DNA of 35,874 bases from a bacterium (lineage in GTDB: Bacteria; Patescibacteriota; Patescibacteriia; UBA1558; S5-K13). The position numbers and the translations under genes are program-made. The notes under the pieces are model-generated. The model searched no databases. It was not told where the DNA came from and saw only the letters and a list, made by a program, of their open reading frames with translations. Shown here in pieces: positions 1 through 35,874 of the stretch. Numbering within the stretch: the first letter of the stretch is position 1; each line of letters opens with the position of its first letter. The stretch covers positions 1-35,874 of the forward strand of contig JAKPTO010000008.1 of NCBI GenBank assembly GCA_029555085.1. The letters run 5' to 3'.

Positions 1-114
1 GTGGATTACAGAGTTGGGAGATACTCTGTATCTACATATATAGGGATGGATACAGAATCTCCCCACTCAAAAACTGGGTGGCTGGAGATAATAGTGGCTT
101 TAAAATAAAGCCAC
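1..114 (+). other. Truncated unidentified feature at left edge (3' end of a gene or structured RNA)
   Basis: One frame is open from base 1 to a TAA at 106-108 and would give a 35-residue C-terminus that I do not recognise. The same stretch is unusually G+C-rich for this genome (43 of the first 100 bases). It folds well: bases 17-22 and 26-32 can pair with 50-56 and 58-63, and GTGGCTTTA/TAAAGCCAC (94-114) is a perfect palindrome spanning the stop codon. High GC plus a long hairpin favours the 3' part of a structured RNA; the open frame favours a protein end. No CCA end, tmRNA arm or RNase P signature is visible. I cannot decide between the two because the start lies outside the window. Confidence 0.4.
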
Positions 115-131
115 TGGTTAAAAGGTTTAGT

Positions 132-162
132 AAGCGTCGAATAATCCAATTCGACGCTTTTT
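132..162 (+). terminator. Rho-independent terminator
   Basis: Stem AGCGTCGAAT (133-142) pairs with ATTCGACGCT (149-158) around a six-base loop and is followed by a T run. It ends the feature at the left edge. Confidence 0.85.
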
Positions 163-239
163 TAAAAACTCTACCATACTATTAATAAATCAAATAATAT
201 ATAATATATATGATTATAATAAAATCAAAAGGAGAAAAA

Positions 240-989
240 ATGAATAAAAAAATTAATAAAATTTATTCTGGCAATGAGGCAAAAAAGTGGTACCGGGATA
301 AACCGCAATCAATTTCTGATTTTGTTGGCAAGGAAAGACTTTTACAAACCATCAAAAAAGAAATCGAAAATAAATGTGTTCTAGATTTGGGTTGTGGGGA
401 GGGTTATATTACAAGAAAAATTGCCAAAACAGCAAAAAAAATAATTGGCATTGATTTATCCCAAGATATGATAGATATAGCCAATCAGACAAACAAATAT
501 AATAATGTTTCTTATCTTATTTTAGATATAAAAAATATTGAACAAATAAAAGAAACCTTTGATGTGATTGTGATAAGTTTAGTCTTACATTATTTTACAC
601 ATGAAGAGTTAAAAACTGTATCAAAAAAGATTGCCAAACTTCTCAGACCAGGTGGGAAAATATATATTCTGGGTATTAACACAGATGAATTAATTAAACA
701 TAAATCATCTGTTTGGATTAGACATAAAAAATTCCAAAATATAAAAATAGATAGTTTCTTAGAGATTAAATGTTTAATTACTTGCGGAGAATATAAAAAC
801 TCTTATAGAAGAGTTGGTTTTTATTATTACAAACTCGAACACTATATTAAATCTTTTATCAATAGTGGTCTTGATTTAATAAATATTAAATATTTATCTC
901 CGACAAAAAAATTATTAAAACAATTTCCATCAATGGAATCTGAAAAAAATCTATATGTTTTAATGATTTTTGAAAAAAACGATAAATAA
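240..989 (+). CDS. Class I SAM-dependent methyltransferase
   Basis: 249-residue Rossmann-fold methyltransferase. Motif I is DLGCGEG (residues 49-55), followed by the acidic end of strand 2 (IIGIDLSQDM) and the motif IV/post-motif region ending in LLRPGGKIYI, as in UbiE/BioC-like small-molecule or lipid methyltransferases. The substrate cannot be read from the sequence. I start at 240 because GGAG (231-234) lies five bases upstream; an in-frame ATG at 210 has no such site. A good -10 (TATAAT, 200-205) precedes it, without a clear -35. It is a single-gene unit between terminators. The second half is lysine/isoleucine-rich and not diagnostic. Family certain, role unknown. Confidence 0.85.
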   Translation: MNKKINKIYSGNEAKKWYRDKPQSISDFVGKERLLQTIKKEIENKCVLDLGCGEGYITRKIAKTAKKIIGIDLSQDMIDIANQTNKYNNVSYLILDIKNIEQIKETFDVIVISLVLHYFTHEELKTVSKKIAKLLRPGGKIYILGINTDELIKHKSSVWIRHKKFQNIKIDSFLEIKCLITCGEYKNSYRRVGFYYYKLEHYIKSFINSGLDLINIKYLSPTKKLLKQFPSMESEKNLYVLMIFEKNDK

Positions 990-995
990 CAATAA

Positions 996-1030
996 AGTGC
1001 CCTCGAGCGAAGTCGAAGGGGCACTTTTTT
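996..1030 (+). terminator. Rho-independent terminator of the methyltransferase gene
   Basis: AGTGCCC (996-1002) pairs with GGGCACT (1019-1025), extended by TCGA/TCGA around a six-base loop, and is followed by TTTTTT. Confidence 0.9.
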
Positions 1031-1039
1031 ATTTTTAAA

Positions 1040-1064
1040 AAGAGCCAAGTTAAACTTGGCTCTT
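1040..1064 (-). terminator. Terminator of the ftsH-L,D-transpeptidase unit
   Basis: Perfect palindrome AAGAGCCAAGTT-A-AACTTGGCTCTT. Read on the minus strand it is followed by a T run just after the L,D-transpeptidase stop. Confidence 0.88.
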
Positions 1065-1068
1065 AAAA

Positions 1069-1824
1069 TTATTCTTGCTTTATTCCCCAATTCATTAATG
1101 TATCATCTTTACCGATCCACACTGGAACATCTTTTTCAATTAAAGAAAAAAGTTCCTCTACATCACCATTTATCATTCTTACGCAACCGTGGGAAATATT
1201 TTTTCCAATAGAGTATGGACTTGAATTTCCATGAATTCCATATCTATATCCACCACCATAAGACAACCCAATCCACCTATATCCGAGGGGATTGTTTTTC
1301 TTACCTCCGGCAATTGGCTTTGCGTATCCGCCACCACCCCACCAAGGATTTATTAGCTTATCAACAACACTAAACTTTCCTTCTGGTGTTGGACTTCCAT
1401 GAGCGCCTATTGCAATAGGATATTTCTTTAAAACTTTGCATTCTTGATAAAGAGTCAAAATTCTTTTCGATAAATTTAACACAATCCACTTATCTTTTGT
1501 TGCTGGATTTTTTATTTCATCACTGTATTGAAAATCTTTTGAATTTAATCTTTTCAATATGGTCTCAATTGTTATTGGTCCACAAACACCATCAACACGC
1601 AAATTATTGTCTGCCTGAAAACGAATCAAAGCATTTCTAAGATTAAGTTTCTCAATATTGGTTTCTTTTTCGTTGTAATAAGCCAAGCTTCTTAAATCTT
1701 CTTTCAATCTCTCATCACTATATTGCTCTGTGTTTGAAGTTTCATTATTGTTTGCAAACAAACTAAAACTCAAACAAAAAAACAATACAAGTATTGTGCT
1801 CTTTTGCAAAACATCTTTTTTCAA
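1069..1824 (-). CDS. L,D-transpeptidase (YkuD) with peptidoglycan-binding domain, exported
   Basis: 251 residues. A Sec-type signal peptide (residues 1-24, hydrophobic core ILVLFFCLSFSLF) is followed by a PG_binding_1-like helical segment (about 57-93) and a YkuD catalytic domain (about 112-238). The catalytic signature is complete: His198, then SHGCVR with His212 and nucleophile Cys214. Such enzymes form 3-3 peptide cross-links in peptidoglycan or anchor proteins to it, outside the membrane. The start is TTG: AGGAGG lies five bases before TTG at 1824-1822, and the signal peptide begins directly there. It lies 24 bases after ftsH on the same strand, so it is probably co-transcribed with it, but unlike ftsH it has a strong SD. 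Confidence 0.92.
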   Translation of the reverse strand: MKKDVLQKSTILVLFFCLSFSLFANNNETSNTEQYSDERLKEDLRSLAYYNEKETNIEKLNLRNALIRFQADNNLRVDGVCGPITIETILKRLNSKDFQYSDEIKNPATKDKWIVLNLSKRILTLYQECKVLKKYPIAIGAHGSPTPEGKFSVVDKLINPWWGGGGYAKPIAGGKKNNPLGYRWIGLSYGGGYRYGIHGNSSPYSIGKNISHGCVRMINGDVEELFSLIEKDVPVWIGKDDTLMNWGIKQE

Positions 1825-1848
1825 TTTTACCTCCTTTTATATAAACAA

Positions 1849-3660
1849 TTATTCCTTCATCAAAGCTTCAAACTCTTCTTTTTCAATTGTTTCTTTTTCT
1901 AAAAGCATATTTGCAATTTTATTTAACTTTTCTCTATTCTCTTTAATTGTCTTTTCTGCTAATTTATAACAACCATCAATCAATTCTTTGATTTCTAAAT
2001 CGATTTTTTTTGCTACATCTTCGCTATAATCCCTGTCTTCATGAATTTCACGACCCAAAAAAACCATTTCAGTATTTTTACCAAATGCTCTATATCCCAA
2101 TTCTTTATTCATTGCAAATTTTGTAATCATTTTTTTTGCCAAATCAGAAACTTGTTGCAAATCAGAACTTGCTCCATTTGTAATTTCTCCAAATACTATG
2201 TTCTCTGAACACAAACCACCGAGCATCATTGCAATTTCATCTATAAATTCTGATTTTGTGTTTAAATACCTATCTACCTCTGGTAAATTCATAGTATATC
2301 CTGCTGCGCGTCCACGAGAAATAATTGACACTTTATGAACTGGATCACAATTTGGTAACATGTGTCCAACAAGCGCATGTCCGGCCTCATGATATGCTGT
2401 AATTTTTCCCTCTTTATCTGTTAAAATATGGCTTTTTCTCTCTGGTCCCAACATTACTTTTTCTATACTATCTAAAATATCCTGCTGAGCAATTCTTTTC
2501 TTATTATTTCTTGCTGATAAAATTGCCGCTTCGTTTAAAACATTTCTTAAATCCGCACCAGAAAATCCTGGCGTACGTTGAGCGACTATTTCCAAATTAA
2601 CATCATCTTCAAATGGTTTATTTTTTGCGTGAATTTCTAAAATTTCTTTTCTATCTTTTTTATCAGGCCTATCAATCACAACTCGTCTATCAAATCTTCC
2701 TGGACGAAGAAGCGCTGGATCCAAAACATCGGGTCTATTTGTGGCAGCAACTACTATTATATTTGTCTGATTATCAAAACCATCCATTTCAACTAAAATC
2801 TGATTTAATGTTTGCTCTCTTTCATCATGACTTCCGCCAAGTCCTGCTCCGCGCTGGCGACCAACAGCATCTATTTCATCAATAAAAACAATACATGGCG
2901 CGCTTTTTTTAGCTTTTTTGAAAAGATCTCTTACGCGTGAAGCTCCCACACCAACAAACATTTCTACAAACTCAGATCCTGATATATGAAAAAATGGGAC
3001 ATCTGCCTCACCGGCTATTGCTCTTGCAAGAAGCGTTTTTCCTGTTCCTGGCGCTCCAAGAAGTAATACTCCTTTTGGAATTTCCGCACCAAGTTTTGTG
3101 AATTTTGATGAATCTTTTAAAAACTCCACTATTTCTTTTAATTCTTCTTTTGCTTCATACACACCTGCAACATCATTAAAAGTAACTTTTTTTCTTTTAT
3201 CCGCCTCTTTTACTGAAGATTCTCCAAAACTAAGCGCTTTTGTGTTCGCACCTTGAACTTTTCTAAACATAAACCACACAAAAGTAGCAATCAGAACAAA
3301 TGGTAATAAAATTGGAATAATAAAATTAAATAAAATATTTGAACTCGAATCGTCTTTTATAGAAATATTTATTGAAGACAATTTTTCTTGTGAAACTCCT
3401 AAATTTATCATTGTCTCCGTGAAAGAAGTTTCTTTTTCTTTTTTTGATTCTTTTGTCTCATTATTTTTCAAATCTATTTTTAGATCTTCTCCAAAAACCT
3501 CAACTTTAGAAACTTCTTCATTTTGAATTTTTTTGCCAAGCTCAACTAAAGAAATTTCTTTTTCTGATTTTTTACTTGTATCATAAAAGCTAAAAATAAA
3601 AGCAACTACTAAAATAGTGATAAAAAATATAATCAAATTTTTGAATGTATTATTCTTCAT
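1849..3660 (-). CDS. ftsH: ATP-dependent zinc metalloprotease FtsH
   Basis: 603 residues, typical FtsH length. Two membrane helices (about 9-26 and 112-132) flank a short periplasmic domain. The AAA+ module has Walker A GAPGTGKT (202-209), Walker B IVFIDE (257-262) and a second region of homology ending RPGRFDR (319-325). The M41 protease has HEAGH (424-428) and the third zinc ligand Asp499 in ASSDLQQ. FtsH is a membrane-bound hexamer that degrades misfolded membrane proteins and short-lived regulators. A promoter (TTGCTT-17-TATAAT) lies in the gap after rpsA, giving a leader of about 22 bases without SD. Followed by an L,D-transpeptidase. Confidence 0.97.
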
Positions 3661-3688
3661 TTATTTAGTAAAAATTCTTAATTATATT

Positions 3689-3717
3689 ATTATACAGAAA
3701 GACAAAAACCAAAGCAA
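3689..3717 (-). promoter_or_regulatory. ftsH promoter
   Basis: On the minus strand, TTGCTT (3717-3712), 17 bases, TATAAT (3694-3689). Predicted transcription start about 22 bases before the ftsH ATG. Confidence 0.65.
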
Positions 3718-3719
3718 AA

Positions 3720-4916
3720 TTACTCTTTTTTGTCTTCTGATTTATCCTCAACAGTTTCCTCTTTTTTTATTTCTTTAGTTTCTTTTATAGTTTCAGCTTC
3801 TTCTTTCTTTAAAGATTTTTTGTATGTTTTAAGAGATAATCCCAATCTATGTTGTTCTGGTTCTAAGTTTATAATTGTAAAATCATACGAATTTCCAACT
3901 TTTACAACATCCTCTGGGCTATGTATTATTTTATCACTTAATTCAGATATATGGGCAAGACCATGAATATCTTTGTCTAGCTCTATAAAAGCTCCAAATG
4001 GATTTATCTTTAAAATTTTCCCCCTAACCTTGTCACCGACCTTGTATTTCTTTGCTATATTTATCCATGGATCTTTTTGTAATCTCTTCATAGAAAGAGA
4101 AATTCTTCCGTCATCAACTGAAATAATTTCTGCCTTAACCTTGTCACCAACCTTTACAACATCACTTGGATCGTCAATTCTCTGCCAAGCAAGTTCAGAA
4201 ATATGGACAAGTCCCTCTAAATTCTCTCCAAACTCAACAAAAATTCCAAAATCAGCAACTCCCGTAACTTTTCCTTCTACAACTTTTCCAACTGTAAATT
4301 CTGCAAGTGTTTTCTTTTGCTCCTCTGCCCAAGCTGATTTTTGTGAAACTATTAATTTGCTTTCTCTTTCATCAACATCAATTACAACAACAGAAAAAGT
4401 TTTTCCAATAAAAGATTTTAAATGCGCTAAAATTTTTGATTTATCGCCACCCTCAACTCTTGGATAATATTTTGTTGTTAACTGAGAAACCGGTAAAAAT
4501 CCCATTACATTTCCAAGTTTAACCATAAGACCACCTTTATTAGCATCAGTTACTCTCACTTCAACTAATTTTTCTTCCTTCATTATTTTTTCAAGTTCGT
4601 CCCATGCTTTTTGATGGCTAGCATATCTAAAAGATAATTCCATTATCCCCTTTTCATTATCAAGTTCCAAAACAGTTGCTGATACAACATCACCAATGGA
4701 ATAATTATCAGAAGCACCTGATTCATCATGTAATTCTCTCCCCCTAACAACTCCGCTTGTAATTCCCTTATAATCTAAAATAACCTCATTTTTTCCTATT
4801 GAAACTATATTACATTCTATTAAATCACCAACTTTGGGTAGTTTTATTTCATCATGTGTTCCCAAAATAGCGCCAAATGCACTTTTTGCTTTTTCTTTTG
4901 TTTCTTTTGTGCTCAT
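3720..4916 (-). CDS. rpsA: 30S ribosomal protein S1 (four S1 domains)
   Basis: 398 residues with four S1 RNA-binding domains at about 29-98, 116-194, 209-277 and 294-364. Repeats 3 and 4 carry the classic FGxFVE...GLVHISEL and FGAFIE...GLAHISEL signatures, and repeat 1 is more divergent, as in ribosome-bound S1. The tail (366-398) is a Lys/Glu-rich, probably disordered extension. S1 loads mRNA on the 30S subunit, which matters in a genome where most genes lack an SD. The protein is shorter than six-domain E. coli S1, as in many Gram-positive and CPR homologues. No SD precedes its own ATG; the leader instead has pairing elements described separately. Confidence 0.93.
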   Translation of the reverse strand: MSTKETKEKAKSAFGAILGTHDEIKLPKVGDLIECNIVSIGKNEVILDYKGITSGVVRGRELHDESGASDNYSIGDVVSATVLELDNEKGIMELSFRYASHQKAWDELEKIMKEEKLVEVRVTDANKGGLMVKLGNVMGFLPVSQLTTKYYPRVEGGDKSKILAHLKSFIGKTFSVVVIDVDERESKLIVSQKSAWAEEQKKTLAEFTVGKVVEGKVTGVADFGIFVEFGENLEGLVHISELAWQRIDDPSDVVKVGDKVKAEIISVDDGRISLSMKRLQKDPWINIAKKYKVGDKVRGKILKINPFGAFIELDKDIHGLAHISELSDKIIHSPEDVVKVGNSYDFTIINLEPEQHRLGLSLKTYKKSLKKEEAETIKETKEIKKEETVEDKSEDKKE

Positions 4917-4920
4917 AAAA

Positions 4921-4985
4921 TTAAAAAAAGACCTTTTTAATTATTAAATACTTAAATTTTAACGGTCTTTGTGTCAAAATTTAAG
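4921..4985 (-). promoter_or_regulatory. rpsA leader: hairpin plus terminator-like/pseudoknot pairing
   Basis: On the minus strand the predicted transcript starts with CTTAAATTTT (4985-4976), which pairs perfectly with AAAATTTAAG (4960-4951). Its 15-base loop contains AAAGACC (4970-4964), complementary to GGTCTTT (4933-4927), which is followed by more U residues and, ten bases on, the rpsA ATG. The second pairing can form as an H-type pseudoknot with the first stem, or alone as a terminator-like hairpin with a U tract. Either could control S1 synthesis. This is structural inference from complementarity only. Confidence 0.45.
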
Positions 4986-4993
4986 CATAAGTA

Positions 4994-5021
4994 ATATTAC
5001 CATAAATTATAAAAATTGCAA
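4994..5021 (-). promoter_or_regulatory. rpsA promoter
   Basis: TTGCAA (5021-5016), 16 bases, TGG-TAATAT extended -10 (hexamer 4999-4994) on the minus strand. The start would fall about 4987, right at the first leader stem. A TTGACA further down (4979-4974) lacks a good -10. Confidence 0.5.
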
Positions 5022-5112
5022 TACCAGATAACTGAATGATTTACCTATAAAAAATGAGTCCCTTTTCTAAACATATTTTTATACCCCTTATTTCCAATTC
5101 AAAATCTAATAA

Positions 5113-5141
5113 TTGAAAAAGTATGAAAAAAAATATATTAT
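5113..5141 (+). promoter_or_regulatory. Promoter giving a leaderless mRNA (lipid pair)
   Basis: TTGAAA (5113-5118), 17 bases, TATTAT (5136-5141). The ATG at 5148 is seven bases after the -10, where transcription should begin. Confidence 0.65.
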
Positions 5142-5147
5142 TTATAT

Positions 5148-5777
5148 ATGGAATATGTAAAAAAAATAGACAAAATAATAGATATCAACAATAAAAAGTC
5201 TCAAGAATTTAGAGCAAAATATTTTAGAACCATAATAAAAATACTTGATAAATCTGGTTTTACTGCAAATTCTTTAAGTTTTATACGCGCGATATCTGGA
5301 GTAATATTTTTCTTTCTAGTAAAATTCAATTTTTTAATTGCATTTATAATTTTAATAATTGGTGGATTTACAGATTTTTTTGATGGAGCTCTTGCAAGAT
5401 ATCAAAAAAAAGACAGTGACAGGGGGAAATTTATAGACATGGTTTGTGATAACCTACTTTTTGTATTTTTTGTATTGGGTCTTATAAAAATAGAATTTAT
5501 CAGTTCGCTAAATTTAGCTTATTTTATTTTCATACTACCGGCGCTTTATTTAATTATAGTTACAAACAAAAACGAATTTTTAAAAAATGATTGGATAATA
5601 GTTCCATATGCGAGAATAACTTATTACAAAATAATTTTTGAAATAGGTTTTTTACTTGTAATTATATTTGGGGTAAGTAAAAATTTTTTCAACTCCATAG
5701 TTATAATTTTAAATATTTTAATGAGTGCTCATTTTTCGTTCCACTTCTATAAATTTTTAACTAAAAAATATAAATGA
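5148..5777 (+). CDS. CDP-alcohol phosphatidyltransferase family membrane enzyme
   Basis: 209 residues with about five to six membrane helices. The family signature D-x2-DG-x2-AR-x8-G-x3-D-x3-D is complete: Asp76, Asp79, Gly80, Ala83, Arg84, Gly93, Asp97, Asp101. These enzymes displace CMP from a CDP-activated lipid with an alcohol such as glycerol-3-phosphate, inositol phosphate or serine to make a phospholipid head group. Which alcohol is used cannot be told. The N-terminal 45 residues are a charged amphipathic region before the first helix. The stop overlaps the start of the CarS-like gene by four bases (ATGA), so the two are translationally coupled and probably act in sequence: CTP activation, then head-group attachment. 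Confidence 0.9.
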   Translation: MEYVKKIDKIIDINNKKSQEFRAKYFRTIIKILDKSGFTANSLSFIRAISGVIFFFLVKFNFLIAFIILIIGGFTDFFDGALARYQKKDSDRGKFIDMVCDNLLFVFFVLGLIKIEFISSLNLAYFIFILPALYLIIVTNKNEFLKNDWIIVPYARITYYKIIFEIGFLLVIIFGVSKNFFNSIVIILNILMSAHFSFHFYKFLTKKYK

Positions 5778-6286
5778 TTTATATTTTAAAAATTATCTGG
5801 ATTTTTTTACCAGGAGCCATGGCAAACATGGCGCCTTTACTTTTTCTTAATTGTAATTTTTTAAACATTCCAATTAATAAAAAATTATTTGGTAAAAATA
5901 AAACTTGGCGTGGAATATTTTTCGGAATAATTTTATCAATTATAACTACTTTTTTACAAAAAATATCAAGCGCGCTTTTTCATAATATTGAAATTCTGAA
6001 CTACAATGAAATAAATATTCTTATCTTTGGTTTTCTTATGGGCTTTGGCGCGCTTACAGGAGATTTATTAAAAAGTTTTATAAAAAGAAGATTAAGCATA
6101 CTCCCAGGAAAACCATTTCTTGTCTTCGATCAAATTGATTGGATAATTGGCTCATTAATAATTTTGAATTTTTATACAAAAATAAAAATTGAATTTGCAA
6201 TATATTCAATTTTAATATTAGGAACACTACACTTTTTTATAAATATAATTTCTTACAATCTCAAAATAAGAAAAACTATTTTATAA
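5774..6286 (+). CDS. CarS-like CDP-archaeol synthase family (DUF46) membrane protein
   Basis: 170 residues, mostly membrane helices. Two conserved cytoplasmic blocks identify the CarS family: FGKNKTWRG (residues 39-47) and the block GALTGDLLKSFIKRR...PGKPFLVFDQIDWIIG around 92-126. In archaea CarS transfers CMP from CTP to a diether phosphoglycerol to give CDP-archaeol; CdsA does the analogous step for ester lipids. Bacterial and CPR members exist, with a substrate that is less certain. The coupled CDP-alcohol phosphatidyltransferase upstream supports a role in making the CDP-lipid it consumes. The gene ends two bases from a convergent gene, with no terminator between them. Confidence 0.82.
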   Translation: MIYILKIIWIFLPGAMANMAPLLFLNCNFLNIPINKKLFGKNKTWRGIFFGIILSIITTFLQKISSALFHNIEILNYNEINILIFGFLMGFGALTGDLLKSFIKRRLSILPGKPFLVFDQIDWIIGSLIILNFYTKIKIEFAIYSILILGTLHFFINIISYNLKIRKTIL

Positions 6287-6288
6287 AA

Positions 6289-6717
6289 TTATTTTTTATA
6301 TCTTAAAACTTTTATTATTTTTCTTTTTCCCATATATGTAAAATGGTGCTCTCTAGGGCATCTGTATTTTTCTGAATTACTTATCGCTCTTTTATTACCA
6401 ATATAAAATCCCATATGATAATGTCCGGATTTATTTTTATCCCAAACTAATACATCTCCCAATTCTAAATTATTAATATCAACTTTTTTCCAATTATTTT
6501 TATTCATATCTTTAACACAACTTACAACCCTAAGATGTGCATATTCTATAAGTTTAAATTTTAAAAGAACTTCTGAAACAAATTTCGCACAAGATAATTT
6601 ACCATTTTGTAAAAGATCTATTTTTTTATTATTCTTTACAATAAAATAATTTCTAAAAATCTTAGAGTCTATACATTTTTTTGAATAATTCAAATACTTA
6701 TTTATTATTGCTTTCAT
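6289..6717 (-). CDS. Small NlpC/P60- or CHAP-like papain-fold protein
   Basis: 142 residues. Cys43 in LSCAKFVSEVL resembles the nucleophile of papain-fold amidases (NlpC/P60, CHAP, DUF830). ELGDVLVWD (85-93) matches the usual strand before the active-site histidine, and His101 in HYHMGFYIG fits the catalytic His followed by a GxYIG strand. No signal peptide is seen, so it either acts inside or reaches the wall by another route; with the surrounding envelope genes, peptidoglycan hydrolysis is the natural guess. The likely promoter puts the transcription start on the ATG itself. Confidence 0.65.
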   Translation of the reverse strand: MKAIINKYLNYSKKCIDSKIFRNYFIVKNNKKIDLLQNGKLSCAKFVSEVLLKFKLIEYAHLRVVSCVKDMNKNNWKKVDINNLELGDVLVWDKNKSGHYHMGFYIGNKRAISNSEKYRCPREHHFTYMGKRKIIKVLRYKK

Positions 6718-6723
6718 ATTTTT

Positions 6724-6752
6724 AATTTACAAAAAAAATATAATTTTTACAA
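6724..6752 (-). promoter_or_regulatory. Promoter giving a leaderless mRNA (NlpC/P60-like gene)
   Basis: On the minus strand TTGTAA (6752-6747), 17 bases, TAAATT (6729-6724); the ATG begins seven bases later at 6717. The overlapping inverted repeat TTTTAC...GTAAAA (6746-6769) could be an operator. Confidence 0.55.
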
Positions 6753-6787
6753 TATTTATAATGTAAAATAAAAAACCTTGAAAAATT

Positions 6788-6986
6788 TTATCACGACGAG
6801 ACTCCCACGCTAGAACTTATCTTAGTATATTAGTGTAAAGAAATAATAGAGAATAAAATTTTTATGAACTTGGCGCTGGAAGCTCCTAAAATCCTAAACA
6901 AGCGACAAGTCACCTCCGGAGAAACACCACCGACCACCCCGCTAAAAAAATCAAATATAAAAAAATCAAAAATTTGGTATAATTAA
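6788..6986. other. Compositional island with a possible 40-codon ORF (6864-6986, +)
   Basis: Within this gap, 6866-6943 is about half G+C, far above its flanks. On the plus strand an ATG at 6864 opens a 40-residue frame rich in Pro and Thr near its middle (SGETPPTTP) that ends three bases before the nitroreductase ATG. On the minus strand the same segment encodes an open but startless 38-residue stretch. No SD or clear RNA fold is seen. It may be a small gene, a relic of transferred DNA or an RNA. I do not recognise it. Confidence 0.3.
6975..6983 (+). promoter_or_regulatory. Extended -10 promoter giving a leaderless mRNA (nitroreductase)
   Basis: TGG-TATAAT with the hexamer at 6978-6983; the ATG at 6990 is six bases downstream. 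No good -35 is seen, in keeping with an extended -10. Confidence 0.6.
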
Positions 6987-6989
6987 GTT

Positions 6990-7658
6990 ATGAATAAAAA
7001 TAATGATTTAATACAAAAAGCAATCTTAGAACGACACTCGGTTAGACATTATACAGAGAAAAAATTAGATGAAAATATTGTTTCAATGCTTCAAAATGAA
7101 ATAAAGCAGTTAAATGCTAAATCTGGTTTAAATTTTAAGTTAGTATTAAATGAACCGAAAGCCTTTCGTAGAAATATTTTTGGCTTAGCTCAATTTTCTA
7201 ATGTTGAAAATTACATTATGTTAATAGGTCCAGATGATCGCGCTACTTGTGAAAAAGTTGGATATTATGGCGAACAGCTAGTATTAAAAGCTCAAACGAA
7301 AGGTCTAAATACTTGTTGGGTTGGCGGATCTTTTGCGCATATTTCAGATATTATGACAACCAACAAAGGCGAAAAATTATATTGTGTAATAGCTATTGGT
7401 TATGGGAAAAATAACGGCAGGCAACATAAAAGCAAGCCATATGAAGCTGTAGTTGTTGGCTCTAAGCATCCGGAATGGTTTAAAGATGGAGTCGAAGCGG
7501 CATTACTCGCGCCAACGGCTTTTAATAGTCAAAATTTTACCTTTGAATTAAAGGGTGATTCGGTCTTAGCTTATGCACCAAATAAAAAATACGATCAAAT
7601 TGGTTTAGGAATAGTAAAATATCATTTTGAAATTGGCTCTGGTCGTAAACTATTCTAA
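6990..7658 (+). CDS. Nitroreductase-family flavoprotein
   Basis: 222 residues. The N-terminal ERHSVRHYTEK (14-24) is the FMN-phosphate-binding start of the nitroreductase fold. Further family blocks are GYYGEQLVLKAQTKGLNTCWVGG in the middle and LLAPTAFNSQNFTF near 170-183. The C-terminus HFEIGSGRKLF matches the TM-nitroreductase subfamily. Such enzymes use NAD(P)H and FMN to reduce nitro groups, quinones or similar compounds; the physiological substrate is unknown. It is alone on the plus strand with its own promoter and almost no leader. GC is a little above neighbouring genes. Confidence 0.88.
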   Translation: MNKNNDLIQKAILERHSVRHYTEKKLDENIVSMLQNEIKQLNAKSGLNFKLVLNEPKAFRRNIFGLAQFSNVENYIMLIGPDDRATCEKVGYYGEQLVLKAQTKGLNTCWVGGSFAHISDIMTTNKGEKLYCVIAIGYGKNNGRQHKSKPYEAVVVGSKHPEWFKDGVEAALLAPTAFNSQNFTFELKGDSVLAYAPNKKYDQIGLGIVKYHFEIGSGRKLF

Positions 7659-7984
7659 AACCTCATCAATAATATTTATAACTTCTGATAATTTTATCAA
7701 CTGCTTTTCTTACTCACATGACATATATTTTCAATGAAACAATCTTTGCTGTTTATAATTTTTGGATATTTTTCAAAATTTCAAACAGAACAATATAGTC
7801 GTCATTACTATAAACTGAATATTACTATAAACTGAATAAGATTATCCGACTAATTCAGAAATTTTATCAATTCGACATCACATAACGAAAATGGATTTGC
7901 AACGCTATTTAAAGCATCGCGACCTTCTTTTCTAAACAAAAAATGCGCTTATGCGCAAAATTTTAATTTGAAAAAGATCCATTA
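7659..7984. other. Intergenic stretch with decayed coding sequence
   Basis: No intact gene is visible. On the minus strand about 7850-7935 reads as a plausible protein fragment (GRDALNSVANPFSLCDVELI) that ends in a stop, with further short open pieces in shifting frames below it. This is the look of an old pseudogene, but too little remains to name it. A 17-base tandem duplication lies inside. Confidence 0.3.
7804..7837. repeat. 17-bp direct tandem repeat, two copies
   Basis: ATTACTATAAACTGAAT at 7804-7820 is repeated exactly at 7821-7837. Confidence 0.9.
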
Positions 7985-8061
7985 TGGTGGGCATAGATGG
8001 ACTTGAACCATCGACCCCCACTTTATAAGAGTGGTGCTCTAACCGTCTGAGCTATATGCCC
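7985..8061 (-). tRNA. tRNA-Ile, anticodon UAU
   Basis: Full cloverleaf on the minus strand: acceptor GGGCATA/TATGCCC, D stem GCTC/GAGC, anticodon stem CCACT/AGTGG around CTTATAA, T arm GATGG/CCATC with TTCAAGT, discriminator A and encoded CCA. The loop positions give anticodon U34-A35-U36, which reads AUA. Most bacteria read AUA with a CAU-anticodon tRNA modified to lysidine by TilS; a genomically encoded UAU is uncommon. The body (GGGC...GCCC, A73) is otherwise a normal tRNA-Ile. Confidence 0.9.
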
Positions 8062-8108
8062 TTTATATTTATACAATAATATTATAAAAAGCAAGAAAAA
8101 TCAATATT

Positions 8109-8185
8109 TGGTGGGCATATCTGAAATTAAACCAAAGACCTCTACAATGTCAATTCTGTTATATAACAGGATAAACTCCACGCCA
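8109..8185 (-). pseudogene. Degenerate tRNA relic between two intact tRNAs
   Basis: The minus strand keeps a 3' end TATGCCC-ACCA identical to the tRNA-Ile acceptor and an anticodon-like TTGACAT as in tRNA-Val, at the same 38-base offset from the CCA as in the intact tRNA-Val. The T stem no longer pairs, and the 5' half (D arm and acceptor strand) is unrecognisable. It looks like a decayed third tRNA in this cluster. Confidence 0.6.
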
Positions 8186-8204
8186 TACTATTGTATATGT
8201 ATAA

Positions 8205-8281
8205 TGGTGGGTCCAAGAGGAATCGAACCTCTGACCTTTACGATGTCAACGTAACGCTCTAACCAACTGAGCTATGAACCC
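8205..8281 (-). tRNA. tRNA-Val, anticodon GAC
   Basis: Minus-strand cloverleaf: acceptor GGGTTCA/TGGACCC (one G-U pair), D stem GCTC/GAGC, anticodon stem TTACG/CGTAA around TTGACAT (anticodon GAC), T arm AGAGG/CCTCT with TTCGATT, and encoded ACCA. Reads GUC/GUU. Confidence 0.95.
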
Positions 8282-8370
8282 AAAAACAACCATCTACCTG
8301 CCTCGCAGAATGGAACGATTGCGGAAAACTATCGCCCATATAATATAGTATAAACAAAAAACAATTATTT

Positions 8371-9507
8371 TTAAATAGCTATATTTAAATTTCTTTTAAT
8401 GGCTTCTAAAATATTTATATAATAGTCCTCGCTTGCGCCCAAAAATTCAAAACTCAACAAATCATCGTCTCCTAAAATTTTATCTTTCTGTACTAAACCA
8501 TTAACAAGCTTTAAAGAACTATGTTTACTAGAATACACATAAACTCTTACAATATATTCTGAAATTTTATGAAACAAAACTATAACTTCAACTTGTGGAG
8601 ATCTGGATATTATATCATCAATTAATTCTCTAACTCCAATATTATCAACATCGCTTGTTTCAACATCAACAAAAGACCAAGCCATTTTTGAATTTTCATC
8701 ATATTTTATTTGAGATAAAATCTGTCCCCAAATTTTTAAAAGTGATATTGATCTATTTTGATATATATTAGAAATAATTTTTTCTCTCTCTGCTCCCATT
8801 CGTATAAGTTTACTAGCAATAGAAAGACAAGATGGAGTAACTTTATTATTTATAAATCCATTGGTAGCAAAAACTAGTCCAGCAAAAATACAATCAGCCA
8901 TTTCTTTTGAAATAAAAGAATCCGTTGAATAAAAAAAGTTAAAAATTTGTTCAGATGCTGATCCAAATTTTGTATCAACAAAATTCACCTGTCCATATTG
9001 TTTATTTGCTGGATCAAAATCAATATTTATGATTGGAGTTTTACGAAAAAAATCTACATTTTTTGAAAAAATATCTCCGAGTGATTGTAAATCCGGAGAA
9101 TTAAAAATTATAATCAAATCATAATGATCATCATAATATACAGTTATCTCATCTGGTCTAATTTCATAAGGACTGGAGGTCAAAAAAATTTTTAATTTTT
9201 CAAATTCTTCCGTATAATCTATTTCTCTAATTTTTTTATTTGCTGTACTAATTTCAAAAACCAATCTTCTTATTTTATCAAATTTAGTAATTGCACCATC
9301 TATTTTTGGCAGAAAACTATATATTTTTTTAGGTTTTTGAGGTAAAATTAAATCAATATCACCCTGTTTTTTAGTTTGTAATAAAAAATTGTAAAAACAC
9401 AAAGCGCAAGACAAACAATCTCCGGAATATTGTTCTGGAACTAAAAGTAAAATATTATTACTATTCTGAATTAATTTTTCTATCTGTTTTTCTATCGCTT
9501 GGCCCAT
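8371..9507 (-). CDS. DHH-family phosphoesterase paralogue lacking catalytic residues
   Basis: 378 residues that align along their first 215 residues with the intact DHH phosphoesterase at 11982-12959, but with the metal site dismantled. The HRKPDGD motif is PEQYSGD (His to Pro24, first Asp to Ser28). The second-motif Asp is Asn136 in IIIFNSPD. The name-giving DHH is DFD (163-165). The Asp of the ILTDTNNF motif is Ala214 in VFATNGF. The C-terminal glycine-rich GGGGHKKAAG of the DHHA1 domain is absent; the last 150 residues are different. It is therefore probably a binding or regulatory protein rather than a hydrolase. It is divergent from infB, sharing a 155-base intergenic region. Confidence 0.72.
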   Translation of the reverse strand: MGQAIEKQIEKLIQNSNNILLLVPEQYSGDCLSCALCFYNFLLQTKKQGDIDLILPQKPKKIYSFLPKIDGAITKFDKIRRLVFEISTANKKIREIDYTEEFEKLKIFLTSSPYEIRPDEITVYYDDHYDLIIIFNSPDLQSLGDIFSKNVDFFRKTPIINIDFDPANKQYGQVNFVDTKFGSASEQIFNFFYSTDSFISKEMADCIFAGLVFATNGFINNKVTPSCLSIASKLIRMGAEREKIISNIYQNRSISLLKIWGQILSQIKYDENSKMAWSFVDVETSDVDNIGVRELIDDIISRSPQVEVIVLFHKISEYIVRVYVYSSKHSSLKLVNGLVQKDKILGDDDLLSFEFLGASEDYYINILEAIKRNLNIAI

Positions 9508-9553
9508 ATTATCATTTTTACATTTTAATCTAAAAAATCTAGATTAATAAGAC

Positions 9554-9582
9554 AATATATACGATTCTTTAATCTGTGTCAA
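9554..9582 (-). promoter_or_regulatory. Promoter of the DHH-like gene
   Basis: On the minus strand TTGACA (9582-9577), 17 bases, TATATT (9559-9554). The leader of about 40 bases contains an inverted repeat TTAATCTA/TAGATTAA (9526-9547) and no SD. Confidence 0.8.
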
Positions 9583-9596
9583 ATATAAAATTATCA

Positions 9597-9625
9597 TTGA
9601 CTTTAATACAATAAACAGTTATGAT
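9597..9625 (+). promoter_or_regulatory. infB operon promoter
   Basis: TTGACT (9597-9602), 17 bases, TATGAT (9620-9625). The predicted start is near 9632, about 30 bases before the ATG. It sits back to back with the promoter of the DHH-like gene. Confidence 0.75.
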
Positions 9626-9662
9626 TACTAATTAATCTCATTGTGCAAAATAAATAAAAACT

Positions 9663-11630
9663 ATGAATATAACAGAACTTGCAAGACAACTTAAAATAAC
9701 AACAAACGAACTTTTGGAAATATTACCAGAACTCGGTTTTCATATTGGAGCAAAAGCGATAAAAGTTAATGATTCTTTAGTTGATAAAATAAAACTCGCT
9801 TATATACAATACAAGAAGAAAATACGATTTCAAGAAGAAGAATCAAAAATCAAAGAAATTAAAATTAATGACAAAAAAGAAACAAACCAAAAACATGAAA
9901 AAATAATACATATAGAAGAAAATATTATAGTAAAAGATTTGGCTGAGAAAATGAACATGCCAATAAATAAATTAATGACGGAGCTCATGAAAAACGGAAT
10001 TATGATTTCTCTTAATTCAACAATGGATTATGATACTGCTTCAATCATTGCTGAAGATTTGGGATTTAAAGTAGAGAAAATTACAAATGAAAAAAAAGAG
10101 ATTGAAAGGGATATAGTAAAAATAAAAAAACTAGAAGAATTATTAGAAAAAGATTCCAAAAAAAGCACAAGACCGCCGGTTGTTGTGGTCATGGGTCATG
10201 TTGATCATGGAAAAACAAAATTATTAGATACAATCAGAACAGCCAATGTAATAGACACTGAAAGTGGTAATATTACTCAACACATTGGAGCATATCAAAC
10301 AGAATTAAATGGGAAAAAAATAACATTTTTAGATACTCCGGGTCATGAAGCGTTTAAAGGAATGAGATCGAGAGGTGCAAAAATTGCAGATATAGGAATA
10401 ATTGTAATTGCAGCAGATGAAGGATTGAAACCACAAACGATAGAATCAATAGAATTAGTTCAAGAAGAAAATATTCCATTTATTATAGCAATAAATAAAA
10501 TCGACAAGCCGGAAGCAGATATAGAAAAAACAAAAACCATGCTTTCTGAAATTAACCTAATTCCAGAAGATTGGGGTGGAAAAACAATTTGTGTACCAAT
10601 ATCTGCTAAGAAAGGAGAAAATATAAAAGAACTTCTAGAAATGATAAATTTGCTTGCTGATATGGAAAATTTACAGGCCGACACACAAAGAAAAGCCATT
10701 GGAACAATTATAGAGTCCAATATTGATAAAAATTTAGGACCAATTGCAACAGTCTTAATTCAAACTGGAACTTTAAATATTGGTGATGAGTTCATAGTTG
10801 GAAATATAAGCGGAAAAGTAAAATCAATGATTGATTATAGGGGAGCGAAAATAACAGAAGCCGGGCCATCAACTCCTGTTCAAGTTTTGGGATTTAAAGG
10901 CGCACCTAGTGTTGGAGATATATTTAACGCTGATATAGAAAAAAATGAATACAAAAATATAAAAAAACGAGCAATAAAAACATTTACAAATACTACTGCA
11001 AAAACGCAGGAGTCAGACGATGATGAAACACAATTAAAATTAAATATAATTCTAAAATCAGATGTAATTGGATCAAAAGAAGCTATTGAAGATTCTATAA
11101 AGAAAATATCAAAACCGGGAGTTTCAATAAAAATTGTAAAAAATGGTCTTGGAAATATAACAGATAAAGACATATTAGATGCTGAATCAACAAACTCAAT
11201 TATTTTAGGATTTCATGTTAAAACAAATGCAAATGCAGAATTAATGGCAAAAGAAAAAAATATAGAAATAAAAATTTATACAATTATTTATAAATTATTA
11301 GAAGATTTAGAAGTAAAAATTGATAAAATGGTAATCCCACAGATGATCAGAGAACAAGTAGGCGAAGGATTGGTACTAAGAATTTTCAAAACATTACCAA
11401 AAAAAATGGTTGTGGGTCTTAGAATCACAAAAGGAAAAATAATGATAAATACACTTGTAAAAGTAATTAGAGCCGGTGAAGTAATAGCTGTTGGTAAAAT
11501 TACAAATCTTCAAAGCGGAAAAGAAAATGTAAATGAAGTATCGTATGGACAAGAATGTGGCGTGGAATTCACAGGAGAACCAATTATAAAAACAGAAGAC
11601 ATATTAGAATTTTATACCGAGAAAAAATAA
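9663..11630 (+). CDS. infB: Translation initiation factor IF-2
   Basis: 655 residues, a short IF-2. Residues 1-50 form an IF2 N-terminal helical module, and 85-138 a second one (IVKDLAEKMNMPINKLMTEL). The GTPase follows: G1 GHVDHGKT (178-185), G3 DTPGH (224-228), G4 NKID (278-281) and a G5 SAKKG. EF-Tu-like and IF-2 C-terminal domains complete the protein. IF-2 brings fMet-tRNA to the 30S subunit and promotes subunit joining. It is the first gene of infB-rbfA-nrnA-clpP; rbfA follows five bases after its stop. No SD before the ATG. The long linker found in E. coli IF-2 is largely missing. Confidence 0.97.
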   Translation: MNITELARQLKITTNELLEILPELGFHIGAKAIKVNDSLVDKIKLAYIQYKKKIRFQEEESKIKEIKINDKKETNQKHEKIIHIEENIIVKDLAEKMNMPINKLMTELMKNGIMISLNSTMDYDTASIIAEDLGFKVEKITNEKKEIERDIVKIKKLEELLEKDSKKSTRPPVVVVMGHVDHGKTKLLDTIRTANVIDTESGNITQHIGAYQTELNGKKITFLDTPGHEAFKGMRSRGAKIADIGIIVIAADEGLKPQTIESIELVQEENIPFIIAINKIDKPEADIEKTKTMLSEINLIPEDWGGKTICVPISAKKGENIKELLEMINLLADMENLQADTQRKAIGTIIESNIDKNLGPIATVLIQTGTLNIGDEFIVGNISGKVKSMIDYRGAKITEAGPSTPVQVLGFKGAPSVGDIFNADIEKNEYKNIKKRAIKTFTNTTAKTQESDDDETQLKLNIILKSDVIGSKEAIEDSIKKISKPGVSIKIVKNGLGNITDKDILDAESTNSIILGFHVKTNANAELMAKEKNIEIKIYTIIYKLLEDLEVKIDKMVIPQMIREQVGEGLVLRIFKTLPKKMVVGLRITKGKIMINTLVKVIRAGEVIAVGKITNLQSGKENVNEVSYGQECGVEFTGEPIIKTEDILEFYTEKK

Positions 11631-11635
11631 TAAAC

Positions 11636-11980
11636 ATGTCAAAAAGAACAGAACAAGTTAGTTCAGAATTATTAAATTTAATTTCTCAAATAATAGAAAG
11701 AGAAATTGAAATTCCTGGGTGTTTTGTAACAATAACAAATGTTTCTGTAACGCCGGACTTAAAAATTGCAAATATAAATTTTACAACAATTCCAGACACA
11801 CATGAAAATCAAGTTCTAAAAATTCTAAAATCAAATTCACAGTCAATTCAAAAAAGTTTAAAACCAAAAATAAGATTTTATACAATACCTCAATTAAGGT
11901 TTTTTATAGATGATGGTGATAAAAAAAGAAGAAATGTTAGTGAAGCCCTAGATCAAATACAAAATGAACTAAAAAATTAG
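11636..11980 (+). CDS. rbfA: Ribosome-binding factor A
   Basis: 114 residues with the single KH-like fold of RbfA: N-terminal RTEQVSSELLNLISQII, the strand ITNVSVTPDLKIANINF (about 34-50) and the C-terminal LRFFIDDGDKKRRNVSEAL (about 84-102), which matches the conserved end of the family. RbfA helps mature the 3' end of 16S rRNA and the small subunit. I use the ATG at 11636, five bases after the infB stop; an upstream in-frame ATG inside infB would add unrelated residues. One base separates it from the next gene. Confidence 0.92.
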   Translation: MSKRTEQVSSELLNLISQIIEREIEIPGCFVTITNVSVTPDLKIANINFTTIPDTHENQVLKILKSNSQSIQKSLKPKIRFYTIPQLRFFIDDGDKKRRNVSEALDQIQNELKN

Positions 11981-11981
11981 T

Positions 11982-12959
11982 ATGATAAGCGAAGAGATTA
12001 AAAAATTAGAACAAGCAATTTTGGTTTCTAATAAAGTGTTGTTAGTAATTCACAGAAAACCAGACGGAGATGCGATTGGCAGTATGCTCGCAATAAAACA
12101 TTATTTATCTGATTTGAAAAAGCAAACTTTATGTTTTTGTATCGATCCCATACCTGAACATTTTAATTATATAAAAGAAGCTGAATATGTAGAATCTAAC
12201 TCCGACAAAGTTAAAAATCAAGAATTTGATTTATGTATAATACTTGATTGTGGCGATCCTGGAATGTCAAAGATACAAGAAACATTAAACAACAAAAATT
12301 TTGTCAACGGTATTGTAAATATAGATCATCATGCAACAAATAATAATTATGGGGATATAAATATTGTTATACCAAAAGCGTCCTCTACTTCTGAAATCGT
12401 CTATCTTATCTTTAAAACTCTAAAATATAAAATTAACCCTAATATAGCAACTTGTTTATTAACAGGCATTTTAACTGATACAAATAATTTTACTAATGGT
12501 GGTACAACTCAACAATCAATAGAATCAGCTTCTGAACTTTTAAAAATTGGAGCTAATATAAACCAAATTTTAAACGCAAATGTTTTTAATAAAACTATTG
12601 ATATTTTGAAATTATGGGGAGAGGTTTTAAAAAGGATTGCGTATAACAAAGAATTAAATATGGTGATAACTGCTGTATTTGCCGAAGATATAAAAAAATT
12701 TAATTTAGAAAATGAAGAAGCAACAGAGGGAATATCTAATTATTTAAATAATTTATCAAAAGAAATTAAATGTTCACTAGTTTTAAAAGATAACGGACTT
12801 GGAAAAGTTAGGGGTAGTCTAAGAACAACAAGAGAAGATGTAGATGTTTCTAAAATTGCGCTTCTTTTGGGTGGTGGTGGACACAAAAAAGCAGCCGGAT
12901 TTGAAGTTTCTGGGAAACTAGTGTTTAATAATAATATATGGCAAATTAAACAATTATAA
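11982..12959 (+). CDS. nrnA: DHH/DHHA1 phosphoesterase, NrnA-like oligoribonuclease/pAp phosphatase
   Basis: 325 residues, the usual NrnA size. The active site is complete: His24, Asp28 and Asp30 in IHRKPDGD, Asp89 in IILDCGD, the DHH triplet at 115-117, and Asp166 in ILTDTNNF. The DHHA1 domain ends with the substrate-binding LLLGGGGHKKAAG (294-306). NrnA-type enzymes remove nucleotides from 2-5-mer RNAs, and many also hydrolyse pAp. The infB-rbfA-DHH order is common in Gram-positive bacteria and CPR. The start overlaps the end of rbfA with only a one-base gap. The catalytically broken relative at 8371-9507 is the natural comparison. Confidence 0.92.
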   Translation: MISEEIKKLEQAILVSNKVLLVIHRKPDGDAIGSMLAIKHYLSDLKKQTLCFCIDPIPEHFNYIKEAEYVESNSDKVKNQEFDLCIILDCGDPGMSKIQETLNNKNFVNGIVNIDHHATNNNYGDINIVIPKASSTSEIVYLIFKTLKYKINPNIATCLLTGILTDTNNFTNGGTTQQSIESASELLKIGANINQILNANVFNKTIDILKLWGEVLKRIAYNKELNMVITAVFAEDIKKFNLENEEATEGISNYLNNLSKEIKCSLVLKDNGLGKVRGSLRTTREDVDVSKIALLLGGGGHKKAAGFEVSGKLVFNNNIWQIKQL

Positions 12960-13020
12960 GTTTAATTATATAATTATAAATTAAATAATTTATTCAAAAT
13001 TTAAAATTAAAAATAATGAT

Positions 13021-13593
13021 ATGTATTTAATACCAACAGTTATAGAAAAAACAAATATGGGTGAACGCGCCTATGATATATATTCAAGATTATTAAAAGA
13101 AAGAATAATATTTCTAGGACAAGCGATTGATGATGGAGTAGCAAACACAATAATTGCTCAACTTCTGTTCCTTGATTCTGAAAATAATAAAGACATAAAA
13201 TTATACATTAATTGTCCTGGTGGTAGTGTAACTGATGGACTCGCAATTTATGATACAATGCAATTTATAAAATCAGATGTTTCAACTATTGCAGTTGGAC
13301 TTTCTGCTTCTATGGCGGCCGTACTTCTCTCAGCTGGTACAAAAGGAAAAAGATTTGCGCTCCCAAATGCGGAAATTTTAATACACCAAGTTATGGGTGG
13401 AGCCGAAGGACAGGCAGTGGACATAAAAATTAAAGCAGAACAAATTTTAAAAATAAAAGATAAGTTAAATAAAATCCTGTCTCTTCACACGGGTCAAAAT
13501 ATTAAAAAAATAGAAACCGATTCTGACAGAGATTACTATCTAAACGCGACTGATGCTCTAAAATACGGACTAATTGATAAGGTTATAAAATAA
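13021..13593 (+). CDS. clpP: ATP-dependent Clp protease proteolytic subunit
   Basis: 190 residues, a standard ClpP. The triad is Ser97 (GLSASMAA), His122 (ILIHQVMGG) and Asp171. NCPGGSV (64-70) forms the oxyanion/substrate strand. ClpP builds the 14-subunit chamber fed by ClpX or ClpC. The usual GQAASM is GLSASM here, a mild change. It is last in the infB run, 61 AT-rich bases after nrnA, and ends in a strong terminator. No SD. Confidence 0.96.
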
Positions 13594-13609
13594 TTCTTCT
13601 AAAAAAGGA

Positions 13610-13642
13610 AAACCACTCCGATATTACGCAGAGTGGTTTTTT
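13610..13642. terminator. Bidirectional terminator between clpP and the Cys-containing gene
   Basis: AAACCACTC (13610-13618) pairs with GAGTGGTTT (13631-13639), flanked by T runs on both strands. Confidence 0.9.
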
Positions 13643-13656
13643 ATTAAGATATTAAA

Positions 13657-14025
13657 CTAATCCGAAGACCCCCTTACTTCCTCAAATATTTTCATCCAAT
13701 CAGATACAAGAATACCTTCGGATGAATTAAGTTCTTTGGGAAATATAGTTAATTCAGAAAGAATTTCTACATTTTCTAATGTATTATATGAACAATTTGA
13801 CCAATCGGCAATCCCCATTCTACATGGCCTCATTTCTCCGCTTGGTCCGCATCCATTTCCATCTGAATCCGCAAAATAACCCGATAAATGTATAAAACCA
13901 AAAAATGGGCAATTACCGCGTTTTTTAATTCGCTCTTTCTGTTCTTCGGTTAACACAATTTTCTCTTTCTGCTTTGAATTAAACGCAGAAAACATTTTTC
14001 TAAAAAAATTAATGATTGATTTCAT
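13657..14025 (-). CDS. Hypothetical protein with four conserved-looking cysteines
   Basis: 122 residues, unrecognised. A basic amphipathic N-terminus (MKSIINFFRKMFSAF) precedes a core with NCPFFGF, a GCGPSGEMRPCRMG loop and NCSYN. The four Cys, with Asp/Asn/Gly in a DSDGNGCG turn, suggest a small metal-binding or disulphide-bonded fold. I start at 14025 because GGAGG lies five bases upstream and a TTGACA promoter lies between this ATG and the earlier in-frame one at 14121. GC is visibly higher than in neighbours, as in the other strong-SD genes. No neighbour hints at function. Confidence 0.6.
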   Translation of the reverse strand: MKSIINFFRKMFSAFNSKQKEKIVLTEEQKERIKKRGNCPFFGFIHLSGYFADSDGNGCGPSGEMRPCRMGIADWSNCSYNTLENVEILSELTIFPKELNSSEGILVSDWMKIFEEVRGSSD

Positions 14026-14057
14026 TATATCCTCCATGTTCTTTGATTTATCAAAAC

Positions 14058-14085
14058 ACATTAACATTTTAAAAAATTTTGTCAA
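14058..14085 (-). promoter_or_regulatory. Promoter of the Cys-containing gene
   Basis: Minus strand TTGACA (14085-14080), 16 bases, TAATGT (14063-14058); the start would be about 14051, with the SD in the leader. Confidence 0.5.
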
Positions 14086-14106
14086 ATAAACGCTGATTTT
14101 CTGTAC

Positions 14107-14135
14107 TTGAAAAGCTATCATTAATGTGCTACAAT
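14107..14135 (+). promoter_or_regulatory. rny promoter
   Basis: TTGAAA (14107-14112), 17 bases, TACAAT (14130-14135). This leaves a leader of about 180 bases before rny, in which I see no clear structure. Confidence 0.65.
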
Positions 14136-14321
14136 GAACCTATAATAAAAAATTAAGTTTGAGCAAGGAAAAATTAGAATATCTCAAATTGAAGCAAAAA
14201 CTTGTAATTTAAGCCAAAAATGACACTCAAAATCATATTCAAAACTTCAAATATTAAAACAACAAACTGCCTGCAGATTGGGATTTTGTATTCTTTGTTC
14301 AAAATATAGAAAGATAAAAAT

Positions 14322-15848
14322 ATGGAAATATTTTTTTACACTGCGTCAGCTGTTATTCTTTTGGTTCTGGGAATTTTTGGGGGCTACAAATTTAGACAAA
14401 CAGTTGCAAAAAATGCTATAGATAGTGCAGAAAGAAAATCTGAGGAAATGATAGAAAAAGCAAAAGAAAAACAACAAGATATATTGTTACAGGCCAAGGA
14501 AAAGGCTATATCAATTATTGATGAGGCCAAAAAAGAAGAAAGCGAAAGAAGAAAAGAGATATCGTATACCCAAAAAAGGTTGGAAGAAAGGGAATCTTTG
14601 TTTGATAAAAAATTATTAGATCTTGAAAACAAAAATCAAAATCTTGCAGACAAGGCAGAAAAAATAGAACATCTAAAAAAAGAAATTAAAAAAATTCAAG
14701 AAATGCAAATGGACAGATTAGAAAAAATTTCTAAAATGACAAAAGATGAAGCAAAAGATGTTTTACTTAAAAAAACAGAAAACTCAATAAAAGAAGATCT
14801 TGTTGGAAGAATTAAAAAACTAGAACAAGAATCAAACGAAGAATTAGAAAAAAGAGCAAGGGATCTGCTTTCAACAGCAATTCAACGTTGCGCAATTAAT
14901 CACGCAACAGAAACAACAACTACTACTGTGAATATTACTTCTGATGAAATGAAAGGGAGAATTATCGGTCGTGAAGGAAGAAACATAAGAACAATTGAAA
15001 AACTAACCGGGGTTGAAATTATAATTGATGACACTCCAGATGTAATTGTAATTTCTGGATTCAATCCAATAAGACGCCACTTGGCAAAAAGAGCAATTGA
15101 TAAATTAATTCTAGATGGAAGAATTCACCCAGGAAGAATTGAGCAAACAATTGAAGAAGCCAAAAAAGAATTAGCGCTTGATATAAAAAAAGCTGGCGAG
15201 GAGGCAATTTACGATGTTGGTATCCCAGCCGTAGATCCAAAATTAACTCAATTGCTTGGAAGATTAAAATACAGAACTTCATATGGTCAAAACCAATTAA
15301 AACATTCAGTTGAGGTAGCGCATTTATCCGCACTTATAGCCGAGGAACTTGGTGCCGATGTAGCAATTGCTAAAAAAGGTGGTCTTTTCCACGATATAGG
15401 AAAAGCACTTGATCACGAAATAAAAGGAACTCACCCTGAAATTGGTTATGATGTTTTAAAAAAATTCGGAATCAATGAAGAGGTAGCTCTTTGTGCGAAA
15501 ACCCACCACGATGATAATCCTGCAACACTTGAATCGCTAATTGTAAAAGTTGCTGATGCTATTTCAGGCGCAAGACCAGGAGCAAGAAAGGATAATTATG
15601 AAAACTTTTTACAAAGATTAGATGAACTTGAAAAAATTGCAAATTCATTTGAAGGAGTTGATAAAACTTACGCAATTCAGGCTGGAAGAGAAATTAGAAT
15701 TTTTGTAAAACCAGAAGAAATTGATGACTTAGCGTCTATAAAATTAGCAAAAGGAATTGCTGAAAAAGTAGAACAAGAATTAAAATATCCTGGAGAAATA
15801 AAAGTGAATGTTATTAGAGAAACAAGAATAATAGAATACGCTAGATAA
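14322..15848 (+). CDS. rny: Ribonuclease Y
   Basis: 508 residues with the full RNase Y layout. One N-terminal membrane helix (about 4-22) is followed by a long charged coiled coil (30-185), a KH domain with GRIIGREGRN (212-221) and an HD domain with His328 and HD357-358 (GLFHDIGKALDHE). The end is KVNVIRETRIIEYAR. It is a membrane-anchored endonuclease that starts mRNA decay, probably with the NrnA-type enzyme clearing short products. First gene of rny-ymdB-HU; the next ATG follows four bases after its stop. No SD. Confidence 0.97.
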   Translation: MEIFFYTASAVILLVLGIFGGYKFRQTVAKNAIDSAERKSEEMIEKAKEKQQDILLQAKEKAISIIDEAKKEESERRKEISYTQKRLEERESLFDKKLLDLENKNQNLADKAEKIEHLKKEIKKIQEMQMDRLEKISKMTKDEAKDVLLKKTENSIKEDLVGRIKKLEQESNEELEKRARDLLSTAIQRCAINHATETTTTTVNITSDEMKGRIIGREGRNIRTIEKLTGVEIIIDDTPDVIVISGFNPIRRHLAKRAIDKLILDGRIHPGRIEQTIEEAKKELALDIKKAGEEAIYDVGIPAVDPKLTQLLGRLKYRTSYGQNQLKHSVEVAHLSALIAEELGADVAIAKKGGLFHDIGKALDHEIKGTHPEIGYDVLKKFGINEEVALCAKTHHDDNPATLESLIVKVADAISGARPGARKDNYENFLQRLDELEKIANSFEGVDKTYAIQAGREIRIFVKPEEIDDLASIKLAKGIAEKVEQELKYPGEIKVNVIRETRIIEYAR

Positions 15849-15852
15849 AAAT

Positions 15853-16650
15853 ATGTTAAAAATTTTATTTTTTGGTGATATATCTGGCGCAATTGCAAGA
15901 AAAGCGCTTACAAAGATAGTGCCAAAACTAAAAACTCAATACAAACCAAATCTCATCATAGCCAATGCTGATAATTTAGCTCATGGAAAAGGAGTCACAG
16001 AAAAAACATTATTAGAAATGCAAAAAATCGATATTGATTTTTTCACATGCGGAAATCACGCCTTCAAAAAAGAAAATCCAAATAAAATTATTGCTAATAC
16101 AAAAATAAACTTTATAATTCCTGAAAACATGGAGGATGCTAAATCAGGAAATGGTTATAAAATTGTTGAAATTAATAAAAAAAGAATAGCAATAATTAAT
16201 TTACTTGGAAAAACTTTTATAAAAGAAGCTGGTGACGCAGATTGTCCATTTAAAACATTTGATAAAATTTATAAAAAAATAAAAAGTAAATCAGATATTA
16301 TAATAGTCGATTTTCACGCTGAGACAACAAGTGAAAAAATTGCATTTGGTTTTTATGCCGATGGACGCGCTCATGCAGTGCTGGGAACACACACACATGT
16401 TCAGACAAATGACGCACATTCCCTAGAAAAAGGAACATTATACATAACAGATATTGGTTGGGTTGGAGCAAAAGATTCTGTAATTGGAGTTAAAAAAGAA
16501 ATTATTATTGATAAATTTTTAACGGATTCTAAAATGGTCTTTGATTTTCCCGAAACTGGAATCGTAACAATAAACGCGACGCTTCTTGATATTGATAAAT
16601 CAATGAAAAATAGTACAATAAAATTAATAAACAAAGAAGTATTAATATGA
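15853..16650 (+). CDS. ymdB: YmdB-family metallophosphoesterase (TIGR00282 type)
   Basis: 265 residues with the motifs of the YmdB family: Asp9 (FFGDISG), NADN (38-41), GNH (67-69), DFHAETTSEK with His155, and GTHTHVQT with His180 and His182. B. subtilis YmdB hydrolyses 2',3'- and 3',5'-cyclic nucleotides and sits next to rny, as here; the pair probably links RNA decay with nucleotide signalling. One deviation: the second metal ligand, usually Glu in NxEN, is Asp40 here. The stop overlaps the HU start (ATGA). Confidence 0.9.
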   Translation: MLKILFFGDISGAIARKALTKIVPKLKTQYKPNLIIANADNLAHGKGVTEKTLLEMQKIDIDFFTCGNHAFKKENPNKIIANTKINFIIPENMEDAKSGNGYKIVEINKKRIAIINLLGKTFIKEAGDADCPFKTFDKIYKKIKSKSDIIIVDFHAETTSEKIAFGFYADGRAHAVLGTHTHVQTNDAHSLEKGTLYITDIGWVGAKDSVIGVKKEIIIDKFLTDSKMVFDFPETGIVTINATLLDIDKSMKNSTIKLINKEVLI

Positions 16651-16925
16651 ACAAAATAAAACTTATAGAAGTAATTGCATCAAAGACAAAATTAAACAAA
16701 AAAGAAATAGCTAAGGTTTTAGATATTTTTGAAGAAACCATAATACATGAACTTCAAAAGGGTGATAAGGTAACACTAACTAGCTTTGGTACTTTTGAAA
16801 CCATAACAACAAAACAAAGATACGGTGTTAATCCAAGAAACATTCAAGAAAGAATTATAATTCCTTCGATAAAACTCCCGAAATTCCGCGCAGGAAAAAG
16901 ATTCAAGGATGAAATTAGAAAATAG
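16647..16925 (+). CDS. hup: HU/IHF-family DNA-binding protein
   Basis: 92 residues. The HU signature is present: SFGTFE, then a beta-arm with YGVNPRN (about 59-65) and the C-terminal LPKFRAGKRFKDEI. It bends and compacts DNA as a homodimer. The Pro of the arm tip (NPRN) is kept. Translationally coupled to ymdB by a four-base overlap and followed by a strong terminator. Confidence 0.95.
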   Translation: MNKIKLIEVIASKTKLNKKEIAKVLDIFEETIIHELQKGDKVTLTSFGTFETITTKQRYGVNPRNIQERIIIPSIKLPKFRAGKRFKDEIRK

Positions 16926-16962
16926 ATAAACAAAAATATAAGTTGATATCTTGTACAATTTT

Positions 16963-16987
16963 AAAAAAGACCTAATGGTCTTTTTTA
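16963..16987. terminator. Bidirectional terminator (HU / C39 peptidase)
   Basis: AAAAAGACC-TAAT-GGTCTTTTT with T runs on both strands. Confidence 0.92.
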
Positions 16988-17023
16988 TGTATAAACTTTA
17001 TTGCCTATCGACGGTAAATTTCA

Positions 17024-17860
17024 CTATTTTAATATTATTCCAACCTTTATATTTGCATTTGGCGTTCCTATATTATAATCCCAATCCGCGATTGCATTAA
17101 ATAAAATATCTGAATTATATATATAATCTTTTCCCTTTCTTGTGCCTGGATCATTTGTAATAATTGCTCCATCTTTTGTGTATCCTTTTACAACGAGCAT
17201 ATGATAAATTGGTCCCGGAGATTTAAAATTTGGATTATGTAATTCTCTGCCAAGCGCTGGTAAAATTAACGGATTTCCATTTGATAAAATTGATTTTATA
17301 TCTTCAATTGATTTTAATTGTACAATTTGTGAATCTAATCCAAAAAATTTATTTGCTAAATATGCTGTGGTTGTTGCTGATAAATTATAGTGTCCACTAA
17401 AAATTTCATTTTGTAAATTTATCATAGCACCAATATCTTTCATAGCTGAGTCCACTGTAATATTTTTATTATTTAAAAATGAATAAACCATTAAAATACT
17501 TGCTTCCTCGCAACCTTCTTTATAAACTCCATCCCATTTTTGATCTGGCGATTGAATTGTAAATGGAACTTTTAAATTTATTTCTTGTTTAGTTGTTTCA
17601 GTATGTAAATTCGTGGATTCGATACTGTCACTTTTTTGTATAGATGGCTCGTGAATTGTCTCTATAGAATTATTTTTATCATTATCGTCTTTTAAATCCA
17701 CCTTGAAAGATGATATATCCTCTACAGATTGTTCTTCTGGTAAATTAACTTTTTTTGAATTAATAAAATATTCTTTAATTGCTATTCTTTTAAAATACAA
17801 AATAAATCCAAAAATAATTAGAATTAAAAAGATCAAATATATTTTATATCTTTTAGACAT
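17024..17860 (-). CDS. Membrane-anchored C39-family cysteine peptidase-like protein
   Basis: 278 residues. One N-terminal membrane helix (about 6-24) is followed by an acidic Ser/Thr/Asp-rich linker (40-95) and a papain-like C39_2 domain: Cys117 in EGCEEASILM, His220 in IYHMLVVKGY and Asp237 in ITNDPGT. VPFTIQSP (98-105) carries the Gln of the oxyanion hole. The domain should face outside, tethered to the membrane. Family members cleave peptides or peptidoglycan cross-bridges; no ABC exporter is nearby, so bacteriocin-leader processing is unlikely. The start overlaps the Nudix gene by eight bases; last gene of the cluster. Confidence 0.83.
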   Translation of the reverse strand: MSKRYKIYLIFLILIIFGFILYFKRIAIKEYFINSKKVNLPEEQSVEDISSFKVDLKDDNDKNNSIETIHEPSIQKSDSIESTNLHTETTKQEINLKVPFTIQSPDQKWDGVYKEGCEEASILMVYSFLNNKNITVDSAMKDIGAMINLQNEIFSGHYNLSATTTAYLANKFFGLDSQIVQLKSIEDIKSILSNGNPLILPALGRELHNPNFKSPGPIYHMLVVKGYTKDGAIITNDPGTRKGKDYIYNSDILFNAIADWDYNIGTPNANIKVGIILK

Positions 17861-18245
17861 TTAATTCTTTGTTTAAATATTTTTCACAAAAAATTATTGC
17901 ATTTGGAGCGAGTTTATAATTTTTGTAATCTTTTATTGGTAACCACAATATATCGCTATGCTCTATTCCGTCCGCATAAGGCATGCCACTTTCTATGTTT
18001 GCTAAAAATTTATGACTAACATATGTCTTTCCGTTTTTTTCAAATTCAATGGCAACTAAATGTTTTAGTATTTTTACCTTGCATCCTATCTCTTCCATTG
18101 TTTCCCTAAGCGCAGCTTCACTTATTGATTCGTCCTCTTCTACCTTTCCGCCAGGAAATTCCCAATAATCATCAATGTCTTTATATAAAAGTAATAATTT
18201 TTCATCTTCTATGATAGCGCAACCAGATAAAATAATTTTATCCAT
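17853..18245 (-). CDS. Nudix hydrolase (MutT-like)
   Basis: 130 residues with a perfect Nudix box G-x5-E-x7-RE-x2-EE-x-G beginning at Gly33 of FPGGKVEEDES and ending with RETMEEIG. It should hydrolyse a nucleoside diphosphate linked to another moiety; size and order resemble MutT/8-oxo-dGTP or general NTP pyrophosphohydrolases. The gene sits four bases after the Mur ligase and overlaps the C39 peptidase, so its place in a wall-gene cluster may reflect operon packing or hydrolysis of a nucleotide-sugar by-product. Substrate unknown. Confidence 0.9.
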   Translation of the reverse strand: MDKIILSGCAIIEDEKLLLLYKDIDDYWEFPGGKVEEDESISEAALRETMEEIGCKVKILKHLVAIEFEKNGKTYVSHKFLANIESGMPYADGIEHSDILWLPIKDYKNYKLAPNAIIFCEKYLNKELNV

Positions 18246-18249
18246 ATAT

Positions 18250-19554
18250 TTAATGATTAGACCTTGATTTTAGTTCCTCTCTGGTGACAACTCTATCGTC
18301 CCAGGAAATTTTATGTCCATTTTTCACACAGATAAATTGCTCTGCCCCTTTTCCTGTTATTAAAACCATATCATCTTTTTCCGCTAATTCAATTGCTTTT
18401 CTTATTGCAAGTCGTCTATCTAATATTTTAAATAAATTTTTATCCAATTCTTTCCCGGCATCAATTGCACCACTAGAAACATTATCTATAATTTGCATTG
18501 GATCATCATCGTATGGATCTTCATTTGTTACAATTACAATATCTGCTTTATTGCCTGCCATTTTTCCTAGAATTGGTTGCCTGTCTTTATCTCTGCCACC
18601 ACCACATGAACCAATCACATGAATCAATTTTTCAAAATAAAATAAATCTATTGCTTTATATAAATTTTTTAAACTTTCTACCTCTGGAGCATAATCTATT
18701 AAAACCCTAAAATCTTGTCCCTCGTTTATAAATTCCATTCTCCCTGGAGTTCTCGTATAATCCCTTACGAACTTTATACATTTTTCAATTGGTACCCCGA
18801 GTGAATTACATATAGCTATTGCGCACAAAACATTATAAATATTAAACTCCCCTACTAAGTTTGTTGTAACAGTATGACCATTTAAATCAAATTTTTCTGG
18901 TTTAAGAGAAATATTTTTTGCCTGATATTCACTATATCTATTTATACTATAACCAATTTTTATATCCGCATCATATGATAAAAATTCCCCAGAATAAATA
19001 TCGTCCCTATTTACAACCATAATATTATCCTGCCTCTTAGCATTTATTATTTTATTTCCATAGCGAGTCAGGTGTTTAAATAACTGTAATTTAGCTTTTT
19101 TATAATTATCAAAACTCCCGTGTGATTCAATATGCTCTGGAGTTAAATTTGTAAAAACAACAACATCATAATTAATTCCTAAATGTCTATATTGTTTTAT
19201 TCCCTCTGAAGATGTTTCTATAATTGCATACTGACAACCAGCTTTAACCATTTTCCTCAACAATTTCTGCAACATAAACCTACCCGTCATTGTCATTTTT
19301 CTATCGTTAAGCCACCTTTCATCTCCTGTCTTAAATTCAATTGTTGATGTAAATCCTGTTTTATATCCACAACTTTCCAAAATATGTGAAGTTAAAGCAA
19401 TTGTAGTTGATTTTCCATTTGTTCCTGTTACTCCTATTACAATTAGTTTATTAGATGCATTGCCATAAATTTTTGAAGCTAAAATAGCAATATATTTATG
19501 ATAAAAATCTACAAAATTCCTGGGCAATATTTTTTTTATTATTTTTTTAAGCAT
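18250..19554 (-). CDS. murE: MurE-like Mur ligase without the N-terminal UDP-binding domain
   Basis: 434 residues. The ATP site is GTNGKST (44-50); ETSSEG (113-118), the carbamylated-lysine region around YKKAK (151-155) and SCGGGRDKDRQP (316-327) are MurE-like. Differences: only about 35 residues precede the P-loop, so the usual uridine-binding N-terminal domain is missing. The DYAHTPD motif reads DYAPEVES (287-294). GKGHE reads GKGAE. The substrate motif DNPR of meso-DAP enzymes is EDPYDDDP (345-352), closer to the lysine-type motif. It adds the third residue to UDP-MurNAc-dipeptide or does a related reaction. Neighbour FemAB favours a diamine with a bridge, such as Lys. Confidence 0.82.
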   Translation of the reverse strand: MLKKIIKKILPRNFVDFYHKYIAILASKIYGNASNKLIVIGVTGTNGKSTTIALTSHILESCGYKTGFTSTIEFKTGDERWLNDRKMTMTGRFMLQKLLRKMVKAGCQYAIIETSSEGIKQYRHLGINYDVVVFTNLTPEHIESHGSFDNYKKAKLQLFKHLTRYGNKIINAKRQDNIMVVNRDDIYSGEFLSYDADIKIGYSINRYSEYQAKNISLKPEKFDLNGHTVTTNLVGEFNIYNVLCAIAICNSLGVPIEKCIKFVRDYTRTPGRMEFINEGQDFRVLIDYAPEVESLKNLYKAIDLFYFEKLIHVIGSCGGGRDKDRQPILGKMAGNKADIVIVTNEDPYDDDPMQIIDNVSSGAIDAGKELDKNLFKILDRRLAIRKAIELAEKDDMVLITGKGAEQFICVKNGHKISWDDRVVTREELKSRSNH

Positions 19555-19555
19555 A

Positions 19556-20557
19556 TTAAATAATTTTCTTTATAAAATTATAAAGTCTATAATAATCCTT
19601 ATCATATACAACATCAAATGTTCCAGGGAAAACCATTTCAAATCCGCCAAATCCCTTTTTAAACCTTGTGAATCCATGCCATCTGTCTTTTGTATCATCA
19701 GTTTTTGCAATTCCCCAAAAATCATAATACTTATAATTATTTTCTTTTGCCCATCTAATTTGATTCCATTGGAGTAAATGTGGTGCCATTAAATTTTTGT
19801 ATTCATCAGACGATGCACCGTGTAAATATGTGACAGTATCACCAAAACTGATAATTATATTTGCGCAAATAACTTTTTCATCCTTTTTCGCAATCCATAA
19901 ATCAACATTTTTATCAAACGCTTTTAACATTTTCTCATAATAGTAACCCGGGTGTGATTTAAAATTGTCTCTTTTAGATGTTTTTTCTATTAAACTCAAA
20001 AAAGTTTCAATGTATTTTTTTTCTTTATTTGTTTTTATGGTTTGTATTCCCCTTTTCTCTGCTAATCTGATATTATATCTTGTTTTTCCATGCATTTCTT
20101 TTAATAACTCCTCCTCGCTTTTTGATAAATCTAAAATTAAAGTTTTCGATGGTTGAAAATCTTTCACCTTTTTAATTTGTTTTATATTTTTTGGAGTAAA
20201 ATTTGGTTCAAATTTAAAAAATATATTTTTTATCTTAAATTCTTTAATACAAATATCTCTAAATAATTTAAAAAGTGTAGTACTTATTTCTGTTTTTTTA
20301 GAATTATCTAAATCATCTTTTATAATAGGCCCTCGAGGAGTATATAAATATCCAAAACTAAGTGGTAATTTTTTTTCTACTATAATACATGCTCCCAATA
20401 ATTTATCGCTATCATTGTCATCAAAAAATCCATATCTCCAAACTTTTTTCCCAAGTGAAATTTGAAAATCCTCCCAAAAAGAACTCTCTAAAAATTGAGA
20501 GTGTTCTATGCTAGATGAAAAATTATCTAATTCTTTTTTTGAAATAATTCTTAACAT
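19556..20557 (-). CDS. FemAB/FemX-family peptidoglycan bridge aminoacyltransferase
   Basis: 333 residues with the twin GNAT fold of FemAB. Blocks include LPLSFGYLYTPRGPI near 64-78, MHGKTRYNIRLAEKRGI (about 154-170), a central TSKRDNF and the C-terminal YYDFWGIA...DRWHGFTRFKKGFGG. The KTRYNIR and FKKGFGG elements are highly typical. Fem proteins transfer amino acids from aminoacyl-tRNA to the third-residue side chain of lipid II, building a cross-bridge at the inner membrane face. The short size suggests it lacks the coiled-coil arm of S. aureus FemA. It lies one base upstream of the Mur ligase. Confidence 0.87.
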   Translation of the reverse strand: MLRIISKKELDNFSSSIEHSQFLESSFWEDFQISLGKKVWRYGFFDDNDSDKLLGACIIVEKKLPLSFGYLYTPRGPIIKDDLDNSKKTEISTTLFKLFRDICIKEFKIKNIFFKFEPNFTPKNIKQIKKVKDFQPSKTLILDLSKSEEELLKEMHGKTRYNIRLAEKRGIQTIKTNKEKKYIETFLSLIEKTSKRDNFKSHPGYYYEKMLKAFDKNVDLWIAKKDEKVICANIIISFGDTVTYLHGASSDEYKNLMAPHLLQWNQIRWAKENNYKYYDFWGIAKTDDTKDRWHGFTRFKKGFGGFEMVFPGTFDVVYDKDYYRLYNFIKKII

Positions 20558-20586
20558 TTTGTTTTATTTTATCTTACTAAAGCAAA

Positions 20587-21159
20587 TTATTTTTTTAAAA
20601 ACTTAAGAGCGGTTTTAACTTTTTCTTTTGTATCGATGTCTTTTGGAATTTTGTTATAAATACTTCTTATCTCATAATCTGAAAATCCCAAAGCATTTAA
20701 TGCTTCAAAAACTTCTAAATCAGATCCTTCGACATTATTGGGATTATTTGAAAACCCAGAAAAACCTAACTTACTCTTTAACTCAATAATAATTTTTTCA
20801 GCAGTTTTAGTTCCTATTCCGGAAATTTTTTTAAATATATCCACATCTCCTGTGGCAATGGCGGATTTAAGATCACTGACCTCTGAAATCGACAAAACAT
20901 TTATTGCGGACTTAGGCCCCACACCAGGCACTGATAAGAGCTGAATAAAAAATTCCCTTTCTTCAAAATTGGAAAATCCATAAAGTTCCTGAGCATCTTC
21001 ACGCTGTTTATGATAAACAAACAAATCAATATCTTGATCTTGTCTTATTTTTTCCAAAAATTTACACGAAACAAAAATTTCATAACCAATATCATCAACT
21101 AATAAAATAATTGATTTGTCTGTTTTTTTTATTATTTTCCCTTTTAAATAGGCTATCAT
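20587..21159 (-). CDS. ruvA: Holliday junction helicase subunit RuvA
   Basis: 190 residues. An N-terminal OB domain (MIAYLKGKII...VDDIGYEIFV) is followed by two helix-hairpin-helix motifs, PGVGPKSAIN (78-87) and SGIGTKTAEK (113-122), and a small C-terminal domain (about 145-190) that contacts RuvB. RuvA tetramers bind four-way junctions and load RuvB for branch migration. ruvB and ruvC are not in the window. It has its own promoter and is followed after 29 bases by the FemAB gene. Confidence 0.96.
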   Translation of the reverse strand: MIAYLKGKIIKKTDKSIILLVDDIGYEIFVSCKFLEKIRQDQDIDLFVYHKQREDAQELYGFSNFEEREFFIQLLSVPGVGPKSAINVLSISEVSDLKSAIATGDVDIFKKISGIGTKTAEKIIIELKSKLGFSGFSNNPNNVEGSDLEVFEALNALGFSDYEIRSIYNKIPKDIDTKEKVKTALKFLKK

Positions 21160-21179
21160 ATAAATTTATATACATATCT

Positions 21180-21208
21180 ATAATAAAACAATTTTTGTGT
21201 TTTAACAA
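21180..21208 (-). promoter_or_regulatory. ruvA promoter
   Basis: Minus strand TTGTTA (21208-21203), 17 bases, TATTAT (21185-21180); leader about 15 bases. Confidence 0.65.
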
Positions 21209-21219
21209 ATATCACACGG

Positions 21220-21247
21220 TTGACATTTCTATAATTTAGGTTAATAT
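21220..21247 (+). promoter_or_regulatory. Promoter of the membrane-protein gene
   Basis: TTGACA (21220-21225), 16 bases, TAATAT (21242-21247). Confidence 0.6.
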
Positions 21248-21278
21248 GAAATATAAAAAATAAAATATGGGAGGAACA

Positions 21279-22085
21279 ATGTTTGACGATTTTATTAATG
21301 GGATTATAAAAGAGGTTAATTCTGTTGTAAAATATGCACTAAAAGACAAAATTTTCTTACTATGTTCTTTGACTGCTGTTATTGTGCTTTTACTTGGTCT
21401 ATTATGTTGGTTAAATAAACTAGAATGGGCCATTGTTCTACTAACAATATCTATTTCAATGAGCAAAGCGCTTAGTTATGCCTATGCTCGTTCTAACGAT
21501 CAGGTGGAAAAAAAACTTGTCACGGGAACTGAATTAATGCTTTGTACGGTTATAGCCGTAATAATTGGCGTTCTCGTTTTCTATGACAAGACAATACAAA
21601 ACCCCCTGTATATATACAATCGAATATATGGGAAAGAAGGTATTGTTTATGTAGTATGCATCATTGTACCAATACTAATTGCAATATTCTCAAAAATTAT
21701 AATTAATTCCGGAGAACCACTTTATGGTGGTATTGTATCTGTACATTCAGCGTTTACAATTTCCCTGTTCTTTATAAACTCTCATAATGCCACAACTTTT
21801 TTCCTACTTATAATACCTGCTATTTCAATATTGCTTCCCAGGTGTATTTCTACAAACACTTGGCTCAAAACATCTCTCAAAATCTCAGGGACACTAAGTA
21901 TGGCAACTCTATGCATATTAACAATACTAAGCAAAAGAAACATAGTTCTAATACTCGCTAATTTTCTTATGCTTTTATTGGTTGTTTTATGCCAAGGGAA
22001 ACCCGTGCACAAAAAAATGGAAATATTTTTCGGAATATTAGTTGGAGCTATTTGCTCCACTATAATTCTGAGTATATTCTTATAA
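21279..22085 (+). CDS. Polytopic membrane protein, possibly a degenerate DgkA-PAP2-like protein
   Basis: 268 residues with about seven or eight membrane helices. The N-terminal 80 residues recall diacylglycerol/undecaprenol kinase (DgkA): VKYALKDK, then GLLCWLNKLEWAIVLL, but the catalytic Glu-rich ALEMINTAIE element is replaced by SKALSYAYARS. Around the middle, YGGIVSVHSAFTISLF resembles the GGMPSGHSA block of PAP2 phosphatases with Pro and Gly lost. DgkA-PAP2 arrangements are known, so this may be an inactive or altered relative; similarity is weak. Start chosen at 21279 because GGAGG (21270-21274) sits four bases upstream; an ATG at 21267 overlaps that SD. Higher GC than average. Confidence 0.5.
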   Translation: MFDDFINGIIKEVNSVVKYALKDKIFLLCSLTAVIVLLLGLLCWLNKLEWAIVLLTISISMSKALSYAYARSNDQVEKKLVTGTELMLCTVIAVIIGVLVFYDKTIQNPLYIYNRIYGKEGIVYVVCIIVPILIAIFSKIIINSGEPLYGGIVSVHSAFTISLFFINSHNATTFFLLIIPAISILLPRCISTNTWLKTSLKISGTLSMATLCILTILSKRNIVLILANFLMLLLVVLCQGKPVHKKMEIFFGILVGAICSTIILSIFL

Positions 22086-22089
22086 ATTT

Positions 22090-22126
22090 AGCACTCATGG
22101 AATAATTAATTCTGTGGGTGCTTTTT
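22090..22126 (+). terminator. Terminator of the membrane-protein gene
   Basis: AGCACTCA (22090-22097) pairs with TGGGTGCT (22115-22122), plus an inner GAAT/ATTC, then TTTTT. Confidence 0.85.
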
Positions 22127-22151
22127 ATTTTTTCATGAAATAAAATAAAAT

Positions 22152-22173
22152 AAGGAGAGCGAGTGCTCTCCTT
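22152..22173 (-). terminator. Terminator of the Bax inhibitor-1 family gene
   Basis: AAGGAGAGC-GAGT-GCTCTCCTT stem with a T-rich tail on the minus strand. Confidence 0.82.
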
Positions 22174-22187
22174 TATTATTCGTATTA

Positions 22188-22856
22188 TTAATCTCGACTC
22201 TTAATGCTTAAAAGAGTCAAAAATAAGTTGATAATACTTAAATAAAGATTAATTGCCACATCAATGGCATTATCTACTGTCTTGGTAACTTGACTAGCTT
22301 TGTACATATCATAGCCTATGTACAGAGAGAATAACCCTGCAGCCAAGTAGTCTATCCATGATAAACTCTGCAAAGACGGCATAAAAATTTGCAAAGTCCT
22401 TACACATAAAAGACCACAAAGTCCCAAGAACAGTTGATATCCCAATCTCTCAAAGAGTCTAGGAAATGCGATACCCACACAACCCATGACTCCAGTTATC
22501 ATGGTTGTGATTAAAATTGGATCTCTAATGTCTAGGCCCAACCTATTTAAAACAGGACCAAGCATAGCCCCAATGGGGATAACGAACATGTTGTACCCAG
22601 CAAAAGATACAATCCAGTTATCGCTTATTATGGCTATGAACATCCCCAAATTAGATATTACAAAGCCAAGAAAAAAAACTAGAAAGGCGTTGAGTTTCCA
22701 CTGCGCCATTAACTCGGCCAATATGGCAGTTCCTATGAACCCCCACAGCAATACAAATACGAGAATACAATAAAATACTCTCTTGCTAACTGTATCTCGT
22801 CGACCATAGCGTTCAAAAACGCCAGTAGTGCACTTATTAGTGGTTGATTTGCTCAT
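22188..22856 (-). CDS. Bax inhibitor-1 (BI-1/YccA/YetJ) family membrane protein
   Basis: 222 residues with seven membrane helices after a polar 25-residue N-terminus. The C-terminal pattern YIGYDMYKAS (about 179-188), then IDVAINLYLSIINLFLTLL, is the BI-1 signature, with an Asp in each of the last two helices as in the pH-sensing pair of B. subtilis YetJ. Family members act as calcium-leak channels or interact with membrane proteases such as FtsH. AAGGAGG lies six bases before the ATG. GC is visibly above that of core genes, and the promoter resembles that of purA. Confidence 0.88.
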   Translation of the reverse strand: MSKSTTNKCTTGVFERYGRRDTVSKRVFYCILVFVLLWGFIGTAILAELMAQWKLNAFLVFFLGFVISNLGMFIAIISDNWIVSFAGYNMFVIPIGAMLGPVLNRLGLDIRDPILITTMITGVMGCVGIAFPRLFERLGYQLFLGLCGLLCVRTLQIFMPSLQSLSWIDYLAAGLFSLYIGYDMYKASQVTKTVDNAIDVAINLYLSIINLFLTLLSIKSRD

Positions 22857-22889
22857 GCAATTCCTCCTTGTTGATTTTTTTAATTTATT

Positions 22890-22917
22890 AGTTTAGCATA
22901 TATATAAACAAAGTCAA
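22890..22917 (-). promoter_or_regulatory. Promoter of the BI-1 family gene
   Basis: Minus strand TTGACT (22917-22912), 16 bases, TGC-TAAACT extended -10 (hexamer 22895-22890). Confidence 0.55.
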
Positions 22918-22920
22918 TAT

Positions 22921-23679
22921 ATGAAAAATCCATTATTAAATATCAAACTTATAAATAAAATATCAAACGATAAAAATGCTAAATTTATTTTAGTTCACAA
23001 AGAACTCGGCAAGTCGTCTTTTTTTGTTATAAAACAAATTAAATCAATTACTAGTATTAAAAAAGTTGGATTTTCAGGAACATTAGATCCAATGGCAAGC
23101 GGACTTTTAATTATAGCCACATCATCTGCCACAAAATTTCTCGATGCCTTTCATTTTTTAGATAAAATATACACTGCTAAAATAGAATTTGGTAAAATTT
23201 CAAACACTTACGATACAGAAGGAAATATAAAAATTACAAAAGTATATAAAAAACCAACAATCAATGAAATCAAAAATATAATTGATAAAAAATTTATAGG
23301 AGAGATATTGCAAACACCTCCAATGTTCAGCGCTAAAAAAATAAATGGTAAAAATGCCTATGAATTAGCGAGAAAAGGTGAAAAGTTAAAAATTAAACCA
23401 GTAAAAATAAAAGTGAATAATATTAAAATTAAAAAATACGATTTTCCATTTTTAGAATTAGAAATAAACTGCTCAAAAGGGACCTATATTAGGTCAATTG
23501 CAAACGATTTAGGAAAAAAATTAAAAACTGGAGGGGTATTAGTAGAGCTACAAAGAACAAAAATCGGACAATTTGATATAAAAGATGCAGTTAAACAAAG
23601 TGATTTATCGAAAGAAACATTAGAAAAAAATAAATTAAACATTAAATATGTTATCAAAAAAATAAAAGGAGAGAACTAG
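22921..23679 (+). CDS. truB: tRNA pseudouridine-55 synthase
   Basis: 252 residues. The catalytic Asp56 sits in GFSGTLDPMASGLL, and the usual GKISNTYDTEG, MFSAKKINGKNAYELARKG and CSKGTYIRSIANDLG blocks follow. TruB makes psi-55 in the T loop of tRNAs and acts as an RNA chaperone. It is shorter than E. coli TruB and lacks most of the C-terminal PUA-like part, which is common in small genomes. No SD; it diverges from the BI-1 gene across 64 bases. The stop codon lies in the loop of its terminator. Confidence 0.95.
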   Translation: MKNPLLNIKLINKISNDKNAKFILVHKELGKSSFFVIKQIKSITSIKKVGFSGTLDPMASGLLIIATSSATKFLDAFHFLDKIYTAKIEFGKISNTYDTEGNIKITKVYKKPTINEIKNIIDKKFIGEILQTPPMFSAKKINGKNAYELARKGEKLKIKPVKIKVNNIKIKKYDFPFLELEINCSKGTYIRSIANDLGKKLKTGGVLVELQRTKIGQFDIKDAVKQSDLSKETLEKNKLNIKYVIKKIKGEN

Positions 23680-23693
23680 TCTCTCCGTTTTTT
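23668..23693 (+). terminator. truB terminator overlapping its stop codon
   Basis: GGAGAG-AACTAGT-CTCTCC then GTTTTTT. The TAG stop (23677-23679) is in the loop. Confidence 0.88.
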
Positions 23694-23700
23694 ATCATGC

Positions 23701-24984
23701 TTACTTCTTTATGAGAATTTGATTTCTGTCGGGTCCATAACTCAACATAGTAACTGGAACTTCCAAATAATCCTCGATAAAAGAAATATACAGTTTAATT
23801 GCTTCGGGTAAGTCTTTCCAATTCTTAATACCCTCCACGCTACAATTAGAAAGATCTATTTCATCATACACTGGAATTACTGAATCAAGTGCTTCCATAA
23901 GTACCGGTGGAATGTTCTCTGTGGCGTAATTATACTTAGTGCAGATTTTCACTCTTCCAATCTTGCAAAGGACATCTATACAAGTTAGAGCTATTTCGGT
24001 TATTCCATTCATATCAATGGTTCTTTTTAAAAGGACTAGATCCAACCAACCACAATTTCTTGGTCTCCCAGTTGAAGCTCCATACTCATGTCCAATTTCC
24101 CTTATCTTTTCATGAATATCAACTTCTTTAATGTATGTAGGAAACGGACCATTTCCAACTCTTGTAAAATAGGACTTTACAACACCAACAACTCTCTTGG
24201 GCGCAGTATTTATACCAATCCCACAACTTGTAAGTATTGCTCCATAGGTGCTTGGGTGTGATGTAACATATGGATACGAACCATGATAAAGATCAAGAAG
24301 CGCTCCTTGGGCGCCCTCATACAAAATCTTTTTTCCACTTTGACTGCAATTGTAAATATAATCATCATCCACAATACAATCCCTAAAATATTCTGCATGA
24401 GTAACTAGTTTATCGAACTCAGCCTTGAGGTCTTCACTGGTAAAAGCTGGCACTCCATAGGATTTCAAAGACATGTTTATCTCTCTTGCCAATTTTTCTA
24501 ATTTGACTCTCAATGTTTCTTGATCTAACAAGTCAATTAACCTAATAGCATACCTAGCTGCTCTTTGTTCATAACTCGGCCCAATTCCCTTACATGTGGT
24601 TCCTATGTTGCCTGATTTTTTATAAAAATTTTCCCTGGCTTTATCGAGAATTACTGAAAAATTGGTAATCAGTGTAACTGTACCGTATATTTTCAATCTT
24701 TCTTTTATAAACAAACCTCCGCTCTCAATATCCAGAATTTCTTTCTTAAGTGTATCAAGATTCAAAACACAACTTGAAGCAATAACTAGTTCAGTATTGG
24801 GATTTAACGCTCCACAGGGAAGTATATGAAAAACATACTTCTTGCCAGAAATAAAAATTGTATGTCCGGCATTATCACCTCCCTGAAATCTTACTACGAC
24901 ATCCATGCTTTCTGATAAAACATCAGCGATTTTTGCTTTTGCTTCATCTCCCCATGCACATCCTAAAACAGCTATGGAATTCAT
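23701..24984 (-). CDS. purA: Adenylosuccinate synthetase, divergent active site
   Basis: 427 residues, full PurA length. PurA joins IMP and aspartate using GTP. Kept: catalytic Asp13 and His41 (GGDNAGHT), EGAQG (223-227), GPFPT and TGRPR...GWLD. Changed: the near-universal GDEGKGK P-loop is GDEAKAK (Gly to Ala at 15 and 17), preceded by CAW instead of TQW. GTTGRG reads GTTCKG. The TSSNTT region reads TSHPST. The guanine-binding TKLD motif reads TCID (Cys335). This many changes suggest relaxed, altered or lost specificity. AAGGAGG precedes the ATG. GC is clearly above core genes, and purB is not adjacent. Family certain, activity less so. Confidence 0.88.
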   Translation of the reverse strand: MNSIAVLGCAWGDEAKAKIADVLSESMDVVVRFQGGDNAGHTIFISGKKYVFHILPCGALNPNTELVIASSCVLNLDTLKKEILDIESGGLFIKERLKIYGTVTLITNFSVILDKARENFYKKSGNIGTTCKGIGPSYEQRAARYAIRLIDLLDQETLRVKLEKLAREINMSLKSYGVPAFTSEDLKAEFDKLVTHAEYFRDCIVDDDYIYNCSQSGKKILYEGAQGALLDLYHGSYPYVTSHPSTYGAILTSCGIGINTAPKRVVGVVKSYFTRVGNGPFPTYIKEVDIHEKIREIGHEYGASTGRPRNCGWLDLVLLKRTIDMNGITEIALTCIDVLCKIGRVKICTKYNYATENIPPVLMEALDSVIPVYDEIDLSNCSVEGIKNWKDLPEAIKLYISFIEDYLEVPVTMLSYGPDRNQILIKK

Positions 24985-25028
24985 TATTCCTCCTTCAATT
25001 TAGCATTATTTATTTTTTAACTTCAATA

Positions 25029-25057
25029 AGATTAGCATCGCAACCTATATTTGTCAA
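25029..25057 (-). promoter_or_regulatory. purA promoter
   Basis: Minus strand TTGACA (25057-25052), 17 bases, TGC-TAATCT extended -10 (hexamer 25034-25029). Confidence 0.65.
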
Positions 25058-25070
25058 AAACTTTAAACAC

Positions 25071-25099
25071 TTGAAATGTATCAATTTTTATGCTAAATT
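25071..25099 (+). promoter_or_regulatory. rpsT promoter
   Basis: TTGAAA (25071-25076), 17 bases, TGC-TAAATT extended -10 (hexamer 25094-25099). Leader about 100 bases. Confidence 0.65.
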
Positions 25100-25148
25100 A
25101 TGAATACTCCAATAAACGCTCAAAACATAAATTAAGAATTTAATTTTA

Positions 25149-25192
25149 GTATGAAATGTAGAACCTGATAACTCAGCTCTGAAACTTCATAC
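25149..25192 (+). promoter_or_regulatory. Possible structured leader of rpsT
   Basis: GTATGAA (25149-25155) pairs with TTCATAC (25186-25192), closing a 30-base internal region with partial further pairing (AGAAC with GCTCT), shortly before the rpsT ATG. S20 is known to control its own synthesis in E. coli; whether this element does so is speculation. Confidence 0.35.
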
Positions 25193-25207
25193 TTCAAACA
25201 TAAAATT

Positions 25208-25489
25208 ATGCCTCAAAAAAAATCAGCTAAAAAGGAAATAAGAAAATCAAAAAAAAGAACAGCGAGAAATAAACAAATAAAAAGAAGAATAAAGCAAATG
25301 GTAAAAAATGTTGATAAAGTTGTTGCTGTAAGTCAAGAAGAAGCAAAAAAATTCTATGATAAATTACAAAAAAGTGTCGATAAAGCAGCAAAAAAAGGAA
25401 ACCCAATGAAAAAAAATAAAGCCAATAGAATAAAATCTCGTGTGGCTAAAAAAATTAACAAAATTCAATCAGACATCAAGGAAAAATAA
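25208..25489 (+). CDS. rpsT: 30S ribosomal protein S20
   Basis: 93 residues, very rich in Lys and Arg, predicted as three helices. The N-terminal KKSAKKEIRKSKKRTARNKQ and the C-terminal KKNKANRIKSRVAKKINKI are typical of S20, which binds 16S rRNA at the foot of the 30S subunit. It is monocistronic, with its own promoter and a long leader. The last 21 bases overlap holA on the other strand. Confidence 0.95.
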   Translation: MPQKKSAKKEIRKSKKRTARNKQIKRRIKQMVKNVDKVVAVSQEEAKKFYDKLQKSVDKAAKKGNPMKKNKANRIKSRVAKKINKIQSDIKEK

Positions 25490-26440
25490 ATTAAGAATTG
25501 TTTTTGGTTTCAGTTTTGATGATTTTGCTTTTATATCTAATTCTAAAAGTTTCCTATAGATTTTCTCTAATTCATATAAAGAGTACATGCTAGCAATAGC
25601 TGTACTTTTTTTTATTACATAAGGATGAAGAGATAAATACTTTGCTAGTTGAGTATTTGAGATTCCGTCTTCTAGCGCTGATTTTATTCTTAATAAAATT
25701 CTATACTGCCTTATTACCATAGATAGTATATGTTGTGCACTTATCCCTAGGGACATTTGTTCATTTAATAATTTTATAGCATCTACTTTTTTCTTCTCTG
25801 CTAATTTTTCCGCAAATAAAAACATATTTTCATTAATAGATGGACTAATAATTTGCAACATTTCTTCTTTTGAAATAGTTTCTTTTGTACTGTGATTAAC
25901 AACCTTTTCTATTTCATTTGCAAGACAATAAAGATCATTTCCAATTAGTCCCAAAAGGTTTTCTGCATCTTTTTTGCTAATTATTTTATTATTTTTTTTA
26001 AATTGCCTAATTATCCATTCTACTATCTTAAAATCTGATAATTTATTAAATTCCCACTTATATTTTAAAGAATTTAGTTCTTTTAATATTTTTAATTTCT
26101 CAGCGCTAGATGATTCTTTTTTTGTAGACAGTGAGTTATCTTCATAAAAAACTAAAATATTGTCTTCGCCCTCGTTTTGCAATTTAGACATATTCTCTAT
26201 TAAATAATTTGCTAATTCTTTACTGATTTTTTGTTGCAAAATATTTCTAATTATAACAAGTTTTTTGTTAGCTAAAAATCCAGTTTGAGCAAATTCTTTT
26301 GACAACTTATCAATATCTGGATTTTCAATATTAACAACATTGTATCCAGATGGATCAAATTCTTTTATAAATTTATCTTTTATTTGTTGTAATTTCAGAG
26401 ATGATCTATAATTATCCTCTCCGTATATAAAAAAAAGCAT
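25469..26440 (-). CDS. holA: DNA polymerase III delta subunit
   Basis: 323 residues. The N-terminus MLFFIYGEDNYRSSLKLQQI starts the AAA+-like domain of HolA, without a functional Walker A, as expected. The middle helical domain has ENLLGLIGNDLYCLANEIEK, and the C-terminal collar has SAQHILSMVIRQYRILLRIK. Delta is the clamp-loader wrench that opens the beta sliding clamp. It follows polA by 22 bases on the same strand, making a small replication unit. The 3' end overlaps rpsT antisense. Confidence 0.92.
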   Translation of the reverse strand: MLFFIYGEDNYRSSLKLQQIKDKFIKEFDPSGYNVVNIENPDIDKLSKEFAQTGFLANKKLVIIRNILQQKISKELANYLIENMSKLQNEGEDNILVFYEDNSLSTKKESSSAEKLKILKELNSLKYKWEFNKLSDFKIVEWIIRQFKKNNKIISKKDAENLLGLIGNDLYCLANEIEKVVNHSTKETISKEEMLQIISPSINENMFLFAEKLAEKKKVDAIKLLNEQMSLGISAQHILSMVIRQYRILLRIKSALEDGISNTQLAKYLSLHPYVIKKSTAIASMYSLYELEKIYRKLLELDIKAKSSKLKPKTILNLFFLDV

Positions 26441-26462
26441 ATCAATAAATATAAATTATAAA

Positions 26463-29141
26463 TTATTTACACTCACCCCAATTACGACCGCTACTTACCT
26501 CGACTTTTATTGGCAAACCAAAATCATATATACCTTCCATTATATTTTGGACTTTTTTTGAAACTTTTTCAATGTCTTTATTTGGCACCTCAAGAACAAG
26601 TTCATCATGAACCTGTAAGAGCATCCTCGAATCGCGTGAAATAGTCCCTAATTCATTTGCAATTTTAATCATGGCCATTTTTATCAAATCTGCGGCAGTT
26701 CCCTGAATTGGCATATTTATAGCCATTCTCTGTGCCATGGCTTGTATCATCGGAGCGCGAGAATGAATTTCTGGGATATATCTTTTTCTTCCAAAAAGGG
26801 TACAGACATAACCATTTTTTTCTGCAAATACTTTTATTTTTTCTAAATAATTTTTTACTTTTTTATATAATGTAAAATATTTCTCTATAAAATTCTTAGC
26901 TTGTTCCATATTTAAATCAGTTCTTTGCATAAGCCCACGAGGTCCAAGACCATAAATAACGCCAAAATTAATTTCCTTTGCCATGCGTCTTTGTGGTTTA
27001 CTAACATCATCTAAACTAATATTATTAATTTCAGCTGCGGTTCTAAGATGAATATCCTCGCCATTTTTAAATGAATTTATCATCTTATCGTCTTTTGAAA
27101 GTGACGCAACAATGCGTAGTTCAATTTGTGAGTAATCAAGTGACACAAGAGAAAAACCCTGTTTTGCAATAAAAACTTTCCTAATTTTTTTACCCAATTC
27201 TGTTCTAATAGGAATATTTTGTAAATTTGGATTAGAAGATGACAATCTTCCTGTAGAAGTAACCGCTTGATTAAAACTTGTATGAATTCGTTGATTTTTA
27301 TCAGCATTTTCAATTAAAGAATTCACATAAGTTGATTGTAATTTATTTATTTCTCGATAATCTGAAATTAAATCAATTATCGGATGAAGTCCTTTCATTT
27401 TTTCTAATTCAGCAGCTGCAGTTGAAAAACCGGTTTTGGTTGATTTTATTCCTTTTGTAGGAATTTCTAATTTTTTAAATAAAATCTCTTTTAATTGTTG
27501 AGTTGAATTAATATTAAACTCACATCCAGCTAATTCATGAATTCCCTTGGTGAGTTCATCTAATTTTTTCTGGAAATCTTTTTTCAACTTTTTTAAATAA
27601 CTCATGTCAACCATTATTCCATCTAATTCCATATCTGCTAAAACTTTCACAAGTGGCATTTCTAATTTTAAAAATAAATTATCTAATTTCTCAGATTCTA
27701 AATCTTTTTTATATTTTTTATATAATTTAAATGTATAATCAGCATCTTCGCATGAATAATTAGAAATTTTTTCAATATTCACATCTTCCATATTTAGTTG
27801 ATCTTTTCCTTTTTTACCAATCAACTCTTCTATTGCTTGCATTCTATAACCCAACTCTGAGAAAACCAAATCACCTAATTTTAAACTTCTATCTGTTTTT
27901 GATAGTAAATATCCGGCAATAAGAGTGTCGAAATAGATATTTTTTAATTCAACTCCATAATTTTTCAAAACCTGATAATCGTATTTTATATTGTGTCCTA
28001 TTGTTTTTTTTGTTTCTAATATTTTTGATAATTTTTCTAAATATTCTTTTTTATAAACCAAAAAATATGCTTCTCCACTCTTAAAACAAAAACTAATTCC
28101 TAGTAATTTTGCTTCCATCGCATTAAATGAAGTTGTTTCTGTATCTAGGGCAAACTCATCTTCAGTATATATTTTTTTATAAAATAAATTAAAATCAGAA
28201 TCTGTTTTTATAAGATGATAATTTAAGGTATTTTTAATTTCTTTAAACTCAAACAAACCACCTCTTGCTTTTGAAAATTTGGGAATTTTATTTAATAAAC
28301 TTCTAAATTCATATTTTTGAAAAGTATTATAAACCATTCCTTCGTCAGAAAAATCCCACTTTGCTTTTTCTAAACTAAAATCAATATTTACATTCCTATC
28401 TATTGTAGCTAATTCATAACTAAAATATGCATCTTTTTTACCATTAATAATTTTTTCTTTTATGCTTTCAGAAAAATTTGATTTCTTAATTTGTTTATAA
28501 ATTTCATCAATGGTTTTAAATTTTTTAAGAAGCTCTATCGCGGTTTTTTCGCCTATTCCTTTTATGCCAGGAATATTATCAGAAGCATCGCCACGCAAAG
28601 CTTTGTAATCAATCATTTGTGATGGTTTTAGAGAATATCTTTCATAAACCGCTGCGTCGTCATAAATAGCTGCTTCTGTTATCCCTCTTTTAAATGTATA
28701 AACTTTGATATTTTCTCCTACTAATTGCAAACAATCCATATCACCTGTCACAATATAAACTCCTAAATCTTTCCTTCCTCGCAATTTTTCTGCAATTGTT
28801 CCTATTAAATCATCTGCTTCAAATCCTGATTTTTCAAAAATAGGAACATCAAATGAATTTAAAATTTCTTTTATAATGGGAATTTGATTATATAATTCAT
28901 CTGGTTGTTTTATTCTTTTTGCTTTGTAATTCTCAAATTTCTCATGCCTAAATGTTTTTGCCCTCATATCAAAAGTTGAACAAATATAATCTGGCTTCAA
29001 TTCAGAAATAATTTTTAAAAACATAGAGGTAAATCCAAAAGCGGCATTTACCATAACACCGTCTTTTGTATTTAATTGAGGAATTGCATGCCACGCTCTA
29101 TGAAGCATGGCATTACCATCTATAATAATAAATTTTTTCAT
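26463..29141 (-). CDS. polA: DNA polymerase I
   Basis: 892 residues with all three modules. The 5'-3' exonuclease (1 to about 280) has EADDLIGT and the helix-hairpin-helix PGIKGIGEKTA (191-201). The 3'-5' proofreading domain appears active, with DTE at 333-335 (FALDTETTS). The family A polymerase has motif A LDYSQIELR near 670, motif B with RRMAKEINFGVIYG near 720-730 and motif C HDE at 845-847. It fills gaps after Okazaki fragment processing and excision repair, with UvrA in this window as a partner pathway. It starts four bases after a small membrane-protein gene. Confidence 0.97.
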   Translation of the reverse strand: MKKFIIIDGNAMLHRAWHAIPQLNTKDGVMVNAAFGFTSMFLKIISELKPDYICSTFDMRAKTFRHEKFENYKAKRIKQPDELYNQIPIIKEILNSFDVPIFEKSGFEADDLIGTIAEKLRGRKDLGVYIVTGDMDCLQLVGENIKVYTFKRGITEAAIYDDAAVYERYSLKPSQMIDYKALRGDASDNIPGIKGIGEKTAIELLKKFKTIDEIYKQIKKSNFSESIKEKIINGKKDAYFSYELATIDRNVNIDFSLEKAKWDFSDEGMVYNTFQKYEFRSLLNKIPKFSKARGGLFEFKEIKNTLNYHLIKTDSDFNLFYKKIYTEDEFALDTETTSFNAMEAKLLGISFCFKSGEAYFLVYKKEYLEKLSKILETKKTIGHNIKYDYQVLKNYGVELKNIYFDTLIAGYLLSKTDRSLKLGDLVFSELGYRMQAIEELIGKKGKDQLNMEDVNIEKISNYSCEDADYTFKLYKKYKKDLESEKLDNLFLKLEMPLVKVLADMELDGIMVDMSYLKKLKKDFQKKLDELTKGIHELAGCEFNINSTQQLKEILFKKLEIPTKGIKSTKTGFSTAAAELEKMKGLHPIIDLISDYREINKLQSTYVNSLIENADKNQRIHTSFNQAVTSTGRLSSSNPNLQNIPIRTELGKKIRKVFIAKQGFSLVSLDYSQIELRIVASLSKDDKMINSFKNGEDIHLRTAAEINNISLDDVSKPQRRMAKEINFGVIYGLGPRGLMQRTDLNMEQAKNFIEKYFTLYKKVKNYLEKIKVFAEKNGYVCTLFGRKRYIPEIHSRAPMIQAMAQRMAINMPIQGTAADLIKMAMIKIANELGTISRDSRMLLQVHDELVLEVPNKDIEKVSKKVQNIMEGIYDFGLPIKVEVSSGRNWGECK

Positions 29142-29145
29142 ATCA

Positions 29146-29487
29146 TTAAAATCCTAGTATAAAAAAGATGAAAAGCATTATTCCAAAAACATAAAACGAC
29201 AGTACAAAATTCTTTTTCTGAAAAAATGATTTCAATCCATTATTTTTAAATATCGGTTTGTAGTTTATATAATTAGTAAAAGCCAAACTAAATATCTCAT
29301 AAAAACCCACTGATAAAAATATTACAAGATAAAGCTCTATTATGACTATAAGCAAATTATTTGGAAAAGCCAAAATCATTGGATAAAAAAGTACAAGACC
29401 AATTATTGTACCTATAAAAACACCGATAAGTGAAATTATAATTCTAAAAATATAAAAAACTAGATTATTTGCTTTTAGATGTTTCAT
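29146..29487 (-). CDS. Small membrane protein, unknown function
   Basis: 113 residues with four hydrophobic segments (about 9-30, 37-56, 58-72 and 92-112) and a basic N-terminus and cytoplasmic loop (KPIFKNNGLKSFFQKKN). No recognised motif. It heads the polA-holA unit with a four-base gap, so it shares their transcript. The promoter places the transcription start at the A of its ATG, i.e. a leaderless message. Confidence 0.7.
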   Translation of the reverse strand: MKHLKANNLVFYIFRIIISLIGVFIGTIIGLVLFYPMILAFPNNLLIVIIELYLVIFLSVGFYEIFSLAFTNYINYKPIFKNNGLKSFFQKKNFVLSFYVFGIMLFIFFILGF

Positions 29488-29493
29488 ATATGT

Positions 29494-29521
29494 ATTTTAT
29501 CATGCCATGTAATTGGGTCAA
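29494..29521 (-). promoter_or_regulatory. Promoter of the polA-holA unit, leaderless
   Basis: Minus strand TTGACC (29521-29516), 16 bases, TGA-TAAAAT (hexamer 29499-29494); the ATG begins seven bases later. Confidence 0.65.
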
Positions 29522-29575
29522 TCCATACAATACACAATAAAAATGGTATAAAATCAATTTATTTTAATATACCGG

Positions 29576-29604
29576 TTGAAAATATTACTTTTTTCTGATA
29601 ATAT
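29576..29604 (+). promoter_or_regulatory. tRNA-Cys promoter
   Basis: TTGAAA (29576-29581), 17 bases, TAATAT (29599-29604), 17 bases before the mature tRNA 5' end. Confidence 0.75.
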
Positions 29605-29621
29605 TCACACATGATGAAAAT

Positions 29622-29696
<75 letters not shown>

Positions 29697-29758
29697 AAAA
29701 TTCATTTTAAAAAATCGTTTAACTATAAAATATAATATTCCAAGTTCTGTGAAAAACA

Positions 29759-29788
29759 AAAATGTCAGATTTTAACTGACATTTTTTT
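29759..29788. terminator. Terminator between tRNA-Cys and the 3D-domain gene
   Basis: AAATGTCAG-ATTTTAA-CTGACATTT with a T run on the plus strand and A/T-rich flank on the other; probably works both ways. Confidence 0.85.
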
Positions 29789-29807
29789 ATATGTGCTATA
29801 TATAAAT

Positions 29808-30401
29808 TTAATAAATTTCTATTTCTAATGTTTTTCTACCGAATTTTATTGCATCATTTTTATCCCTCATCCAAATATCTATGTGATTTTGATATCTTGC
29901 ATTCATTCTATCTTCAACAGTAAAAACTCTATTTGGATCAATTGATGGAATTTTTACTTTTGTACCAAATGGTAAAATGTTTGTAGCTATTACATCTTCT
30001 TCATTGTGCTCGCACAAATCAAAGCCATTTGCTGTTATACATGGACTAGAATCTGTTTGAGCGACTTCTGAATTGTACGCACTAGCAGAAACTATCATTT
30101 TTTTAATTGCTTGCCTTTCCTTCACTACGGGAAAACTAGGTGAGCTAGAATCTAAATTTTCTATATTATCGTCTGATAAATCATTGATACTGTATTCATT
30201 TAGCTTACTCGGGCTTGGTTCCTCAGATTGATCTGTTAATATGTCTGAATTATCAATATTTGTTGAAATAGCCATACTCTGATGTGGAAACATAAAAGAG
30301 CAAAATATACTTATTGCTATTGCAAGTATTTTTGACTTATTATAGGCCAATTTCCCGTATTTTCTGGCCTTTTTGACCATTTTTAGTGCTTTTTTGGACA
30401 T
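29808..30401 (-). CDS. Secreted 3D-domain (double-psi beta-barrel) protein
   Basis: 197 residues from the chosen start. A long basic n-region precedes a hydrophobic segment (about 24-38) ending FPHQSMA, consistent with a signal peptide or anchor. An acidic, Ser-rich linker follows, then a C-terminal 3D domain (about 105-197) with AYNSEVAQTD, NILPFGTKVKIP, VEDRM and HIDIWM. This fold is found in Gram-positive stationary-phase and resuscitation wall hydrolases, so cleavage of peptidoglycan glycan is likely. An in-frame ATG at 30458 exists, but the predicted transcription start falls at about 30455, so I use 30401; 30380 is another option. No SD. Confidence 0.78.
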   Translation of the reverse strand: MSKKALKMVKKARKYGKLAYNKSKILAIAISIFCSFMFPHQSMAISTNIDNSDILTDQSEEPSPSKLNEYSINDLSDDNIENLDSSSPSFPVVKERQAIKKMIVSASAYNSEVAQTDSSPCITANGFDLCEHNEEDVIATNILPFGTKVKIPSIDPNRVFTVEDRMNARYQNHIDIWMRDKNDAIKFGRKTLEIEIY

Positions 30402-30424
30402 ATAATAGTGTTTATTAATTAAAA

Positions 30425-30455
30425 AAATATCTAGCACATTATAGCCTAGATATTT
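30425..30455 (-). promoter_or_regulatory. Long inverted repeat at the mRNA start of the 3D-domain gene
   Basis: AAATATCTAG (30455-30446 on the minus strand) and CTAGATATTT (30434-30425) are perfect 10-base arms around an 11-base centre that includes TATAAT. Possible operator, 5' stabilising hairpin or early terminator, as T residues follow. Confidence 0.5.
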
Positions 30456-30461
30456 CATAAG

Positions 30462-30490
30462 ACATTATCATATCTAAATTTTTCTGTCAA
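30462..30490 (-). promoter_or_regulatory. Promoter of the 3D-domain gene
   Basis: Minus strand TTGACA (30490-30485), 17 bases, TAATGT (30467-30462). The TATAAT at 30443-30438 is an alternative -10 but lacks a -35. Confidence 0.6.
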
Positions 30491-30534
30491 GCACTATAAT
30501 ATAAAAAAATAATCAGATAAAAAAAACTACAAAC

Positions 30535-30559
30535 ATAAAAAACAACCCCAATAAGGTTG
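30535..30559 (-). terminator. Terminator of the uvrA-ligase unit
   Basis: Minus strand CAACC (30559-30555) pairs with GGTTG (30547-30543) around a seven-base loop, then TTTTTT. Confidence 0.75.
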
Positions 30560-30615
30560 ATTTTTAAACTCCGCTTTGTATTACTTTAAAATAAAACGCA
30601 ATTTTAAAAAGTTTT

Positions 30616-31893
30616 TCAAATATTATTGTTAAAATATGGAGTTAAAAAACTTAGCGCAATTCCACTATGTGAGGTCCAAAAATAATGGTCAAAAAAGTTG
30701 ATTATCAAAATTATTAAAATAGGTAATATAAATAAATAATTCTTTTGTTTGATTTTGTTAAAAATTGCATAAATAAAAATCAACAAATAACAAATCAAAC
30801 CCCAAATTCCTAATTCAGATAAAATAAGAAGATAAACATTATGAACTGGCTGATAATCCCAAACATCCAACTTTGAATTAATATTTTCATAAATGTGTGG
30901 AATATAATTTCCCAGGCCAACTCCCGACACCCAATTATTTTCTAAAAGTTTATATGCTTGATTATTTAAAATAGATCTTTCGCTTATGGATTTTAATTCT
31001 AACCTGTCTTCTTGTAAAACCCTTGAATAAATTAAATCTTTAAAAATAAATATATTTATAAAACATATTATAAAAATAAAAAGAGAAATTACTAATAAAT
31101 TTTTATAGCTCTTTTTTAGAATTTGAAAAATAAACAAAAGAAACAAACATATCAACAATGCAAAAAAAGCACTTCTGGAAAATGTTAAAAACAAAACCTC
31201 AAGTAAAAACCCCGATATTAAAAAATATGAAAATCTTGTTTTTTTGTTTAAATTATTATCTGTAAAAAATAAAATTAATAAAAATATAATTGCAATCACT
31301 ATAAATCCTCCAAAAACATTTGGATGAGTAAATCCCCCATAAATTCTTAAAAATCTTCCTGAGCAATTTTCTAAAACAGATGTTCCCCCAGCGCTCGATA
31401 AGTGCTGTGCTATGCCTAGATATTTATTCGGTTCAATATTTTGATTTATAAACTGAAAGATTCCGATAATTCCGTGAAAAACAATACTGGTAATAAAAAA
31501 AATAAATAATTTCTTAAAATCTATTTTTACAAACTGCAAAATAAATAATATAGCAACACATTCTATTATTCTTAGAAAATAATAAAAATACATTTCTAAA
31601 TTACTTGCAAAAAAATAATTTATAGAACATATCAAAAGAAATAAAAAACAAATTAAAAATTGTTTATCCAATTTAATTGTTTTTATTTGTTTTATTTTAA
31701 AACATAAAAATAAAAACACTATCAACGCAAAAATTATATCGGATGCGTATATAGACAATTTTCCATATTCAAACTCATTGGCGCCCAAAGTAAGATATCT
31801 AAAAATATATCTTGTTTGAAATGCTAACAAAAAAACAAAAATATATATTAAATATTCTATAACTTTATTAATATTTGTGAAGATTTTTTTCAT
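30616..31893 (-). CDS. O-antigen ligase/polymerase family membrane protein (Wzy_C)
   Basis: 425 residues with about eleven membrane helices. The family's large external loop and motifs are visible: RIYGGFTHPNVFGGF (about 184-198), LTFSRSAFFAL (about 236-246) and QPVHNVYLLILSELG after the long loop, with the conserved His. Such proteins transfer or polymerise lipid-linked sugar chains at the outer membrane face. CPR cells usually lack lipopolysaccharide, so the acceptor could be a surface polysaccharide, S-layer protein or pilin. It is last in the uvrA-nucleotidyltransferase unit, three bases downstream. Confidence 0.85.
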   Translation of the reverse strand: MKKIFTNINKVIEYLIYIFVFLLAFQTRYIFRYLTLGANEFEYGKLSIYASDIIFALIVFLFLCFKIKQIKTIKLDKQFLICFLFLLICSINYFFASNLEMYFYYFLRIIECVAILFILQFVKIDFKKLFIFFITSIVFHGIIGIFQFINQNIEPNKYLGIAQHLSSAGGTSVLENCSGRFLRIYGGFTHPNVFGGFIVIAIIFLLILFFTDNNLNKKTRFSYFLISGFLLEVLFLTFSRSAFFALLICLFLLFIFQILKKSYKNLLVISLFIFIICFINIFIFKDLIYSRVLQEDRLELKSISERSILNNQAYKLLENNWVSGVGLGNYIPHIYENINSKLDVWDYQPVHNVYLLILSELGIWGLICYLLIFIYAIFNKIKQKNYLFILPILIILIINFFDHYFWTSHSGIALSFLTPYFNNNI

Positions 31894-31896
31894 ACT

Positions 31897-32829
31897 TTAT
31901 TTAGACAAAAACCTTGTTTTTTCCATAAATATCCTATTATAATACTTTCTTGGATCTGTCTCGTGAAATTTTAACATTTTATCATTTACAATAACATCTT
32001 TTTCTCCGTTGTTTCTTTTTGATTTTTTATTAAAAGACATTTTAAAAATCTGAATTTTTTCTAGTATATAATTTAAAAGCATCCCTATTTCATTGCCCAA
32101 AATAATTTCAAAAAAATGTTTGAAATATTGAGAAACCTCGGATTCTCTTATAAAACTTCCCGAAATGTTATTAAATTCAATAAAATTAGGAATTCTTTTT
32201 AAAATCCAACTGTTATTTGATATAAACTTGTCATATTCTTCTTTTCCCAAAATTGGAAAAATCTGTGTAAACCAAAAATAAAACCACAATTCATTTTCAT
32301 AACACAAATCCTCTAAATTTAGATTATTGTCTGTTAAATAAAAATTTAAACACAATCTGTTTTTTATTTTTTTACCATGTCTTCTTTTTCCTAAAATATG
32401 AGCAACTATAGTTACAAAAAATCTAGAAAACCACAAATAATCTTTTTTTACAATTATAAATAAATCTATATCTGAATCTTTTTGTGTATTAAAATGTGGA
32501 ATTGAGCCAGACAAACAAACGCACTTTACAAATGGTATATATCTTATAAATTGTGCTTTTTTTAAAGCGATTTTTATTTTTTTCTGACTATTTACTCTGT
32601 TAACTTTTCTGTTTTCTAAAATATGTTTTCTGCCTTTTAAAAAATAAAATCCATTTTTGGATTCTGTATATCTTTTTATGTTTTCGCTATTTTCTAATTC
32701 TCTTACCACATCTTTTAACTTACACGAATAATCTATTAAAAAATTACATATTTCTAAAGATGTTAATGGATAATTAAATATATCAAAATATATGAGTGTT
32801 TTTAAAATTGATTTTTCTAATTCATTCAT
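31897..32829 (-). CDS. Nucleotidyltransferase-domain protein with N-terminal winged-helix-like region
   Basis: 310 residues. Residues 5-65 resemble a winged helix (LIYFDIFNYPLTSLEI...). A Pol-beta-type nucleotidyltransferase core follows: LSGSIPH with GS at 108-109, then DSDIDLFIIV with Asp120 and Asp122; Asp167 in FYLTD may be the third acidic ligand. The C-terminal 130 residues are helical and unassigned. This looks like the MNT/AadA-like superfamily; the substrate is unknown. It overlaps the stop of uvrA by four bases and runs into the ligase gene, so it could modify a sugar or lipid in surface glycan synthesis rather than act in repair. Confidence 0.72.
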   Translation of the reverse strand: MNELEKSILKTLIYFDIFNYPLTSLEICNFLIDYSCKLKDVVRELENSENIKRYTESKNGFYFLKGRKHILENRKVNRVNSQKKIKIALKKAQFIRYIPFVKCVCLSGSIPHFNTQKDSDIDLFIIVKKDYLWFSRFFVTIVAHILGKRRHGKKIKNRLCLNFYLTDNNLNLEDLCYENELWFYFWFTQIFPILGKEEYDKFISNNSWILKRIPNFIEFNNISGSFIRESEVSQYFKHFFEIILGNEIGMLLNYILEKIQIFKMSFNKKSKRNNGEKDVIVNDKMLKFHETDPRKYYNRIFMEKTRFLSK

Positions 32830-35609
32830 AATAAATTTTTTAAATACTTCCCGGTATAAGAAATTTTACTTTTTGATAATTCTTTAGGCGTACCGCATGC
32901 AACAATTTCTCCACCTTCATCTCCACCTTCTGGACCCAAGTCAATAATCCAATCAGCGCACTTTATAACCTCTAAATTATGTTCAATTATCAAAACGCTG
33001 TTACCCTTATCAACTAATTTTTGTAAAATATCTATTAACTTTTTTACATCTTCAAAATGTAATCCAGTCGTTGGCTCATCTAATATATAAAGTGTTTTTC
33101 CTGTGGCTTTTCTTGATAATTCCGTCGCTAATTTTACACGCTGAGCTTCTCCACCGGACAATGTTGTTGCTGACTGTCCAAGCTTTATATATCCCAATCC
33201 AACATCATTTAATGTTTTTAATTTGTTAAAAATAATTGGTTTGTCAGAAAAAAACTTCATTGCTTCAGATACTGACATATTTAAAACATCTGAAATATTT
33301 GCATCTTTATAATGAATATCTAAAATTTCCTTTCCGTATCTTTTTCCATCACACTCTTCACATTCTACATATATATCTGGCATAAAGTTCATTTCAATTT
33401 TAATAAGTCCATTTCCCTGACAAGCTTCACATCTTCCACCCTTAACATTGAAACTAAATTTACCTAATTTATACCCCATTAACTTTGATTCTGGCAAACC
33501 CGCAAAAAGATCCCTAATATATGTAAATACTCCTGTATAGGTCGCTGGATTCGAACGTGGAGTGCGACCAATGGACGACTGATCTATATTTATAACCTTA
33601 TCAATATTTTCTAATCCTTTTATGGTCTTATGGCGACCTGGAATATCTTTTGATCTTGTGAGTTTTGAAGAAAGTGCTTTTCCTAAAATTTCAAAAACAA
33701 GTGTTGATTTACCACTTCCAGAAACACCCGTAAAGCAAACTAGCATGCCCAATGGTATTTTAACATCTATATCTTTTAAATTAAACTCAGAGGCCCCAAG
33801 TATTTCTAAAAATTTACCATTTCCATTTCTATATGATTTAGGTAAATCAATCTTGGAACCTCCCGATAAATACTTTCCCGTTATAGATTTTTTATTCTTT
33901 TTAATTTCCTCCGGAGTGCCATATGCAACAATATGACCACCATTCTCCCCAGCCCCAGGACCAATATCAACAACAAAATCAGAGGAAAGAATAGTATCTT
34001 TGTCATGCTCTATAACAACTATTGTATTTCCTAACATTTTTAAATCTTTCAAAATTTTAATAAGTCTATAATTGTCTTTTTGATGCAACCCTATTGATGG
34101 CTCATCTAATATATACAAAATACCAGAAAGTGAAGAATTTATTTGAGTAGCAAGTCTCAATCTCTGCGCCTCTCCCCCAGATAAAGAAATAGAGGTTCTA
34201 TCTAAACTTAAATATCCAAGACCTAAATCTAAAATTGATGAAGTTCTTTTTAAAATTTCCCTTATAGCTCCCTCGGCTATTTGCAAATCACGAGAATTTA
34301 ATTTCTTAAATTTTATAATTTCATCAAATAGTTTTTTAAAATCCTTTACTGTAAGAGAAGAAAACTCACTAATATCTTTGTCTAAAACTTTAACTGACAG
34401 CGCTTCTTTTTTTAATCTTTTTCCATTACATTTTTCACATATATGCGATCTCATACATTTTTCTATTTCTGATTTTACATAATCAGAATCTGTTTCTAAA
34501 TATTTTTTTTCCAAATATTGTACTACCCCTGCTTCATCATCTTTTCCATATAAAATTATATTAATTTTTTCTTGCGGTAAATTTTTCACTGGAATATTTA
34601 AATCTATATCATTCTTTGCGGATATCTTATTTAAAATTTTATAGTAAACATTCTGATTTACAGAAATTTTATAAAGCAACCTTAATGCGCCCTCCGATAG
34701 ACTCAGCCTATTATTTGGAATTAGGAGTTCTGGATCTATTTTCATTTCTATCCCAAGCCCACCGCAATTCATACAAGCACCACTTGGACTATTAAATGAA
34801 AAATCCTTGGATTCTAAAATTGGAAAATTTTTATTACATTTGTAGCAATATAGTTGATTGCTATAAATTTTCTCATTGTCCAACTGAGTATCTTTTACAA
34901 TCACAAAACCATTTGATAAATCAAGTGCTGTCGAAACATTCGTATTTAAAGTATTATTTAAATTTTTATCTTTCAGTAAATCAATTTTTTCTATCACTAT
35001 ATCAACAACTGAATCATCTGCAATTCTTTTATTTACAGTGTCTGTGATGGACAGTACTTCTCCATCAACACGCACCAAATCATATCCACTTCTTTTTATT
35101 TTTGAAATTATATTTAAATTTGGTTTTTTATTTTTCGTAATTGGAGATAAAATATATACTTTTTTATCTTTAAAGTCTTCCCTTATTCTTTTTACAATTT
35201 GTTTTAATTCTTGTTTTTCAATAATGCTTCCACAATTTATGCAATGAACCTTTCCTATTCTTGAAAAAATTAAACGAAGATAATCATAAATCTCCGTTAC
35301 AGTACCGACTGTAGATCTAGGACTTCTATTATGAATACCCTGATCAATTGAAATGGCTGGTGGAAGGCCATCAATTCTATCAACATCTGGCTTATCTAAA
35401 AGTCCCATAAATTGCCTTGAATATGTTGACAATGATTCCATATATCTGCGTTGCGCTTCTGCAAAAAGCGTATCAAAGGCAAGCGATGATTTTCCAGAAC
35501 CAGAAAGCCCACTTATTACTATAAATTTATTTCTGGGAAAATCTATGTTTATATTTTTTAAGTTGTGCACTCTCGCGCCCCTTATAACTATTTTTTGATT
35601 ATCAATCAT
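32826..35609 (-). CDS. uvrA: Excinuclease ABC subunit A
   Basis: 927 residues, standard UvrA. Two ABC modules: Walker [10 protein letters not shown] (34-42) and GVSGSGKST (about 629-637), each with an LSGGEAQR signature and an ILDEP Walker B. Zinc-binding CxxC pairs are seen in the first domain (CYKCNKN, CMNCGG), the insertion (CEKCNGKR) and the C-terminal domain ([16 protein letters not shown]). UvrA dimers scan DNA for lesions and load UvrB for nucleotide excision repair. uvrB and uvrC are not in the window. No SD. The upstream 130 bases lead directly into an IS end. Confidence 0.98.
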
Positions 35610-35624
35610 AATAAAATTCTAAAT

Positions 35625-35650
35625 GCCTGATTACAAAGATTAATTCAGGC
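35625..35650. other. Small inverted repeat upstream of uvrA
   Basis: GCCTGA (35625-35630) and TCAGGC (35645-35650) enclose a 14-base loop. It may be a hairpin in the uvrA leader or a weak terminator for the IS element side. Confidence 0.4.
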
Positions 35651-35701
35651 TTTATAGGATCATAACTTTGATACCTATTTGTAGATAAAGTTAGCTTCAA
35701 T

Positions 35702-35874
35702 TGTACACCTATTTAGCTTTCTAGTCAATAATTTGTACAGTTAACAGTCAAGGGTTACACTTTCTAAATACTTTTCTTGAGGAGTAAGTCCATTAAGAGT
35801 TAAATGTATTCTTTTAAAATTATAATAATCTAACCATTCATAAGGGGTTTTCCATATTCTATTAACATTTTGAT
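35702..35874 (-). mobile_element. Partial insertion sequence, IS481/IS3-like, cut by the window edge
   Basis: A transposase 3' end followed by a non-coding tip. The outermost bases TGTACACCTATTTAGC start with TGT, as in IS481/IS3-family terminal repeats, so the boundary is put near 35702. The other end lies outside, so repeats and target duplication cannot be checked. Confidence 0.65.
35741..35874 (-). CDS. Transposase, C-terminal fragment (integrase core, IS481/IS3 type)
   Basis: The last 43 residues of a DDE transposase are visible, ending at a TAA at 35743-35741. The stretch PYEWLDYYNFKRIHLTLNG (residues 10-28 of the fragment), followed by LTPQEKYLE, is the characteristic end of the rve integrase core: the YYNxxRxHxxLxxxTPxxx pattern. 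The gene continues past the right edge, so it is cut by the window rather than proven broken. Confidence 0.85.
   Translation of the reverse strand, partial: QNVNRIWKTPYEWLDYYNFKRIHLTLNGLTPQEKYLESVTLDC

Follow-up and report, generated by a model that had tools for sequence, protein, structure and literature searches.

The locus described here raises the question of how a bacterium can translate the isoleucine codon AUA with a tRNA whose anticodon is encoded directly as UAU. AUA is usually decoded in bacteria by tRNA-Ile2(CAU) together with the lysidine synthetase TilS. A first-pass annotation of the window (the whole 35,874-nucleotide stretch analyzed, contig C37 of its genome) had placed a UAU tRNA-Ile with the loop CTTATAA at positions 7985-8061. 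It predicted the loss of both TilS and tRNA-Ile(CAU), which, if found in the same genome, would make the UAU tRNA redundant. It also expected some mechanism that keeps U34 from misreading AUG.

We confirmed that 7985-8061 is an intact tRNA-Ile with an Ile-like body and a UAU anticodon. ARAGORN calls a tRNA-Ile(tat) at exactly these coordinates and assigns it to the minus strand (8061 to 7985), the annotation having given no strand. The gene matches Rfam RF00005 at 74.4 bits (gathering score 29) with positions 1-71 all aligned. Its sequence, GGGCATATAGCTCAGACGGTTAGAGCACCACTCTTATAAAGTGGGGGTCGATGGTTCAAGTCCATCTATGCCCACCA, has all four stems paired and an encoded CCA. The loop CTTATAA occupies 8023-8029 and the anticodon (U34, A35, U36) 8025-8027, minus strand, opposite ATA on the plus strand. 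In another genome of the same genus (G001), 73 of the 77 bases are identical, including the UAU, and a nearly identical tRNA is found on contigs of Patescibacteria MAGs. The gene also has a conserved neighbor, a tRNA-Val(GAC) called by ARAGORN at 8205-8281 on the minus strand; the same pair is adjacent in G001, at one further locus (L079) and at three loci in genomes of family f26. Identity with G001, together with a neighbor shared by G001 and distant members of the phylum, argues against a chance match.

Between the two tRNA genes lies a decayed tRNA-like remnant (8109-8153, minus strand), in which an anticodon arm resembling that of tRNA-Val(GAC), TTGACATTGTAGAGGTC, runs into an Ile-type acceptor end, ATATGCCCACCA. 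Aligned to the tRNA-Ile, the remnant scores 38, versus 33 for the best of 300 shuffles.

The genome (1.02 Mb in 53 contigs, 99.4% complete) makes heavy demands on AUA decoding. As the annotation had stated, the codon is frequent: the 31 genes of the window contain 512 AUA in 10257 codons (50 per 1000), or 43% of isoleucine codons (512/1184). Something must therefore read AUA, and our searches turned up no candidate but the UAU tRNA. A search with the TilS model TIGR02432 gave no match at all in this genome and a positive result in 14 of 14 control genomes. The genome-wide tRNA search identified 36 tRNA genes, with only three weak matches more at a looser threshold. Only two of the tRNA loci have a CAU anticodon according to ARAGORN, and they lie side by side on one contig (C5). 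One is the initiator tRNA-Met, with unpaired C1-U72 and an A11-U24 pair. The other is an elongator tRNA-Met with G2-C71 and C3-G70, and it has neither C4-G69 nor C5-G68, which we take to be the determinants that TilS reads; the typing as Met follows the generally accepted identity elements. With both CAU tRNAs typed in this way, the genome has no Ile-type CAU tRNA, and both of the predicted losses are thus borne out.

The same search found a CGN-box arginine tRNA with a genomic GCG anticodon (C41:23908-23979), the usual bacterial one being ACG; TadA, the deaminase acting on A34, may thus be dispensable.

One objection is that TilS and a tRNA-Ile2(CAU) are in fact present and were missed in the draft assembly, leaving the UAU tRNA redundant. 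The assembly is indeed fragmented into its 53 contigs, and tRNAs do go missing from it: neither Ile-GAU, Phe nor Pro tRNAs were found, even at the looser threshold. These three are, however, exactly the tRNA genes that in two genomes of the same family (G002 and G003) stand one after another, as Ile-GAU, Phe and Pro, behind the 16S rRNA gene, so the gap is probably the rRNA operon of this genome left unassembled. Moreover, in the 35 genomes tested from the order (this one and 34 others), no TilS score reaches the cut-off. A single pattern covering GAU, UAU and CAU elongator-type tRNAs found the UAU tRNA in 26 of the 35, several of the genomes without a match being less than 90% complete. CAU tRNAs other than the initiator never exceeded one distinct kind per genome. 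The annotation had proposed a comparison with sister genomes, and in it the trait is seen not to be confined to this genome. Given also that no genome sampled from the phylum has both TilS and a strict-pattern UAU tRNA, we regard redundancy as very improbable.

Two other explanations were weighed, and we rate each of them as slightly more improbable still. An enzyme other than TilS might modify an Ile-type CAU tRNA, leaving the UAU tRNA a minor species, as the archaeal TiaS does in principle; but neither this genome nor the order offers an Ile-type CAU tRNA to be modified, which already refutes the idea here barring an extra CAU tRNA in a gap of the assembly. Equally, the UAU tRNA could be the sole isoleucine tRNA, superwobbling over AUU, AUC and AUA, given that Ile-GAU is absent both from the assembled genome and from the pattern matches in G001. 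Against this, Ile-GAU is found in 20 of the 35 genomes of the order, with G002 and G003 among them. We retain the reading in which the UAU tRNA replaces TilS and tRNA-Ile2(CAU) for the decoding of AUA.

We then considered 287 genomes from across the phylum. The strict pattern, which requires A38, found UAU tRNAs in 90 genomes and TilS scored above the cut-off in 75, with no overlap (Fisher p = 3e-15, an optimistic value because the genomes are related); the exclusion covers this strict A38 pattern only. TilS scores are bimodal, with about 124 bits or more above the cut-off and at most 54 in the remaining genomes. By these strict patterns, 122 genomes lacked both at first. A pattern built on the 5' half of the tRNA then found UAU tRNAs in 22 of 80 near-complete genomes with neither, with the loops CTTATAC (19), CTTATAT (1) and CTTATAA (2); the two CTTATAA cases had been missed because the 3' half of the gene did not fit the first pattern. 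The 19 genomes in which C replaces A at position 38 are all TilS-less. A UAU tRNA is thus found in at least 112 of the 287 genomes, and about 100 have neither TilS nor a UAU tRNA detectable by the patterns used, in part because these patterns miss variant tRNAs (roughly one in four of the 80 genomes gave no match even for the elongator tRNA-Met).

Group I introns were considered as the cause of the 122 genomes with neither and rejected, since many of the missing UAU tRNAs merely have C38, which the first patterns excluded. As a separate observation, introns are common in the tRNA genes of genomes with neither TilS nor a UAU tRNA, and at fifteen loci we noted candidate group I introns that interrupt the anticodon loop, in tRNA genes called Asn, Thr, Phe and Met.

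The swap of TilS for a UAU tRNA is common across Patescibacteria. Within a single family (f25), one genus (g138, two genomes) is without TilS and has the UAU tRNA, and the twelve other sampled genomes have TilS. On a gene tree of the isoleucyl-tRNA synthetase (IleRS), the UAU/TilS label requires at least five changes, which suggests, and being a gene tree made by a quick method does not prove, that switching has occurred repeatedly in the phylum.

Divergent TilS proteins scoring below the cut-off in relatives were also considered. The PP-loop matches that we fetched read by inspection as MnmA (three loci), GuaA (three) or TtcA-like (one), and this candidate explanation was rejected. The one exception is a degenerate TilS-like protein of 400 aa (G129, C18:4800-7600; 50.7 bits) with SGRSDS in place of SGGxDS. 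The family of this genome has no proper TilS in the sample, and the protein may be what is left of a decaying TilS.

A UAU tRNA also has to be charged, and the annotation had suggested inspecting the IleRS for adaptations. The IleRS of this genome (959 aa, at L158:1096-3975 on the minus strand) scores 749 bits against 8c8u (IleRS2 type, 1032 aa) and 723 against the eukaryote-type 8wnd; with the type 1 structure 1ffy the score is 323. The E. coli IleRS gives the reverse order. The sequence of the enzyme from this genome includes the HYPFE motif and no C-terminal Cys4 peptide, and each of these traits marks eukaryote-like IleRS (PMC4861432). Judged by these features, the enzyme is a eukaryote-like (type 2) IleRS without the bacterial C-terminal zinc peptide. 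The Cys4 peptide is likewise absent from all 38 of the phylum IleRS sequences examined, which come from TilS-bearing, UAU and unassigned genomes. In the IleRS alignment, none of the columns that reach 75% consensus or more in each of the two groups distinguishes UAU from TilS lineages, and the idea of a marker residue was rejected.

In two genomes, G003 and G119 (2 contigs, 100% complete), the IleRS model TIGR00392 gave no match above the Leu/ValRS cousins, whereas 37 of 40 genomes score above the cut-off. The miss may be due to an intron, to a gap or to an IleRS of unusual form.

Eukaryotic IleRS copes with its own UAU tRNA. The simplest inference would be that a type 2 IleRS tolerates U34, so that the switch was permitted. 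It is an evenly balanced question, in our judgment, whether TilS and tRNA-Ile2(CAU) were replaced by the UAU tRNA several times across Patescibacteria because a eukaryote-like IleRS, common to TilS-bearing and TilS-less members, eases the swap. If this is true, AUA decoding would be evolutionarily labile, and IleRS type would be a permissive condition in bacteria generally.

Taken together, we consider the following explanation very likely as a whole. The UAU gene would supply the only AUA-reading tRNA found in the genome, its genomic U34 pairing directly with the A of AUA in a lineage from which the usual pair of tRNA-Ile2(CAU) and TilS is absent. The tRNA is predicted to be charged by the genome's own type 2 IleRS lacking the C-terminal zinc peptide. 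U34 can in principle pair with G. AUG would presumably be kept for methionine because tRNA-Met(CAU) outcompetes the UAU tRNA, because U34 and G pair weakly on the ribosome, or for both reasons.

Descriptions of TilS generally present it as essential and as close to universal among bacteria. An entire order of Patescibacteria, together with a considerable fraction of the phylum, lives without it, which makes the exchange of C34-lysidine for U34 a repeated natural experiment. The swap allows a test of which features of IleRS or the ribosome let U34 read AUA and not AUG. TilS-independent AUA decoding is known biology; its scale in Patescibacteria is not something that we found described, our searches of open-access papers having yielded no account of TilS or AUA decoding in Patescibacteria/CPR.

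Among the known systems, that of Mycoplasma mobile is, to our knowledge, the only one with a worked-out IleRS adaptation. The M. mobile enzyme reportedly carries Arg865 at the position that corresponds to Trp905 of the E. coli enzyme, which lies in the CPRCW of the C-terminal zinc peptide. This solution cannot apply here because it acts in a peptide that is absent from our IleRS: a solution of the M. mobile kind would call for a type 1 IleRS with Arg at the Trp905 position, whereas ours is type 2 and has no zinc peptide with CPRCW. The two systems are otherwise alike in replacing TilS and tRNA-Ile2(CAU) by a genomically encoded UAU tRNA-Ile. M. mobile decodes AUA without TilS through a tRNA-Ile2(UAU) that needs IleRS changes (Taniguchi et al., 2013, as summarized in PMC4014445), its U34 being unmodified and AUA being preferred on its own ribosome (PMC4014445). 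The annotation was too narrow in limiting UAU tRNAs to a few such lineages. UAU stands in for Ile2(CAU) in 17-19 bacterial genomes or species plus two archaea (PMC8450103, PMC4013482), including Bifidobacterium, Neorickettsia and several Mycoplasma (PMC8450103, PMC4014445, PMC4013482). The substitution of UAU for CAU is the same in those cases, but they belong to other phyla, whereas here it extends to much of the Patescibacteria, which the cited passages leave unmentioned. The archaea, Nanoarchaeum equitans and Korarchaeum cryptofilum, are described as having a tRNA-Ile3(UAU) in place of Ile2(CAU) (PMC8450103). The enzyme dispensed with in these archaea would be TiaS and not TilS. A further parallel is the work of Fabret and colleagues from 2011, which PMC8450103 cites. 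There, a tRNA-Ile1 carrying U34 instead of G34 reportedly rescued a tilS deletion in Bacillus subtilis. It shows that a bacterium can dispense with TilS once it has a UAU tRNA; unlike that laboratory suppressor, the Patescibacteria present a naturally evolved state.
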